Positions 1 to 64,000 of a DNA stretch of 64,000 nt are shown piece after piece. The position numbers and the translations under genes are program-made. The notes beneath the pieces were generated by a model. That model did not search any database and was not told the origin of the DNA. It worked only from the letters and a program-made list of their open reading frames with translations. The DNA is from an uncultured bacterium (lineage in GTDB: Bacteria > Desulfobacterota > Desulfobaccia > Desulfobaccales > 0-14-0-80-60-11). The stretch covers positions 1 to 64,000 of the forward strand of contig CALEAV010000015.1 in NCBI GenBank assembly GCA_937943575.1. The letters are read 5' to 3'. The first letter of the stretch is position 1; every line of letters begins with the position of its first letter.

Positions 1-175
1 GGGGGACTGGCGGCCCCCCTTGCCCTTCCCGTCACAGAAGCAGGCCCCATCATTTTTCCTCCCGGCCCTTTCCGGTGTCAGCCGTCCCGGGCGTGCTGGC
101 GTTTTTTCCCCGTTCGGTTATGCTGCCGCCTCAGATCCGGGGCGTTGCCTGTCCCCGGAAATCCACTTTCGGAGG

Positions 176-1174
176 ATGAAGATGGCTCATCCATGCGACT
201 GCGGCGGCGACTTCCGGGAGGCCGGCCCCTGCCGGCTCTCGCCCTGCCGGGCCACCGTGCTCACCGTCCTGGAGACCCAAGACGACCGGGTCCCGGAATG
301 GATCCGGCTTCTCCCCCGGGGCCAGGTCCCCCTGGGGGACGGCCGGGAGCCCCTGGTGGTGGACGAGGAGGCCCTGGCCGCCATGGTGGCCCACTTTGAG
401 GAGCGGGGCCTGGACCTCGTGGTGGACTACGAGCACCAGAGCCTCACCGGGCAGAAGGCCCCGGCCGCCGGCTGGATCAGGGAGCTCTCGGCCCGGGAGG
501 ACGGCCTCTGGGCCCGGGTGGAATGGACTGACGCCGCCCGGGAGCATCTCGCCGCCCGGGAGTACCGCTACTTCTCCCCGGTCCTGCGCCTGGAGGAGAA
601 AACCCGGCGGCCCCTGGCCCTGCTCCAGGCGGCCCTCACCAACACCCCGGCCATCAACGGCCTGGCGCCCCTGGTGGCCCGGTTCCACCCCGATCCCGCC
701 GACCCGGCCCCGGAGAGAGACGACCCCTGGAGGGAGGTGGCGGCCCTCCTGGGACTGGAGCCGGACGCCGGCCCCTCCCGCATCCGGGGGACGCTCATGG
801 CCCTCAAGGACAACCTGGAGCAGCTCCACCGCACCCGCCAGGAGATGGAGGCCTTGAGGGCCCACCTCCGGGAGCAGGAGATCGCCGCGGAGGTGGAGGC
901 GGCCCTGGCCTCGGGCAAGATCCAGCCCTGCCAGGAGGAGAGCGCCCGCATCTTCGCCCGCCACGATCTGGAGGCCTTCCGCAGCTACATCCGCAACGCC
1001 CTGCCCCAGGTGCCCATCGGCCAGCGCTTCACCCTGGCGAAGGACACCCCCTCTTCCTCCGGGGGCGAGGCGCACCTCACTCCCCGCCAGCTCTTCATCT
1101 GCCGCAGCCTTGGCATCACCCCCGAGGCCTTCCAGGCCCGGCGGGCCCGGCTGCAGGCCGAGGAGCTCCTTTAA
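176..1174 (+). CDS. Mu-like phage protease/scaffold protein (gpI-type)
   Basis: Protein contains EWIRLLPRGQVPLGDGREPLVVDEEALAAMVAHFEERGLDLVVDYEHQSLTG...AGWIREL...YFSPVL, typical of Mu gpI proteases; start chosen at the internal ATG (MKMAHP). Confidence 0.8.
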   Translation: MKMAHPCDCGGDFREAGPCRLSPCRATVLTVLETQDDRVPEWIRLLPRGQVPLGDGREPLVVDEEALAAMVAHFEERGLDLVVDYEHQSLTGQKAPAAGWIRELSAREDGLWARVEWTDAAREHLAAREYRYFSPVLRLEEKTRRPLALLQAALTNTPAINGLAPLVARFHPDPADPAPERDDPWREVAALLGLEPDAGPSRIRGTLMALKDNLEQLHRTRQEMEALRAHLREQEIAAEVEAALASGKIQPCQEESARIFARHDLEAFRSYIRNALPQVPIGQRFTLAKDTPSSSGGEAHLTPRQLFICRSLGITPEAFQARRARLQAEELL

Positions 1175-1321
1175 ATGCACGCATCCCACTCTCTCCGTCG
1201 CCCCTCTGGCAGAGGGGCACCCCGGCCCACCCGGCCGCGGCAAACCCAGCGGGGCAGGCGGTGAGGCTCCTGGAACCCTTGCCTCTGCTCCCCGACCCAT
1301 CTTCCATATCAGGAGGCGGAC

Positions 1322-2212
1322 ATGATCATCGACGCGCAGGCAGTCAGCGATCTCTATGTGGGGTTCTCCACCGTGTTCCACCGGGCCTTTGAGGCCGCCG
1401 AGGTCTGGCACCCCCAGGTGGCCATGACCGTCCCGGCCAAGACCCGCATCCTGGACTACAAATTCATGCTGGACTTCCCCATGGTGCGGGAATGGATCGG
1501 CGACCGGGTGGTGCGCTCCCTGGCCGGCAAATCCTACCAGATCGCCACCCGGGACTGGGAGGCCACCATCGAGGTGGACAGAAACGACCTGAAGGACGAC
1601 CAGATCGGGCTTTATGCCCCCATGGTGGCCGCCCTGGCCGAGGAGGCCCGCAGCCACCCGGACCGCCTCATCGCCGAGCTGATGCTCCGGGGCTGGGAGG
1701 AAACCTGCTTCGACGGCCGGCCCTTCTTCGCCCCCGACCACCCCGTGGGGGAAGGCACCGCCTCCAACGACGGCGGCGGCGACGGGGTGCCCTGGTTCCT
1801 CCTGGACACCCGCCGGTCCATCAAGCCCTTCATCTATCAGCTCCGCCAGCCGGTGCAGATCACCCGCATGGACGCCCGGGATGACGAAGCGGTGTTCATG
1901 CGCCGGGCCTACCGCTTCGGGGTGGACGCCCGCTACACCTGCGCCTATGGCCTGTGGCAGCTGGCCTACGGCAGCCGCCAGACCCTCAACCCCACCAACT
2001 ACGCCGCGGCCCGGGCCGCCATGATGAGCCTTAAAAACGCCGACGGCCGGCCGCTGCGGATCCGGCCCGACCTGTTGGTGGTGCCCCCCTCCCTGGAGGC
2101 CGCCGCCCGGGAGATCCTGGAAAACCGCTACCTCTCCGGCGGCTCCACCCTCAAGACCAACGTCTGGCAGGGAAGCGCCCGCCTCCTGGTGGCCCCGGAA
2201 CTGGCCGGCTGA
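1322..2212 (+). CDS. Mu-like phage major head subunit (gpT-type)
   Basis: 296 aa; MIIDAQAVSDLYVGFSTVFHRAFE...RDWEATIEVDRNDLKDDQIGLYAPM...DGRPFFAPDHPVG pattern of Mu gpT; RBS aggaggcgg upstream. Confidence 0.85.
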   Translation: MIIDAQAVSDLYVGFSTVFHRAFEAAEVWHPQVAMTVPAKTRILDYKFMLDFPMVREWIGDRVVRSLAGKSYQIATRDWEATIEVDRNDLKDDQIGLYAPMVAALAEEARSHPDRLIAELMLRGWEETCFDGRPFFAPDHPVGEGTASNDGGGDGVPWFLLDTRRSIKPFIYQLRQPVQITRMDARDDEAVFMRRAYRFGVDARYTCAYGLWQLAYGSRQTLNPTNYAAARAAMMSLKNADGRPLRIRPDLLVVPPSLEAAAREILENRYLSGGSTLKTNVWQGSARLLVAPELAG

Positions 2213-2400
2213 TCATCATCCGCGGGGGCCGGGGGAAAGAGCCCCTGCCCCCGTTCACGTCCCCACACCCCGGGGAAGTCCGACGGGGGACCGCCCTTTC
2301 GCTGGGCCTCAGCCCACCTCCCCAGCCCCCGAATGATGACGGAAGGGGAGTCGGCAAAGGAAGGGCAAAGGCCCGGCCTGCCCCCCGGCCATCCCCACAG

Positions 2401-3309
2401 CTACGCCAGCCCCAGCCGTTCCTTGAGGCCGGCCCACCAGGAGGGGCTGTCCCCCTTTCCCGGGGCCCCGCCCCCTGCCGGGTAATACCCGCCTGCGTCC
2501 TCCGCCGTCTTGTTCAGCACCGTGCCCAGCACCGGAAAGTCCCGGAGCAGCTCCAGGGACTGGGCCAGGTCCTCCCGGGTGGTGCGCCCCTGCTCCACCA
2601 CCAGGATGATGCCGTCCGCCCGGGGTGCAAAGGCCAGGGCGTCGGCATACGGCAACAGCGGCGGCAGGTCAAAGATGACATAGCGGTCCGGGTAATAATG
2701 CTTCAGCTCCTGCACCAGGGCCGCCATCATGGGCGAGCTCACCAGCTCCGCCGCCTCCGCCACCGGCCGCCCCCCGGGCAGCAGCACAAACCGGGGAAAG
2801 CCCTCCGGATGCAGCAGCAGCTCCGGGATGGTGCGCTCCCCCCGCAGGTAATCCGCCAGGCCCGCCTCCGGGGTGAGCCCGAAGAGGGTGTGCACCGTGG
2901 GGTGGCGCAGGTCCGCATCCACCAGCAGCACCGTGGTGTCCACCTCCCGGGAGAGGCTCACCGCCAGGTTCACCGCGGTGAGGGTCTTCCCCTCCCCGGG
3001 ATGCGGCCCGGTGACCATGAGCAGGTTTTTCCCTTCCGCCCGGGTGCGCTGCAGGATCTGGGTGCGCAGCAGCTTGTAGGCCTCCAGCACCGGGTCGTGT
3101 TCCCCCGGGGTGATGACCCGGTGCCGCCTGAGCCACCGGCCGTCCACCGGCACGGTGCGGGTGACGGTGTAACGGATCTCCCCCACCGGCGTCCCCGGCG
3201 GCGGCAGGGGCGGCTCCGCCTCCGGCGGGCGGGGCGCCTCGGCCGACGACGGCTCCCCGGAGGTCAGCTGCCGGGCCTTTTCCAGGGCCTTGTCAATGAA
3301 GCTCACCAT
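2401..3309 (-). CDS. CpsD/CapB-type exopolysaccharide tyrosine autokinase
   Basis: Walker A GPHPGEGKT, Walker A' VLLVDADLRHPTVH, LPPLLPYADAL; next to a GumC-like gene. Confidence 0.85.
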   Translation of the reverse strand: MVSFIDKALEKARQLTSGEPSSAEAPRPPEAEPPLPPPGTPVGEIRYTVTRTVPVDGRWLRRHRVITPGEHDPVLEAYKLLRTQILQRTRAEGKNLLMVTGPHPGEGKTLTAVNLAVSLSREVDTTVLLVDADLRHPTVHTLFGLTPEAGLADYLRGERTIPELLLHPEGFPRFVLLPGGRPVAEAAELVSSPMMAALVQELKHYYPDRYVIFDLPPLLPYADALAFAPRADGIILVVEQGRTTREDLAQSLELLRDFPVLGTVLNKTAEDAGGYYPAGGGAPGKGDSPSWWAGLKERLGLA

Positions 3310-3322
3310 CCCTCCCTTGGCC

Positions 3323-5071
3323 TCAGGTGAGGCGGTGGAGCACCCGCCCCAGTTTGGCGGTGAGGATCCACAGGTCCATGATGAGGAAATGAAAGACCGC
3401 CAGCCCCAGAACCAGGGTCAGTCCCGCCGCAGTCCACAAAAGCCGCCGGCGCCGGGCCAGCCGCTCCCGATCCTCCTGGGTGAGGATGCGGCTGATGCGG
3501 GCCAGAACCGGCAGGCCGCTCAGCCAGGCCAGCTCCTCGGCGCTCTTGATGGAGTGGTCCAGGTGTTCGCTCAGGGCCACCAGCCCCAGGCCGCCCATCA
3601 TCCCCAGGAGCGCCCCGGCCAGCAGGATGAGGAGCCGGTTGGGCGCCACCGGCTTTTCCGGATAGACCGCCGGGTCGATGAGGGTGAAGCGCTCCGCCTT
3701 CTGGGCCTCCTCCATGCCCTCGGCAATGCGGGCCTCCAGAATCTTGTTCATGATCTCCTGGTGCTTGGCATGGGCGTTCTGGTAATCCCGGGTGAGGGCC
3801 AGATACTCCTGCTCCACCTGCGGGGTGCGCTCCAGCCGCTGGCGGTACATCCTCAGCTTGCCCTCCAGATCGGCCCGCTGCCTCTTCAGGGCGGCGATGT
3901 CATTGAGGGTGGCCTGGAGATTGGTCTGTAGCGAAATGTAGGAGGGGTTCTCCGGCTGCACCGGCGGTGGGCTGGCCCCCTCCGGCAGCTTTTTCAGTTC
4001 GGCGATCTCCCGTTTCAGCTTGGCGATCTCCGGGTGGTCCTCGCCGTAGCGCCCCTGTTTCTGGGCCAGCTCCGCCTCCAGCTGCGTGAGTTTCTGGCGC
4101 TTCAGGGCCGGTGGGGCCCCGGAGGTGCCCACCACCTTCTCCAGCTCCGCCATCTCCCGCTTCACCTTCACCACATCCGGGTGCTCCGGCGAATAGCGGG
4201 AGGTCAGGTCCACCAGGGCCACCTGCAGATACTTCAGCCGGGAGTGCGGATCCATGACCCGCTCCCCGGTGCCGCTGATGATGGGGCTGTCCGGCTTCAC
4301 CGTGGCCAGCTGCCCCTCCAGGTAGATCCTGCGGTCCTCCGCCGCCCGGATCTGAGAGGTGACCTGGTCGATCTCCCGCTCCAGCCGCTCCGCCTGGCTC
4401 AGGTTGAACTGGTAGAGCTCCGGCAGCACCCCCTCGTTTTTCGCCTTGAAGTCGCTGATCTTCTCCCCCAGGGTGCGGATGCGCTCCTGGATCTCCCTGA
4501 GCTCCGCCTCCAGGAACTGGGTGGTGGTCTTGGCCTGTTCCTCCCGGATCTTGAGGTTCTCCTGGAGGTAGAGGGAGGCCAGGGTGCTGGCCACCTTCAG
4601 CACCTGGTCCGGATTCTCGCCCCGATAGGCCACGGTGAAGGCGATGGTGATGCCCCCCTGATCCTGGCCGCCCCGGCGGCGGCGCTTCCCTTCCCCCATC
4701 TCGGCGCCGATGGTCTCCACGGCAATGTCCTTGCGCATCCGCTCCACCACGGCCTCCATGGGCGCCTTCTGCCTCAGCCGGGCATAGAGGTCGAACTGGC
4801 GGATGATCTCCACCAGCCGGGCCCGGGAGAGAATCTGCTGGCTCAAGCTCTGGATGCGCTGCTCCGCAAATCCCGTCACCGTGGTGCGGACAAACTCCGG
4901 CGGGATCTGCTGCTCCTCAATGAGAATGGTGGATTTGGCCTCATACACCGGCGGCCACACCAGGGCCACCACCGCCGCGGCGAGCAAAATGCCCACCGCC
5001 GGCAGGAGGAAATACCACCTGCGGGCCGCCAGAATCCGCCAGTAATGCCTCAGGTCCTGTTGTGCTTCCAT
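3323..5071 (-). CDS. GumC/Wzz-type polysaccharide chain-length determinant protein
   Basis: N-terminal Wzz-like segment (LRHYWRILAARRWYFLLP), long coiled coil, C-terminal PVAPNRLLILLAGALLGMMGGLG transmembrane segment. Confidence 0.85.
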   Translation of the reverse strand: MEAQQDLRHYWRILAARRWYFLLPAVGILLAAAVVALVWPPVYEAKSTILIEEQQIPPEFVRTTVTGFAEQRIQSLSQQILSRARLVEIIRQFDLYARLRQKAPMEAVVERMRKDIAVETIGAEMGEGKRRRRGGQDQGGITIAFTVAYRGENPDQVLKVASTLASLYLQENLKIREEQAKTTTQFLEAELREIQERIRTLGEKISDFKAKNEGVLPELYQFNLSQAERLEREIDQVTSQIRAAEDRRIYLEGQLATVKPDSPIISGTGERVMDPHSRLKYLQVALVDLTSRYSPEHPDVVKVKREMAELEKVVGTSGAPPALKRQKLTQLEAELAQKQGRYGEDHPEIAKLKREIAELKKLPEGASPPPVQPENPSYISLQTNLQATLNDIAALKRQRADLEGKLRMYRQRLERTPQVEQEYLALTRDYQNAHAKHQEIMNKILEARIAEGMEEAQKAERFTLIDPAVYPEKPVAPNRLLILLAGALLGMMGGLGLVALSEHLDHSIKSAEELAWLSGLPVLARISRILTQEDRERLARRRRLLWTAAGLTLVLGLAVFHFLIMDLWILTAKLGRVLHRLT

Positions 5072-5149
5072 AGTGTTTGCTGGAAAAGGGGTTTTCCGGT
5101 GGGGCCATGGGGCTCCTTGCCCCGGCGGGCGGGGCCGGTTGCCCTCCCT

Positions 5150-6412
5150 TCAGCGCTGCCAGTGCCACGGCCAGCTGTAGCTGAGATACAGCCACACCTG
5201 GTGCCGGTGGGTGTTTCTGTCCGCCTGCAGGTCCTCCCGGTAGCCGAAGCGGTAGCCGGAGGTCAGGGTCAGCCTCTCCGTCAGCTGGTAGCCCACCTGG
5301 GGCCCCAGACTGAAGACCAGGTTCTCATAATCCCTCTCCTCCCGGGAGGAGGTACTGTAGTAGAGGGAGCCGTCCACCCCGGCCTTCAGCCGTTCCGTGA
5401 GGGCGTGGTCCAGCCCGACGAAGGCCCGGTAATACTCCAAAAGCCGCCCGCCCCCGGAGGGCGCCTCGGTGCGGTTGACCCCGGCGGTGAGACTGGTGCG
5501 GGGCCAGCGCCGGGTGGCGGCCAGCTCCACAAAGGGGCCGGCCTGCACCCTGGTCTCCGGCCGGATGACCAGAAGACCCCCGGGCCCCCGCTCTCCCACC
5601 TGCTCCCGCAGCCGGGTGACATTGACCCCCGCCAGGGCCGTGAGGCCGAAGTCCTCCGCCACCTTATGCTCCACCCCCGCCGCCACATTCAGGGTCCGGT
5701 AGCGGCTGCCGCCCTCGGAGTAGTCCACCGCCTGGCCCGCCACCACCGCCCTCAGGGTAGTGCGCTCGTTGGCCAGCAGGTGCCCGTACCCCAGGCTCAG
5801 CCGGTGGGTGGTGTAATCCCGAAACTCCGGGTCCTGGTAAATCACCTGGCCGAAGCCATATTCCAGGCTCAGGGTGTCCCGCTCCGTCAGCTGATACGCC
5901 AGCCCCGGACCGAGGCGGTAGGACTGCCGGGGCCGGCGGGTGATGATGAAGCCGGCTTCAGTGAGCTCCTCCTGCAGGGTGGAATCCAGGATGTAGGAGC
6001 CGCTGAAGGTCACCCCCAGCCGGGGCAGCACCTGCCGTCTGCCCGTCAGGGAGAAGTATTGGTCTATTTTATCCAATTCGGAGTTTTTCAGGTAGTGCAT
6101 GCCGGTGAGGGCCAGACGCCCCGTGTACTGGCTCACCTCGCTCGTGTAGGTGAAATCCACCGACGGCCAGGCCTTGAGGATGAGATCGCTCAGGCGGTTC
6201 CGGAAGGAGTAGTTGAGGTTGCTGTCGAATTCCCCGCCCAGACGGATCTGCGGAACGACGGCCCAGTCCGCCCCCATAGCCTGGAAAGGCCAGCAGGCCC
6301 AAAACGCCGCCCAGGCAAGCAGCAGCCCGGCAAGCCCCTGCCGCCCCCGTGCCGTAACGCCCCCCCCTCGCATCTCTGCCGTCACCCCCGGCGGGACGGG
6401 CGCCGCCTCCAC
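5150..6412 (-). CDS. Outer-membrane beta-barrel protein of EPS locus
   Basis: Alternating aromatic beta-strand pattern (GGEFDSNLNYSFRNRLSD..., ends LYLSYSWPWHWQR); lies between wza-like and gumC-like genes. Start uncertain. Confidence 0.6.
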   Translation of the reverse strand: MEAAPVPPGVTAEMRGGGVTARGRQGLAGLLLAWAAFWACWPFQAMGADWAVVPQIRLGGEFDSNLNYSFRNRLSDLILKAWPSVDFTYTSEVSQYTGRLALTGMHYLKNSELDKIDQYFSLTGRRQVLPRLGVTFSGSYILDSTLQEELTEAGFIITRRPRQSYRLGPGLAYQLTERDTLSLEYGFGQVIYQDPEFRDYTTHRLSLGYGHLLANERTTLRAVVAGQAVDYSEGGSRYRTLNVAAGVEHKVAEDFGLTALAGVNVTRLREQVGERGPGGLLVIRPETRVQAGPFVELAATRRWPRTSLTAGVNRTEAPSGGGRLLEYYRAFVGLDHALTERLKAGVDGSLYYSTSSREERDYENLVFSLGPQVGYQLTERLTLTSGYRFGYREDLQADRNTHRHQVWLYLSYSWPWHWQR

Positions 6413-6462
6413 ACGGGCCGCCCTTCCCCCTGTTTCCTGTCCTCCCCCATGGCAGTGGTCCG

Positions 6463-7128
6463 TCAGGGCACCACCACCACATCCCCGGGAAGGAGCACCC
6501 GGTTCTGCTCCAGGTTCCGGCCCCGGGCCACTTCCTTGTAGTTGAAGGGCAGGGTCTGCTCCCTGTCCCCGCTTTTGCGCAGGATGACGATGCGCCCCGG
6601 CGCCGCGAAGGGCGTCAGCCCCCCGGCCATGGCCAGGGCCTGCATCACCGTCACCGGCCGCCCCGCCACGTATTCCCCGGGCTTCTGCACCTTGCCCACC
6701 ACGTAGATCTTGTAGTGCTGGGCCTTGAGCAGCAGCACCGTCACCTGGGCGTCGGTGACGAACTTCTCCAGGCGTTTGGAGATCTCCTCCCGCAGGTCCT
6801 TGACGGTGCGGCCCGCAGCCTGGACCTCCCCGATGAGGGGATAGGAGATCTTGCCGTCCGGGCGGATGACCAGCTGCCTGGTGAGCTCCGGCTCCTTCCA
6901 GACCGAGATCTCAATGGCGTCCTCCGGCCCCAGGAGGTAGGTGTCCACCTCCACCACCTGGGCCTGGGCCGCCTCGATGGCACTTTGCGGGCTTAAGCCC
7001 GGGGCACAGGCCGGGCCCGCCAAAAGCAGACCCGCCAGTCCCCACCCCAGGAAAAACCGTGTCACGACCCCCGCCAGCCTCTTATCCCTTGCCACTGTCG
7101 TCGCCCCCCGCCCGGGCCGGTCTTTCAC
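6463..7128 (-). CDS. Wza-type polysaccharide export lipoprotein (Poly_export/SLBB)
   Basis: YLLGPEDAIEISVWKEPELTRQLVIRPDGKISYPLIGEVQAAGRTVKDLREEI...YVVGKVQKPGEY. Confidence 0.9.
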   Translation of the reverse strand: MKDRPGRGATTVARDKRLAGVVTRFFLGWGLAGLLLAGPACAPGLSPQSAIEAAQAQVVEVDTYLLGPEDAIEISVWKEPELTRQLVIRPDGKISYPLIGEVQAAGRTVKDLREEISKRLEKFVTDAQVTVLLLKAQHYKIYVVGKVQKPGEYVAGRPVTVMQALAMAGGLTPFAAPGRIVILRKSGDREQTLPFNYKEVARGRNLEQNRVLLPGDVVVVP

Positions 7129-7176
7129 CTTTTCTCCTGCCTTTCCTGATGCTAATATAAGATTTTCCCGCGGGCG

Positions 7177-8196
7177 TCAAGCCGCTTCCCCCCGGCCCAT
7201 GACCAGCACCGCGGCGCCGCTCAGCCTCCCCTCCCTCAGGCGCCTTAAGGCCTCGTCGGCCTCTTCCAGGGGAAAGAGCTCCACCTCCGGCCGGATGGGA
7301 ATCTCAGGCGCCAGGGTCAGGAACTCCTCCCCGTCCTGCCGGGTGAGGTTGGCCACCGACCGCACCACCCGCTCCCCCCACAAAATGGCATACGGGAAGG
7401 AAGGGATGTCGCTCATGTGGATGCCGCCGCACACCACCACCCCGCCCTTCGCCACCGCCTTCAGGGCCAGGGGCACCAGGGGCCCCACCGGCGCAAAGAT
7501 GATGGCCGCGTCCAGCTCCTCCGGCGGCGGCTCCGTCGAGTCCCCGGCCCACACCGCCCCCAGCCGCCGGGCGAACTCCTGGGCCTCCGTATCCCCGGGC
7601 GAGGTGAAGGCAAAGACCCGCCGGCCCTGGTAACGGGCCACCTGGGCCGCCAGATGCCCCGCCGCCCCGAAGCCGTAGATCCCCACATTTCGCCCCTCCC
7701 CGGCCAGCCGGTAGGAGCGGTAGCCGATGAGCCCGGCGCACAGCAAAGGCGCCACCCGCTCATCCTCCAAACCCTCGGGCAGAGGGAAGCAAAACGCCGC
7801 CTCGGCCACGGCATACTCCGCATAGCCGCCGTCCAGGGTGTAGCCGGTGAAACCGGGCGCGTCGCACAGGTTCTCCCGGCCGGCCCGGCAGTAGCGGCAC
7901 TCCCCGCAGGTGTGTCCCAACCAGGGGACGCCCACCCGCTGCCCCGGGCTGAACTGGCGCACCCCCTCCCCCACAGCCGCCACCCGTCCCACAATCTCAT
8001 GCCCCAGAATCAACGGCAGCTTGGGGGAGGGCAGGTCCCCGTCATAGACATGCAGATCGGTGCGGCACACCCCGCAGGCGCTCACCTCCAGCAGCACCTG
8101 CCCCGGCCCCGGGGCGGGCACCGGCAGCTCCCGGAGTTCCAGGGGGCCCCCCACCCGGGGAAGCACCATGGCCCGCATCATCTTTGGGATCGTCAT
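7177..8196 (-). CDS. Zinc-dependent alcohol dehydrogenase (MDR family)
   Basis: CGVCRTDLHVYDGDLP...GHEIVGRVAAVGEGV...CGECRYCRAGRENLCDAPGFTGYTLDGGYAEYAV. Confidence 0.9.
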   Translation of the reverse strand: MTIPKMMRAMVLPRVGGPLELRELPVPAPGPGQVLLEVSACGVCRTDLHVYDGDLPSPKLPLILGHEIVGRVAAVGEGVRQFSPGQRVGVPWLGHTCGECRYCRAGRENLCDAPGFTGYTLDGGYAEYAVAEAAFCFPLPEGLEDERVAPLLCAGLIGYRSYRLAGEGRNVGIYGFGAAGHLAAQVARYQGRRVFAFTSPGDTEAQEFARRLGAVWAGDSTEPPPEELDAAIIFAPVGPLVPLALKAVAKGGVVVCGGIHMSDIPSFPYAILWGERVVRSVANLTRQDGEEFLTLAPEIPIRPEVELFPLEEADEALRRLREGRLSGAAVLVMGRGEAA

Positions 8197-8264
8197 CTTC
8201 GCTGCTTATCATTAAAAGGGGAGGGCGGCAGGGACCCGCTCCCTGTGCCTCCCCCCGTCTCCCT

Positions 8265-9422
8265 TCACTTCGCCAGGGTGAACCTGCCCCCCTTCACCTC
8301 CACCATCACCATGGAGTCCACCCCCAGGCCGTTGTGGTCCTCGGGGCTCAGATTGTAGATCCCGGAGACCCCCACATACCCCCGGGTCTGCTCGATGGCC
8401 TCCCGGAGCTTCTTCGGGTCGGTGCCCGCCTTCTTCATGGCGTTGGTGATGAGGTAGACGGCGTCCCAGGCGTAGCCCGAGTGGGTGTTGATGGGGAACT
8501 GCCGGTCCAGCCCCGCCTCCTTGTAGAGTCGGATGAACTCCTGGATCACCTTCTTCTGGGGGTCGGTGTCCGGCAGCTCGTCCGCCACCATCAGCTTGGT
8601 GGCCGGCATGCGGTCGCCCTCGGAGGCCGGCCCCGCCAGCTCGATGTATTTGGGATCCGGCTGGCCGTGGCACTGGAAGAGCGGCAGGGTGATCCCCAGC
8701 TGCGCCTTGTTCTTGGCGATGATGGGCCCCGCCGGCCCCACCGTCCACACCACGATGGCCTCCGGCCGGGCGTTTTTGATCTTGGTGAGCTGGGCCGTCA
8801 TGTCGATGTCCTTGGGCCCGAAGGACTCCTCCGCCACAAAGGTGAGGCCGTACTCCGGCGCCAGCTTCTTCAGCCACACCACCCCGTCCTTGCCGAAGGG
8901 GTCGGTGGCATACATCAGCCCCAGCCTGGTGAGCTTCTGGTCCTTAAGGTAGGAGAACAGGCGGGCCACCGCGGTGGAGGAGCGCTGCGGCGATTTGAAG
9001 ATGTAGGTGAAGGGCCCGGTCTCGGCCATGATGGGCGGATCGCCCCCCACGGTCATGACGATGGGGATGCCCGCCTCCTCCACGATCTTCTTCACCTGCA
9101 TGCCCTCGCCGGTGGAGGTGGGCCCGATGATGGCCGCCACCTTGTCCTGGTGGATGAATTTCTTGGCGATGCTGGCCGCCTTGGCCGGGTCGCTCTCCGT
9201 GTCCCCCATCACCAGCTCCAGGGGCCGGCCGTTGATCCCCCCCTCGGCGTTGATGCGTTTCACGGCCAGCTCCGCCACCAGCTTGGTGGGCGTGCCGATG
9301 TGGGCCTGGGGCCCGGACAGGGCAAAAAAGGCCCCGATCCTGATGGGCTCCGCGGCCCAGGCCGGGCCGGCCGCCAAACCCGTCAGAAGTAGCGCTGTAA
9401 GGATGATGCTCCCTCGCCGCAT
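8265..9422 (-). CDS. Branched-chain amino-acid-type ABC transporter substrate-binding protein (LivK-like)
   Basis: Signal peptide MRRGSIILTALLLTGLAAGPAWA then EPIRIGAFFALSGPQAHIGTPTKLVAELAVKRINAEGGINGRPLELV. Confidence 0.9.
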   Translation of the reverse strand: MRRGSIILTALLLTGLAAGPAWAAEPIRIGAFFALSGPQAHIGTPTKLVAELAVKRINAEGGINGRPLELVMGDTESDPAKAASIAKKFIHQDKVAAIIGPTSTGEGMQVKKIVEEAGIPIVMTVGGDPPIMAETGPFTYIFKSPQRSSTAVARLFSYLKDQKLTRLGLMYATDPFGKDGVVWLKKLAPEYGLTFVAEESFGPKDIDMTAQLTKIKNARPEAIVVWTVGPAGPIIAKNKAQLGITLPLFQCHGQPDPKYIELAGPASEGDRMPATKLMVADELPDTDPQKKVIQEFIRLYKEAGLDRQFPINTHSGYAWDAVYLITNAMKKAGTDPKKLREAIEQTRGYVGVSGIYNLSPEDHNGLGVDSMVMVEVKGGRFTLAK

Positions 9423-9538
9423 GTCCTCCCTCCTCAGGCTGCAACCTTGGGCGCCCCCTGGCGCCGCCAGCCCCACCTTACCGGGAGATGCGGGAGATTG
9501 TCAATCGGAAAGCCCGCCCCTCAGCCGCCCAGGGCCCC

Positions 9539-9724
9539 TTACCGCCACCCCGGGCTCCCCGGGGGGCACCCCGGGGCGCAGGTGGGGTCAGAGCCCCACC
9601 AGAACTGCGCGCCCATGGGTTCCGGCGACGGCGGCGGCATATAGACATACCCTTCCAGACTGCCGCAGCCCGCCAGGTGGAGAAAAGCCAGGGCCATAAG
9701 GGCCCAGACGGTCATGCGCCTCAT
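9539..9724 (-). CDS. Small putative lipoprotein
   Basis: MRRMTVWALMALAFLHLAGCGSLEG... has a lipobox (LAGC); 61 aa. Confidence 0.5.
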   Translation of the reverse strand: MRRMTVWALMALAFLHLAGCGSLEGYVYMPPPSPEPMGAQFWWGSDPTCAPGCPPGSPGWR

Positions 9725-9844
9725 CAGTCTCTCCCGTGCCGTGATGGCGGATACGGGGCCATCTCCGGGTATGCTCACGGCCCGGGGGAAGGTCTTCCCC
9801 GCCCCCCGGTCGGCAGCGCCCGCCGGGGCCAAGGCCCCGCCCCG

Positions 9845-11953
9845 TCAAATCACCGAATCCGTGATGCGCTCATCAAAGATGCGTTTGCTTTTGCGCTCCG
9901 AGCGCGGCAGGGTGCCATAGGGCACAATCTCCACCTCCGGCGTCACCAGGAGCTTGCGCTTGATGCGGTAGCGCACCTCCCGGGAGAGCTCGTCCACCCG
10001 CCCCGGCTCCACCCCCTCGCCCCGCTCCACCCTGAGGAGCATGTGGTCCCGGCCGCCCTCGTCCCTACTGAGGTGCACCTGGTACTCCGACCCCAGCCCC
10101 GGGATGTCGGAGAGGATCCGGTCGATGCTGGAGGGGTAGATGTTCACCCCCCGGAACTTGAACATGTCGTCGGTGCGCCCCAGGATGCGGGAGTGCCGGG
10201 GCAGGATGGTGCCGCAGGTGCAGGGGCCCGGAATGATGCGGGTGATGTCCCGGGTGCGGTAGCGGATGAGGGGGGCGGCCTCCTTGCACAGGGTGGTCAC
10301 CACCATCTCCCCCCACTCCCCGTCGGGCAGGGGCTCCAGGGTGTCGGGATCGATGATCTCCAGGATGTAGTAGTCCGCCCAGTAGTGGATGCAGTCATGG
10401 TGGGGGCACTCCATCCCCGTCCCGGGCCCGTAGAGCTCCGTCAGCCCCGGTATGTCGAAGAGCTCCACCCCGCCCAGCAGCTCCGACATCTTGCGCCGCA
10501 TGGAGACGCTGGAGCGCTCCGAGCCGTAGATCACCTTTTTCAGAAAGATCTTGTCCGTCAGCCCCCGGCGGTGCACCTCCTCGGCCATGAGCAGACCCAT
10601 GGAGGCGGTGCAGCACAGCACGGTGCTCTGCAAATCCACCAGAAACTCGCACTGCAGGTCGATGTTCCCCGGGCCCACCGGCAGGGCCATGGCCCCCAGG
10701 CGCTCGCAGCCCGCCTGGAAGCCCACCCCCGCGGTCCACACCCCGTAGCCCACCGCGATCTGCACCCGGTCCAGGGGCGTCACCCCGGCCATCTCGTAGG
10801 CCCGGGCAAAGAAGTGGGCCCAGTCGTCCACGTCCTTCTGGGTGTAGCACAGGATCTTGCGCTTCCCGGTGGTGCCGCTGGAGGCATGGATGCGCACGAT
10901 CTGCTCAAAGGGCACCGACCGCAGCGGAAAGGGATACTGGTCCCGCAGGTCCTCCCCGGTGGTGAAGGGCAGACGCCGCAGGTCGTCCAGGGAGCGGATG
11001 TCCTCGGGCCGGATGCCCGCGGCCTCCAGCCGCTCCCGGTAGAAGGGGGAGCCTTCGTAGGCATGACGCACCGTCCATTTCAGGCCCGCCAGCTGGTGGG
11101 CCCGAAGCTCCTCCTCGGTGCGCAGGAAGGGCATGAAGGTGCTAGTCATGGCAGGTTTCACCAGACGGATATTGGTCAGGCCGGCCGCGCCCAGGCGGCT
11201 GGCTGCGGGGTTGTCGGCGCTGGCTGCGCCCAGAAAGGCCCGGCGCAGCTCCGGATCCACCAGCAGGCGTTCGCTCTCCCCCTGGCCCACCAGACGGCCG
11301 TTGGCCAAAAGATACGCCCGGCGGGAGGCGGTGAGCGCCCGGGCGGCGTTCTGCTCCACCAGGAGAATGGTCACCCCGGCCCGGGCCAGCTGGTGGATGA
11401 TGTCAAAGATCTCATCCGCCACCAAGGGCGCCAGCCCCAGGCTGGGTTCATCCAGCAGGAGCAGCCGGGGCTGCGCCATGAGGGCCCTCCCCAGGGCCAC
11501 CATCTGCTGCTCGCCCCCTGAAAGGGTGGCGGTGGGCTGCTCCAGGCGCTCCGCCAGCCGGGGGAAGCGGGCCGCCACCCTCTCCAGCCGGGCCTGCCGC
11601 TCCCGGCGCCCCACCTTAAGGGGCAGGGCCCCCAGCTCCAGGTTCTCCCGGACCGTGAGGTCGCCGAACATCTCCCGGCCTTCGGGGACCAGGGCCACGC
11701 CCGCCGCCGCCAGGGCCGCCGGGGAGGCCCCGGTGATCTCCCGACCCATGAGGAGGATGCGGCCGCCGGAGACCGGCACCAGGCCCATGATGGCCTTCAG
11801 CAGGGTGCTCTTGCCGGCGCCGTTGGCCCCCACCAGCGCCACCGTCTCCCCCGGCCGCACCCCCAGGGAGACCCCAAAGAGCGCCTGGGCCGCGCCGTAA
11901 TGCACCGTCAGGTCCTGAAGCTCCAGCAGGAAAGGGGAGGTGCTCGTCGGCAT
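9845..11953 (-). CDS. Fusion protein: LivF-type ABC ATPase (N-term) + phenylacetate-CoA ligase-type adenylating enzyme (C-term)
   Basis: Single uninterrupted 702-aa ORF. N-term: GANGAGKSTLLKAIMGL, LSGGEQQMVALGRALMAQPRLLLLDEPSLGL. C-term: HASSGTTGKRKILCYTQKDVDDW, GRTDDMFKFRGVNIYPSSID. Confidence 0.9.
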   Translation of the reverse strand: MPTSTSPFLLELQDLTVHYGAAQALFGVSLGVRPGETVALVGANGAGKSTLLKAIMGLVPVSGGRILLMGREITGASPAALAAAGVALVPEGREMFGDLTVRENLELGALPLKVGRRERQARLERVAARFPRLAERLEQPTATLSGGEQQMVALGRALMAQPRLLLLDEPSLGLAPLVADEIFDIIHQLARAGVTILLVEQNAARALTASRRAYLLANGRLVGQGESERLLVDPELRRAFLGAASADNPAASRLGAAGLTNIRLVKPAMTSTFMPFLRTEEELRAHQLAGLKWTVRHAYEGSPFYRERLEAAGIRPEDIRSLDDLRRLPFTTGEDLRDQYPFPLRSVPFEQIVRIHASSGTTGKRKILCYTQKDVDDWAHFFARAYEMAGVTPLDRVQIAVGYGVWTAGVGFQAGCERLGAMALPVGPGNIDLQCEFLVDLQSTVLCCTASMGLLMAEEVHRRGLTDKIFLKKVIYGSERSSVSMRRKMSELLGGVELFDIPGLTELYGPGTGMECPHHDCIHYWADYYILEIIDPDTLEPLPDGEWGEMVVTTLCKEAAPLIRYRTRDITRIIPGPCTCGTILPRHSRILGRTDDMFKFRGVNIYPSSIDRILSDIPGLGSEYQVHLSRDEGGRDHMLLRVERGEGVEPGRVDELSREVRYRIKRKLLVTPEVEIVPYGTLPRSERKSKRIFDERITDSVI

Positions 11954-11964
11954 GGTCTGGGGGG

Positions 11965-11993
11965 ATTATAAACGGCCGCCTCCCCTCTGACAA
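11965..11993 (-). promoter_or_regulatory. Candidate sigma70 promoter for livF-paaK fusion
   Basis: On minus strand TTGTCA-17 nt-TATAAT; the -10 ends 11 nt before the ATG. Confidence 0.55.
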
Positions 11994-12052
11994 GGGCGGT
12001 CGCCGCCGCAGGCGGCTTCAAGGGGGGCTGAGGGAAAAAAAACCGGGCCCCA

Positions 12053-12080
12053 TTGAATCCCTTCCCTCACGATTTATAAT
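12053..12080 (+). promoter_or_regulatory. Candidate promoter for 71-aa ORF
   Basis: TTGAAT-16 nt-TATAAT upstream of an about 110-nt leader. Confidence 0.5.
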
Positions 12081-12198
12081 AGAGGGAACAGCCGGAAAAG
12101 AAACGGTTGTTGAACTTACATACCGACGGCCGGTCACACCCGACTTTCGGGCCGATCGGCCCGCAAAGCCACCATACAGACCTGTAAGGAGAGGCAGT

Positions 12199-12414
12199 AT
12201 GCTGACGGAATATGGCGTCGACACCTTGGGAGCCCCTTCCGTGGACCCGGACAAGGTGGTCACCGCAATCTTTTCCCACCCGTATCACGGCCGCCTGATT
12301 GAGCGGGTGATCCTCTGGGTGCAGCCCTACATCGTTTACAAGGGCGAGCGCTACAAGCTCACCTGGTGGGGCGGCGGCTCGGCGTATTATCAGCCGGTCC
12401 CCATGAGCTCCTGA
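12199..12414 (+). CDS. Small hypothetical protein (71 aa)
   Basis: RBS aaggagag upstream, own promoter-like sequence and intrinsic terminator, lies on the opposite strand to all its neighbours. Confidence 0.6.
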   Translation: MLTEYGVDTLGAPSVDPDKVVTAIFSHPYHGRLIERVILWVQPYIVYKGERYKLTWWGGGSAYYQPVPMSS

Positions 12415-12437
12415 GCCTGACCGGAATGCCTGACCCG

Positions 12438-12464
12438 GGGCGGGCCATGGAGCCCGCCCTTTTT
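12438..12464 (+). terminator. Intrinsic terminator after 71-aa ORF
   Basis: gggcgggc-catgga-gcccgccc-ttttt: perfect 8-bp stem plus T-tract. Confidence 0.85.
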
Positions 12465-12536
12465 GCGTCCGGGCGACGGAACTTGTCCGCCGCCTCCCAT
12501 ACATAACGGTGGAAGAACCGCCGTCCCCCTTCCCGC

Positions 12537-12893
12537 CTAAAAGGTAAAGACCTGGGCCTCCGCGGCGATCTGGATCAGGGTCACCCCGGTGCTGATGCTG
12601 CATCCCGGGGGCAGGTCCTCCTCCCCCACCAGCCGGGCCTCGGCGCAGGGCTTGCACACCAGGATCCGGGCCCCCTGGTCCACCAGGAATTTCCAGTAGC
12701 CCATCAGCTCGTCCCCGGTGGGGGCCTTGAGGCGCTCCGCCAGCGACAGATTGGTGAAATAGACCGCATCGTCCACCAGAAAGACCGTCACCTCGTGGCC
12801 CTGCTCGGCGGCAATCTTGGCGAACTGGAAGCAGCGCACCGCCCGGGTGGGGTCCTCCGGGCCCCGGGTCAGAACAAAGAGAAACTTGCCCAT
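12537..12893 (-). CDS. DsrE/F-like family protein
   Basis: MGKFLFVLTRGPEDPTRAVRCFQFAKIAAEQGHEVTVFLVDDAVYFTN...ILVCKPCAEAR. Confidence 0.75.
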   Translation of the reverse strand: MGKFLFVLTRGPEDPTRAVRCFQFAKIAAEQGHEVTVFLVDDAVYFTNLSLAERLKAPTGDELMGYWKFLVDQGARILVCKPCAEARLVGEEDLPPGCSISTGVTLIQIAAEAQVFTF

Positions 12894-12918
12894 CCCTCCT
12901 TCCCTCCTTGGGGGAATC

Positions 12919-13809
12919 TCAGGGGGGGCCTTCCGCCCCCTCCTCTCCGGCAATACACCAGCTTTGCCCCCGGCACAAGAGGAAACCCTCCCCCTGGAGG
13001 GCCGCCAAAAGCCGCCGCACCCGCGCCGGCTCCCGCCCCAGCCTCGAGGCCACTTCCTCCACGGTGAGCCTCGGGGTGGCCAGCAGGGTCCGCAGGATCT
13101 CCCCCCGCACCTGGCGGTCCGAGCCGCCGTAAGGCGCCTGACGCTTCCTCAGGCCGTTCCCGGCTCCCGTCTGCGACTTCAGGCCCACCCCGTAGTCCAT
13201 CAGGGCGTAATACCACTCCCTGACCCTCCGCCGGTCCAGGGTCCGGGCCACCAGCGGCAGAAGCTCCCGGTCCGGCACACGGGCCTCCCCCGGGAAGAAA
13301 AAGTGCCGGAAAACCCGGCGGATGTTGGTCTCAATGAAGGCCACCGGCCGCTCGTAGGCAAAGGCGCACACCGCCCCGGCGGTGGCCGGCCCGATGCCGG
13401 GAAGGCGTTCAAGTTCCTGCGGCTCCGGTGGCAGCCCCCCGCCATGCTGCTCCAGCACCAGACCGGCGGTCTCCTTCAGGGCCAAAGCCCGCCGGGGATA
13501 GCCCAGCCCCTGCCACACCTCCAGGACCCGGGAAAGGGGCGCCCGGTAAAGGGCGGCAAAATCCGGAAAGGCCGCCAGAAACACCGGGTAGCGGGGGAGC
13601 ACCCGGGCCACCGGGGTCTGCTGCAGCATGATCTCGGAGACGAGAATGGCGTACGGGTCCCGGGTCTCCCGCCACGGCAGCCGCCGGCCATGCACAGCAT
13701 AGTACCGGTAAATCTCCCGGCGGAAGCGGGCAATCTCCCCAGGGCTCAACGAGACCGGTTCCCCCTCTCTCTGTGACTTCCAGATGAAGGCTGGCCTGAG
13801 CTTGGGCAT
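12919..13809 (-). CDS. HhH-GPD DNA glycosylase (MutY-like, no C-terminal 4Fe-4S cysteines) with C-terminal winged-helix-like segment
   Basis: LPWRETRDPYAILVSEIMLQQTPVARVLPRY, LPGIGPATAGAVCAFAYERPVAFIETNIRRV; lacks the C-x6-C-x2-C-x5-C motif. Confidence 0.8.
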   Translation of the reverse strand: MPKLRPAFIWKSQREGEPVSLSPGEIARFRREIYRYYAVHGRRLPWRETRDPYAILVSEIMLQQTPVARVLPRYPVFLAAFPDFAALYRAPLSRVLEVWQGLGYPRRALALKETAGLVLEQHGGGLPPEPQELERLPGIGPATAGAVCAFAYERPVAFIETNIRRVFRHFFFPGEARVPDRELLPLVARTLDRRRVREWYYALMDYGVGLKSQTGAGNGLRKRQAPYGGSDRQVRGEILRTLLATPRLTVEEVASRLGREPARVRRLLAALQGEGFLLCRGQSWCIAGEEGAEGPP

Positions 13810-13962
13810 GGCAGAATGATTGATGCGGGGATTCCAGGGGAGCGGCAGCTCCCTCGGCCCTCCCCGCCAACCACCCCCTTATCTGGGGTGGGGGGTGAGG
13901 TCGTGGCAGAGCAGGCAGGGGTCAACGCTCCCTGGCCCCCTCTCCCACAAGCCATTCTCACC

Positions 13963-14751
13963 CTATGCGGTGACGCTCATGCGGCCCAGATACGCCTCCA
14001 GCACCCGGGGGTCCCGCTGCACCTCCTCCGGGGTGCCCAGGGCGATGCGCCGGCCGCCGTCCAGCACCACCACCACATCGCTCACCCCCATGACCAGATC
14101 CATGTCGTGCTCCACCAAAAGCAACGTGCGGCCCTGGCGCCTAAGCTGCCGGATGAGGCCCGCCACCTCGGCGGTCTCCTGGGAGTTGAGGCCGGCCACC
14201 GGCTCATCCAGCAAGGCCAGCGCCGGCTGGGAGACGAAGACCCGGGCCATCTCCAGGCGCTTTTTGTCGCCGTAGGGGAGTATCCCCGCCGGCCAGTCGG
14301 CCTTCCCCCCCAGACCGAAGGCGTCCAGGGCCTCCAGGGCGGCCAGCTTCAGGCGCCGCTCCCGGTGGCGGAGCCTGGGGGTCCGCAGGAGCGCCTCGGC
14401 AAGGGAGACGCCGGCCTGGGGCGTAAGACCCAACAGCACATTGTCCAGCACCGTCAGCCGGGGAAAGAGACGCAGGTTCTGAAAGGTGCGGGCCACTCCC
14501 AAAGCGGCGATCTCATGGGGCGCCAGGCCCGCCAGCTCCCGCCCCTGGAAAAGGATGCGCCCCCCGTCCGGCCGCACCACCCCGGTGAGGCAGTTGATCA
14601 GGGTGGTCTTGCCGGCGCCGTTGGGCCCGATGAGGGCGGTCACCGTCCCCCCATGGACGGGAAAACTCACCCCCGCCAGGGCCGGCACGCCCCCGAAGTT
14701 CTTGCTCAGCCCCTGAATCTCCAGCAGGGGCGGCCCCGCCGGCCCCCTCAT
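13963..14751 (-). CDS. livG: ABC transporter ATP-binding protein (LivG-type)
   Basis: LLEIQGLSKNFGGVPALAGVSF...GPNGAGKTTLINCLTGVVRPDGG; ATGA overlap with livM. Confidence 0.9.
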   Translation of the reverse strand: MRGPAGPPLLEIQGLSKNFGGVPALAGVSFPVHGGTVTALIGPNGAGKTTLINCLTGVVRPDGGRILFQGRELAGLAPHEIAALGVARTFQNLRLFPRLTVLDNVLLGLTPQAGVSLAEALLRTPRLRHRERRLKLAALEALDAFGLGGKADWPAGILPYGDKKRLEMARVFVSQPALALLDEPVAGLNSQETAEVAGLIRQLRRQGRTLLLVEHDMDLVMGVSDVVVVLDGGRRIALGTPEEVQRDPRVLEAYLGRMSVTA

Positions 14752-15758
14752 GAGGCCTCCCCCCTGCCTGCAACCCGCCTCCTGGCCCAGGTGAGGCGCA
14801 GGTGATCCCAGAGGCCGGTCACCAGCCCCTGGGGCAGAAACATCAGGATCAGCACCAGAACCAGGCCGTGGATGAGATCGAAATAGGCCTCCAGGAACTC
14901 CAGATAATAGGGCAACAGGGTGACCACCATCACCCCCAGAAGGGTTCCCCACACCGAGCCCAGGCCCCCCACCACCACCATGATCACCAGGTCCAGGGAT
15001 TTAAAGATGCTGAAGCCGTCGGGGTTGACGTAGTGGTAGTAATGGGCGTAGAGGCTCCCCGCCACCGCGGCAAACACCGCCGACAACACAAAGACGCGCA
15101 CCTTTTCCCGCCGGACATGCACCCCCAGGGTGGCGGCAGCCACCTCGTCCTGGGCCAGCGCCGCCAGGCCCCGGCCCACGCCGCTGCGCATCAGATTGAG
15201 GCAGGCGGTCACCCCCAGGAGGACCCCTCCCCACACCAGGTAGAAAAACCGGAGTTCCGTGTCGAAGGTGAAGCCGGCCACCCCCAGGGGCGGAATGCCG
15301 GAAATGCCGCTGGGCCCCCCGGTGACGGCGTCCCATTGCACCAGCACTAGGTGCACGATGTAGTTGAACCCCAGCGTGGCCATGGCCAGATAATGGCCGT
15401 GCAGCCGCAGGGTGGGAAGGCCAAGGAAGAGCGCCAGGACGGCCACCAGGGCGGCGGTGAGGAGCAGGGCGGGCCAGGGGGTGAGCCAGCCGTGCACCGT
15501 AAGCAGCGCCGAGCCGTAGGCCCCCAGGCCGAAAAACCCCGCATGGCCCAGGGAGATCTGCCCGGCATAGCCGATGAACAGGTTGAGCCCCAGCACCGCC
15601 ACAGCATAGATGCCGATGAGATTGAGCAACCCCAGCTGATAGGGATTGCGCACGGCCAGGGGCACCAGGGCCAGAAGCACCGCCACCAGCCACACCGTGA
15701 GGCCGGTGCGGTGCCGGAGGATGAACCACCGCAGCCTGGTGGCGGGGTCAGGTCTCAC
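14748..15758 (-). CDS. livM: ABC transporter permease (LivM-type)
   Basis: LNLFIGYAGQISLGHAGFFGLGAYGSALL motif, multiple transmembrane segments. Confidence 0.9.
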   Translation of the reverse strand: MRPDPATRLRWFILRHRTGLTVWLVAVLLALVPLAVRNPYQLGLLNLIGIYAVAVLGLNLFIGYAGQISLGHAGFFGLGAYGSALLTVHGWLTPWPALLLTAALVAVLALFLGLPTLRLHGHYLAMATLGFNYIVHLVLVQWDAVTGGPSGISGIPPLGVAGFTFDTELRFFYLVWGGVLLGVTACLNLMRSGVGRGLAALAQDEVAAATLGVHVRREKVRVFVLSAVFAAVAGSLYAHYYHYVNPDGFSIFKSLDLVIMVVVGGLGSVWGTLLGVMVVTLLPYYLEFLEAYFDLIHGLVLVLILMFLPQGLVTGLWDHLRLTWARRRVAGRGEAS

Positions 15759-16276
15759 CCCCCCGCCTCCCGGGCCGCCGCCTCCCCGGCTCCAAAGGCC
15801 AGCAGGCTGTCCTCTCGAAAGCGCGCCGGCGTCTGCTGCCGGATCACCTCCGCCAGGACCTCGGCGCCGCAGAAGAGCACCCCCCGGCCGGCGGCGTAGC
15901 CCAAGAGCACCAGATTGGCGGCCACCGGTTTCAGACCCAGTCCCAGGGCCGCCCCCAGGGCGTCAAGCCCCAGATGGGCCCCCGGTGCCTGAGTGTTCAC
16001 CACCCTCACCCCCCCCGGGCGAACATAGCCTCCGTGCACCGCCAGATTGTCCCCATGGAGAAAGAGGCCCACATCCGCCGCGCCCCAGGGGATGAGGGGG
16101 CCGCGAAATCCTCCCACCTTCACCATGGAGATCACCGTGCCCCCCCGCTGGGCCATGCCGTGGGTCTCGGAGGTGATGACCGGCAGGCCCAGGAGCATCG
16201 CCGCCTCCCCCAGCCACCGGGTCAGGGTCACCGCGCCCTGCCCGCCCACGCCGCTGACAATGATCTGCTGCCGCAT
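15755..16276 (-). CDS. iorB: Indolepyruvate:ferredoxin oxidoreductase beta subunit
   Basis: IIVSGVGGQGAVTLTRWLGEAAMLLGLPVITSETHGMAQRGGTVISMVKVG; adjacent to iorA. Confidence 0.9.
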   Translation of the reverse strand: MRQQIIVSGVGGQGAVTLTRWLGEAAMLLGLPVITSETHGMAQRGGTVISMVKVGGFRGPLIPWGAADVGLFLHGDNLAVHGGYVRPGGVRVVNTQAPGAHLGLDALGAALGLGLKPVAANLVLLGYAAGRGVLFCGAEVLAEVIRQQTPARFREDSLLAFGAGEAAAREAGG

Positions 16277-16280
16277 GCTC

Positions 16281-18137
16281 TCAGCCCCCGGCCTCCGCCT
16301 CGATGGCCCCGGCGGGGCAGACATGCACACAGACCCCGCAGCCCACGCAGGTGACCGGGTCAATGGCCGCCCGCCCCTCGGCCTCTTCCCACCTCAGGCC
16401 GCGGCATTCAAAGGCCTCCAGGCAGTGCCTGCAGCCCACGCACCCCTCCGTCACCCGCACCCGGTGCCGGGGCTGGCGCCGCCCCTCCGGGGTGAGGAGG
16501 CAGGGATGCCGGGCAATGAGCACCGCCACGCCCCCCTCGGACGAGCGGCAGAACCGGTCCGCTTCCAGTAGAATATCTTTAACTTCCGGGAGGTTATAAG
16601 CTTCCACCTCCCGCAGGAACTTCACCCCGCAGGCCCGCACCAGCTCCGGCAGGGCCACCGGGGTGGCCGGCCGTCCCTGGGCGGTGACCCCCAAAGCCGG
16701 CGTGGGCTGATGCCCGGTCATGGCGGTGGTCTGGTTGTCCAGGATCACCAGAATGAAGCGGGCCCGGTGAAACACCGCATTGATCAGGGCCGGAATCCCG
16801 GCGTGGTAAAACGTGGAATCCCCGATGGTGGCCACAATGGGGGGAAAATCCCCCCCGGCGGCGTAGGCATGGTAAAAGCCCGCCGCCTGGCTGATGCCCG
16901 CCCCCATGCAGTGGCAGGTGTCCACCGCCCCCAGGTTGATGCCCAGGGTGTAGCAACCGATGTCGCTGGGAAAGATGCCTTGGGGGAAGGTCTCCCGGAG
17001 GGCATAAAAGACCCCCCGGTGGCCGCAGCCGGGACAGAGCGTCGGCCTGACCCCCCCGGCGGCGGGAGCGGGCACTTCCGGTGCCGCCATCCCCAGAAAG
17101 CCGGCCAGCACCCGCCCCAGGACCTCCGGGGTGAGCTCGCCAAAGCCCGGCACCTGGCCGCTCTGCCGCCCCCGAACCCTTCCGGCCCCCAGTTGCAGTT
17201 CCATGACCGGGCCGGGCTCCTCCAGCACCAGGATCTCCCGGTAGGTGCCCAGGACCTGCTCCACCCAGGGCCGAGGCAGGGGAAAGGGCATCCTCACCCG
17301 GTAGAAATCCACCTGGCCCGCAGCCCCCAGCTCCGCCAGCATATCCAGGGCGTGGGCCGCCGCCGCCCCCGAGGCCACGATGCACTTCTCCGGCCGGCCG
17401 CCCTCCCCGGGCAGAAACTCCGGGGCCCACTGCGCCTCGCCGGCGAGGGCCGTAAGCTTGTCATGCAGCCGCCAGTGCAGCTCCCGGACAAACACCGGGG
17501 TGGCGGCCCAGCGCCCCGGATCCCTGACGAACCGGGCCGGCCGCTCCAGGGGCCTCACCTCCCCCAGCGGCACATTCTGCCGGGCATGGCACACCCGGGT
17601 GGTGGGCCGCAGCATCACCGGCAGCTCATAGCGCTCGGAAAGCTGCAGGCCCAGGTGCACCATCTCCCGGGCCTCCCGGGGGTCCATGGGGTCCAGGACC
17701 GGCACCTGGGCCGCCAGGGCCAGCAGGCGGCTGTCCTGCTCCGTCTGGGAGCTGTGTGGTCCGGGGTCATCCGCCGCCACCACCAAAAAGCCCCCCGTCA
17801 CCCCCAGGTAGGCGGCCCGGAAGAAGGGGTCGGCCGCCACATTCAGGCCCACCTGCTTCATGGCCACGGCAGACCGCCGGCCGCACATGGAATTGGCCAG
17901 GGCGGTCTCAAAGGCCACCTTTTCGTTGATGCTCCATTCGGCGTGCACTTCCGCCCCGGTCTCGTGGGCCGCAGCCACCACCGCCGCCAGAATCTCCGAC
18001 GCCGGAGTGCCGGGGTAGGAGGCGGCCAAGCTCACCCCGGCCTCCACCAGGGCCCGGCCGATGGCCTCATTTCCCAACAGCAGCCGCTCCGAAAGCCCCG
18101 GGGGGGCAGCAGGCTGGGCAAGAGAAGGCCGAGTCAT
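16281..18137 (-). CDS. iorA: Indolepyruvate:ferredoxin oxidoreductase alpha subunit
   Basis: LLGNEAIGRALVEAGVSLAASYPGTPASEIL...CPGCGHRGVFYALRE...C-terminal 2x[4Fe-4S] (CVGCRHCLEAFEC, CVGCGVCVHVCP). Confidence 0.95.
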   Translation of the reverse strand: MTRPSLAQPAAPPGLSERLLLGNEAIGRALVEAGVSLAASYPGTPASEILAAVVAAAHETGAEVHAEWSINEKVAFETALANSMCGRRSAVAMKQVGLNVAADPFFRAAYLGVTGGFLVVAADDPGPHSSQTEQDSRLLALAAQVPVLDPMDPREAREMVHLGLQLSERYELPVMLRPTTRVCHARQNVPLGEVRPLERPARFVRDPGRWAATPVFVRELHWRLHDKLTALAGEAQWAPEFLPGEGGRPEKCIVASGAAAAHALDMLAELGAAGQVDFYRVRMPFPLPRPWVEQVLGTYREILVLEEPGPVMELQLGAGRVRGRQSGQVPGFGELTPEVLGRVLAGFLGMAAPEVPAPAAGGVRPTLCPGCGHRGVFYALRETFPQGIFPSDIGCYTLGINLGAVDTCHCMGAGISQAAGFYHAYAAGGDFPPIVATIGDSTFYHAGIPALINAVFHRARFILVILDNQTTAMTGHQPTPALGVTAQGRPATPVALPELVRACGVKFLREVEAYNLPEVKDILLEADRFCRSSEGGVAVLIARHPCLLTPEGRRQPRHRVRVTEGCVGCRHCLEAFECRGLRWEEAEGRAAIDPVTCVGCGVCVHVCPAGAIEAEAGG

Positions 18138-18439
18138 GGCAGGAAATAGTGCTCCAGGGTGCTGGCCCAGGCCAGGTACCAGAGGGAAACCTCCGGGTTG
18201 GTTTCCCGGTGGTGATACGATTCCTGCAGAAAATAATCCATAATCTCCGCCGCTGCCTCCTGATTCAGGTCCACCGCCGGCCCTGCGCCCTGAAAGAGGG
18301 CAAACAGGCTGTCCAGGCCGCTCAACAGCCCTTCCAGGACCCGGCTCTCTTCGCTGAGACCGGCATCGGCAAAATACCGCTGGCGGAAAAGGTCCTGGGT
18401 TTCAACCAGGGCCATCAACGAGACGGCGTCTGACCCCAT
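18134..18439 (-). CDS. Hypothetical protein between livH and iorA
   Basis: About 101 aa, MGSDAVSLMALVETQDLFRQRYFADAGL...; stop overlaps the iorA start. Confidence 0.6.
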   Translation of the reverse strand: MGSDAVSLMALVETQDLFRQRYFADAGLSEESRVLEGLLSGLDSLFALFQGAGPAVDLNQEAAAEIMDYFLQESYHHRETNPEVSLWYLAWASTLEHYFLP

Positions 18440-18596
18440 AAAACCTCCGGATGATGAAACCTGTCTTCCACTAAGGCAAGGGAGCACCCGGCGGCAGGCC
18501 GGGGGAGGAGAGGCCAAGGCCGCCGTCCCCGCCCGCCTCTTTCCCCATGGCGTGGACAAACCTCCCCTGGGCCCAAAATCCATCCACCTTCCGCCC

Positions 18597-19460
18597 TCAT
18601 CCCATAAGCCCCCGGGGCCGCACAAACAGCACCCCCATCAGGACCACAAAGGCCAGGACATCCTTGTAGGCGCTGCTCAGATACCCCGCCGCCAGGCTCT
18701 CCAGGAGCCCCAGGATCAGCCCCCCCACAATGGCGCCGGGAAAGGAGCCGAACCCCCCCAAAATGGCGGCGGCAAAGCCTTTCAGGCCCAGCAGCACCCC
18801 CACATCGTAGGCCAGGGTGGTGATGGGGGTGATCAACGCCCCGGCCAGCCCTCCCAAGGCGCCGGCCAGGGCGAAGCTGGCGGCCTTCACCCGCCAGACC
18901 TTCAGACCCACCACCGCCGCTGCGGTCTCATTGGTCGCCACCGCCCGCATGGCCAGGCCCAGATCGGTATGGCGGAAAAACCACCGCAGCGCCACAATGG
19001 CCAGCGCCGTGAGCACCACAATCCACACCGTCTGGGTGAGGATGGTGGCCCCTCCCAGGGTCCAGACCGACTCCCCCGCCAGGGGCGGCACCGCCAGGCG
19101 GTTCTTCCCCCAGATGAGCTTCATCAGGCCCCTCAGGATAATGGACAGGCCGATGGTGAGGAAGATGAGCACTAAGTGGCTCTCCGAGCGGGAAGGCCGC
19201 ACCCCGAGGATCTCCACCAGGGCCCCGATCAGCGTCACCCCGGCCACCGCCGCCGCCACCGCCGCCGGCGCCGGCAGGCCCCCGGCAGAGAGGGCCGAAT
19301 AGAGGAGCATCCCCCCCAGGGAGACAAAATCCACCTGGGTGAAGTTGACAATGCCCATGGTGTTGTGCACCACCCCAAAGCCCAGGGCCACCAGGGCATA
19401 GATCGCCCCCGCTGTGATGCCGGCAAAGAGGAACTGCACCAGATCCGTCCAACCGTTCAT
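18597..19460 (-). CDS. livH: ABC transporter permease (LivH-type)
   Basis: LFAGITAGAIYALVALGFGVVHNTMGIVNFTQVDFVSLGGML. Confidence 0.9.
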   Translation of the reverse strand: MNGWTDLVQFLFAGITAGAIYALVALGFGVVHNTMGIVNFTQVDFVSLGGMLLYSALSAGGLPAPAAVAAAVAGVTLIGALVEILGVRPSRSESHLVLIFLTIGLSIILRGLMKLIWGKNRLAVPPLAGESVWTLGGATILTQTVWIVVLTALAIVALRWFFRHTDLGLAMRAVATNETAAAVVGLKVWRVKAASFALAGALGGLAGALITPITTLAYDVGVLLGLKGFAAAILGGFGSFPGAIVGGLILGLLESLAAGYLSSAYKDVLAFVVLMGVLFVRPRGLMG

Positions 19461-19978
19461 GGGTGGGTCTTCACCTGCGGTCGCCGCCTGCAAGCGGGCC
19501 GCACCCCCGCAAATACCAAAGGATATTCAATCGGGACGCCCGCCGGCAAGGGGGGGGCCGCCCCGAGGGATGCCCCCCGCCGGGGACAGGTGCGAAGGCC
19601 GGGAAATCCCCCACCCCGGGGGATCCTGGTATGACCCCTTCCTGGAAAAACCGACCCCCCGCCCTGCCGGTGCCCTCCTCTTCACCCCCCTTGGCCTGGC
19701 TTCGGCCCGGGGCCGGGAAGGGCCGAGGACCAGCCCGGTTCAATTCCAGGGCTTCCCGGCCACCCTAGCTCAGCCACTTCGCCGCCGGCCGCAAGCCCTG
19801 TCTCCACCGGGACTGGCGCCAAGCCGGGAGGTCCTGACTCTGAAAAAGGGGACCCGCCCGCGCAGCTCTGAATGGCCCGCAGCCGGGAATATGAAATTCC
19901 TCTCCCTGCCGCCGGCTGCAACGGCCTGCTCATGGTGGAGGACCGCTGGGATCTGCCCGCCGCAGACTTCCCCTCGGG

Positions 19979-20776
19979 TTACCCTCCCATCAGCCACGGA
20001 GTGATGATCCGCCGGGCCAGGTTGATGGGGATGGCAAAGCCGATGCCCTGACCGGTGGAGACGATCATGGAGTTGATGCCCACCACCCGGCCGTTGATGT
20101 CCAGAAGCGGGCCGCCGCTGTTCCCCGGGTTGATGGAGGCGTCCGTCTGGATGAAATCCGTGGCGGTGCCCTGTCCCACCCCCCGGCGCCCGGTGGCGCT
20201 GATCACTCCCACGGTGACCGTCTGCTCCAGGCCAAAGGGGCTGCCGATGGCGATGGCCCACTGGCCCACCCGGATCTGGGAGGAGTCCCCCAAAATCGCC
20301 GGCCGGTATCCCACCGGCTGGGTGCGGATGAGGGCGATGTCAAACTTGGGGTTGCTCCCCACCACCCGGCCGGTGGTCTCCCGACCGTCGTCAAAACGCA
20401 CCAGGATCTGCTGGGCCCCGGCCACCACATGGGAATTGGTGAGGATGTGCCCCCGGGTGTCGATGATGAAACCTGACCCCTGCCCCACCTGGCGGCGCCG
20501 GATCTGCTGCGGCCCAAAATCCCGGAAGATGCCCTCGAAGGGGGTGCCCCGGAAGAAATCCTCCGGCGGGCCCGGGACCTGATAGGTGACCACCTTGATG
20601 GCCTTGAGGCTCACCACCGAGGGCCGGACCTGCTCCACCACCCGGATGAAGTCCGCCTGCAGGCCCATGGCCCCCTGGGCCCCCGTGTGGTTGATCTGCC
20701 CCCAGGTCAGCACCGCCGCCACCGCCGCCAGCGGCAGGCCGAGCCACCATAAACCATAACCCATCCCTTTCCTCAT
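19979..20776 (-). CDS. S1C (HtrA/DegP-like) serine protease without PDZ domain
   Basis: His/Asp/Ser motifs TNSHVV, FDIALIRT, NPGNSGGPL; protein ends shortly after the protease domain (265 aa). Confidence 0.85.
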   Translation of the reverse strand: MRKGMGYGLWWLGLPLAAVAAVLTWGQINHTGAQGAMGLQADFIRVVEQVRPSVVSLKAIKVVTYQVPGPPEDFFRGTPFEGIFRDFGPQQIRRRQVGQGSGFIIDTRGHILTNSHVVAGAQQILVRFDDGRETTGRVVGSNPKFDIALIRTQPVGYRPAILGDSSQIRVGQWAIAIGSPFGLEQTVTVGVISATGRRGVGQGTATDFIQTDASINPGNSGGPLLDINGRVVGINSMIVSTGQGIGFAIPINLARRIITPWLMGG

Positions 20777-20968
20777 CGTCTGCTCCTTGGGGAGGCCGGG
20801 CTTGTGGCCCGGGACCGGATAATGTGGAACCTGGGAAAGTTATTGTCCAGAAACGGACCGGCCGCCTTTTCCCCGTGGGCCCGGGGAAATCCCGGCCAAG
20901 GCCCCTCTGCGGGGTTGAGGGATCAGGGGGAGGGGGCCGCCGCCCGGCGCCCTCCTCCACCGGCAGGC

Positions 20969-21358
20969 TCACCCCAGCAGCAGCCGCTCCGGCCCCGGCT
21001 TCGGGCCGATCACTGCCAGCACCTCCTCGGGAATGAGGCTCTCCGCCAGGCAGAGAAACGGCCGCCCCCGGGGGGCCTGACCGCTTCCGGGGGGCCCCGT
21101 CTCCCGGATGCCCCCGGTGCCGCCGATCACCAGGCATACCGCCGGGGCCTGCGGCTGGTGCCGGGTCCAGAAGACCCGCAGCTCGCACGGCCGCCCGGTG
21201 CGCGCCCGCCCCGTCAGGATGACCTCCACCCCGTCCGGAAAGCGGATGGTCAACGACGGCCCCCGCCAGATGGGGGAGAGGACCAGAAACTCCTGCCGGG
21301 CCATGCCCGCAGGCACATTGCGACAGGGCAGGACCCGATACGGCAGCAGCGTCTGCAT
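20969..21358 (-). CDS. Hypothetical protein
   Basis: 129-aa ORF in a co-directional gene gap; no family recognised. Confidence 0.4.
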   Translation of the reverse strand: MQTLLPYRVLPCRNVPAGMARQEFLVLSPIWRGPSLTIRFPDGVEVILTGRARTGRPCELRVFWTRHQPQAPAVCLVIGGTGGIRETGPPGSGQAPRGRPFLCLAESLIPEEVLAVIGPKPGPERLLLG

Positions 21359-21388
21359 CTTTCCTCCCCGAAGCCCTTTGCTGGCCGG

Positions 21389-22345
21389 TTATCGCCGGCA
21401 ATCCAGGAGCACCCTCAGGGCCCCCGGCTGCCGGGCCCGGGCCGGGCCCGCCGGCCCCGCCGACAGCGGCACCACGGCCTCAATGAGCGGCCGGGGGTCG
21501 AGCCAGCCCCGGGCAAGCAACCGGAGGGCCCCGGCCAGCGGCCCGCAGCGGCTGCCCACCAGCCGCACCTCCGGCACCACCAGCCGGGCCGGTGACAGGG
21601 CCACCTCTCCCTGAAAGGTGCTCTTTACCACCACCGTACCCCGGGGCCCCACCCGCTCCAGGGCCAGCTTGAGGCCCCCAGGCGAGCCGCTGGCCTCCAC
21701 CACCAGGTCATAGTCCCCCGCCGGTATCTCGCCCTCCAGGAAGCCGGCCACGCCATACGGCCCCCCCAGACGCAGGTGCTCCCGGTGATGGCCCGCCAGA
21801 TGCACCTCGGCGCCGGCAAGCCCCAACACCCAGGAGGTGAGGAGCCCCAGCACCCCGTCGCCCACCACCAGCGCCCGGCCCCCCGCCCGCACGGGCGTGG
21901 CCTCCGCCGCCGCCAAAGCCGCCGCCAGAGGCTCAGCGAAGACCGCCGTGTCCTCGGGAAGCCCCTCCGGCACCGGCAGCAGATTCTCGGCCGGCAAAAC
22001 CAGGTATTCCGCCCAGGTGCCGTCCAGCCCCTTTAAGCCCAACACCCGGCGGTGGTCACAATGACGCCTCAGCCCGGCCCGGCAGCGGAGGCATTGCCCG
22101 CAGGGGACATTGATCTCCCCCACCACCCGGCGCCCCCGCCACCCGGAATCCGGCGCCTCGGCCACTTCGCCCACAAATTCATGCCCCGGCACCCCGGTGA
22201 AGCCATGGTAGCCCTTCAGCACCTCCAGGTCGGTGCGGCACACCCCCGCCAGCTGCACCCGCACCAGGGCCTCTTCCGGGCCCGGCCGGGGCTGCGGCAG
22301 TTCCCTCAAAACCAGGTTCCCGCCGTCAAAGTGCAGGGCCCGCAT
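21389..22345 (-). CDS. Zinc-dependent MDR dehydrogenase
   Basis: AGVCRTDLEVLKGYHGFTGVPGHEFVGEV...CGQCLRCRAGLRRHCDHRRVLGL. Confidence 0.9.
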   Translation of the reverse strand: MRALHFDGGNLVLRELPQPRPGPEEALVRVQLAGVCRTDLEVLKGYHGFTGVPGHEFVGEVAEAPDSGWRGRRVVGEINVPCGQCLRCRAGLRRHCDHRRVLGLKGLDGTWAEYLVLPAENLLPVPEGLPEDTAVFAEPLAAALAAAEATPVRAGGRALVVGDGVLGLLTSWVLGLAGAEVHLAGHHREHLRLGGPYGVAGFLEGEIPAGDYDLVVEASGSPGGLKLALERVGPRGTVVVKSTFQGEVALSPARLVVPEVRLVGSRCGPLAGALRLLARGWLDPRPLIEAVVPLSAGPAGPARARQPGALRVLLDCRR

Positions 22346-23495
22346 GGCCTTCTACCACCCCCGCCCGGGCCTCTTCCAGCACCGCCAGGGTGCGCCGCAC
22401 CGTCTCCTCCCAGGAAAGCTGGGCCACGGCCGCAGTCGCCGCCGCCTCCACCCCGGAGTCCCGCCCCCGGTCCAGGGCCTCCCTCAGGGCCCCGGCCAGC
22501 GCCTCCGTTTCCCAGGGCGCCGCCACCACCTCCCCATTCACCCCCGGAGTGAGGAATTCCGCCGCCCCGTTGGCCGTGGTGGTGACCACCGGACAGCCGC
22601 AGGCCAGGGCCTCCAGCACCACGTTGCTGCACGGGTCATACAGGGTGGGCAGGGCCAGGAGATCCGCCGCCTGGTAAAGGGACGTCACCTCCGCCGCCGG
22701 TCCCCAAAACCGCACCTGCGCCGCCACCCCCAGCCGGCGGGCCTGGCTCTGATAGCGCCGGACGCTCCCCCGCCCTGCCACCCATAGCTTTGCCTGCGGA
22801 TCCGGCAAGGCCGCCAGGGCGGAGATGAGATGTGCCAGCCCCTTGCGCCCGAAGCCCGAGCCCACAAAAAGCACCATCTTCTCCCGGGGCTCCACCCCCA
22901 GGGCCCGTCGCACCTCCCGCCGCTCCCGCATTGACAGGGGTTTGAACCGGTCCCGGTCCACGCCGTTATGGATGACAGTCACCTTCTCCCGAGGAAGACC
23001 GTAATGCCGGAGAATCTCTTCCTGCACCATGCGGGAGTTGGCGATCACCCGGGAAAGCCCCGGGGCGGCAAAGAGTCTTTTTTCCAGCCACAGGAGCACC
23101 CGGTTCAGAGGCCGCAGACTCTGCCCCGCCCGCCCCACCGGCGACAGCTGCGGCTGCCGCCGGGCCAGCCACTCCCGGTGGCAGCCGTCCCCGGCCCGGT
23201 AGACGTGCTGACTGAGGGTGCGCTCCAGGCTGAGGATTACCTCCGCCCCCACCTCACGCAGCGCCCGCCGGGCATTGAGGGCATAGCTCACAACCCTCCC
23301 CGCCTTGCCGCCCCACACCGGCACCGCCGCGTAGCTGGCCCCCTCTGACACCAGGCGGCGCCCGGTCTCCGGCGCCTCGCCGGCCAGCACCACCACCTCA
23401 TGGCCCGCAGCGACAAACCCGCGCACCAGGTGGCCGAGGGTGGTCTCCGCCCCGCCCCCGCCCGTCAGCCGCTGCCGCAGTACGGCAATGCGCAT
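22326..23495 (-). CDS. Glycosyltransferase family 4 (LPS core type)
   Basis: RQRLTGGGGAETTLGHLVRGF...VIHNGVDRDRFKPL...LFVGSGFGRKGL...LPTLYDPCSNVVLEALACGCPVVTT. Confidence 0.9.
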   Translation of the reverse strand: MRIAVLRQRLTGGGGAETTLGHLVRGFVAAGHEVVVLAGEAPETGRRLVSEGASYAAVPVWGGKAGRVVSYALNARRALREVGAEVILSLERTLSQHVYRAGDGCHREWLARRQPQLSPVGRAGQSLRPLNRVLLWLEKRLFAAPGLSRVIANSRMVQEEILRHYGLPREKVTVIHNGVDRDRFKPLSMRERREVRRALGVEPREKMVLFVGSGFGRKGLAHLISALAALPDPQAKLWVAGRGSVRRYQSQARRLGVAAQVRFWGPAAEVTSLYQAADLLALPTLYDPCSNVVLEALACGCPVVTTTANGAAEFLTPGVNGEVVAAPWETEALAGALREALDRGRDSGVEAAATAAVAQLSWEETVRRTLAVLEEARAGVVEGHAGPAL

Positions 23496-24532
23496 TATGC
23501 CGGCCACCCCGCCAGGGCCGCCAGAACCTCCGCCGGGCTCAGCTCCGTGAGGCAGCGGCTGATTTTCCGGTCCTCACACCCCGCCCGGCCGCAGGGCTGG
23601 CAGTCCCAGCCCTTCTTGATCACCCGGTGGCCCTCCCCCCAGGGCCCCCAGTTGAAATCGCCGCTGGGGCCAAAGAGGGCCGCCGCGGGCGTGCCCACCG
23701 CCGCCGCCAGGTGCATGGGGGCGCTGTCCACCCCGAAAAAGAGCCGGGCCTTGGCAATGAGCGAGCCCAGCTCCATGAGGGAGGTCTCACCCACCAGCAC
23801 CCGGGGCCGCACCCGGCAATGGGCCAGAATCTCCTCGGCCAGCTCCCGGTCCAGGGGGCCGGGCGCACCGGTCAGCACCACCGGCAGCCCCCGCTCCTCC
23901 TCCAGGGCCTCGATGACCCGGGCATAACCCGCCGGCGTCCAGCACTTGAAGCGCCAGCCGGCCCCGGGATGCACCACGGCAAAGGGGCGGCCCGCCAGAC
24001 CCAGGTGGGCGAGCAGCCCTTGGACCCGCCTCTCCGCTTCCTTGTCCCAGTAAAAGGCCAGGAGGGGAGGGTTCGGGATCGCCCCCAGGGCCCGGAGAGC
24101 CTCCAGATTCTGCTCCACCATGTGCATTCCCACGGGCGGCCGGGGCACCAGACGGGTAAAGCAACCTCGCCGCTGCCAGAGGGGCTGCCGCCCCCGGGCA
24201 AACCCCACCCGCTCCGCCGCACCGCTGGCCCAGGCCAGGAAAGCCCCCCGGTCTCCCCAGGAGAGGTCCAGAGCCAGGTCGAAACGCCCTCGCCGGAGCT
24301 CCCGGATGAGCATGAGCGTCTCCCGCCAACTCCCCCGGCGCCGGTCCAGGGTGTACACCTGCCTCAAAGCCGGGTGGCCCCGCACCATATCCTCGGTTCC
24401 CCGGGCCACCAGCATGCGCACTTCGGCTCCGGGCCACGCCTCGTGGACCGCGGCGATCACCGGGCTGCTCACCAGCACGTCCCCTGCCTGCTTCAGGTTG
24501 ATGATCAGGACCCGGTTATACCTCACCCTCAC
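23495..24532 (-). CDS. Glycosyltransferase family 9 (heptosyltransferase-type)
   Basis: VLIINLKQAGDVLVSSPVIAAV...VVHPGAGWRFKCWTPAGYARVIEAL...FFGVDSAPMHLAAAVGTPAAALFGPSG. Confidence 0.9.
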   Translation of the reverse strand: MRVRYNRVLIINLKQAGDVLVSSPVIAAVHEAWPGAEVRMLVARGTEDMVRGHPALRQVYTLDRRRGSWRETLMLIRELRRGRFDLALDLSWGDRGAFLAWASGAAERVGFARGRQPLWQRRGCFTRLVPRPPVGMHMVEQNLEALRALGAIPNPPLLAFYWDKEAERRVQGLLAHLGLAGRPFAVVHPGAGWRFKCWTPAGYARVIEALEEERGLPVVLTGAPGPLDRELAEEILAHCRVRPRVLVGETSLMELGSLIAKARLFFGVDSAPMHLAAAVGTPAAALFGPSGDFNWGPWGEGHRVIKKGWDCQPCGRAGCEDRKISRCLTELSPAEVLAALAGWPA

Positions 24533-25331
24533 TCCCCGGCCCCCCCGGGCCCATGGCCACCCCCCGGCGGGAGGTGCGGATAAAATCCAGCAAGTGCGCC
24601 ACCTCCGGCGTCAGGGGCACCTCCTGCTCCACCTCCCGGAGGGCCTCCCGCATATTCCGCCGCCGCAGAAACAGGATGCGGAAGGCCTGGCGCAGGGGCT
24701 TTATCTGCTCCGGAGTGAACCCGGCCCGCCTAAGGCCCACCAGGTTGAGGGTGCGCACCGTGTGAACCCCGTCCATGATGCAGTAAGGGGGGACATCCCG
24801 GGAGGTGCGCGATCCCCCCCGCATCAGGGCCAGGGTCCCCACCCGGCAGAACTGATGGATGACGCACAGCCCGGAGATGTACGCCCGGTCCGCCACCTCC
24901 ACATACCCCCCCACCAGGGCGCCGTTCACCACGATGACCTCGTCCCCCAGCCGGGCATTGTGCGCCAGGTGACTGGTCGCCATGAGAAAGCAGCGGTTCC
25001 CCACCCGGGTGGCGCTCCCCGGTTTGGTCCCCCGGTGGATGGTGACATACTCCCGGATGATGGTGTCATCCCCGATAACGGTGTAACTCTCCTCCCCCCG
25101 GAAGGCGTAGTCCTGGGGCTCATGCCCCACCACCGCCCCGAAGCCCACCTGACAGCGGGCCCCGATGGTGGTGTAGGGGCCGATGTAGGCATGCGCCAGG
25201 ATGCGGGTCCCGGCCCCGATGCGGCTGGGGCCTTCAATGATGGCTCCCGGGCCCACCTCCACCCCCTCTGCCAGCTCCACCCCCGGGCCTATACAGGCGC
25301 TGGGATCAACGCCCATGGCCTCCCCCCGCAA
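24516..25331 (-). CDS. lpxA: Acyl-ACP--UDP-N-acetylglucosamine O-acyltransferase
   Basis: Hexapeptide repeats; IREYVTIHRGT, CFLMATSHLAHNARLGDEVIVVNGALVGGYVEV; LpxA-type C-terminus. Confidence 0.9.
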   Translation of the reverse strand: MRGEAMGVDPSACIGPGVELAEGVEVGPGAIIEGPSRIGAGTRILAHAYIGPYTTIGARCQVGFGAVVGHEPQDYAFRGEESYTVIGDDTIIREYVTIHRGTKPGSATRVGNRCFLMATSHLAHNARLGDEVIVVNGALVGGYVEVADRAYISGLCVIHQFCRVGTLALMRGGSRTSRDVPPYCIMDGVHTVRTLNLVGLRRAGFTPEQIKPLRQAFRILFLRRRNMREALREVEQEVPLTPEVAHLLDFIRTSRRGVAMGPGGPGSEGEV

Positions 25332-25435
25332 ACCCTAGCGCTCTCATCCCCACCCTCATCCCCGACGGTTTCCCGGGCCACCTGCAATGGGGCCCTGACC
25401 TTTGGATTGACTCAAAGCACCGGTTGCAAACCGGC

Positions 25436-26245
25436 TCAGCTCTTGTGGAGGTCCCCTGCCTCCCCCTGGGCGTCTCTTTCCTGAAGCAATTCCCTCAGGT
25501 AGGCGTATTTCAGAAAGGTGTAGGTGGCGGCCAGCCGGGCCAGGGTGAACCCCAGCTCCCCCTCCAGAAACCCCAGGCGCCAGACATAGCTCCTGAAAAA
25601 TGCCCCCCAGGGGCGCCACAGGGCCTCCCCCGGCCGGGGCCGCCGGCCCTGCTTGCGCATCTCCTCCGCCGCCAGCCGGGCGTAGCGGTCCATGCGGGTT
25701 ACATAATCCCCCACCCCGGTATAGGAGTAATGCTCCAGGGGGGTGCGCAGGCGGCCCACCGGCCCCTGCACCTGCACCTCCTCGTGCACCTCCCGCTCCA
25801 CAAAGCGGCCGGCCTCTCTTCTGAACAGCCTGAGGGTCAGGTCCGGATGCCAGCCCCCCCAGCGCACCCAGCGGCCGCCGAAATAATTCTTCCGGGGCAC
25901 CCGGTAGCCCGCCAGGGGCCCGTCGGCGGCCACCACCGCCTGAATCTCCGCAGCCAGAGCCGGCGGCACCCGCTCATCGGTGTCCAGGCTGAAGACCCAG
26001 CGGCCCCGGGCCCGGTCCAGGGCCAGGTTCTTGGTGGCCCCGAAACCCCGCCACGCCGTGGAGATGACCCGGTCGGTGAACTGTCGGGCCACCGCCACCG
26101 TGCCGTCGGTGCTGCCGCTGTCCACCACCACGATCTCGTCGGCAAAGCTGACCGTCTCCAGGCAGGCCTTCAGATGCGCCTCCTGGTTCAGGGCGATGAC
26201 AATAACGGATAATCGGGGGGCAGGGGTGGGCCTCGGCACTATCAC
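25436..26245 (-). CDS. Glycosyltransferase family 2 (WaaE/KdtX-like)
   Basis: LSVIVIALNQEAHLKACLETVSFADEIVVVDSGSTDGTVAVARQFTDRVISTAWRGFGATKNLALD. Confidence 0.9.
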   Translation of the reverse strand: MIVPRPTPAPRLSVIVIALNQEAHLKACLETVSFADEIVVVDSGSTDGTVAVARQFTDRVISTAWRGFGATKNLALDRARGRWVFSLDTDERVPPALAAEIQAVVAADGPLAGYRVPRKNYFGGRWVRWGGWHPDLTLRLFRREAGRFVEREVHEEVQVQGPVGRLRTPLEHYSYTGVGDYVTRMDRYARLAAEEMRKQGRRPRPGEALWRPWGAFFRSYVWRLGFLEGELGFTLARLAATYTFLKYAYLRELLQERDAQGEAGDLHKS

Positions 26246-26249
26246 GCCC

Positions 26250-26423
26250 TTACTCCGGCAGCGGCTTGGCCTCCTCCGGCAGCATCACCGGAATGTCATC
26301 CCGGATCTCATACAGCAGCCGGCACTTCTCGCAGATGAGCCCGTCCTCCGCGGGGGTCAGCTTCAAGTCCCCCCGGCACTGGGGACACACCAGAATCTCC
26401 AGCAGCTCCTTGCTGATGCCCAT
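26250..26423 (-). CDS. Trm112/YcaR-family small zinc-binding protein
   Basis: ELLEILVCPQCRGDLKLTPAEDGLICEKCRLLYEIRDDIPVMLPEEA. Confidence 0.9.
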   Translation of the reverse strand: MGISKELLEILVCPQCRGDLKLTPAEDGLICEKCRLLYEIRDDIPVMLPEEAKPLPE

Positions 26424-26458
26424 GGCCGTCTCCGTCACCCGTGCGGCGATCGCCAGCC

Positions 26459-26680
26459 CTCAGTTTATTATGACTTCTTTGTCAACTCAGCGTATCAACT
26501 TTCGATCAATGTAAATTTTATAAAACCTATCTAATTATATTCCTTGTTAATTATTCACAAATTTATAATCTGCAGAGATATTTATTAAAATATAATTCCT
26601 CATCCCTCTTTGTCTTTTGATTATATATTAAAAACTATTATAATAATGGCTGATGTAATTTAATGTTAAACAAATTTCCC
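26459..26680. other. AT-rich island in high-GC background
   Basis: About 220 bp dominated by A/T (e.g. taattatattccttgttaattattcacaaatttataat) between GC-rich coding genes; no convincing ORF. Confidence 0.85.
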
Positions 26681-26765
26681 ATTTGGCGGAAGGGCCGCCG
26701 AGAAAGACAGGCGGGCGCTGATTGATGCCCTTTTTCCCCGCCCATGTGATCCCCTCACCAGCCTG

Positions 26766-27797
26766 TCAGGGGAGAGGCGGGCGGCTCAAGACCTTCTGCA
26801 CCCCCGCCAGCACCTCCTCCGGGGCAAGCTCCGTCAGACACCGGGGCTCAAGACAGCGCCGCCGGAAGCAGGGACTGCAGGGCAGCCCCAGCCTTACCAC
26901 CACATGCCCCGCGCCGAAGGGCCCGGTGCGCCAGGGCGCGGTGGGCCCGAACAGGGCCACCACCGGCGTCCCCAGGGCCGCAGCCAGATGCATGGGCCCG
27001 GTGTCCACCGTCACCATCGCCCGGGCCTGCCTGAGCACCCAGGCCAGCTCCCCCAGGCCGGTGCGGCCGCCCAGATCCAGGAGGGCCCCACCCGCCTGCG
27101 CCGTGATGGCCTGGGTGAGCCTCCGGTCCGGTCCGCTGCCGGTGAGGGCCACCTGCAGCCCTTGCTCCCGCAGGGCCGCCGCCAGCGCGGCCCACTGCCC
27201 CACCGGCCACAGCTTGCTGGCCCAGCGGGCCCCGGGATGGAGCACCACCCACTCCCCCCGGCCCCAAAGGTGGCTCAAGCCCTCCGGCCGCCTCATCAGG
27301 TGCTCCAGCCGGAAGCGCGGCGTGCCCCCCTGAGCCCCCAGGTGCCGGGCCAGGTCAAGGGAGCGCCACACCGCATGGGCCTCCCGGTCCGCCGACGGCA
27401 GGCGCTCGTTTAAAGCCAGGTAGCTCAGCTCCCGGGTGCCGTCATAGCCCACCTTCCGGGGACTTTTCGCCAGGGCGGCCCAAAAGGCGCTCTTCAAAAG
27501 GCCCTGAAAATCCAGAACTGCGTCAAACCTTTCCCGGCGCACCTGCCGGATGATGCCCAGGACTCGGCCCAGCTCCCCCACGACCCCCCGCCGGCCCAAC
27601 CGCATCCGGGGCACGGCCCACACCCGGTCCAGGGCCGGGTGGTCCACAAGGAGAGGCGCAAAGGCCTCCTCCACCAGCCAGGTGATCTGCGCCCGGGGGT
27701 GGGCCGCCCTGAGGGCCTCCAGTGCGGGCAGGGCATGGATCACATCCCCAAGGGAGCTCAGCTTGATGAGCAGCAGGCTGGGGGCCCCACCCCTCAT
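26766..27797 (-). CDS. Glycosyltransferase family 9 (heptosyltransferase I-like)
   Basis: LLIKLSSLGDVIHALPALEALRAAHPRAQITWLVEEAFAPLL...VTVDTGPMHLAAALGTPVVALFGPT. Confidence 0.9.
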   Translation of the reverse strand: MRGGAPSLLLIKLSSLGDVIHALPALEALRAAHPRAQITWLVEEAFAPLLVDHPALDRVWAVPRMRLGRRGVVGELGRVLGIIRQVRRERFDAVLDFQGLLKSAFWAALAKSPRKVGYDGTRELSYLALNERLPSADREAHAVWRSLDLARHLGAQGGTPRFRLEHLMRRPEGLSHLWGRGEWVVLHPGARWASKLWPVGQWAALAAALREQGLQVALTGSGPDRRLTQAITAQAGGALLDLGGRTGLGELAWVLRQARAMVTVDTGPMHLAAALGTPVVALFGPTAPWRTGPFGAGHVVVRLGLPCSPCFRRRCLEPRCLTELAPEEVLAGVQKVLSRPPLP

Positions 27798-28375
27798 GAC
27801 GCCTCTCCCAGTTCCGGATCCGCCAGGATAAAACGGGCGGCCTCATCGAGATCCGCCGCCACCGCCCAGGGCCGGATTTCCCAGGTGGCACCGAAGAGCT
27901 CCAGCTCCCCCCGGCCATAGCCCGTGAGGACCAGGATGCCCTTGGCCCCCACCGCCGCCGCAGTCAGGAGGTCGTTGTAGCGGTCGCCCACCAGGTAGCA
28001 GCGCCTGAGGTCCAACCCGTGCTCCGCCGCCGCAGCCAGGAGCAGGCCCGGCCGGGGCTTGCGGCAGGCGCAGCCCTCTGCCGGCCCGTGCAGGCAGGTG
28101 TAGATGCCGTCCAGCCGGGCACCGTCGGCGGCCAGGAGCTCCCTGAGGCGGGCGTGCACCCCCTCCACCAGCTCCGGCGGGAAATAGCCCCGGGCCACCC
28201 CGGATTGGTTGGTGACCACCAGCACCTTGAGCCCCGCCCGGTTCAGGCGGGCGATGCCCGCCGCCGCCTTGGGCAGCAGCACCAGACGGCTGAGATGGTT
28301 GATGTAGCCCATCTCCTCGTTGATGGTGCCGTCCCGGTCCAGAAAGACGGCCACCCGGCGCAGATCCGGACTCAT
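27794..28375 (-). CDS. gmhB: D-glycero-beta-D-manno-heptose-1,7-bisphosphate 7-phosphatase
   Basis: AVFLDRDGTINEEMGYINHLSRLVLLPKAAAGIARLN...VVTNQSGVARGYF...CACRKPRPGLL. Confidence 0.9.
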   Translation of the reverse strand: MSPDLRRVAVFLDRDGTINEEMGYINHLSRLVLLPKAAAGIARLNRAGLKVLVVTNQSGVARGYFPPELVEGVHARLRELLAADGARLDGIYTCLHGPAEGCACRKPRPGLLLAAAAEHGLDLRRCYLVGDRYNDLLTAAAVGAKGILVLTGYGRGELELFGATWEIRPWAVAADLDEAARFILADPELGEAS

Positions 28376-30657
28376 GCCGGCGTTCCGGCCCCCCTTCCCG
28401 ACGCCCCCGCCAGCCACAGGCGGGCCGCCGCCGCCACTTCCGCCGCGCTCACCCCGGTGAGGCACGGGTACCCCTGGTCACAGGTCCGCTGGAAACAGGG
28501 ACTGCAGTCCTGAGGGTGCATCAGGATGGTGGCCCGGCGGCTCACCGGCCCGGTCACCCAGGGGTCGGTGGAGCCGAAGACGGCCACCACCGGCACCCCC
28601 AGGGCCGCGGCAGCATGCATCAGCCCCGAATCGTTGGTGATGAGGACGCTCAGGTGGGAGAGCACCCCCAGGGCTTCCCGCAGGGTGGTGCGCCCCGCCA
28701 GGTTGGTGATGGGCACCCCCGCCCGGGCGGTCACCTCCGCCGCCACCTCCACTTCCCCCGGGCCTCCCAAAATGACTGTGCCGACGCCGTCCTCCGTGGC
28801 CAGCTCCCGGGCCACCTGGGCAAACCTCTCTGCCGGCCAGCGCTTGGCCGGACCGAAGGCGGCGCCCGGGGCCAGCCCCACCCAGGGCCCGCCTCCCCTA
28901 AGCAGGCCCGCCCCCTGCGCCCTGTCCGCCGGGGAGAGATGCAGCCGGGGCGGGACCAGGTCCTCCTCCGTCAGTTCCCCGAAGGCCCGCAGCACCCCCA
29001 GGTAATAGCAGACCAAATGAAAGGTCCTCAGAGCCTCCCGCCCATGCACCGCCAGGTTCAGAAGGGCCCCCCGGCCGTCCGCGGCATACCCGGCCCGCAC
29101 CCGGGCCCCGGCCAGCCACAGGTCCAGGGCGGCCGCAAAGGAATTGGGCAGCGCCACCCCCAGATCAAAGGGCTGCCGCCGGCGCCTGGATGAGGCCACG
29201 CCCCGGACCCCCGGCGGCAATTCCCACACCTCCCGCACCACGGGGTGGTGGAGGAAGAGCGGCGCCACCCGGGGCACCCCCACGACCGTCAGCCCCGCCT
29301 CCGGGAAACGCCGCTTCAGACCCTCCAGCACCGGCAGGCTCATCACCGCGTCCCCCAGCCAGTTGGGGGCCCGCACCAAAAGGCGCCGCACCTCCCCGGG
29401 CCGGGGGGCGCGACCCTGTACGCTCAGGCTCTGCCAGGCCCGCCGCACCATCGGGCCGGGCGGCCAAATCACCTGCCCGGGCTCCTTTTCCTGCTCCACT
29501 CCAAGAGCAGGTCCTTGCCCCTCGGGCTGCTCCGGCCCCCCTCCCACCAGCTCGCTCACCCTAAGCCACACCGCCTCCCAGGGCTCCAGGCGGGCGGCCA
29601 CCTCCAGAACCAGCAGGGGCAGCGGCTGCCGCCATTCCTCCCCCAGCCGGACCCAGTCTTTGGCGGTGGTGAGCAGGGCCGCGGCCCCCCCGGCCTCGGC
29701 CTGGGCCACCAACTCCTGAACCTCGCCGCTGCGATACGGGTGATGGTCCGGGAAGGCCCGCCACCCCCTGAGGCTCGCCCCCAGCTCCGTCAGGGTCTCC
29801 CGGAAGACCTCGGGTCGCGCCAGACCGGCGAAGGCCAGGGCCGGAGTGGCGGCCAGCGCCGTCAACGGCAGTCGCTCCCCTCCGGGATAGCGATGCAGGG
29901 CCACCGGCTGGATGGCGGCGGTGAGCACCTCCTGGTCCGGAAACAAAGTGCTGAACCGGGCCAATACGCCCTGATGCCGCTCCGGCCGATAGCGGCTCAG
30001 CACCAGAAAGTCGGCCAGGTGGAGCACCTCCGGCCCCTCCCGGAGCGGCCCCGCCGGCAAAAGCCGGCCGTTCCCCAGGGGCTCCCCGGCGTCCAGGAGC
30101 ACCAGCTCCAGGTCCCGATGCAACTGAAAGTGCTGCAGGCCGTCATCCAAGAGGAAGAGGTCCGGGTGGTGGCGCCGCCAGGCCAGGAGCCCGGCCTCAA
30201 AGCGGCAGCGGCCGGTGTAGACCGGCACCCCGGGCAGGTCCCGGGCCAGCAGGAAGGCCTCATCCCCGGCCAGCGGCGGCCGCACCAGCACCCGGGAGCC
30301 ATCGGAGACGCAGGTGGTCTGCCTCGCCTGGCCCCCATACCCCCGGCTGAGGATCACCACCTTCAGCCCCTTTTTTTGCAGCTCCCGGGCCAGGCAAGCC
30401 ACCAGGGGGGTCTTGCCGGTGCCTCCCACCGCCAGGTTGCCTACGCTCAGCACCGGCGCGGGCAGCCGTCGCACCCGCCCCCAGCCCCGCCGGTACCATG
30501 AGCGGCGGGCCGCCGCGCCGGCACCATAAAGCCGGGCCGCCCCCCGGGCCAGGACCGCCAGCAGCGGAGACGGAGAGACTCCCAGGAACCGGGCCAGGGG
30601 CCGGCCCACTGCCTCGTCTGCCTTGCTGTCTGCGGCGGGAAACACGGGAGCATTCAT
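28372..30657 (-). CDS. Fusion protein: tetraacyldisaccharide 4'-kinase (LpxK) + GT9 heptosyltransferase II (WaaF-like)
   Basis: 761-aa uninterrupted ORF. N-term VLSVGNLAVGGTGKTPLVACLARELQKKGLKVVILSRGYGG, LDDGLQHFQLHRDLELVLLDA. C-term RLLVRAPNWLGDAVMSLPVLEGLKRRFP...TNDSGLMHAAAALGVPVVAVFGSTDP. Confidence 0.92.
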   Translation of the reverse strand: MNAPVFPAADSKADEAVGRPLARFLGVSPSPLLAVLARGAARLYGAGAAARRSWYRRGWGRVRRLPAPVLSVGNLAVGGTGKTPLVACLARELQKKGLKVVILSRGYGGQARQTTCVSDGSRVLVRPPLAGDEAFLLARDLPGVPVYTGRCRFEAGLLAWRRHHPDLFLLDDGLQHFQLHRDLELVLLDAGEPLGNGRLLPAGPLREGPEVLHLADFLVLSRYRPERHQGVLARFSTLFPDQEVLTAAIQPVALHRYPGGERLPLTALAATPALAFAGLARPEVFRETLTELGASLRGWRAFPDHHPYRSGEVQELVAQAEAGGAAALLTTAKDWVRLGEEWRQPLPLLVLEVAARLEPWEAVWLRVSELVGGGPEQPEGQGPALGVEQEKEPGQVIWPPGPMVRRAWQSLSVQGRAPRPGEVRRLLVRAPNWLGDAVMSLPVLEGLKRRFPEAGLTVVGVPRVAPLFLHHPVVREVWELPPGVRGVASSRRRRQPFDLGVALPNSFAAALDLWLAGARVRAGYAADGRGALLNLAVHGREALRTFHLVCYYLGVLRAFGELTEEDLVPPRLHLSPADRAQGAGLLRGGGPWVGLAPGAAFGPAKRWPAERFAQVARELATEDGVGTVILGGPGEVEVAAEVTARAGVPITNLAGRTTLREALGVLSHLSVLITNDSGLMHAAAALGVPVVAVFGSTDPWVTGPVSRRATILMHPQDCSPCFQRTCDQGYPCLTGVSAAEVAAAARLWLAGASGRGAGTPA

Positions 30658-30683
30658 CAGGGTGAGGAGGCGCCAACGGGGCT

Positions 30684-32486
30684 TCAGCTCCGGGATGACC
30701 GGTGAAAGGCTACGGCCCGGGGCAGGGTCACCACTCCTGCGGGGCCGAACTGCATCTCATACAACCGCCGATACAAGCCGCCACGCTGAAGGAGCTCCGC
30801 ATGGGTCCCCACCTCCACGATCCGGCCGGCATCCAGGACCACGATGCGGCTGGCCCCCATCACCGTGGACAGCCGATGGGCGATGACCAGGGTGGTGCGC
30901 CCCACCACCAGCCGGTCCAGGGCCTCCTGCACCAGCTTCTCGGATTCCGAATCCAGCGAGGAGGTGGCTTCATCCAGGATGAGGATGGGCGGGTCCTTCA
31001 AAATGGCCCGGGCGATGGCCAGGCGCTGCTGCTCCCCCCCCGACAGCCGCACCCCCCGTTCGCCAATCACCGTGTCAAGCCCGTCCGGCAGGGCCTGGAC
31101 AAAGTCCCAGGCGTTGGCGTGCCGGAGCGCCTCAATGATCTCCGCCTCGCCGGCCTCGGGGCGGCCATAGGCGACGTTGAAGCGCACCGTCTCGTTGAAG
31201 AGAAAGGTCTGTTGGCTTACCACCCCGATCTGGCCCCTGAGACTTGCCAGGGTCACCTCCCGGATGTCCACCCCGTCGATGCGGATGGCCCCGGCGCTCA
31301 CCTCATAAAAGCGGGGCAGGAGGCTGAGCAGGGTGGATTTGCCGGCGCCGCTGGGCCCCACCAGGGCCACCATCTCCCCTTTGTGCACCGTGAGGCAGAT
31401 GTCTGCCAACGCCGGCCTCTGCCCGTCATAGGAGAAAGTGACGTGCTCATAGCGGATCTCCCGCTGCAGGGGAGGCAGGGGCCGGGCGCCGGGCCGATCC
31501 TGGATGGCCGGCGGCAGATCCAGGAGCCCAAAGACCCGCTGGGCCGCCGCCAGCCCTTCCTGGACGCTGTTGTGCACGCTGGTCAGCCCCTTGATGGGCT
31601 GATACAGCATCAGGAGGGCCGCCAGAAAGGAGAAAAAGGTCCCGGGGGTGGAGTGCCCCTGGATGACATTGTAGCCGCCGTAAAAGATGATGCCCGCCAT
31701 ACTCAGAGAGGCCAGAAAATCCATCAGGGGCGGCGAGAGATTGCGCATCACCGCCTGCTTCAGCCGGATCCGCAAAAAATCCCGGTTGGCCCGGATGAAG
31801 CGGGCGCTCTCGAACTCCTCCCGGGCGAAGGCCTTCACCAGCCGCTGACCGGAAAAATTCTCCTGCATCAGGGTCTTGAGCTCCGCCATGGATTTCTGGG
31901 AGGCGGTGGACAGCTTCCGGAGCCGCCGGCTCAGGTGGTAGACGATCACCCCGGCCAGGGGCAGCACCGCAATGGCAAACAGGGCCAGCCGCCACTCCCG
32001 GTAAAAGATCACCCCCAGCAGCCCCACCACCGTGAAGCTGTCCCGGAAGAAGGTGGTCACCACCTTGGTCACTGATTCCTGCAGCAGCATGACGTCGAAG
32101 CTGATGCGGCTCATCAGGGTGCCGGTGGACTGGCCGTCGAAAAAGCTGTGGGGCTGGCGCTGCAGGTGCGTGAAGATCTCCTCCCGCAGGCGGGCCGTGG
32201 TGGTGAAGCCGATGTAATTCATCTGGTAGGTGTGCAAAAATGCCAGGGCCCCCTTGGCCAGATACAACAGCACAATCAGGGGCGGCAGGATATAGAGCAT
32301 GTGCACCTGCCGCTGCACAAAAACCTCGTCCAGGACCGGTTTCACCAGCCAGGCCAGGAGCGCCGTCAGGCCGGAGACCGCGATCATGGCGGCAATGGCC
32401 ACGGCAAAGCGCAGCCAGTATTGGCGCACATAACCCAACAGGCGCAGATACAGGCGCAGATCCTCGTGCCACATGGGAAGCGACAA
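30684..32486 (-). CDS. msbA: Lipid A export ABC transporter permease/ATPase (MsbA-type)
   Basis: Six-TM N-terminus; GPSGAGKSTLLSLLPRFYEVSAGAIRIDGVDIREVTLASLRGQIGVVSQQTFLFNETVRFNVAYG; LSGGEQQRLAIARAILKDPPILILDEATSSLD. Confidence 0.92.
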   Translation of the reverse strand: MSLPMWHEDLRLYLRLLGYVRQYWLRFAVAIAAMIAVSGLTALLAWLVKPVLDEVFVQRQVHMLYILPPLIVLLYLAKGALAFLHTYQMNYIGFTTTARLREEIFTHLQRQPHSFFDGQSTGTLMSRISFDVMLLQESVTKVVTTFFRDSFTVVGLLGVIFYREWRLALFAIAVLPLAGVIVYHLSRRLRKLSTASQKSMAELKTLMQENFSGQRLVKAFAREEFESARFIRANRDFLRIRLKQAVMRNLSPPLMDFLASLSMAGIIFYGGYNVIQGHSTPGTFFSFLAALLMLYQPIKGLTSVHNSVQEGLAAAQRVFGLLDLPPAIQDRPGARPLPPLQREIRYEHVTFSYDGQRPALADICLTVHKGEMVALVGPSGAGKSTLLSLLPRFYEVSAGAIRIDGVDIREVTLASLRGQIGVVSQQTFLFNETVRFNVAYGRPEAGEAEIIEALRHANAWDFVQALPDGLDTVIGERGVRLSGGEQQRLAIARAILKDPPILILDEATSSLDSESEKLVQEALDRLVVGRTTLVIAHRLSTVMGASRIVVLDAGRIVEVGTHAELLQRGGLYRRLYEMQFGPAGVVTLPRAVAFHRSSRS

Positions 32487-32626
32487 TCCGGGTTTGTTTC
32501 AGGGACTAGAATATCTCAGGCGGGGAAAATTTGCCAGTTTTCCGGGAAGGTACGCCCTGGGCACGAAAAAGGCCGGCCGGGGCGGATCTCCTGCTGATCC
32601 CGGAGGGCCCTCTTCCCTTGGGCGGG

Positions 32627-32812
32627 TTACGGGTTCTTCTGGGAGGGAGGCCGGGGCGGGGGGCCCATGCCCGTCGTGTCCGGCAGGGAGAGTCTTTTCA
32701 GCCGCTCCCGGCGGAGGCGGGCCACCGCCCGCCGCCCCAGCAGCCAGAGAGCGCCCAGGCCCCCCAGGAGTGCCGTCCCGGCAGCCACTCCCGCCCACGT
32801 CAGGGGACTCAC
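32627..32812 (-). CDS. Small single-TM hypothetical protein
   Basis: MSPLTWAGVAAGTALLGGLGALWLLGRRAVARLRRER...; 61 aa between msbA and yedF-like gene. Confidence 0.45.
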   Translation of the reverse strand: MSPLTWAGVAAGTALLGGLGALWLLGRRAVARLRRERLKRLSLPDTTGMGPPPRPPSQKNP

Positions 32813-32822
32813 GGTGTCAGCC

Positions 32823-33422
32823 TCAGGAAAAGGTGATGACCTTGTCGGCCATCTGCAGGTGGGTCACGATATCCAGCATGTTGGTGGTCTCTCCCGCCGC
32901 CTTCTGCTCCAGGAGGCCGAAGTGCTGCAGACAGGTGCCGCACACCAGCACCTTGACCCCGGCCCCGGCCAGCCGGGTGAGGCTCTCCAGCACCGGGGAG
33001 CCGGCCACCGCCAGCTTCACCCCGGCGTTCACCAGCACCAGAGTCCAGAGGCCGGACATCTCCGGCAGGGTGGCCAGGAAATTGGCCATCAGTCTCCCTC
33101 CCAGCTCATCATCCCCCCGGCCCAGCCGGTCCGTGCCCATGAACACCAGGATCTTCTGTTCCCCCTCCCGGCCCGGGGCGGTGGCCATGGCCCCCGGCCC
33201 GGAACCCTCCCGGCGTCCCGCCACGGCAAAGCCCCCTTCCACGGGGCTCACCTGGACCCCAAAACCGGCCCGCTCCAGAAACCGGCGCACATTCTCCTGG
33301 GCCGCCGGATTGTCCACCATGACCGTCAGGGCCTCCACTTCGCCGGCCTCCAGCACCTCCTTGGTTTTCAGCACCGGATGGGGGCAGGCCAACCCCCGAC
33401 AGTCTACCCGTTTCTCTTTCAT
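32823..33422 (-). CDS. yedF: YedF-type sulfurtransferase-like selenium metabolism protein (TusA + DsrE-like)
   Basis: VDCRGLACPHPVLKTKEVLE (TusA-like) followed by DsrE-like domain ILVFMGTDRLGRGDDELGGRLMANFLATL. Confidence 0.85.
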   Translation of the reverse strand: MKEKRVDCRGLACPHPVLKTKEVLEAGEVEALTVMVDNPAAQENVRRFLERAGFGVQVSPVEGGFAVAGRREGSGPGAMATAPGREGEQKILVFMGTDRLGRGDDELGGRLMANFLATLPEMSGLWTLVLVNAGVKLAVAGSPVLESLTRLAGAGVKVLVCGTCLQHFGLLEQKAAGETTNMLDIVTHLQMADKVITFS

Positions 33423-34106
33423 CCTGTGAACCCCGGTCTCCTTGTGATCCGGCGGCCTGACGCTCAAGGCGCCAAAGGGCCGCCCCTCCATCCCCGAGGC
33501 TGGGCGCCCCCACCCGGGGAGCCCTCCCTCCGCCAGGTCAGCCGCGGAAGGCGCCTCAGGGAACATGGTGCCGACGGAACCGGGGCAGGGAAGGGGGACA
33601 ATCCCCCCTCATTCCTGGAATGCTCTCCCCGGTCCGTCCATGGCCGGGGTCAGGAGATCAAGGCCTCCCGCCCAGCCCGGCGCCTCCCCGCTCCTCTCCC
33701 TGATGCCCCCCGAAGAGGGGGCCGTGGTCTCCTTCCCGGCCCCTCTCTCCCGGGGGCCTCACACGTCGTGCTGGACCCTGATCAGGTCCCCACGCCCCGG
33801 CCTCACTCTCCCGGGGGCATCACCCCGCCCCGTGCCCCTTCCGGCAAGGAGGCGGTCCCGCCTGCCTCTCCCCCCTTCCCCATGCCCTTGGGAAAACCGG
33901 GCCGGGGCCGTGATTTCCTCTCACCTTCCTGAGGGCAGGCCGGAGAAGGTGTCAGGAGGGCCGCGTCCTTCCGCATCTCCTCCCTGAGGCCGTCTTAAAT
34001 GCCCTTATATTAAGAGCTCCCGGAAAAATCGCAAGGAGAATTTCCCCTCCAGGATTGAATCGCAGAAAGTGTGACTTTCATTGACAAAACTCCGGAAGGC
34101 GGGTAC

Positions 34107-35153
34107 ATGCTAACCAATTTTGTCTCCCGGGGGACAGACATGGTCGCCTTTGTCGTCGCGGTGCTCCTCTTGTGGCTGTGGCCCGCCGGCCCCTTCGCCG
34201 ACCTCCCCCCCCGGCGTCTGCCCCCCTCCGTGCCGCCGCTGCCGGAAGTCAGGCTGCCTTATTTCCAGCTGCCGCCCTCCCTTACTCTCTGCGGTCAGCC
34301 GGTGCCCCTGGAGGACCCGGTGGTCAGGGAGGGGCTGGACCGGGAGTTCACCATCGTGGTGTGGAGTCGGGCCCAGACCCTCATGTGGCTCAAGCGGGCC
34401 CATCGCCACTTCCCGGACATCCAGCAGAAGATCCGGGCCCAGCATCTCCCCGAAGACCTCAAGTATGTGGTCCTGGTGGAAAGCGACCTGCGGCTGAACG
34501 CCCGCTCCCCCGCCGGGGCCGCCGGCCCCTGGCAGTTCATGGGGCCCACGGCGCAGCGCTTCCAGCTCAAGGCCACCGAGCACATCGACGAACGCCTGGA
34601 TCTGGGGCTGGCCACCGACGCCGCCCTGACCTACCTCAAGACCCTCTACCAGGAATTCGGCAGCTGGCCCCTGGCCCTGGCGGCCTACAACGTCGGGGAG
34701 GGCAGGATCCGCCGGGAGATGGCCCTCCAGGGGGTGACGGACTATTGGCGCCTGGCCCTCCCGGAGGAGACCGAGCGCTATGTCTACCGCATTCTCGCCG
34801 CCAAAGTGGTGCTGGAGAACCCCGGCCACTACGGCTACGACATCCCCCCCGAAGACCTCTACCCGCCTCTGGCCAGCGAGGAGGTCACCCTCAGCACCAG
34901 CCAGGCGGTGACGGTGCGGGGCCTGGCCGAAGCCGCGGGCACCTACTTCCGGGCCTTCAAGCACCTCAACCCCTGGATCAAGGGGCACTCCCTGCCGCCG
35001 GGCACCTACCGCCTGCGGGTGCCCCCCGGGCAAAGGAGCGCCTTCCTGGAGGCCGCCGCCCGGGGTCTGCCCGCACCCCCGGCCGCCAACCCGGGGAAGG
35101 AGGAAAAACCGCCGGCCCCGGCCCCAGGCAGCCGCCCGGCCCGCAAGAAGTGA
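34107..35153 (+). CDS. Membrane-bound lytic murein transglycosylase (MltD-like, SLT domain)
   Basis: YVVLVESDLRLNARSPAGAAGPWQFMGPTAQRFQL...ALAAYNVGEGRIRREM; start ambiguous (34071/34107/34140). Confidence 0.85.
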   Translation: MLTNFVSRGTDMVAFVVAVLLLWLWPAGPFADLPPRRLPPSVPPLPEVRLPYFQLPPSLTLCGQPVPLEDPVVREGLDREFTIVVWSRAQTLMWLKRAHRHFPDIQQKIRAQHLPEDLKYVVLVESDLRLNARSPAGAAGPWQFMGPTAQRFQLKATEHIDERLDLGLATDAALTYLKTLYQEFGSWPLALAAYNVGEGRIRREMALQGVTDYWRLALPEETERYVYRILAAKVVLENPGHYGYDIPPEDLYPPLASEEVTLSTSQAVTVRGLAEAAGTYFRAFKHLNPWIKGHSLPPGTYRLRVPPGQRSAFLEAAARGLPAPPAANPGKEEKPPAPAPGSRPARKK

Positions 35154-35296
35154 GGGGGCCCCTCGGCGGCGGGCAGTCAGGGGGAAAGGAGATGACTCCG
35201 GCCGGAGGGCCAGGAACGGCGGAGCAAGGAAGGCTCGCCGGACCCCGCCTCACCCCCGGCCGGCCTCATGGTCTTGTGGGAATAGGGGGAAGACGC

Positions 35297-36631
35297 ATGC
35301 CTGAGACGACCCTGAAGCCGGTGGACTACCTCTTCAAAGCCGCCTTTGTGGTCACCCTGGACGAGGACAGCCGGGTCTTCGCCCCCGGCGCGGTGGCGGT
35401 CAAGGGGGACAGCATCGCGGCGGTGGGCCCCCCCTCAGAGGTGGAGGCCGCCTGTCAGCCCGCCCGGGTGCTGGACTACCCCCAGGGCCTCATCCTGCCC
35501 GGCCTCATCAATGCCCACACCCACGCCGCCATGTCCCTCTTCCGGGGCCTGGCCGACGATCTCCCCCTGGAGGACTGGCTCAACAGCCACATCTTCCCCG
35601 CCGAGCGCCATCTGGACCGGGAGGTGGTCTACTGGGGCACCAAGCTGGCGGTGGCGGAGATGCTCCTGGCCGGCACCACCTGCTTCTGCGACATGTATCT
35701 CTTCGCCGACGCCGTGGCCCGGGCTGCGGTGGAAACCGGCATCCGGGCGGTGGTGGGGGAGGTCCTCTATGACTTCCCCTCCCCCAACTACGGGCCCCCG
35801 GCGGAGGGCCTGCGCTTCAGTGAGACCCTGTGCCGCTCCTATGCTGGGCATTCCCGGGTCCGGGTGGCCATCATGCCCCATGCCATCTACACCTGCTCCC
35901 CGGACCTTCTGGCTGAGGCCGGGGAACTGGCCGCCCGCCTGGATACCCTCCTCGTCATCCATCTGGCGGAGACCGCCAGGGAGGTGGCCTACAGCCGGAC
36001 GGCCTTCGGGCTCACCCCGGTGCAGCACCTGCACCGCCTGGGCCTGCTCAGCCCCCGCCTGCTGGCAGATCACTGCGTGGTGCTGGGCGAAGAGGATCTG
36101 GACCTCCTGGCCGCCTCCGGGGCCGGGGTGGCCCATTGCCCGGAGTCCAACATGAAGCTGGCCAGCGGCGTGGCCCCGGTGACGGCCATGCTCCGCCGGG
36201 GCATCCCCGTGGGCCTGGGGACCGACGGCTGCGCCAGCAACAACAACCTGGACCTCTTCCAGGAGATGGACACCGCCGCCAAGCTCCAGAAGGTGCACCT
36301 GCTGGACCCCACCGCCCTGCCGGCCCCCCAGGCCCTCTCCCTGGCCACCACCGGCGGGGCCAGGGTGCTGGGGCTGGCAGGCCGGGTGGGCCGCCTGGCC
36401 CCCGATTATAAGGCCGATCTCATCGTCCTCGACCTGGACCAGCCCCATCTCACCCCCCTGTATGACCCCCTCTCCCACCTGGTCTACGCCGCCCGGGGCT
36501 CCGATGTCACCACCGTCATGGTGGACGGCCGCCTGCTGGTGGCAGAGCGCCGGCTCCTGGACCTGGATCTGGAGGAGACCCTGGCCCGGACCCGGGAGCT
36601 GGCCCGGCGGGTGCGGCAGAACTACCGCTGA
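35297..36631 (+). CDS. mtaD: 5-methylthioadenosine/S-adenosylhomocysteine deaminase-type amidohydrolase
   Basis: LPGLINAHTHAAMSLFRGLADDLPLEDWLNSHIFPAE...HLAET...GLGTDGCASNNNLDLFQEM. Confidence 0.9.
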   Translation: MPETTLKPVDYLFKAAFVVTLDEDSRVFAPGAVAVKGDSIAAVGPPSEVEAACQPARVLDYPQGLILPGLINAHTHAAMSLFRGLADDLPLEDWLNSHIFPAERHLDREVVYWGTKLAVAEMLLAGTTCFCDMYLFADAVARAAVETGIRAVVGEVLYDFPSPNYGPPAEGLRFSETLCRSYAGHSRVRVAIMPHAIYTCSPDLLAEAGELAARLDTLLVIHLAETAREVAYSRTAFGLTPVQHLHRLGLLSPRLLADHCVVLGEEDLDLLAASGAGVAHCPESNMKLASGVAPVTAMLRRGIPVGLGTDGCASNNNLDLFQEMDTAAKLQKVHLLDPTALPAPQALSLATTGGARVLGLAGRVGRLAPDYKADLIVLDLDQPHLTPLYDPLSHLVYAARGSDVTTVMVDGRLLVAERRLLDLDLEETLARTRELARRVRQNYR

Positions 36632-36675
36632 CCCCGAGGGGACCGGCCGCCCGGGGGGCCGCAGCCTCTGCGGCC

Positions 36676-37050
36676 TCAGCTCCGGGCGATGATGAAGACC
36701 CCGAGGCAGGTGATGAGAATTCCGGCCATGCGGGTGACCGTGACGTTTTCCCCGAAGAGCTGCCAGGCCAGGACCGCCGTGAGGACATATCCCAGGGAAA
36801 TCATGGGATAGGCATAGCTCACCTCGGCCTTGGCCAGCACGATGAGCCATACCAGAAAGCCCATGCCGTAGCAGATGAGCCCCGCGATGACGTAAGGGTT
36901 GAAGGCCGCCCGCAGAAAAACTCCGGCCAGTTCCGTGGCCCCCAGGGCGAAATTGCCCATCTTGGACATGCCGAATTTCAGCGACAGCTGGCCCGCCACA
37001 TTGAGGAGCACATCCAGGAGGATCAGCCCCAACACCACATACTTGGTCAT
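36676..37050 (-). CDS. Four-TM SMR/EamA-like transporter
   Basis: 124 aa, MTKYVVLGLILLDVLLNVAGQLSLKFGM...AEVSYAYPMISLGYVLTAVLAWQLFGENVTVTRMAGILITCLGVFII. Confidence 0.8.
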   Translation of the reverse strand: MTKYVVLGLILLDVLLNVAGQLSLKFGMSKMGNFALGATELAGVFLRAAFNPYVIAGLICYGMGFLVWLIVLAKAEVSYAYPMISLGYVLTAVLAWQLFGENVTVTRMAGILITCLGVFIIARS

Positions 37051-37341
37051 GAATCCGTCCTTTGCAGGTTTCCATGAGAAAGGGCGGCCCCCACTTCTGC
37101 CGCCCGTGCCTGTGCGCCGAGGGGAGGGGCGCCGGGAACTCCCGGCCGGCCCGCCGCTCACCCCTCCCTGATTCCCTCAGACCTTCACATTGTGGGAAAA
37201 GTTACCCGAGGCGGCAAGAAAATAATGCCGTGCCGCGGGGCCTTCCGCCCCCAGAGGGAACCAAAATATCCGGGTACCCCGGCCCTTTCACCACCAAAGC
37301 GGGCGGCATGGGGATTGCAAAAACGCAGGCCGGAGGTTGGC

Positions 37342-37959
37342 ATGATCGCCCTGATCCCTGCAGTGGACCGGACCGGGGCTTACGTACGGCCCCCGGAGTC
37401 CGCCCCGGCCGAGGATTTCTCCCGGCTCCTGGCTTCCCTGGCCCCCACCCCCACCGCTGCCCCGCCTCCGGCCACCTACCAGGTGCAGGCCGGGGACACC
37501 CTGACGGGCATCGCCAGGAAGCTGGGCTACAGCGACCCTCTGATCCTGGCCCGGGCCAACGGCCTGAAAAATCCCGACCTTCTCCGGCCCGGCCAAGTGC
37601 TCACCCTGCCGCCCGCTCCCGGGCCGGCCTCCCCCCGGCCGCCGGCCGCGGCCCCCCTCCCTCCCGGCGGCACCCTGGTGGTGGCCTCCTGGTACGGCCC
37701 CCGGCACCACGGCCGGCCCATGGCCAACGGCCGCCCCTTTGACATGGAGGCCGACACCGCCGCCCATCGCTCCCTGCCCCTGGGCACCCTCCTGAAAGTC
37801 ACCAACCCCCGTAACGGCCGCAGCGTTCAGGTGACGGTCACCGACCGGGGTCCCTTCATCCCCGGCCGCCACCTGGACCTGTCCCTGGGCGCCGCCCGGA
37901 AACTGGGAATCCTGAAGCAGGGCGTTGCCCGCCTCTACGTGGAAGCGACCTCGGGCTGA
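37342..37959 (+). CDS. LysM + RlpA-like double-psi beta-barrel protein
   Basis: LysM: YQVQAGDTLTGIARKLGYSDPLILARANGL; RlpA: VVASWYGPRHHGRPMANGRPFDMEADTAAHRSLPLGTLLKVTNPRNGRSVQVTVTDRGPF. Confidence 0.85.
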   Translation: MIALIPAVDRTGAYVRPPESAPAEDFSRLLASLAPTPTAAPPPATYQVQAGDTLTGIARKLGYSDPLILARANGLKNPDLLRPGQVLTLPPAPGPASPRPPAAAPLPPGGTLVVASWYGPRHHGRPMANGRPFDMEADTAAHRSLPLGTLLKVTNPRNGRSVQVTVTDRGPFIPGRHLDLSLGAARKLGILKQGVARLYVEATSG

Positions 37960-38158
37960 GGTGGGGAGGCTGACGTAGGCTTCGCTTCAGGGTGAAACCG
38001 TGCCGAGAGCTCGGAAAAGAAGCGGCCTGAGGGTGTGGAACTTTATCTCCTGGATCATCGCTGGCCCATAGCGTAAAAAGGGTGGAAAAAATAAGAAAGA
38101 ACCGCCAGGAGCCCTTTGTCTGCCGCTCCCCCCAAAGATTTCTTCGCCCCTGCCTCCC

Positions 38159-38704
38159 TCAAGCACCCTCCACCTGCTGCCGGTAAGCGGCCACCGCCTT
38201 GGGAATGAGGCGCCGCAGAAACACCCGGCGGTCGAGGGCGTTGAGCCGGCTGTAGGCCGGAAAGTCCGGATGGCTGGGGCTCAATTCCGGCAGGGCCCGG
38301 GCAAATTCCCCCCCCTGGCGCCAGGCCTCCTGCACCAGGGCGATGAGGGGGGTTTCCTCCTGCGGCAGGGACTCCACCCACCCCAGCCGCCGCATCACCT
38401 CAAAGCGCAGCCGGTCCACCAGGGCAAAAGCCGTGTCCATGATCCTGAGCTTGGTCCCCGCCTCCAGATCATCCAGCCGGAAGCGCACCGAGCCCCCCAG
38501 CCCCATGGCCCCCATCACCAGATCGAAGAGGGCATAGAGGTTCTCCTCCCCGGGGGTGGCCAGATAAAGCAGGGTGGCGGCACTGAGGTCCTGAAGCCGG
38601 GTCTCCGGTCCGAACTGCTCCTGGAAGCGTTTCAGCCAGCTGCTGAAAGCCTTGTCCGCCATGAGCTTGCGGCGGAAGCGTTCCAGATCCACCAGGTCAG
38701 CCAT
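38159..38704 (-). CDS. Conserved-looking hypothetical protein
   Basis: 181 aa, MADLVDLERFRRKLMADKAFSSWLKRFQEQFG...; overlaps the pgsA-like gene end. Confidence 0.65.
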   Translation of the reverse strand: MADLVDLERFRRKLMADKAFSSWLKRFQEQFGPETRLQDLSAATLLYLATPGEENLYALFDLVMGAMGLGGSVRFRLDDLEAGTKLRIMDTAFALVDRLRFEVMRRLGWVESLPQEETPLIALVQEAWRQGGEFARALPELSPSHPDFPAYSRLNALDRRVFLRRLIPKAVAAYRQQVEGA

Positions 38705-39293
38705 GGCCGTCCTCAGCCGGGCCCGCCTCCTTTCCCTTCTCCCCCATCTTCAGACCCTGGGTTAGATACTGGATGCCGGAATAGGTGCTCAGCCCCCCGG
38801 TCAGAAGAAACAACCCCTGGAGGAGGGTCCCCGAAATCGGCGCCAGACGACTACCCAGGACCACAAACACCGTGAGCATCTGGGCTGCGGCGGTGGCTTT
38901 CCCCGCCACGCTGGGACGCACCGCCACCGGATAGTCACACAGCTTGAGAACCACGATCCCCAGCACCAGGACGAGATCCCGGCTGATGACCACCACCGCC
39001 AGCCACGGGGGGATGAGGCGGTAGATGCTCAACAGGATGAAGCTGCTCATCAAAAGGAGCTTGTCCGCCAGGGGGTCCAGCACCATCCCCAGGGGAGAGC
39101 GCTGCTGCCAATGCCGGGCAATGAGGCCGTCGATGAAATCGCTCAGGCTGGCGCACACGAAGACCGCCAGGGCCGGGCCGTAGCGCCCCTGGAGGAGGAA
39201 AATGACAAAGAGCGGCGTCAGCAGGATGCGGATGAGGGTGATGGCGTTGGGCACCGTCAGGCTGCGGCGGGAAAGGGAAGGCTCACTCATCAT
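38697..39293 (-). CDS. pgsA: CDP-alcohol phosphatidyltransferase (PgsA-like)
   Basis: PNAITLIRILLTPLFVIFLLQG...LSDFIDGLIARHWQQRSPLGMVLDPLADKLLL (CDP-OH-P motif). Confidence 0.9.
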   Translation of the reverse strand: MMSEPSLSRRSLTVPNAITLIRILLTPLFVIFLLQGRYGPALAVFVCASLSDFIDGLIARHWQQRSPLGMVLDPLADKLLLMSSFILLSIYRLIPPWLAVVVISRDLVLVLGIVVLKLCDYPVAVRPSVAGKATAAAQMLTVFVVLGSRLAPISGTLLQGLFLLTGGLSTYSGIQYLTQGLKMGEKGKEAGPAEDGHG

Positions 39294-39362
39294 GCTTCGG
39301 CATCGTATCAGAAAATCCTGCCCGCCGCCATGGCGGCAGCCGGAAACGACGCGCCTGTTTCC

Positions 39363-40223
39363 TTATCCCGAGGGCTTGTCCATGCATGTAGCCGTCCCCG
39401 CCAGGGCCCCGGAGGCCGCCTCGGCCATCACCGCCACCGGCGCCGGCTGCCCCGTCCACAGGGTGAATTGCGCCGCCCCCTGATGGAGGAGCATCCTGAG
39501 GCCGTCCACCACCTCGCAGCCCCGGGCGTGGGCCTCCGTGAGAAGCCGGGTCCGCAGCGGCCGATAGACGATGTCCATCACCAGCCGGAAGCGGGACAGC
39601 AGCTCCGGCGCCAGGGGGAGGTCCCCCGCATGCGGCTCCATGCCCACCGGAGTGGCATTGATGAGGATCTCCGCCCCGCAGGCCTCCAGCTGCCCCGGCT
39701 CCAGGGCCTCCACCCCAAACTCCCGGGCCAGGGCCGCCGCCTTGGCCGTGTCAATATCAGTGAGACTCACCCGGGCGCCGGCCTGCAGCACCCCAAAGAC
39801 AATGGCCCGGGCCGCGCCCCCCGCTCCCAGCAGCAGGATGTGCCGCCCCCGCAGCTCCACCCGCTCCTGCAGGGCCGTCACCGCCCCCAGCCAGTCGGTA
39901 TTGTGCCCCACCAGGCGACCGTCCTGATTCACCACCGTGTTCACCGCCCCCATGCGGGCCGCCGGCCCCGCCACCTCATCCAGCAGGGGGATGATCTCCT
40001 CCTTGAAGGGAATGGTGACGCTCACCCCCCCGATATTCAGGCCCCGCAGCCCCGCCACGGCCTGGGCAAGGTCCTGGACCTCAAAGGGCACATAGACGGC
40101 GTTGATCCCCAGGTGGGCAAAGGCGGCATTGTGCATCGCCGGACTCAGGGAATGAGCCACCGGCCGCCCCAGTAGGCCGTACACCCGGGTGGTCCCGTCA
40201 ATCACCGGCGCAGGAGCCGCCAT
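39363..40223 (-). CDS. aroE: Shikimate dehydrogenase
   Basis: YGLLGRPVAHSLSPAMHNAAFAHLGINAVYVPFEV...GVSVTIPFKEEIIPLLDEV...LLGAGGAARAIVFG. Confidence 0.93.
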   Translation of the reverse strand: MAAPAPVIDGTTRVYGLLGRPVAHSLSPAMHNAAFAHLGINAVYVPFEVQDLAQAVAGLRGLNIGGVSVTIPFKEEIIPLLDEVAGPAARMGAVNTVVNQDGRLVGHNTDWLGAVTALQERVELRGRHILLLGAGGAARAIVFGVLQAGARVSLTDIDTAKAAALAREFGVEALEPGQLEACGAEILINATPVGMEPHAGDLPLAPELLSRFRLVMDIVYRPLRTRLLTEAHARGCEVVDGLRMLLHQGAAQFTLWTGQPAPVAVMAEAASGALAGTATCMDKPSG

Positions 40224-41002
40224 ATCCGCTTCACCTCGCTCACCGTGAGCTGCCCCGGGGCTGAGGCCCCCCGCCGGTGGAAGGGCGCATAGGTGAGATA
40301 CGACCCCAAAAACGGCGCCGCCACCCGGGACCAGCCCCCCAGCGCCCCCATACAGAAGGCGATGATCTCCTTGCCCGCCGCCAAGGCCCGGGGGATGAGA
40401 CCCAGAACCCGGAGATTGTCCGCCGGCTCCCGGGCCAGGGTCACCAGCTTGACAATCTCCCCCTCCGCCGCCAGCATGGCCTCCAGCTGCGCCGCCAGCT
40501 CCGGCTCCGGCGGCGTGCCGGCAAAATCATGCCACGAGAGGATCAGCCGGGTCTCCCCCTTGGCCGCCGCCAGCTCCCGGCGCCAGCCCGCCTCGGTGCG
40601 CCACTCCACATCCACACAGGTGGGCCGGTAGGCCAGCGCCTCCTGAAGCACCTGCAGCCGCGCCGCCTCCTCCCCCCGCCAGCGCCCCCCCTCCGCCGGA
40701 TGCCGGTTGGTCACCACCACCGGCCCCGGCAGGGTGCCCAGAAGCCGCCTCAGCTCCACCCGCTCCAGATAATCCAGCCGCAACTCCGCCCAACACCCCT
40801 TGCGGGCCGCCCGCAAGTAGACCCCCCTGGCCCGCCGCGCCGCCTCCTCCACCACCGGCACACACAGCCGCAAAGGCGGCCGCCCGGGGGAAAGCCGTCC
40901 CCCCGGCCCTCCCTGCGGCTCCCTTCCCACCCCCTGGGAGGGGGAAGGTGCAGGGGACCCCGCCTCCTGGCCCCCTCCCCCTGAGCCTCTTCTGCCCCTC
41001 AA
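40202..41002 (-). CDS. aroD: Type I 3-dehydroquinate dehydratase (start uncertain)
   Basis: LRLCVPVVEE...AELRLDYLE...VVTNRHPAEGGRW...VDVEWRTE...LILSWHDFAGTP...IVKLVTLA...FCMGALGGWSRVAAPFLGSYLTYAP. Confidence 0.85.
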   Translation of the reverse strand: MRGRRGSGGGGQEAGSPAPSPSQGVGREPQGGPGGRLSPGRPPLRLCVPVVEEAARRARGVYLRAARKGCWAELRLDYLERVELRRLLGTLPGPVVVTNRHPAEGGRWRGEEAARLQVLQEALAYRPTCVDVEWRTEAGWRRELAAAKGETRLILSWHDFAGTPPEPELAAQLEAMLAAEGEIVKLVTLAREPADNLRVLGLIPRALAAGKEIIAFCMGALGGWSRVAAPFLGSYLTYAPFHRRGASAPGQLTVSEVKRIWRLLRR

Positions 41003-42090
41003 CTCAGCCGCTCCACGCCGGGGGCCTTGGGGAAGGAGCCCAGGAGCTTGAACCAGGCGCTCAAATGCCTGATCTCCTCCAGGGCCTGGCCCACGTGGGC
41101 TTCGGCCCGGTGCCCGTCCAGGTCCACAAAGAAGAGGTAGCGCCAGGCCTCGGTCTTCATGGGCCTCGAGACGATGCGGCTCATGTTGATCCCCCGCTCC
41201 GCCAGGGGCCTGAGGGTATGGTAGAGGGCGCCGGGCACATCGTCCACCGCAAAGATGATGGAGGTCTTGTCGGCGCCGGTGGGGCCGGGGGTGTCGGGGC
41301 CGATGACAAAGAAATGGGTGACGTTGCCGGGGTGGTCCTCAATGCGTTTCTCGATCACCCTCAGGTCATACAGGGGGGCCGCAAAGGCGCTGGCGATGGC
41401 CGCCGAGTTGGGGTTCTTGGCGGCCTTCTGGGCTGCGGCGCCGGTGGAGGCCACCTCCAGCACCGGGATGTCCGGCAAATGCGTGGCCAGCCAGCGCCGG
41501 CACTGCCCCAGGGCCTGGGGGTGGCTGTAAATCACCTCCACGTCCTGGATCTGCCCGGAGCGGGACAACAGGTCGTGTGTGATCTCCAGGTAGATCTCGC
41601 CGCAGATGTGCAGGGAGTTTTCGGCAAAGAGGTCCAGGGTTTCATTCACCACCCCTTCGGTGGAGTTCTCGATGGGCACCACGCCGTAATGATATTTTTC
41701 CTTCCCCACCTCGCTGAAGACTTCCCGGATGGTGGCCATGGGCCGGTAGCGGGTGGCGTGGCCGAATTTCTTGAGGGCCGCCAGGTGGGAAAAGGTGGCC
41801 TCCGGCCCCAGAAAGGCCACGGACACCGGCGCCTGGATCTCCCGGGCGGCGGAGATGATCTCCCGGAAGATGTTGCGCAACGCCGCGGCGGAGAGGGGAC
41901 CGGGATTTTTGTGGAGCAGGTGGGCCAGCACCTCCTCTTCCCGGCGGAAATCCAGGGTGCGCTGGCCCTCCCGGTTCTTGATGAGGCCGATCTCCTGGGC
42001 CAGGGCCTGGCGGCGGTTGAGGAGCAGGAGCAGCTCCTCATCCACCTGGTCGATGGCGGCTCGCAGCCGTTCCTTGTCCGTCATGGTCAT
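40999..42090 (-). CDS. pheA: Bifunctional chorismate mutase / prephenate dehydratase
   Basis: CM: LRAAIDQVDEELLLLLNRRQALAQEIG; PDT: VAFLGPEATFSHLAALKKFG; ACT: GALYHTLRPLAERGINMSRIVSRPMKTEAWRYLFFVDLDGH. Confidence 0.95.
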   Translation of the reverse strand: MTMTDKERLRAAIDQVDEELLLLLNRRQALAQEIGLIKNREGQRTLDFRREEEVLAHLLHKNPGPLSAAALRNIFREIISAAREIQAPVSVAFLGPEATFSHLAALKKFGHATRYRPMATIREVFSEVGKEKYHYGVVPIENSTEGVVNETLDLFAENSLHICGEIYLEITHDLLSRSGQIQDVEVIYSHPQALGQCRRWLATHLPDIPVLEVASTGAAAQKAAKNPNSAAIASAFAAPLYDLRVIEKRIEDHPGNVTHFFVIGPDTPGPTGADKTSIIFAVDDVPGALYHTLRPLAERGINMSRIVSRPMKTEAWRYLFFVDLDGHRAEAHVGQALEEIRHLSAWFKLLGSFPKAPGVERLS

Positions 42091-43079
42091 TTCTCGGTGA
42101 TGGTTTCCGTGACTTTGTGCCCGAAGTGGCGCCCGGCCTCCTCCAGCGCCGCCAGCACCTCCTCCCCGGGCTTGAGGGACACGATGGAAACGGCTTCGCC
42201 CCCGGGCCGGGTGAGGCGGATGGTCTCGGCGTTCTGCAGGATGAGACTGAACTCCTTCCCCTCGGCCTCGGCGGTCACCAGCATCAGGGGCCGGCTCTCC
42301 ACCTTCACCCGGCCCACCACCGCCGGCCGGGTGCTGCCGTCGTGGCGCACCACCAGCACCTCATCCCCGGCCTTGAGCTCCCCCAGATACCGGGTCGTGC
42401 CGCCCGTCACCCGGATATAGGCATGCACCGGACCGGCGTTGACCCGGAAGGGCCGCGGCGCCACGTAGGGGTTCTCCAGGGATTCGGCATGCACGAGAAA
42501 GAGCCCCCCGGAGGAATTGCCCACCAGCATGCCCTCCCCCAGCCCCAGGTTGGAGCAGGTGTCCACGCACACCCGGTCCCCCATGCCCAGGGGCCTGAGG
42601 CCGGTGATGCGGGCCACGGTGAGGGCCACCGGCGGTGAGGCCTCCTTGACCAGGCGGGCCACCGCCTTGATAACCGCCGGGTCCCGGCTCGCCACCACCA
42701 CGCCGTCCACCCCCCTCTCCAGGATCCCCAGGGCGGTGCGGGCCTCCTCGGGGCCGGCCACCTCCACAAAGATGTTGCCGGTTTGGGCCACCAGGTTCTC
42801 CAGGGGGATGATGGTCCAGTCCGGGGTCCGCACGATGACCGGCAGCTCCCGGGCCAGGCGCACCACCTCCGCCTCGTCCGCCGTCGAGGTCACCGTCACC
42901 TCGGCCACCTGCCGCCCCGGCACCAGATCGCCGTCCTCGGCCACCACCGTGATCAGCCCCAGGGCCTTGACCTCCGCCGCCTTGCCCGGCGCCACCCACA
43001 CCGCATCGGCCCCGGACTCGAGCGCGGTGGTCACCAGTTTCTTGTCCCAGGGGTCGATCTTCACCCACAGCTTTTTCAT
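42087..43079 (-). CDS. 3-dehydroquinate synthase II (archaeal type, AroB')
   Basis: MKKLWVKIDPWDKKLVTTALESGADAVWV...NIFVEVAGPEEARTALGILERGVDGVVV...FRVNAGPVHAYIRVTGGTTRYLGELKAGDEVLVV. Confidence 0.92.
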   Translation of the reverse strand: MKKLWVKIDPWDKKLVTTALESGADAVWVAPGKAAEVKALGLITVVAEDGDLVPGRQVAEVTVTSTADEAEVVRLARELPVIVRTPDWTIIPLENLVAQTGNIFVEVAGPEEARTALGILERGVDGVVVASRDPAVIKAVARLVKEASPPVALTVARITGLRPLGMGDRVCVDTCSNLGLGEGMLVGNSSGGLFLVHAESLENPYVAPRPFRVNAGPVHAYIRVTGGTTRYLGELKAGDEVLVVRHDGSTRPAVVGRVKVESRPLMLVTAEAEGKEFSLILQNAETIRLTRPGGEAVSIVSLKPGEEVLAALEEAGRHFGHKVTETITEK

Positions 43080-43091
43080 GGCGTGCCCGCC

Positions 43092-43913
43092 TCAGCTGGC
43101 CGCGCGGCGGCCCACTTCCACGGCGCTCAGGAAGCCCAGGGCCTCATCCACGCTGGCGTTTTCATGCACGATGAGGCTGATGGCCCCCACCATGCGGGCC
43201 GGATCCCGGTGCTGGAAGATGTTGCGGCCGATGGAGACCCCGGCCCCGCCGGCCTCGATGGAGTCCTTCACCATCTCCAGGATCTCTCTATCGGAGTTCA
43301 TCTTGGGACCGCCGGCAATCACCACCGGCACCGGGCAGCCCCGCACCACCTCCCGGAAGGACTCCACCGAGCCGGTATAGGAGACCTTGATGATGTCGGC
43401 GCCCAGCTCCGCGCCCAGCCGGGCCACGTGCTTGATCACCCCGGCATCGTATTCATTCCTGATCTTTTCCCCCCGGGGATACATCATGGCCAGCACCGGC
43501 ATGCCCCAATCCCGGGCGTGGCGGCAGACCAGACCCAGGTCGCTGAGCATCTCCTTTTCCGAGCCGTTGCCGATGTTGACATGGATGCTCACCGCATCGG
43601 CCCCCAGCTTGATGGCCTCCTCCACGGTGCACACCAGGGTCTTGGCGTTGGGGAAGGGGGAGAGCACCGTGGAGCCCGACAGGTGGATGATGAGCCCCAC
43701 GTCCTTGCCCCGGCGGCGATGGCCGCCCTCCACCAGCCCCTTGTGGATGACGATGGCGTTGGCGCCCCCGGAGGCCACCGCATTGACGGTGGTCTTCATG
43801 TCGATGAGGCCTTCAATGGGCCCCACCGTCACCCCGTGGTCCATGGGAACGATGACGGTGCGTCCCGTCTCCCGGTTCATGATGCGTTCCATGCGGATGA
43901 GTTTGCCGATCAC
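43092..43913 (-). CDS. 2-amino-3,7-dideoxy-D-threo-hept-6-ulosonate synthase (AroA', archaeal-type shikimate entry)
   Basis: [42 protein letters not shown]...VKVSY-type TGS...[38 protein letters not shown] start with ggaggaggcgac RBS. Confidence 0.92.
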
Positions 43914-43952
43914 GTCGCCTCCTCCCGCCGTCGCACCCGGGGCCGGCCTAAC

Positions 43953-43988
43953 AAAAAAGCCGTGGCCCCCCGGTGCGCCACGGCTTTT
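43953..43988 (-). terminator. Leader intrinsic terminator (attenuator) upstream of aroA'
   Basis: On minus strand AAAAGCCGTGGC-10 nt-GCCACGGCTTTTTT: 12-bp perfect stem plus T-run. Confidence 0.92.
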
Positions 43989-44039
43989 AAAAGTTTGCTG
44001 GTTTGTGCGATTAAGGACTTTTAAAAGTCGAGGCGCACC
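43972..44039 (-). promoter_or_regulatory. Antiterminator hairpin overlapping the attenuator
   Basis: GGTGCGCCTCGACTTTTAAAAG pairs with CTTTTAAAAGCCGTGGCGCACC (20/22), sharing the 5' half of the terminator stem. Confidence 0.88.
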
Positions 44040-44097
44040 TGGAGCCTCCATAATAATAGTAGCTGAAATAAAAGCCACGCAGGAGCGGACGGTGCAT
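44011..44097 (-). CDS. Leader peptide [28 protein letters not shown] (Tyr/Phe attenuation leader)
   Basis: 28 codons; Phe-Tyr-Phe-Ser-Tyr-Tyr-Tyr-Tyr run just upstream of antiterminator arm; SD-like GAGGG; stop directly after the first antiterminator arm. Confidence 0.88.
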
Positions 44098-44121
44098 GTG
44101 AATTTTCCCTCGACCTGATTT

Positions 44122-44151
44122 ATGCTAAATTGTTCCCGTAGGGGCTGTCAA
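44122..44151 (-). promoter_or_regulatory. Candidate sigma70 promoter of aromatic operon
   Basis: On minus strand TTGACA-18 nt-TAGCAT followed by the leader ORF. Confidence 0.7.
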
Positions 44152-44174
44152 GCTTTTTTTGTGTTCCCGCGGCA

Positions 44175-44512
44175 AGGGGGGATGCCGGCTGCCGTCATCC
44201 CGCCGCCTCTCCACCCCCCTTCCCCGGTGAGGGGGGGGAGGCAGGCCCGCCGGAAGGGGCGAATCCGGTGTTCCCGGCCCCCGTCCCGGTGCCGGACTCA
44301 ACCGGCGGGGTGGCAGGGGAATTGGGGAAACCGGGCTTTGGCTTGCGAGGCTCCGTCCTGCCCCGGCCTGGGGGGATGCCGGCATCGTTTTCTGGTAAAG
44401 GCAAGAAAAGGGGGGCCGCCGGCTCCCGTCCTTCCCTCAGCCTCTCCACTCCCCTCCCCGGCAAGGGGCTGGGGGATGAGGGCCCGCCGGAAGGGGCGGG
44501 GCCGGTGGCTAT
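44175..44512. repeat. Imperfect GC-rich direct repeat pair, about 95 bp each (about 44175-44271 and 44407-44508)
   Basis: Shared blocks: gccgcctctccac / cagcctctccact, ccccttccccgg / cccctccccgg, gcccgccggaaggggcg, ggggggatgccggc. Confidence 0.6.
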
Positions 44513-44588
44513 TGCCCCGTCCCGGAAATCGCCGGACATACTGCTGTTGCCTGGCCGGGGGAACTGCCCCCGGCCCGCCTGTTCCCGT

Positions 44589-45842
44589 ATGGCGCTGACC
44601 CCGGTCCTGGCTTACATTCTCCTGTGGTTCCCCGAGCGCACCCAGACCTTCATCCGGGATGAGGTGGCCACTTTGGCCGAGGCAGGCCTGCCGCTGCGGG
44701 TGTATACCCTCTACGGCCGGCAGCGGGGCGCCCCGCCGGCCCCCCCGGTGCCCGTCACCCGGCTGGGGGTGGCGGCGGGGGCCACCCTCCTCCGGCATCT
44801 GGCTGGCCTCCGCCGGGAGTTCGGCCCCGAAGCCCCGGCCTTCCTCCGGCAGGTCCTCTGCCGGCGGTGGCGCAGTCTCGAGACCGCCGCCGAAGCCCTG
44901 TGGGCGGCGCTGGCCGGGGTGTATCTGGCGAAGCGTGCCCCCGCGGAGGGCGCGGCCCACCTCCACGCCCCCTGGGCCGACGGGCCCGCCACCGCCGCCT
45001 GGGTGGCCTCGCACTTCAGCGGCCTGCCCTTCAGTTTCGCCGCCCATGCCCATGATATCTACCCGCCGGATGGGGCCCTGAACGACAAGCTCCAGGCGGC
45101 CGCCTGGGTGCACACCGTCTCCCGGGCCAACCGGGACTATCTGGCCGGCCTCTGCCCCCCTGCCGCCGCCAGGATCCTGACCATCCCGGTGGGCGTGTCC
45201 CTTCCGGATTCGACCCCCATGCCTCCTGAGCGCCCCCCCGGGCCTGTGCGCCTCCTCTCCGTGGGGCGGCTGGTGGACAAAAAGGGCTACCCCGTGCTCT
45301 TGGAGGCCTGCCACCTCCTGAAGGCCCAGGGGCTGGCCCTCCACCTCACCCTGGCCGGAGACGGCCCCCGGCGCCGGGCCCTGCAGAGGCAGGCCCGCAC
45401 CCTGGGCCTGGAGGTGACCTTCCTGGGGTATGTGCCTCCCCAGGAGGTGCTCCGCCTCTATCCCCAGGCGGACCTGTTTGTCCTCCCCTGCCAGGTGGAT
45501 TCCCGGGGGGACCGGGACGCCACCCCCAGCGTCCTCAAGGAAGCCCTGGTCCATGGAGTCCCGGTGGTGAGCACCGCCGTCTCCGGCGTCCCCGAGTTGG
45601 TGCGCCCCGGGGAAACGGGCTGGCTGGTGCCCCCCGGGGACCCCGCCGCCTTGGCCGCGGCCATCCGGGAGGCCCTGGCCGATCCCCCCGAGGCCCGCCG
45701 CCGCGCCCTCGCCGGCCGGGAGCTGGTGGCCCGGGAATACAACGCCCGCCACAATTACGGCCGGCTGGCGGCCCGCTTTCGGGCCACCCTGGCCGGGCTT
45801 GACCCTGGAAAGGACCCCCGCCGGCCGCAGGAGGGGGCGTGA
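44589..45842 (+). CDS. Glycosyltransferase family 4
   Basis: LLWFPERTQTFIRDEVATLAEAGLPLRVYTL...RLLSVGRLVDKKGYPVLLEACHLL...GDRDATPSVLKEALVHGVPVVSTAVSGVPELV. Confidence 0.9.
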   Translation: MALTPVLAYILLWFPERTQTFIRDEVATLAEAGLPLRVYTLYGRQRGAPPAPPVPVTRLGVAAGATLLRHLAGLRREFGPEAPAFLRQVLCRRWRSLETAAEALWAALAGVYLAKRAPAEGAAHLHAPWADGPATAAWVASHFSGLPFSFAAHAHDIYPPDGALNDKLQAAAWVHTVSRANRDYLAGLCPPAAARILTIPVGVSLPDSTPMPPERPPGPVRLLSVGRLVDKKGYPVLLEACHLLKAQGLALHLTLAGDGPRRRALQRQARTLGLEVTFLGYVPPQEVLRLYPQADLFVLPCQVDSRGDRDATPSVLKEALVHGVPVVSTAVSGVPELVRPGETGWLVPPGDPAALAAAIREALADPPEARRRALAGRELVAREYNARHNYGRLAARFRATLAGLDPGKDPRRPQEGA

Positions 45843-45905
45843 GGGGGTCAGGGCCGGTCGAATCCCCGGCCGCAGAGCCCTCAGGGCATCAATGACTTTG
45901 GCCCC

Positions 45906-47129
45906 ATGGAATGGCTGCTCGCCGGTGTGATGATTCTCAGCCTGGCCCCGCTGGCGGCCCTCACCCTCGTGGGAGGCCGCCGTCTGGCCCGCAGCGCCAG
46001 CCAGGAACCCCCGCCTCCCGGCCCCCCCTGGCCCCGCCTGAGTCTCATTGTGCCGGTGGCGGGCCGCCCTGAGGGCCTGGCCGCTGAGCTCACCTCCCTG
46101 CTCACCCAGGATTACCCCGGCTACGAGGTCCTGGTCATCACCGCCAGCTCCGGCGAACCGGCGGTGCCGGTGATCCGGGAGCTGCTGGGGCGCTTTCCCC
46201 ATCTGCGCCATGTCGTGAGCGGGCCGGCCCGGGGGTGCGGCCAGAAGAACCACAACCTCCTGGCCGGACTCAGGCTGGCGGATCAGCGCTCCCAGGTGAT
46301 CGCCTTCTGCGACCGGGGCCGCCTGGCGCCTGCGGCTTTCCTGCGGCATCTGGTGGCCCCCCTGCGTGAGGGCGCCCAGGTGGCCAGCGGCTACCACCGC
46401 CTCCATCCCGAAAAGCCCGGCCTCGCCGCCCTGGCCCGGGCTGCGGTGGTGGGGGTGCTGTGCCTCACCCGGGAATTTCCCGCCCTGATGCAGCCCTGGG
46501 GCGGCGCCACCGCCCTGCGGCGGGACCTGGTCACCAGCCTGGGCCTCCCGGGCCTGTGGGCCAGGACCGTGGTGGACGATGTCTCCCTGGCGGCAAGGCT
46601 GAAGCAGCGCCGGATGCCGGTGGTGTCCGCCCCGGGAGCCCTTCTGCGCACCCCGGTGGCGGCCGAAACCTGGGGACAGGCCGTGGCCTGGCTCACCCGC
46701 CAGTGGCTCTACCTGAAATACTGCCTCCCCGGCACCTGGCTGGCCGGCGGGCTCCTCGTCCACCTCACCCTGGCCCTCACCGCAGCCTCGGGTCTCCACC
46801 TCCTGGCGACCCCGTTTGGGGGTGCGGGTCCGGAAACCCTCCTGGCCGCCGGCTATCTGGGCGCCATGAGCCTGCTGTGGCTGCGCCTTCACCGTCTGCT
46901 TCAGCCCCCGGCCCGGGAAGGCCTGGCCCTGCTCCTCTGGCCGGCGGCCCTGGTTTTGGCCGCCTGGGCGCACCTGGCCTCCGGTTTCACTCACGTCCTG
47001 CACTGGCAGGGGCTGGCCTACCGGGTGGGCTTGGGCGGGGAGGTGCGACGGATTTGGCGGGCGGACTCCGCCCCGGGCGGAGCGCCCCGGCGGGGGGCAG
47101 GGCTAAGGCGCAAACAACCTGAAGCCTAA
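45906..47129 (+). CDS. Membrane glycosyltransferase family 2 (GT21/HpnI-like)
   Basis: RLSLIVPVAGRPEGLAAELTSLLTQDYPGYEVLVITASSGEPAVPVI...multiple C-terminal TM segments. Confidence 0.75.
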   Translation: MEWLLAGVMILSLAPLAALTLVGGRRLARSASQEPPPPGPPWPRLSLIVPVAGRPEGLAAELTSLLTQDYPGYEVLVITASSGEPAVPVIRELLGRFPHLRHVVSGPARGCGQKNHNLLAGLRLADQRSQVIAFCDRGRLAPAAFLRHLVAPLREGAQVASGYHRLHPEKPGLAALARAAVVGVLCLTREFPALMQPWGGATALRRDLVTSLGLPGLWARTVVDDVSLAARLKQRRMPVVSAPGALLRTPVAAETWGQAVAWLTRQWLYLKYCLPGTWLAGGLLVHLTLALTAASGLHLLATPFGGAGPETLLAAGYLGAMSLLWLRLHRLLQPPAREGLALLLWPAALVLAAWAHLASGFTHVLHWQGLAYRVGLGGEVRRIWRADSAPGGAPRRGAGLRRKQPEA

Positions 47130-47764
47130 ACCTGGTTCTCGATGTATTCCTGGGAGAGGGCGTACCTCACCAGCTCCGCCATGGTGGAGAAATTCAGCTT
47201 CTCCATGATGTTATAGCGGTGGCGGCGCACGGTGTTGACGCTGATGAACAGGAGCTCGGCGATCTCCTGGGCCCGCTTGCCCTCCGCCAGCAGCTTGAGG
47301 ACCTCCCGCTCCCGGGCCGTCAGGAGGTCTTTCCTGCCCTCCTCCCGCTGCAGGCTGATGAGCACCTCGGTGAGCAGGGGGGAGAGGCACTTTTCGCCCC
47401 GGCGCACCGCCTCCAGGGCCCGCACCAGTTCCGGGGCCGGGTCCTCCTTCAGAAGAAAGCCGTCGGCCCCGTCCACCAGGGCCTGACGCACGAATTCCTT
47501 TTTACGGTGCATGGTGAGGATAATCACCTTTACTTCCGGGTATTGCCGCTTGATCTCCCGCATGGCCTCCAGCCCCCGCATGTGGGGCATGGAGATGTCC
47601 AGCAAAATGAGGTCCGGCGTGTGCCGCTTGAGGAACTCCAAGAGCTCCAGGCCGTCGGACACTTCGCCGATGATACTGACCCCTTCCACCCGTTCCAGAA
47701 GCTTGCGCACCCCGGCCCGGAACAGGGCATGGTCATCGGCCAGCACGATCTGGTATGGGTTCAT
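47126..47764 (-). CDS. NarL/LuxR-family response regulator
   Basis: IVLADDHALFRAGVRKLLE...DLILLDISMPHM...LTAREREVLKLLAEGKRAQEIAELLFISVNTVRRHRYNIMEKL. Confidence 0.95.
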   Translation of the reverse strand: MNPYQIVLADDHALFRAGVRKLLERVEGVSIIGEVSDGLELLEFLKRHTPDLILLDISMPHMRGLEAMREIKRQYPEVKVIILTMHRKKEFVRQALVDGADGFLLKEDPAPELVRALEAVRRGEKCLSPLLTEVLISLQREEGRKDLLTAREREVLKLLAEGKRAQEIAELLFISVNTVRRHRYNIMEKLNFSTMAELVRYALSQEYIENQV

Positions 47765-49013
47765 CCGTGCTCTCCTCTCTGGGGATGGTGAAAGTGATGG
47801 TGGTGCCCTGGCCCGGCCGGCTCCGGAGGTGGAACTCCCCCCCGAGCATGCGGACCCGCTCTTCCATGGCCAGCAATCCCAGGGTGCCTTTGGTGCGGGA
47901 CGTCAGGGACTGGTCGAAGCCCCGGCCGTCGTCCTTGATCTCGAAGATCAGTCGGCCATCCTCCCGGGTGGCCGTCAGGGAGACCCGCCGGGGGTCGGCG
48001 TGCTTGCCGATATTGGTGAGGGCCTCCTGCACCACCCGGTAGATGGCGGTCTGCACGGGCAGAGGAAAGAGACCGTCCAGATCGTCCAGGTCCACGGTGA
48101 AGGTGAGGTCTTTTTTGAGGGCCCGGAAGTCGTCGATCAGGGCGGTGAGGGCGGTGGTCAGCCCCAAATCCTCCAGGTCCCCGGGGCTCAGGTCCAGATA
48201 GAGCCGCCGCACCTCGGCAATGGTGGCGGCGATCTCCTTAAGCATTTCCTGGATCTCATTTTTCATGGCCTCCAGCTGCGGAGTGAGCTCCGCCTCCAGA
48301 GCCTCCAGCCTCAGCTTCAGGGTGAGGAGACGGTGGCCCAGCTCATCGTGCAGCTCCGCGGCCAGGCGCTTGCGCTCATTCTCCTGGGCCTTGAGAAGCT
48401 GGGCCGCCAGCCTCCGGAGCTTGGCCTCGCTCTCCCGGAGGGCCTCCTCCGCCACCCTCCGGGCGGTGATGTCGATGCCGATGACCCCCACCAGGGGGGT
48501 GCCGCTGTCGGGGGGCGGGATGGGGAACCGGGTCAGCAGCCAGTAACGGGTTTTCCCATGCCGCTCCAGGGTTTCCAGATGCTGCAGGGCCTCCCCCCCC
48601 TCCCGCACCTGCCGGTTCAGTTCCACCTCCCACCGGGCCGCAGAACCCGGATCCCCCGGCGTCGTTCCCGGGGGGGCGCCGAAGATCTCCCTCCAGGTCT
48701 CATTGGCATAGAGGATGGTGTCCGCCGCATCCAGGATCACCGCCGCGCCCGGGACATTCTGCATGAAGGCGGCAAACCGGGTCTCGCTCTCCCGGAGGCG
48801 CGCCTCGGCCTGCTGGCGCTCATCGATCTCCCGCAGAATGCGGGCGTAGGAGGCCTGGAGTTCGGCAATCTTGGCCATGGCCTGGCTCTCCAGGTCCGCC
48901 ACCTGCCCTTGCGCCCGCCGCAGCAGCCGCCGGGTGGCGCGGCCGTGGAGGTAGGTGAGGACCAACAGCCCCAGGATGAAGACGCCGTTGAGGAAAAGAA
49001 AGAAGGGACCCAT
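47733..49013 (-). CDS. PAS-containing NarX/DegS-type sensor histidine kinase
   Basis: N-terminal TM, PAS, HisKA_3 ENERKRLAAELHDELGHRLLTLKL, ATPase IYRVVQEALTNIGKHADPRRV; overlaps the response regulator. Confidence 0.93.
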   Translation of the reverse strand: MGPFFLFLNGVFILGLLVLTYLHGRATRRLLRRAQGQVADLESQAMAKIAELQASYARILREIDERQQAEARLRESETRFAAFMQNVPGAAVILDAADTILYANETWREIFGAPPGTTPGDPGSAARWEVELNRQVREGGEALQHLETLERHGKTRYWLLTRFPIPPPDSGTPLVGVIGIDITARRVAEEALRESEAKLRRLAAQLLKAQENERKRLAAELHDELGHRLLTLKLRLEALEAELTPQLEAMKNEIQEMLKEIAATIAEVRRLYLDLSPGDLEDLGLTTALTALIDDFRALKKDLTFTVDLDDLDGLFPLPVQTAIYRVVQEALTNIGKHADPRRVSLTATREDGRLIFEIKDDGRGFDQSLTSRTKGTLGLLAMEERVRMLGGEFHLRSRPGQGTTITFTIPREESTDEPIPDRAGR

Positions 49014-49054
49014 GACCGCTGTGTCCTGCCGCCTTCCGCCCCGGGTTCCCCCGC

Positions 49055-49933
49055 CTACATGGCCTCCGGTTCGGGCCCGGGCTCCGGCACCGTGGCCGCC
49101 GGTGCAGCCTTGTCGGGCGGCGCCGCCTTCCTGGCCGGTCTGACCCTTGCCGGGACGATCTGGCCCCGGGCCGTGACCGGCTCCTGCCTCAGGAACCGGG
49201 TCTCCACCCACCCCTCGGCCCCGGTGTCCGGAAAACGCACCTTGCGCCAGCGGGCCCCGGATTCAGCAATGCTCTCCACCTTGTCGTTGAGGGTGAGTCG
49301 CTTCAGAACCTGGGAGTCCTTCAGGGGCAAAAGATGCAGGGCGGCGGAATCGGAGGCCACATACCAATACACCGGAGCTCCGGGGGGTGAGACCCCCGGC
49401 GTTCCCGGTCCGCTTGCCGCCTCCGCCGCCGGTTCCGGCGGCAGGGTGTCCGCCAGCTGGGCGGCCGTCACCCAGCCGATGGCCCGGTCTTTCTCCACCA
49501 GCACCCGCCACCACTCCCGCCGTTCCGTCAGTTTCTGGACCTTGTCGCCGAACTCCAGCCGCCGCCGGGAGGTGGCCTCCGGGTGGGGGGAATCCCTCAG
49601 GGGCAGTTCCCTGGCCGCCACATAGTGGGTCTGCCCCGAAAGCGGCCGCTCACTGAGCAGGGCCCGCTGCGTCCAGCCCACCGCCTCGTCCCGCCGGGAT
49701 TTCACCCGCCACCAGCCGTCAGGGCGGGATTCCAGGAGGTGGACTTCATCAGAGAGATAGATTTCGCTCACCACCGGACAGTCCAGTCCCGGGCAGGAGC
49801 GCAGATAGGACACCGCCGGAATGCTGTAGAAGACCCGGGGCTGAGGGGGGGAGGGGACAGTGGCACAGGCCGGAGCCAGAACCAGCAGCGCCCCCAGCAG
49901 CCGGAGGGCCTGGAACCGGGCATAAGCCGGCAT
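49055..49933 (-). CDS. SH3-domain-containing lipoprotein
   Basis: Signal LLGALLVLAPACATV; repeated SH3b-like segments (SYLRSCPGLDCPVVSEIYLSDEVHLLESRPDGWWRVKS, ELPLRDSPHPEATSRRRLEFGDKVQKL). Confidence 0.75.
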   Translation of the reverse strand: MPAYARFQALRLLGALLVLAPACATVPSPPQPRVFYSIPAVSYLRSCPGLDCPVVSEIYLSDEVHLLESRPDGWWRVKSRRDEAVGWTQRALLSERPLSGQTHYVAARELPLRDSPHPEATSRRRLEFGDKVQKLTERREWWRVLVEKDRAIGWVTAAQLADTLPPEPAAEAASGPGTPGVSPPGAPVYWYVASDSAALHLLPLKDSQVLKRLTLNDKVESIAESGARWRKVRFPDTGAEGWVETRFLRQEPVTARGQIVPARVRPARKAAPPDKAAPAATVPEPGPEPEAM

Positions 49934-49942
49934 GAGTCCTCC

Positions 49943-50605
49943 TTAGTGGGGCCGGGGGCGGGCCGGGCCGGTTTCGGGGATAGCCTCCAGCTCCTGGATG
50001 AGCCATTGGCCAAAGACCTGGGTGAACTGCACCCGGTAGGTCTTGATGTGGTTCTTCACCGCCTGGGTGGCCCGGTCCCGGGTGGTGAAGTTCCAGGTGA
50101 CCGTGCCCCGGATTACGCCCTCCCCCACCGCCTGCAAATCCTGGACGTGGTAGTGCATGTCCAGGTAGTCGTACCGCTGCCACAGGGAGACCATGGCCTC
50201 CCGTTTCCGGCCCAGGTCCGGCAGGGTGGGGGCATAGGCGCTGAGAAACAGCTCCGGGTCTTTGGCATACTGGGCCTCCCGGATGCGGTTCAACAGCCCG
50301 GCCAGCTCCTCCTGCGCCGGGAACTCCGGAAAGGTGTCGGAAAGGATGGACTGCGCCGGGGAGCGGGCTGCGGGCACCACCGACTGCCGGACCTGCAGGG
50401 GCACCGTGACCATCACCAGGAAATACGTCGCCGCCAGCACCGCCAGCACGGTCCAGATGAGGAGGAGTTGACGCCAGATGCGGCGCACCGCCTCCACCAG
50501 GTTCTCATTGAGGCGTCGGGACACCTGGACCAGCTCCGAGGCCTCCGCCTGCAGGGCGGCCCGGGCCTTCTCCACCGCTTCCCGGGTGTGCATCATCTCA
50601 TCCAT
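49943..50605 (-). CDS. Membrane-anchored hypothetical protein
   Basis: 220 aa with TM segment LLLIWTVLAVLAATYFLVMVTVPL; next to the SH3 lipoprotein. Confidence 0.65.
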   Translation of the reverse strand: MDEMMHTREAVEKARAALQAEASELVQVSRRLNENLVEAVRRIWRQLLLIWTVLAVLAATYFLVMVTVPLQVRQSVVPAARSPAQSILSDTFPEFPAQEELAGLLNRIREAQYAKDPELFLSAYAPTLPDLGRKREAMVSLWQRYDYLDMHYHVQDLQAVGEGVIRGTVTWNFTTRDRATQAVKNHIKTYRVQFTQVFGQWLIQELEAIPETGPARPRPH

Positions 50606-50706
50606 GAGCCCCTCCGCTTACGGCCGCCCTCCCCCGGCCCGGAGACGACTGCTCTTCCCACAATATCACAACCCGCCCAACAGAAACACTCCCTCGGGGC
50701 CGAACG

Positions 50707-51324
50707 TCATTTCCCCCAGTGTTCCCGGAGAAACTCCTCCCGGCCGGACAGGCTCCGGTAGGTGCAGTAGCGCCCCGGGTTTTTCCGGGCAAAGTCCTGG
50801 TGATAGTCCTCGGCCGGATAAAAGGTGGTGTAGGGCAGGATCTCCGTGGCAATGGGCCGCCGAAACCGCCCGGAGGCGGCCAGGGCCGCCTTGGAGGCCT
50901 CGGCCACCCGGCGCTGCTCGTCATCGTGGTAAAAAATCACCGTGCGGTAATGCCGCCCCCGGTCGGCAAACTGACCCCCCGGGTCGGTGGGGTCCACCTG
51001 CCGCCAGAAATGCTCCACCAGCTCGGCATAGGAAATCTTCCCGGGATCAAAGGTGACCTGCACCGCCTCCACATGCCCTTTCCGGGCATAGTCCTCGTAG
51101 GTGGGGTCGGCCCCCTGGCCCCCGGCGTAGCCGGAGACCGCCTTGATCACCCCGGGAAGCTTGCGGAATTCCGCCTCGATGCACCAGAAGCAGCCGCCGG
51201 CAAAGGTGGCGGTCGCAGCCTTCTCCGTGGTCATCCTTGCCTCCCCGGGTTCCTGCGGCGCCCCCTGGGCCAAAAGCCCGAAAAGCAGCGCCAGGCACCC
51301 CGCCGCGCCCCCCAGATACTTCAC
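50707..51324 (-). CDS. msrA: Peptide methionine sulfoxide reductase MsrA (exported form likely)
   Basis: ATATFAGGCFWCIEAEFRKLPGVIKAVSGYAGG...VEHFWRQVDPTDPGGQFADRGRHYRTVIFYHDDEQ; hydrophobic N-term. Confidence 0.93.
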   Translation of the reverse strand: MKYLGGAAGCLALLFGLLAQGAPQEPGEARMTTEKAATATFAGGCFWCIEAEFRKLPGVIKAVSGYAGGQGADPTYEDYARKGHVEAVQVTFDPGKISYAELVEHFWRQVDPTDPGGQFADRGRHYRTVIFYHDDEQRRVAEASKAALAASGRFRRPIATEILPYTTFYPAEDYHQDFARKNPGRYCTYRSLSGREEFLREHWGK

Positions 51325-51452
51325 CGCAGCTCCCTCCCCTCTTCCCTGCAAGCTAATCACTGCGGCTTAATTATACCAGGAAAAGGTGATGGAAAAGAAA
51401 AAGGGCAGGCTCGTTCCCGAACCCGCCCCCGGCAGACCCTGGAAAGAACAGC

Positions 51453-51875
51453 TTACCGCACGATGAGCACGCTGCAGGGGGCGTGGCGGCTCACCTTCTC
51501 CGCCGTGGTGCCCAAAAAGGCGGCCCACACCCCGGAAAGCCCGGTGTGTCCCACCAGCACCAGGTCAAAGCCCCCTTCCCGGGCCACCTGCACGATGGTC
51601 TGAGCCGCGTGCCCCGAGCGAAGCACGGTCTTCAGCTCCACCCCTGCGGCCTGGGCCTGGGCCTTGGCCTCCTGGAGGAGCTTGCCGTAGTAGGCATCCG
51701 CGTACGCCTTTTCCTCCTCCACCTCGTCAATGGTGGCGGCAAAACGCGGCAGCTTCTCCTGCACCGCCAACGCGGTGAGCTCCGCCTGGTGGAGTTTGGC
51801 CAGCTCCAGACCCGCCGCCAGGGCCTTGACGGCCCCCTCGGAGCCGTCATAAGCCACCAACATCTTGCGGTACAT
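51453..51875 (-). CDS. Universal stress protein (UspA family)
   Basis: KMLVAYDGSEGAVKALAAGLELA...FDLVLVGHTGLSGVWAAFLGTTAEKVSRHAPCSVLIVR. Confidence 0.93.
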   Translation of the reverse strand: MYRKMLVAYDGSEGAVKALAAGLELAKLHQAELTALAVQEKLPRFAATIDEVEEEKAYADAYYGKLLQEAKAQAQAAGVELKTVLRSGHAAQTIVQVAREGGFDLVLVGHTGLSGVWAAFLGTTAEKVSRHAPCSVLIVR

Positions 51876-51899
51876 GCTCTCCTCCTGACCCCTGCCGCC

Positions 51900-53105
51900 T
51901 CAGTCTTCCGGCATGTGCAGGAAGTGTTCGCTGGTGCCCACTATTTCCGGCTCCACCGCCAGACCCAGGGACACCTCCCGGGGGTGAAACCATACCTGGG
52001 CGATGATGGTGGGAATGACCGCCGAGGCGATGACACCGGTCACCAGAATGGAGTACTGCGACTGGTCGATATAGCCGTGGGTGAGCCCGAAGAGGGCGGA
52101 AATGCTCCCGAAGGTCAGGCCGGTGGCCATGAGCAGGGTGGTGTAGTTGCTCTCCCGCACCGGGATCCCAAAGAGGCGGCACAGGGGCCAGATGCCTGCA
52201 ATCTTGGTGACCATCTTCATCATGAACAGCGCCACCAGGGCCCCAAAGCCCGCCACCAGGGCCGGCAGCGACACCAGGGTGCCCGCCTTGATGAAAAAGA
52301 AGGGGGTCAGAAGGGCAAAGGTGGTGGCCCGCAGCCGATGCAGAATGATTTTGTCATGTACAAACAGCCCGGCGATGACCATGCCGAAGAGGTAGGCCGG
52401 CAGCACCGCCTCGCTCCGGGCCGTCACCGCCAGCCCGCCCAGAACCGTGAGCACCAGGAAGATGAGCTTGATCTCCGGTTCAATCACCCGGCCGCCCCAC
52501 AGGGCAAAAAACCAGCGGCAGAGACGGGGCAGCTGCCACAGGGCCGCCACCGTGACCACCGCAAAGATCAGCAGCCAGCGGTCATAGTTGGCAAACAGCA
52601 GCCCCAGGGCCAGCACCGTGCCCAGATCGGTGATGAAACAGGCGGTGAGGATGAGCTTCCCCAGCTCGGTGTTGTTGAGGCCGGTCTCCACCATCACCGC
52701 ATAGACCACCGCCATGGAGGTGGTGGACAGGGCCACCCCGGCGATCTGGGCCGACTGTGAGGGCCAGCCGCTCACATAGTAGGCATAGGCCATGCAGCCC
52801 AGAAACGGCCCCAGAAAGGAGACCAAGCCGATGGCCAGGCTGGGCTTCCACAGGCGGCGGAAGGCCTCGGGTTCGATCTCCGCCCCGGCCAGGAAGGTGA
52901 GAACCACCGAGGCAAAACCTGCCAGAAAGTTGATCCAGGGGGTGGGCGTGAAGATCTGCCAGCCCAGGGCGGTGCCCAGGTTCCCGGCGATGCAGCCCAG
53001 AAAGATCTCCACCAGGGCCACCGAGATGCCCACCCGGATAGAGATGAGGCTGGCCAGCAGCGCCACCCCGATCCAGGCTGCGGCAGTATACCAGACCTGT
53101 TCCAT
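51900..53105 (-). CDS. Cation:proton antiporter (CPA2/Kef-like)
   Basis: 12-TM-like ORF; IFLGCIAGNLGTALG, GAEIEPEAFRRLWKPSLAIGLVSFLGPFLG, LSTTSMAVVYAVMVETGLNNTELGKLILTACFITDLGTVLALG. Confidence 0.9.
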   Translation of the reverse strand: MEQVWYTAAAWIGVALLASLISIRVGISVALVEIFLGCIAGNLGTALGWQIFTPTPWINFLAGFASVVLTFLAGAEIEPEAFRRLWKPSLAIGLVSFLGPFLGCMAYAYYVSGWPSQSAQIAGVALSTTSMAVVYAVMVETGLNNTELGKLILTACFITDLGTVLALGLLFANYDRWLLIFAVVTVAALWQLPRLCRWFFALWGGRVIEPEIKLIFLVLTVLGGLAVTARSEAVLPAYLFGMVIAGLFVHDKIILHRLRATTFALLTPFFFIKAGTLVSLPALVAGFGALVALFMMKMVTKIAGIWPLCRLFGIPVRESNYTTLLMATGLTFGSISALFGLTHGYIDQSQYSILVTGVIASAVIPTIIAQVWFHPREVSLGLAVEPEIVGTSEHFLHMPED

Positions 53106-53134
53106 GCTTTCCTCCGGATGCCTGGGGGCGGACG

Positions 53135-53173
53135 AAAAAAAACTCCTGTCCCGCCACCGTCAGGATCAGGAGT
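53135..53173 (-). terminator. Intrinsic-terminator-like hairpin in antiporter leader
   Basis: Minus strand ACTCCTG...CAGGAGTTTTTTTT between promoter and ATG. Confidence 0.75.
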
Positions 53174-53175
53174 CA

Positions 53176-53226
53176 TCAGCGCCAGCACGCGGTTCGGACG
53201 GCCACGGCCGCCCGGGCGGACTCCAT
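53176..53226 (-). CDS. Possible 16-codon upstream ORF (MESARAAVAVRTACWR) in antiporter leader
   Basis: ATG downstream of predicted TSS; TGA stop 2 nt before terminator stem. Confidence 0.3.
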   Translation of the reverse strand: MESARAAVAVRTACWR

Positions 53227-53244
53227 CGCCGCACACCCCTTGAA

Positions 53245-53272
53245 ATTATCAGGGTCTCTTCCCCCCTGTCAA
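53245..53272 (-). promoter_or_regulatory. Candidate promoter of antiporter
   Basis: Minus strand TTGACA-16 nt-GATAAT. Confidence 0.65.
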
Positions 53273-53307
53273 GAATCTCTTTTCCCTCCCCGCCATTTAT
53301 TTCACAA

Positions 53308-53336
53308 TTGACATTGGCTCATTTTTCCCTTATACT
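53308..53336 (+). promoter_or_regulatory. Candidate promoter of dynamin-like gene
   Basis: TTGACA-17 nt-TATACT. Confidence 0.8.
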
Positions 53337-53393
53337 TTACTCAGGCGATGAAGTCCGCCTTCAACCGCCCGGCCATGAGGCGCAGGGCTGATG

Positions 53394-53428
53394 ACTTCTG
53401 TCCAGGACCCCGGGCAGAAGTTTTTTTT
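53394..53428 (+). terminator. Intrinsic-terminator-like hairpin in dynamin leader
   Basis: ACTTCTGTCC-aggacccc-GGGCAGAAGT-TTTTTTT, 10-bp stem (one G-U), between promoter and proposed ATG. Confidence 0.8.
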
Positions 53429-53455
53429 ATTGGCCCGGTTGTGTGGGAGGCCCGT

Positions 53456-55201
53456 ATGGGAAATTATCAGCAGCTGAAGGAAGCCCTGGAGCGGCAGCTC
53501 ACCCATCTGGCGCAGCTGCCGGAAACTCCCAAGACCACCGTGCTGAACCTGCTGGACAAGCTGCGCCAGAACCGCTTCCACCTGGTGGTGATGGGGGCCT
53601 TCAAGCGGGGCAAGAGCACCCTCATCAACGCCCTCTTGGGGGAGGCCCTCCTCCCCACCGCCATCGTCCCCCTCACCTCCGTGGTCACCATCCTCACCTA
53701 CGGCGAGCAGGTCCGCATCGAGGTGCGCTTCCACGACGGCAGCACCCGCCTCATCTCCCCCCCGGAGCTGGTGGACTACATCACCGAGCGGGGCAATCCC
53801 GGCAACCGCAAGGGGGTGCGGGAGGTGGAGATCACCTACCCCTCGGACTACCTCAAGGATGGCGTCTGCATCATCGACACCCCCGGGGTGGGCTCCATCT
53901 ACAGCCACAACACCGAGGTGGCCTACAACTACCTCCCTTACGTGGATGCCGCCGTCTTTGTGGTCACGGTGGACCCCCCCCTGTCCGCCGCGGAGCATGA
54001 GTTTCTCCGGGACATCCGGGAATATGTCCACAAGCTCTTCTTCGTGCTGAACAAGATTGACTACGTGGACGAACCCGAGCGCCAGGAGGCCCTGGAATTC
54101 ACCCGCCAGGTCCTGCAGGCGGACCTCGGGACCGGCCAGGTCAACATCTTCCCCCTCTCCGCCAAGCTGGCCCTGGAGGGCAAACACAACGGCCATCCGG
54201 AGCTCCTCACCGCCAGCCACCTGCCGGAGTTCGAAGCCCATCTCAGGGACTTCCTCTTCCGGGAAAAGGGGCGGGTGCTGCTCATCTCCTGCCTCAGCGG
54301 GGCTCTGAAGGCCATCACCGACTCCACCCTGGCCCTGAAGGTGGAGCGCCAGGCCGCCGCCCTGCCGGTGGCCGAACTGGAGGCCAAGATCTCCCAGTTC
54401 AACCAGGAACTGGAGGGCCTGAAAAAGGAGCGGGAGATGTCCCTCCTGCTTCTGGACGGCCGCCTCAAGGGCGTGGCCACCCAGTTCGATGCCGATCTGG
54501 AAGCCTTCCGCCGGGAGACCACCGCCCGCCTGCGCCGGGAGATCGAGGCGGTGTTTCAGGAAAAGAGCCGTCAGGCGGGGGACCTCCGCCAGGAGATGGA
54601 AAAATTCCTCTTCGCCGCCCTCCGGGACCTGTTCATCGGCTGGCGGCGCCAGGAAATCGACAGGCTCTCCCAGACCCTGGCGCAGACCCACCAGGAGTTC
54701 GCCGCCCGCAGCAATGCCATCCTGGAGCGCCTCACCCAGCTCACCGCCCGCATCTTTGACTTTTCCCTGCGGGGGGTGGCGGTGGAGGAGGTCTTCGCCG
54801 ACCGCAGCCGCTTCAGCTTTAAATTCAAAGACGAGCCGGTGGGACTGGAGATCCTGCAGATGACCATCACCGGCCTCCTGCCCCGGGCCCTCACCAAGGG
54901 GATGCTGCTGAAGAAGCTCCAGGAAAACGTGGCCGAGCTGGTGGACAAACACTGCGGCCGCCTGCGCTGGGACTTCCACCAGCGCCTGCAGGACATCGGC
55001 CGGGAGATGCGCCAAAGCTGGCTGGAGCGCCTGGATGAGACCACGAACAGCATCCGCCAGGCCCTGGAGCGGGCCCGGACCCAAAAGCAGGCCAGCGCCC
55101 AGGCGGTGGCGGCCCGGGCCGGGGAGCTGGACCGCAGCCTGGCGGCCATCCTCCAGGCCGAAGCCGACCTGCTGGCCCTCCGGGAACGCCTGGCCGCCTG
55201 A
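53456..55201 (+). CDS. Bacterial dynamin-like GTPase
   Basis: G1 VVMGAFKRGKSTLINALLG, G3 IIDTPGVGS, G4 LNKIDYVD, long coiled-coil C-terminus. Confidence 0.9.
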   Translation: MGNYQQLKEALERQLTHLAQLPETPKTTVLNLLDKLRQNRFHLVVMGAFKRGKSTLINALLGEALLPTAIVPLTSVVTILTYGEQVRIEVRFHDGSTRLISPPELVDYITERGNPGNRKGVREVEITYPSDYLKDGVCIIDTPGVGSIYSHNTEVAYNYLPYVDAAVFVVTVDPPLSAAEHEFLRDIREYVHKLFFVLNKIDYVDEPERQEALEFTRQVLQADLGTGQVNIFPLSAKLALEGKHNGHPELLTASHLPEFEAHLRDFLFREKGRVLLISCLSGALKAITDSTLALKVERQAAALPVAELEAKISQFNQELEGLKKEREMSLLLLDGRLKGVATQFDADLEAFRRETTARLRREIEAVFQEKSRQAGDLRQEMEKFLFAALRDLFIGWRRQEIDRLSQTLAQTHQEFAARSNAILERLTQLTARIFDFSLRGVAVEEVFADRSRFSFKFKDEPVGLEILQMTITGLLPRALTKGMLLKKLQENVAELVDKHCGRLRWDFHQRLQDIGREMRQSWLERLDETTNSIRQALERARTQKQASAQAVAARAGELDRSLAAILQAEADLLALRERLAA

Positions 55202-55240
55202 GGCCGGCGGAAAAATCGCCGCCTTGCTCCGGTCAGGGAA

Positions 55241-55270
55241 TTGACCTGACTCTTCCAGAACCTATATTGT
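55241..55270 (+). promoter_or_regulatory. Candidate promoter of 94-aa ORF
   Basis: TTGACC-18 nt-TATTGT. Confidence 0.5.
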
Positions 55271-55311
55271 GAGTGAGGCCTTTATCTTAATACTTCCCCA
55301 AGGAGGCGGCC

Positions 55312-55596
55312 ATGAAGGAATATGATGAGATCATCAAGCAGAAAGGTCTTCCCCAGGTGGGTCAACTGGTGCGCAGCAAGAAATACGGCACCCTCTGGCG
55401 CGTCATGGAAAAAAAGGAGATCTGGCGCAACATCGACCCCGATCCCCAGACCGGTGAGCCCCGCATGGTCCCTGCCATCTACCTCCTCTACTGGAAGGTG
55501 CAGGAAGGGGTCACCCCCGGGGTGGGCCGCCTCATGGGTTATGAATACACCCTCTACGACAACACCTTTCATCTGAACTGGGAGATTGTGGAGTAG
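55312..55596 (+). CDS. Hypothetical protein (94 aa)
   Basis: MKEYDEIIKQKGLPQVGQLVRSKKYGTLWRVMEKKEIW...; strong RBS aaggaggcggcc; own promoter-like site and terminator. Confidence 0.75.
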   Translation: MKEYDEIIKQKGLPQVGQLVRSKKYGTLWRVMEKKEIWRNIDPDPQTGEPRMVPAIYLLYWKVQEGVTPGVGRLMGYEYTLYDNTFHLNWEIVE

Positions 55597-55632
55597 CGGA
55601 GATTGCGTCTGGAGAAGAGCTCAGATTCATGA

Positions 55633-55661
55633 GGCGGGGGGCATTACCCCCGTCTTTTTTT
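55633..55661 (+). terminator. Intrinsic terminator after 94-aa ORF
   Basis: ggcggggg-gcatta-cccccgtc-ttttttt. Confidence 0.8.
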
Positions 55662-55849
55662 CGCCCTCTCTCGGCTCTCCTCGGCTCGAAGCTCAAAATC
55701 GCGGGGAAAAATCCTGAGGCCCCAACCAGCCGGTAACAGAGAAAAAATTTGTGGCTCCGGGCCGTGGTTGGCTAAAATGGCACCTAAAGGCTGGGAAAGG
55801 GGCGGCATTCCCCGGGATCCAAGTCCCACCCCAAGAAAGGATCAGGCTT

Positions 55850-56485
55850 ATGACCCACATCATCCTCGTGCGCCACGGTCAGACTCCCTGGAACAAGGAC
55901 AAGATCTTTCGCGGCTCCAAGGACATCCCCTTAAATGACCAGGGCCGGGAGGAGGCCCGGCTGGCCGGGGAGTGGCTTAAAGGGGAGACCATTCATGCGG
56001 CTTATACCTCGCCCCTGTCCCGCTCCCGGGACACCGCCGAAGCCATCGCCCGCCATCACGGCCTCACGGTCCAGGACCTGCCGGGGTTGAGCGACCTGTG
56101 CTACGGCGACTGGGAAGGCCTGCCCCTGACCGAGGTCAAGGTGCGCTACGCCGACCTCTACCGGCAATGGGAAGCCGCGCCCCATACCGTGCGCTTCCCC
56201 AACGGCGAGACCCTGGACGAGCTCCGGGACCGGGCCCTGGCCGCGGTGGAGGAGGTGGTGCGCCGCCATCCCCATGAGACCGTGCTCCTCTCCGCTCACC
56301 GGGCGGTGAACAAAGTGCTCATCGCCGCCTTCATCGGCCTGGACAACTCCCACTTCTGGCGCATCGGCCAGGACACCACCGCCATCAACCGCTTCACCCG
56401 GGTGGGGGAGGTCTGGCACATCATGGCCGTCAACGACACCTGCCATCTCCGGGGCATGACCCGGGGTGAATACGTGGATTTTTAA
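55850..56485 (+). CDS. Histidine phosphatase family protein (phosphoglycerate mutase-like)
   Basis: IILVRHGQTPWNKDKIFRGSKDIPLNDQGREEA...LLSAHRAVNKVLI. Confidence 0.9.
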   Translation: MTHIILVRHGQTPWNKDKIFRGSKDIPLNDQGREEARLAGEWLKGETIHAAYTSPLSRSRDTAEAIARHHGLTVQDLPGLSDLCYGDWEGLPLTEVKVRYADLYRQWEAAPHTVRFPNGETLDELRDRALAAVEEVVRRHPHETVLLSAHRAVNKVLIAAFIGLDNSHFWRIGQDTTAINRFTRVGEVWHIMAVNDTCHLRGMTRGEYVDF

Positions 56486-57135
56486 CGATGGTGCGGGGTT
56501 CAGGGGCCTTTGCCCCCGCCCCGGGGTTGTGCCTGCCTCCCGGGGGAGAAAAACTCTTGCCCTCCTTCCCGGCTTTTTGGTATGGTTACCGTTGGACTTG
56601 CGGGAAAAGGAGTCAGGGAAGGTCCTGACCCCTCTCCCATCTTCCTCTCCTGAGGTCTCGAAAAGGGGCGGGAGGAGAAGGTGAGGAGGGGAGGGGGCAC
56701 CGGCTCCGCTCTTGCCCGCCACCACGTCCGACGCAGCCAAGGCTTCGCCCCCGAGGGCGGCATGTCCCACCGGGAGGGGGGACCCCTTGGCTGCAGTCAT
56801 GGCTCACAGCCCCAAGGGGGTGATCCCAGGTGCAGCGACCCTGCATCCGCCGCAAATCCTGAAGCCCGGGTGCGTCCAGGGCCTTGGCAAGGCCCCTGAC
56901 CCCGGCCGGCGCGAGGCGGCAGGGAGGGAGCACCTGGGAGCGTCAGTCCTGATGTCCTGATCCCACCTCACTCCCTCTCTTCCGGGAAAGGTCTCCTCCT
57001 CTCCCTCGCCCCGCCGGCTTCCACCAGAAAAAAATTCCGCCCCGGGCGAGTCCTGCGGTCTTGCCGCCCCGCACCCGTGCGCGCCCTGGCTTGGCCGGCC
57101 GCTCCTGGACTGACGTCCGGGGGGAGGAGGAGGAC

Positions 57136-57579
57136 ATGGAGGGGAATTCCTACAAAATTCTCGGATTGTGCTGTCGCTGGTGCTCCTATGCCGGCGCCGA
57201 CCTGGCCGGCGCCATGCGTCTGCAGTACCCCCCGGAGATCCGCATCGTCATGGTGCCCTGCACCGGGCGGGTGGATATTCTGCACATCCTCAAGGCCTTC
57301 GAGGCCGGGTTCGACGCCGTCTTCGTCTCCGGCTGCCACGAAGGCGACTGCCATTACCTGGAGGGCAACGTCCGGGCCCGCAAACGCATCACTAAGCTGA
57401 AAAAAGTGTTGGAGGAGCTGGGCCTGGAGCCCGAGCGCCTGGAAATGTTCCACGTCAGCTCCGGCGAAGGCCCCAAATTTGCCCAGGTCTGCCGGGAGAT
57501 GTACGACCGGGTGGCGCGCCTGGGCCCCAACCCGGTGCGCCGCGCCCCTCAGCCCGCGGCGGCCGCCGCCTCCAACTGA
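57136..57579 (+). CDS. MvhD-type [2Fe-2S] hydrogenase/Hdr electron-transfer subunit
   Basis: ILGLCCRWCSYAGADLAG...PEIRIVMVPCTGRVDILHILKAFEAGFDAVFVSGCHEGDCHYLEGN. Confidence 0.92.
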   Translation: MEGNSYKILGLCCRWCSYAGADLAGAMRLQYPPEIRIVMVPCTGRVDILHILKAFEAGFDAVFVSGCHEGDCHYLEGNVRARKRITKLKKVLEELGLEPERLEMFHVSSGEGPKFAQVCREMYDRVARLGPNPVRRAPQPAAAAASN

Positions 57580-57602
57580 CTGCCTGAAAGAGAGGTGCCA
57601 TC

Positions 57603-58874
57603 ATGGAAAAGGTCCTGGATCTGAAGAATCTGGCCGCCCGGCGTCGGCAGAGCGCCTTCGCCGACATCATCCCCGAGGCCCACGCCAATATCTGCTTCAC
57701 CTGCGGCACCTGCTCGGGAGGCTGCCCCCTGACCGGCATGGAAAGCACCAGGGACGAGGGCCTGGACTGCCGCAAGGCCATCCGCATGGTGCTTCTGGGG
57801 ATGGAGCAGGAGCTCATCGACTCCCGCTTCCCCTGGATCTGCACCGCCTGCAACCGCTGTGAGGAAGGCTGCCCCATGGGCATCAAGCTCACCAAGGTCT
57901 GGTACCGGGCCAAGGCCCTCAGGCCCCGGGACAAGGTGCCGGGCATCCTCCATAAAGGCGTGGAGCTCTGCCTCAAGACCGGCAACAACATGGGCATCCC
58001 CACCGACGAATACGTCACCCTGCTGCAGGAGCTGGGGGAGGAGCTGGCCGAGGAATGCTGCCCCGGCTTTGAAACCCCGGTGGACAAGGAGGACGTGGAC
58101 TACCTCCACTTCCAGAACTCCAAGGAGGCCTACGCCGAGCCCGATGACATGAAGTGGTGGTGGAAGATCTTCTATGCCGCCAAGGTGAGCTGGACCACCC
58201 CCTCCACCAACTGGGAGTCCGTGGACTGGGGGCTCTTCACCGCCAATGCCGAGGCCTCCAAGGAGATCGCCCGCCGCAAGGTGGAGCATATGAAGCGCCT
58301 GCGGGCCCGCACCCTCATCCTGCCGGACTGCGGCGGCGCCTCCTACGGCACCCGCTACAACATCGAGCAGTACTTCAAACACGAGTTCGGGCCGAAAACG
58401 GGCCACGAATACGTCTATTTCTTCGACGTGCTCCTGCGCTTCCTGGAAGAGGGGCGCATCAAAGTGGACAAATCGGTGCATGCCGACCGCATCGTCACCT
58501 GGCACGACTCCTGTAAGCACGGCCGCTCCGCGGTGATGGCCTTCGGGGACGCCTCCAACTTCGAGAAGGCCCGCAAAATCATCAGCTACCTCATCGACAT
58601 GGACAACTTCCGGGAGATGCCCCACAACCGCATGCAGGCCTTCTGCTGCGGCGCCGGCGCCGGCAACTGGCCCGGCCCCTTCGAAAAGGAGAAGACCGAG
58701 CACGGCCGCTTCAAGGTGGACGACATCCGGGCCACCGGCGCCGATTTGGTGGTGGTGGGCTGCTCCAACTGCCGGGACCAGATCATGAAAAACCTCAAGC
58801 CCAAATACAACCTGGATATCGAGGTGAAATACCTCTGGGAGATGGTGGCCGACGCCCTCATCCTGGACGTCTAA
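57603..58874 (+). CDS. HdrC-HdrB-like fused heterodisulfide-reductase-type iron-sulfur protein
   Basis: Two [4Fe-4S] motifs (CFTCGTCSGGCP, CTACNRCEEGCP) then CCG-type cysteines (HDSCKHG, FCCGAGAG, GCSNC). Confidence 0.88.
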   Translation: MEKVLDLKNLAARRRQSAFADIIPEAHANICFTCGTCSGGCPLTGMESTRDEGLDCRKAIRMVLLGMEQELIDSRFPWICTACNRCEEGCPMGIKLTKVWYRAKALRPRDKVPGILHKGVELCLKTGNNMGIPTDEYVTLLQELGEELAEECCPGFETPVDKEDVDYLHFQNSKEAYAEPDDMKWWWKIFYAAKVSWTTPSTNWESVDWGLFTANAEASKEIARRKVEHMKRLRARTLILPDCGGASYGTRYNIEQYFKHEFGPKTGHEYVYFFDVLLRFLEEGRIKVDKSVHADRIVTWHDSCKHGRSAVMAFGDASNFEKARKIISYLIDMDNFREMPHNRMQAFCCGAGAGNWPGPFEKEKTEHGRFKVDDIRATGADLVVVGCSNCRDQIMKNLKPKYNLDIEVKYLWEMVADALILDV

Positions 58875-58935
58875 GCCTCCCCTTAAACCGGAGGGGGGCT
58901 TCCCCCCTCCGCATCCCTCCCCAAGGAGACCCTGC

Positions 58936-60210
58936 ATGCCTGGTCCCTATGATGAGATGTGGGAAAAACTCAACCTGGACCTGAGCGCCCACGAGCATCT
59001 GCTCCAGGTCCTGGGAAAATTCTACGGCGACATCTACCTCAGCCAGCAGGGCCGCCTCAAGGGCATGGAGTATCTGGACTTTGTCCTCTCCGAGGTGCAC
59101 GGCCTGCGCATCCAGGAGCTGCAGGCGGCCAAGGCCCAGGGCCGCAAAATCATCGGCACCTTCTGCATCTTCGTCCCCGAAGAGCTCATCCTGGCCGCCG
59201 ACGGCGTCTGCGTGGGCCTGTGCGCCGGCGCCGAAATCGGCAAGGAGGCGGCGGAGAAGATCCTGCCCCGCAACACCTGCGCCCTCATCAAGTCCTTCGT
59301 CGGCTTCAAGCTCTCCCGCCTCTGCCCCTACATCGAGTCCTGCGACCTGGTGGTGGGCGAGACCACCTGTGACGGCAAGAAGAAAGCCTACGAGATCTTC
59401 GAGGAATACGCCCCGGTCTATGTCATGGAAATCCCCCAGATGAAGCAGGCCTGCGATCGGGACCTGTGGCGGGCCGAGGTGGTGCGCTTCAAGGCCAAGG
59501 TGGAGGAAATCACCGGCAGGACCATCACCGCCGAGAAACTCAGAGAGGCCGTCCGCCTGGTGAACGCCCGCCGTCGGGTCCTTAAGCGCCTTAATGAGCT
59601 CCGGGCGGCCGTCCCCACCCCCATCTCCGGCCGGGATGTGCTCCTCATCAACCAGGTGAGCTTCTATGACGATCCGGTGCGCTTCACCGCCAAGATCGGC
59701 GAGCTCTGCGACGAGCTGGAGAAGCGGGTCCGGGCCGGGGAGGGCGTGGTGCCCGCCGGCACCCCCCGCCTGATGCTCTCGGGCTGCCCCATGGCGGTGC
59801 CCAACTGGAAGCTCCCGTATATCATCGAGTCCTCAGGCGCCGTCGTGGTGGGCGAGGAATCCTGCATCGGCACCCGCAACATCCGGGACCTGGTGGACGA
59901 GACGGGGCAGACCCTGGAGGAGCTCCTCGACGCCCTGGTGGACCGCTACATGCGCATCGACTGCGCCTGCTTCACCCCCAACCGGGAGCGCCTGGAGCAC
60001 ATCGTGCAGATGGCCCGGGACCTGAAGGTGAACGGCGTCATCCATTTTGCCCTCAATTTCTGCCAGCCCTATGCCATGGAGGCCTTCAAGGTGGGCCGGG
60101 CCCTGGAGAAAGCAGGCATCCCCATGCTGCCCATCGAAACGGATTACAGCATGGAGGATGTGGAGCAGCTCAAGACCCGGGTGGAGGCCTTCGTGGAGAT
60201 GGTGCGCTGA
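58936..60210 (+). CDS. Double-cubane cluster protein (DCCP/YjiM-like, 2-hydroxyacyl-CoA dehydratase superfamily)
   Basis: RNTCALIKSFVGFKLSRLCPYIESCDLVVGETTCDGKKKAYEIFEEYAPVYVMEIPQ...LMLSGCPMAVPNWKLPYIIESSGAVVVGEESCIGTRN resembles E. coli YjiM from memory. Confidence 0.82.
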   Translation: MPGPYDEMWEKLNLDLSAHEHLLQVLGKFYGDIYLSQQGRLKGMEYLDFVLSEVHGLRIQELQAAKAQGRKIIGTFCIFVPEELILAADGVCVGLCAGAEIGKEAAEKILPRNTCALIKSFVGFKLSRLCPYIESCDLVVGETTCDGKKKAYEIFEEYAPVYVMEIPQMKQACDRDLWRAEVVRFKAKVEEITGRTITAEKLREAVRLVNARRRVLKRLNELRAAVPTPISGRDVLLINQVSFYDDPVRFTAKIGELCDELEKRVRAGEGVVPAGTPRLMLSGCPMAVPNWKLPYIIESSGAVVVGEESCIGTRNIRDLVDETGQTLEELLDALVDRYMRIDCACFTPNRERLEHIVQMARDLKVNGVIHFALNFCQPYAMEAFKVGRALEKAGIPMLPIETDYSMEDVEQLKTRVEAFVEMVR

Positions 60211-60223
60211 CGGGAGACAGGTT

Positions 60224-60457
60224 ATGGCCCCGGACAGAGCCGTGGTGATCCCCTTCGCCTGCCACCACCAGTTTCAGGACCGGCGGCGGCTGCAGGAGCT
60301 GAAAAACACCCTCCTGGCCGAAACCCTGGCCTTTGCCCAGGTGGCCCTGGACAACGCCGCCCTTATGGGCCCGGACGCCAAGGCAATGCGCCTCCTGGAG
60401 ATGGCCTGCCGCCTGCTGGAGGAGGCCCGGGACCGCCTGGTGCGGGAATTGCTGTGA
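60224..60457 (+). CDS. Small helical hypothetical protein (77 aa) of DCCP operon
   Basis: MAPDRAVVIPFACHHQFQDRRRLQELKNTLLAETLAFAQVALDNAALMGPDAKAMRLLEMACRLLEEARDRLVRELL; stop overlaps the activase GTG. Confidence 0.65.
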   Translation: MAPDRAVVIPFACHHQFQDRRRLQELKNTLLAETLAFAQVALDNAALMGPDAKAMRLLEMACRLLEEARDRLVRELL

Positions 60458-61236
60458 GCGAAAGGCCTTCTGCCTTGGTGGCGGGGATCGATATCGGCTC
60501 CCGCTCCATCGAGCTGGTGCTGCTGGAAAACGGGGAGGTGGTCCACTGGGATCTCCTCCCCACCACCTACGACCCCCTGAAGCAATGCCGCAGTCTGCTG
60601 GACCGGGTGCAGGTCCGGCGGGTGGTGGCCACCGGCTACGGCCGCCGCCTGCTGGAGGGCAATCCCGGGCAGCTTGAGGTGCGCACCATCACCGAGATCC
60701 AGGCCTATGCCCTGGGGGCCCGCCATCTGGTGCCCACCGCCCGCACCATCCTGGACATCGGCGGCCAGGACACCAAGGCCATCCTCCTCACTCCGGAAGG
60801 CCGGGTGGCCAAGTTCGAGATGAACGACCGCTGCGCCGCCGGCACCGGCAAATTCCTGGAGTTCATGGCCGTGGCCCTGCAGATCCCCCTGGAGGAGTTC
60901 GGCGCCTTCGCCCTGACGGCCGATAAGCGGATCACGGTGAGCAGCATGTGCACGGTGTTCGCCGAGAGCGAGGCCACCAGCCTCATGGCCCGGGGCGAAA
61001 AGCCCGCCAACATCGCCCTGGGCCTGCATCTGGCCGTCGTCTCCCGCACCGTGGCCATGCTGAGAAGGGTGGGGATCACGCCGCCCCTGGTCTTCGCCGG
61101 TGGCGTGGCCCACAACCCTGCCGTGCGCCGGCTTCTGGAGGAGGCCCTGGGGCAGGAGGTCATGGTGCCGGAGCAGCCGGATCTGGTGGGGGCCCTGGGC
61201 GCCGCCCTCCACGCCTGGCGGCTGTCGGAAGATTGA
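60454..61236 (+). CDS. ATP-dependent activator/reductase (YjiL / 2-hydroxyglutaryl-CoA dehydratase activase family)
   Basis: VAGIDIGSRSIELVLLENGEVV...TILDIGGQDTKAILL...NDRCAAGTGKFLEFMA...VFAGGVAHNPAVRRLLEEALG. Confidence 0.93.
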   Translation: MSERPSALVAGIDIGSRSIELVLLENGEVVHWDLLPTTYDPLKQCRSLLDRVQVRRVVATGYGRRLLEGNPGQLEVRTITEIQAYALGARHLVPTARTILDIGGQDTKAILLTPEGRVAKFEMNDRCAAGTGKFLEFMAVALQIPLEEFGAFALTADKRITVSSMCTVFAESEATSLMARGEKPANIALGLHLAVVSRTVAMLRRVGITPPLVFAGGVAHNPAVRRLLEEALGQEVMVPEQPDLVGALGAALHAWRLSED

Positions 61237-61332
61237 GGGCAGGCCCGGGGTGCGTCCTCCCTCCTCCCGCCCTGGAGGGGAGGACAACTCCCGCCTCTGG
61301 CCGGGATGCGCGTCGACTGGGGGGGAGGGCCC

Positions 61333-61373
61333 GGGAGAGGGGGCAGGGGAAGTGCTCCCTGGCCCCCTCTCCC
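61333..61373. repeat. GC-rich intergenic hairpin repeat (related copies at about 13927-13946 and 62731-62747)
   Basis: gggagagggggcagggg ... ccctggccccctctccc inverted repeat; ccctggccccctctccc block recurs in other intergenic gaps. Confidence 0.6.
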
Positions 61374-61392
61374 GAAGCAGCTGACGGTGCGG

Positions 61393-62268
61393 TCAAATCA
61401 CCTTATGGAGGGGGTATTCCACGATGCCCTGGGCTCCGGCGCTGATGAGGCGGGGGATGAGGTGGCGCACCTCGCTCTGGTTCACCATCACCTCCACGGA
61501 ATACCAGTCCGTCTCGTACAGCGGGGCAATGGTGGGGGCAAGGAGGCTGGGCAGGATCTCCACGATGGCCTTGAGGCCCTTTTCCGGGATGTTCATCTTC
61601 AGGCCCACCATATTTTCGGCCCTGAGCGCCCCCAGGAGCAGCACCATGATGTTGCCGATCTTCTCCCGCTTCCAGGGGTTTTTCTCCCAGACCTCGGGGT
61701 TGGCGATGAGCTGGGTGTTGGACTGGAAAAACTCATGGATGATTTTGAGGCCGTGGGCCTTGATGGTGCTGCCGGTTTCGGTGACCTCCACCACGGCGTC
61801 GGCCAGCCCGGCGGCCACCTTGGCCTCGGTGGCCCCCCAGGAAAACTCCACCGTCACCGGGATGTGGCGCTCGGCGAAGTATCTCCGGGTGTAGTTCACC
61901 AGTTCGGTGGCGATCTTTTTCCCCGCCAGGTCCTTGAGGGTGCGGATGTCGGAATCCGCCGGCACCGCCAGCACCCAGCGCACCGGGTTGGTGGAGGCCT
62001 TGGAATACATCAGGTCGGCCACCACCACCACCTTGGAGTCGTTCTCCATGATCCAGTCCTTGCCGGTGAGGCCGCAGTCCAGGACGCCGCTCTCCACATA
62101 GCGGCTCATCTCCTGGGCCCGGCACATGGAGCAGGAGATCTCCGGGTCGTCAATTTCGGGAAAATAACTGCGGCCGCTCACCCGGATGTGCCAGCCGGCC
62201 CGGCGGAAAAGATCGATGGTGGCCTTCTCCAGGCTGCCTTTGGGGATTCCCAGACGCAGTTTATCCAC
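61393..62268 (-). CDS. hisG: ATP phosphoribosyltransferase (long form, HisG_C present)
   Basis: [28 protein letters not shown]...[13 protein letters not shown]...[18 protein letters not shown]-type; C-terminal extension to LHKVI. Confidence 0.93.
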
Positions 62269-62653
62269 GCGTGTACACCTCCTTGGGATCAAAGACCGGG
62301 GTGCCTTCCGTTTCCCAGCCGGCGGCGGTCCAGCGACGGTAAAAGCAGCTCTCATATCCGGTGTGGCAGGCGGCGCCGCCCACCTGCTCCACCTGGAGGA
62401 GCACCGCATCGGCGTCGCAGTCCAGGTAGATGGCCCGGACTTTCTGGACGTGGCCGCTGGTGCCGCCCTTGCGCCAGATGCTCTGGCGGCTGCGGCTGAA
62501 ATAGTGCGCCTCGCCGGTGGCCAGCGTCAGGCGGAAGGCCTCCTCGTTCATGTAGGCCAGCATCAGCACCCGGCCGCTTCGCACATCCTGGGCCACGGCC
62601 GGCACCAGCCCCCCCATTTTCTCAAAAGCCGGTTTCACGTCTTCCGGTGTCAT
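62261..62653 (-). CDS. hisI: Phosphoribosyl-AMP cyclohydrolase
   Basis: [90 protein letters not shown]. Confidence 0.95.
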
Positions 62654-62810
62654 CTTTGCATATTGCCCTTTTCGGTTTCCCTGCGGCCCCGGGGATGATA
62701 CAGTTACTTATGGCCTTACCGACCACTCGTGGGAGAGGGGGCCAGGGGCCTGCGATCCCCCGGTCCTGCACCCAAGAATCCCTGTCGCCCCGGTCTCACG
62801 TCCACAGGGT

Positions 62811-63203
62811 GTGCCCGTGAGCAAGGTCATTCCCTTCAGTCAGCTGGCCAAAGCCCAGCATCTCAACTACCTGGAGCACAAGCGCCGGGAATACCTGGAG
62901 CGGGAGGACTATCTGGCCCGCCTGCGCCGGCTCCTCTTTCAGATTGAAGGCCAGATGCGCCAGGCCGAGGTCCTGCAGCAGGACCTCTTCCTCCAGGTGG
63001 CCCGCCACTTTCAGCTGGACTTCGCCTTCCCCAGCCAGGGGGACCGCTTGGCCCTGCAGATCTTCTTTGTGGAGAATCCCTTCATCCAGGCCCTCACCGC
63101 CTTTTTCCAGGGCAAGCTCACTGCCGAGGAGACCCTGACCCGCATCCAGGCCTTGGGCGGCGCCCCCAAGGCTCCGGGTGGCGAGGAAGGCGCCGGTTCC
63201 TAA
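62811..63203 (+). CDS. Hypothetical protein (coiled-coil-like)
   Basis: VSKVIPFSQLAKAQHLNYLEHKRREYLEREDYLARLRRLLFQIEGQMRQAEVLQQDLFLQVARHFQLDF; GTG start likely. Confidence 0.6.
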   Translation: MPVSKVIPFSQLAKAQHLNYLEHKRREYLEREDYLARLRRLLFQIEGQMRQAEVLQQDLFLQVARHFQLDFAFPSQGDRLALQIFFVENPFIQALTAFFQGKLTAEETLTRIQALGGAPKAPGGEEGAGS

Positions 63204-63311
63204 GCCCCTCTTCCCTCCAGCTTATCTTCTCCATGACCTGTGGAGCTTTGAAAAAGGAGGTCGGCCCTACACCGCTGCGGCCGGCGTCAAGGCGAGGGAG
63301 GCCGCTTCGCC

Positions 63312-64000
63312 TCAGCCGCTCCACTCCACCAGGGCCGCCGCCCAGGTGACGCCGGCCCCGAAGGAGCAGAGCAGCACCTTGTCCCCGGGCTTGATGTGGC
63401 CGGAGCGCACCGCTTCGTGCAGGGCCAGCGGCACTGAGGCCGCCGAGGTGTTGCCGTAGCGGTCCACGTTGACGTAGAGCTTCTCCATGGGCACCTTGGC
63501 AAAGCGGGCCGCGGCCTCCAGGATGCGGTTGTTGGCCTGGTGGATGATGAGATAGTCCAACTCCTCCCGGGGGATGCCGCTCATCTCGGAGATGCGGCGG
63601 ATGCATTCCTTGACGGCGTTCACCGCAAACTTGAAGATCTCCGGGCCGTCCATGTAGATGAAATGCCGCCGGGTGGTCTCCTGCCGGGGCAGGAAAGGAC
63701 TCACCTCGGCATTGAACTCCGTCTGGCAGTACAGGCGCATATTCAGGCTGGAGGCCACAAAGGAGGCGAGAATCCCGCCCTGTGCCACCGGGCCTGCCAC
63801 CACCGCCCCGGCCCCATCCCCGAAGAGCACGCAGGTGGAGCGGTCCCGCCAGTCGGTGAAGCGGGAGTTGGCATCACTGCCGATGACCAAGACCGGCCGC
63901 CCGTCCACCGCCACCAGGCGCTCGGCGAGATAGAGGGCGTAGTTGAAGCCGCTGCAGCCCGCCTGCAGGTCAAAGGCGCCGAGCGTGCCGTTGAGGCCCA
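63312..64000 (-). CDS. fabH: 3-oxoacyl-ACP synthase III (FabH), partial at window edge
   Basis: DLQAGCSGFNYALYLAERLVAVDG...VLFGDGAGAVV...IIHQANNRILEAAARF...YGNTSAASVPLALHEAV...GDKVLLCSFGAGVTWAA; 5' part lies beyond position 64000. Confidence 0.93.
   Translation of the reverse strand, partial: GLNGTLGAFDLQAGCSGFNYALYLAERLVAVDGRPVLVIGSDANSRFTDWRDRSTCVLFGDGAGAVVAGPVAQGGILASFVASSLNMRLYCQTEFNAEVSPFLPRQETTRRHFIYMDGPEIFKFAVNAVKECIRRISEMSGIPREELDYLIIHQANNRILEAAARFAKVPMEKLYVNVDRYGNTSAASVPLALHEAVRSGHIKPGDKVLLCSFGAGVTWAAALVEWSG

Follow-up and report, generated by a model that had tools for sequence, protein, structure and literature searches.

A double-cubane-cluster protein operon with MvhD and HdrC-HdrB subunits, and its possible role in selenium metabolism

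A tightly spaced operon of five genes, located at positions 57136-61236 on the + strand of the window (that is, the whole stretch of 64,000 nt of DNA analysed here), encodes a double-cubane-cluster protein (DCCP) and its activase together with an MvhD-type subunit, a fused HdrC-HdrB protein (HdrCB) and a small protein of 77 amino acids (aa). Selenium genes are found next to DCCPs in many lineages, which points to a concrete, testable role for these proteins. We estimate at roughly 45% the probability that the operon is a selenium-pathway reductase, with an electron route, a direction of transfer and a substrate that we infer; if true, this reading would give DCCP a physiological role. DCCPs catalyse the reduction of acetylene, hydrazine and azide and are considered archetypal for the benzoyl-CoA reductase/dehydratase family, their biological function being stated as unknown (PMC11971306). 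An earlier note on this DNA had proposed that MvhD and HdrCB form a module dedicated to delivering electrons to DCCP, and had missed the selenium context of both DCCP and the operon HdrCB. Selenium metabolism is a better-supported context than dedicated electron delivery.

Gene content of the operon

The earlier note had described five tightly spaced genes on one strand, and these were indeed found as open reading frames at that place and on the + strand, with intergenic distances of 23, 61, 13 and -4 bases in gene order and with purine-rich stretches upstream of several start codons. Four of the five proteins match curated families far above chance. The first gene (57136..57579, +) encodes an MvhD/FlpD-type [2Fe-2S] subunit of 147 aa, which scores 176.5 bits against FlpD (PF02662; cut-off 22.3), resembles solved MvhD/FlpD subunits (phmmer; 7bkb_F, E 3e-46) and carries cysteines C13, C16, C42, C67 and C72, all invariant among 11 relatives. 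The second gene (57603..58874, +) encodes the HdrC-HdrB fusion (HmcF/DsrK-like, 423 aa), with matches to CCG (42.3 bits; cut-off 20.6) and Fer4_8 (30.8 bits; cut-off 27) and with two HdrC-like [4Fe-4S] motifs. Pfam sees one CCG domain, which is complete and reads C304-x43-CC-x37-CxxC (C304, C348-C349, C387, C390); that is, the five-cysteine set occurs once, and the first CCG domain is down to one cysteine. A further cysteine, C243, is also invariant. The profile matches and the similarity to solved subunits agree with the identities that the earlier note had given to these two proteins.

MvhD and HdrC/HdrB modules are shared with the MvhADG-HdrABC heterodisulfide reductase. However, the operon encodes neither HdrA nor a hydrogenase, its HdrC and HdrB form a single protein, and the second complete CCG domain of HdrB is missing. 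The best curated relatives of the fusion are the HmcF/DsrK/TmcB iron-sulfur proteins of sulfate reducers, yet the operon HdrCB reaches none of the equivalog cut-offs (163.8 vs 750; 123.6 vs 400) and is not accompanied by membrane partners. While the absence of an HdrA gene from the five genes was as first reported, a search of the home genome for hdrA revealed HdrA-type flavoproteins on contigs C22, C19, C7 and C3, next to other MvhD copies. These proteins are strong HdrA2 matches, yet remain below the HdrA2 cut-off; their presence elsewhere in the genome means that an HdrA partner would be available in trans.

A close HdrCB paralogue in the home genome and in most of its relatives carries a TGA codon in frame (PEUGH) where the operon HdrCB has C243 (L247:8771-10117; G000:C4:101797-103032), and is thereby a predicted selenocysteine-containing HdrCB. 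This suggests that C243 may be a reactive residue. Three more MvhD genes of the home genome contain one TGA each (G000:C7:10932-11300, G000:C51:17205-17570 and G000:C22:29397-29765), in the context GUHLGDCHY twice (C67 position) and CCRYUAY once (C16 position); if read through, selenocysteine would occupy two different cluster cysteines.

The third gene (58936..60210, +) encodes a protein of 424 aa that exceeds the cut-off of the DCCP equivalog NF040772 (499 bits; cut-off 350) and that of Pfam HGD-D (PF06050; 425 bits; cut-off 28.4). The alignment with the solved DCCPs 6ENO/7YYL is full-length (residues 7-424; E about 1e-147), and at the level of its sequence the protein is a DCCP. Seven cysteines are invariant among 12 relatives (C77, C115, C145, C310, C343 and C376, as well as C96). 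The first six are all present in 6ENO and agree in number with what a double-cubane cluster should require, and these intact residues are the probable [8Fe-9S] ligands. No in-frame TGA was seen in the DCCP hits listed, and the idea that DCCP is itself a selenoprotein was rejected on that account. The fifth gene (60454..61236, +) encodes the DCCP activase, a BadF/YjiL-type ATPase of 260 aa that matches BcrAD_BadFG (166 bits; cut-off 31.5) and CoA_E_activ (TIGR00241; 218.8 bits; cut-off 125.4) and contains the cysteine motifs NDRCAAGTG and SSMCTVFAESE. The pairing of a DCCP with a YjiL-type activase, as claimed in the earlier note, was thus confirmed by both curated models. Like the DCCP and DCCP reductase of Carboxydothermus hydrogenoformans (6ENO, 7YYL), the operon combines a full-length DCCP with the same cysteines and an adjoining cognate ATPase with [4Fe-4S]-type cysteines; it differs in the addition of MvhD, HdrC-HdrB and the 77-aa protein.

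The fourth gene (60224..60457, +) encodes the 77-aa protein, for which no match was found among curated families. The open reading frame is conserved in eight related genomes (34-75% identity), where it also sits between DCCP and activase, and its changes relative to the nearest relative fall on the three codon positions as 10/10/24. Because of this conservation and the coding-type excess at third positions, it is a real gene. Structure prediction gives two helices forming a helical hairpin (mean pLDDT 78).

Selenium genes around DCCP and HdrCB

All genes around 81 DCCPs were clustered without choosing families beforehand, and the most recurrent neighbours included YedF/TusA, SelD, LysR, YedE and Se_S_carrier. 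Cluster representatives exceeded the cut-offs of the respective models: 208 bits for YedF (TIGR03527; cut-off 110), 487 for YedE (TIGR04112; cut-off 200), 326 for SelD (TIGR00476; cut-off 125), 324 for LysR_Sec_metab (NF040786; cut-off 250) and 66.9 for Se_S_carrier (PF11823; cut-off 25). Adding 80 named loci that cover many phyla brought the survey to 150 distinct DCCP loci, and the neighbourhoods of 36 other HdrCB or MvhD genes served as control loci. Markers (SelD, YedE, YedF, LysR_Se and Se_S_carrier, plus SelA/SelB) were counted at a distance of up to 8 kb by tblastn with fixed bit thresholds, such that single calls may err. At least one selenium gene was detected near 48 of the 150 DCCP loci and near 0 of the 36 control loci, and at least two near 31 of the 150. 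In the well-flanked subset the corresponding figures for one gene were 29/77 and 0/27 (Fisher p 2.8e-5, the loci not being independent). The remaining two thirds of the DCCP loci have no selenium neighbour, partly as a result of the short contigs at which many neighbourhoods end early. On the DCCP tree (101 rows) the selenium-neighbour label changes about 29 times, which is too many for one shared accident. The phyla with selenium-linked DCCPs include Myxococcota and, with loci outside the home phylum, Actinomycetota (L217), Chloroflexota (L225, L236), WOR-3 (L234), Bacillota (L237) and Acidobacteriota (L210). In Escherichia coli, the third gene of yjiM-yjiL-ytiA encodes a Se_S_carrier protein; the 77-aa protein was considered as its counterpart and rejected (hhalign probability 0.2%). 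Co-occurrence of DCCP and SelD at the level of whole genomes does not discriminate, as the background of SelD is already high: SelD is present in 234 of 247 genomes of the home phylum and in 28 of 31 DCCP genomes of other phyla, and its frequency in Acidobacteriota is 74%.

Within the home family, YedF lies 3′ of the activase in L041, L045 and L047, and a MauE-like protein and rhodaneses also occur 3′ of the activase in some genomes. No selenium gene was found within 20 kb of the operon in the home genome; its sole YedF copy (window 32826-33422, -; TIGR03527, 197 bits) is 24 kb away on the opposite strand. SelD is encoded on another contig by a TGA-containing gene. Together with tRNA-Sec, which the genome also encodes, TGA-containing SelD and YedF indicate that the home genome decodes selenocysteine.

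The operon HdrCB belongs to a supported subclade (98/97) of eight members in which DCCP-linked, activase-linked and SelD-linked proteins are mixed. One member follows directly behind SelD (L246), and another follows SelD-YedE-TusA-Se_S_carrier-kinase (L239), the genome in this case being complete and free of DCCP. Moreover, SelD, YedE, TusA, Se_S_carrier, DCCP (frameshifted), activase, MvhD and a more distant HdrCB occur in one stretch in L050. The mixed subclade together with L050 argues that DCCP and operon-type HdrCB may serve one selenium-related process, and argues against HdrCB being a mere wire for DCCP. Extending the selenium role to every HdrCB relative was rejected, since no selenium genes were found in 20 regions of the wider HdrCB and selenocysteine clades. 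In G022, the frame of the DCCP of L050 is broken at L050:8474-9744 by an assembly error or by decay.

Part of this context has precedents. Published selenium clusters (SelD, YedE, YedF, DUF3343/Se_S_carrier and LysR_Se; PMC5322559) have homologues of DCCP or of its activase nearby, a table there listing dehydratase/activase homologues among the neighbours of selenium genes; so do type I mlp gene clusters, the description of which provisionally linked DCCP to selenium (PMC10418091). The relevant portions of these two papers neither mention MvhD/HdrCB nor address a mechanism. No report of HdrCB together with DCCP or YedF was found among open-access papers, which is weak evidence of novelty. A provisional link of DCCP to selenium is already published (PMC10418091), and the variant with MvhD/HdrCB appears to be new.

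Candidate functions

As shown for homologues, DCCP and its ATPase would be expected to work in a nitrogenase-like manner, with ATP driving electrons onto the [8Fe-9S] double-cubane cluster. MvhD and HdrC-HdrB would form a soluble iron-sulfur chain, fed by a cellular HdrA or by a formate-dehydrogenase complex, and the variant is a candidate non-ferredoxin electron donor for a low-potential, ATP-driven reductase. In two relatives (L043, L251) the operon is extended by formate-dehydrogenase-type molybdopterin oxidoreductase genes and additional MvhD genes, which would fit a role in electron input. The chain would either hand its electrons to the activase or cleave a Se-S or Se-Se bond at a step before DCCP, in which second case the non-cubane cluster of HdrCB would be the site of cleavage; DCCP would carry out the low-potential step. 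To our knowledge, the route by which anaerobes convert environmental or recycled selenium into selenide for SelD is poorly defined. The likeliest job of the operon would be to supply SelD with selenide made from oxidised or bound selenium, or to maintain the selenium pool in a reduced state, and the product would be selenide or another reduced form of selenium for SelD. In its strictest form, in which DCCP and MvhD/HdrCB would be a dedicated ATP-driven selenium reductase whose double-cubane cluster itself reduces oxidised or protein-bound selenium to selenide for SelD, we hold this proposal as tentative.

Alternatively, MvhD and HdrCB could be a dedicated electron module for a DCCP whose substrate does not contain selenium, much as class II benzoyl-CoA reductase has its Hdr-type subunits. 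The linkage of MvhD/HdrCB with DCCP is conserved across the home genus and further genera of its family (L039-L043, L248; split over contigs in L054/L245), with direct adjacency kept in L039-L043. In the sister family a more distant HdrCB accompanies DCCP (L046, L050, L052), and HdrCB genes lie near DCCP in separate lineages, adjacent and of a related type in L143, L148 and L152, and also in L111, L170, L205 and L211. The DCCP tree (101 rows) shows 6 changes of the HdrCB label, and HdrA-type proteins are available in trans, all of which would suit such a module. Nevertheless, HdrCB lies within 8 kb of DCCP in 15 of the 150 distinct loci, so that most DCCPs have none nearby and HdrCB is one option among others for DCCP; operon-type orthologues also stand beside SelD, in G024 without any DCCP, and selenium genes recur around DCCP and HdrCB alike. 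Thus, what the earlier note had claimed of the linkage holds in several genera of the family and a few other lineages, a minority of DCCP loci, whereas the word 'dedicated' is weakened by that count and by the SelD-linked orthologues. Dedicated electron delivery is plausible in view of the gene order but partly contradicted, and we regard the version with a non-selenium substrate as doubtful. In G018, shortened and frame-broken copies of MvhD and HdrCB adjoin DCCP (L040:5892-7508), reflecting assembly error or decay, and an intact HdrCB is kept beside SelD (L246).

A second alternative makes HdrCB the selenium enzyme: its non-cubane cluster and C243 would reduce Se-S or Se-Se bonds (selenotrisulfide, perselenide) with electrons from MvhD, and DCCP would perform a separate, harder reduction, e.g. 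C-Se cleavage or recycling, with no exchange of electrons between the two. Such a division of labour would account for the SelD-linked HdrCB of L239 and L246, and is consistent with the one complete non-cubane motif, the predicted selenocysteine that takes the place of C243 in close paralogues and the relatedness to DsrK/HmcF; the tight operon, with its four-gene order including DCCP and activase in the family, speaks against it and makes it unlikely. Finally, that the 424-aa protein is a subunit of a 2-hydroxyacyl-CoA dehydratase or benzoyl-CoA reductase, as its HGD-D family and activase family (both shared with those enzymes) might suggest, is highly improbable and refuted at the sequence level: it scored below the cut-offs of all curated models for these enzymes (120.6 vs 700; 88 vs 454) while exceeding that of NF040772, and it is the only PF06050 protein in the home genome (95.8% complete), where no second HGD-D-type subunit was found, so that it does not represent one half of an acyl-CoA dehydratase. 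The outcome the earlier note had set against its own reading, a dehydratase with a partner subunit, was therefore not encountered. Nor does the operon encode BamB, the tungsten-dependent subunit found with BamC-I in class II benzoyl-CoA reductase (Bam).

Other genes in DCCP and selenium clusters

Genes for an ABC transporter of the phosphate type recur near DCCP (L143, L148, L152, L042, L161, L167, L194 and L213); they include one for a PstS-like protein and, where the sequence was read, those for permease and ATPase, and gave no lead to function. A rhodanese gene with two in-frame TGAs adjoins YedF and the DCCP operon in two loci of the home family (L041:4853-5359 and L045:3937-4440); it would read FYUAGLAU if TGA encodes selenocysteine, and a paralogue five hundred bases further on has FYCGFTKC. 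The YedE/Se_S_carrier clusters regularly include a gene for a YjeF-C-terminal-like (Carb_kinase) protein (L124:13669-14523, L239:11674-12555 and L050), and a diverged EF-G-like GTPase is encoded in many selenium/DCCP clusters (L113, L116, L119, L124, L130, L134 and L139).
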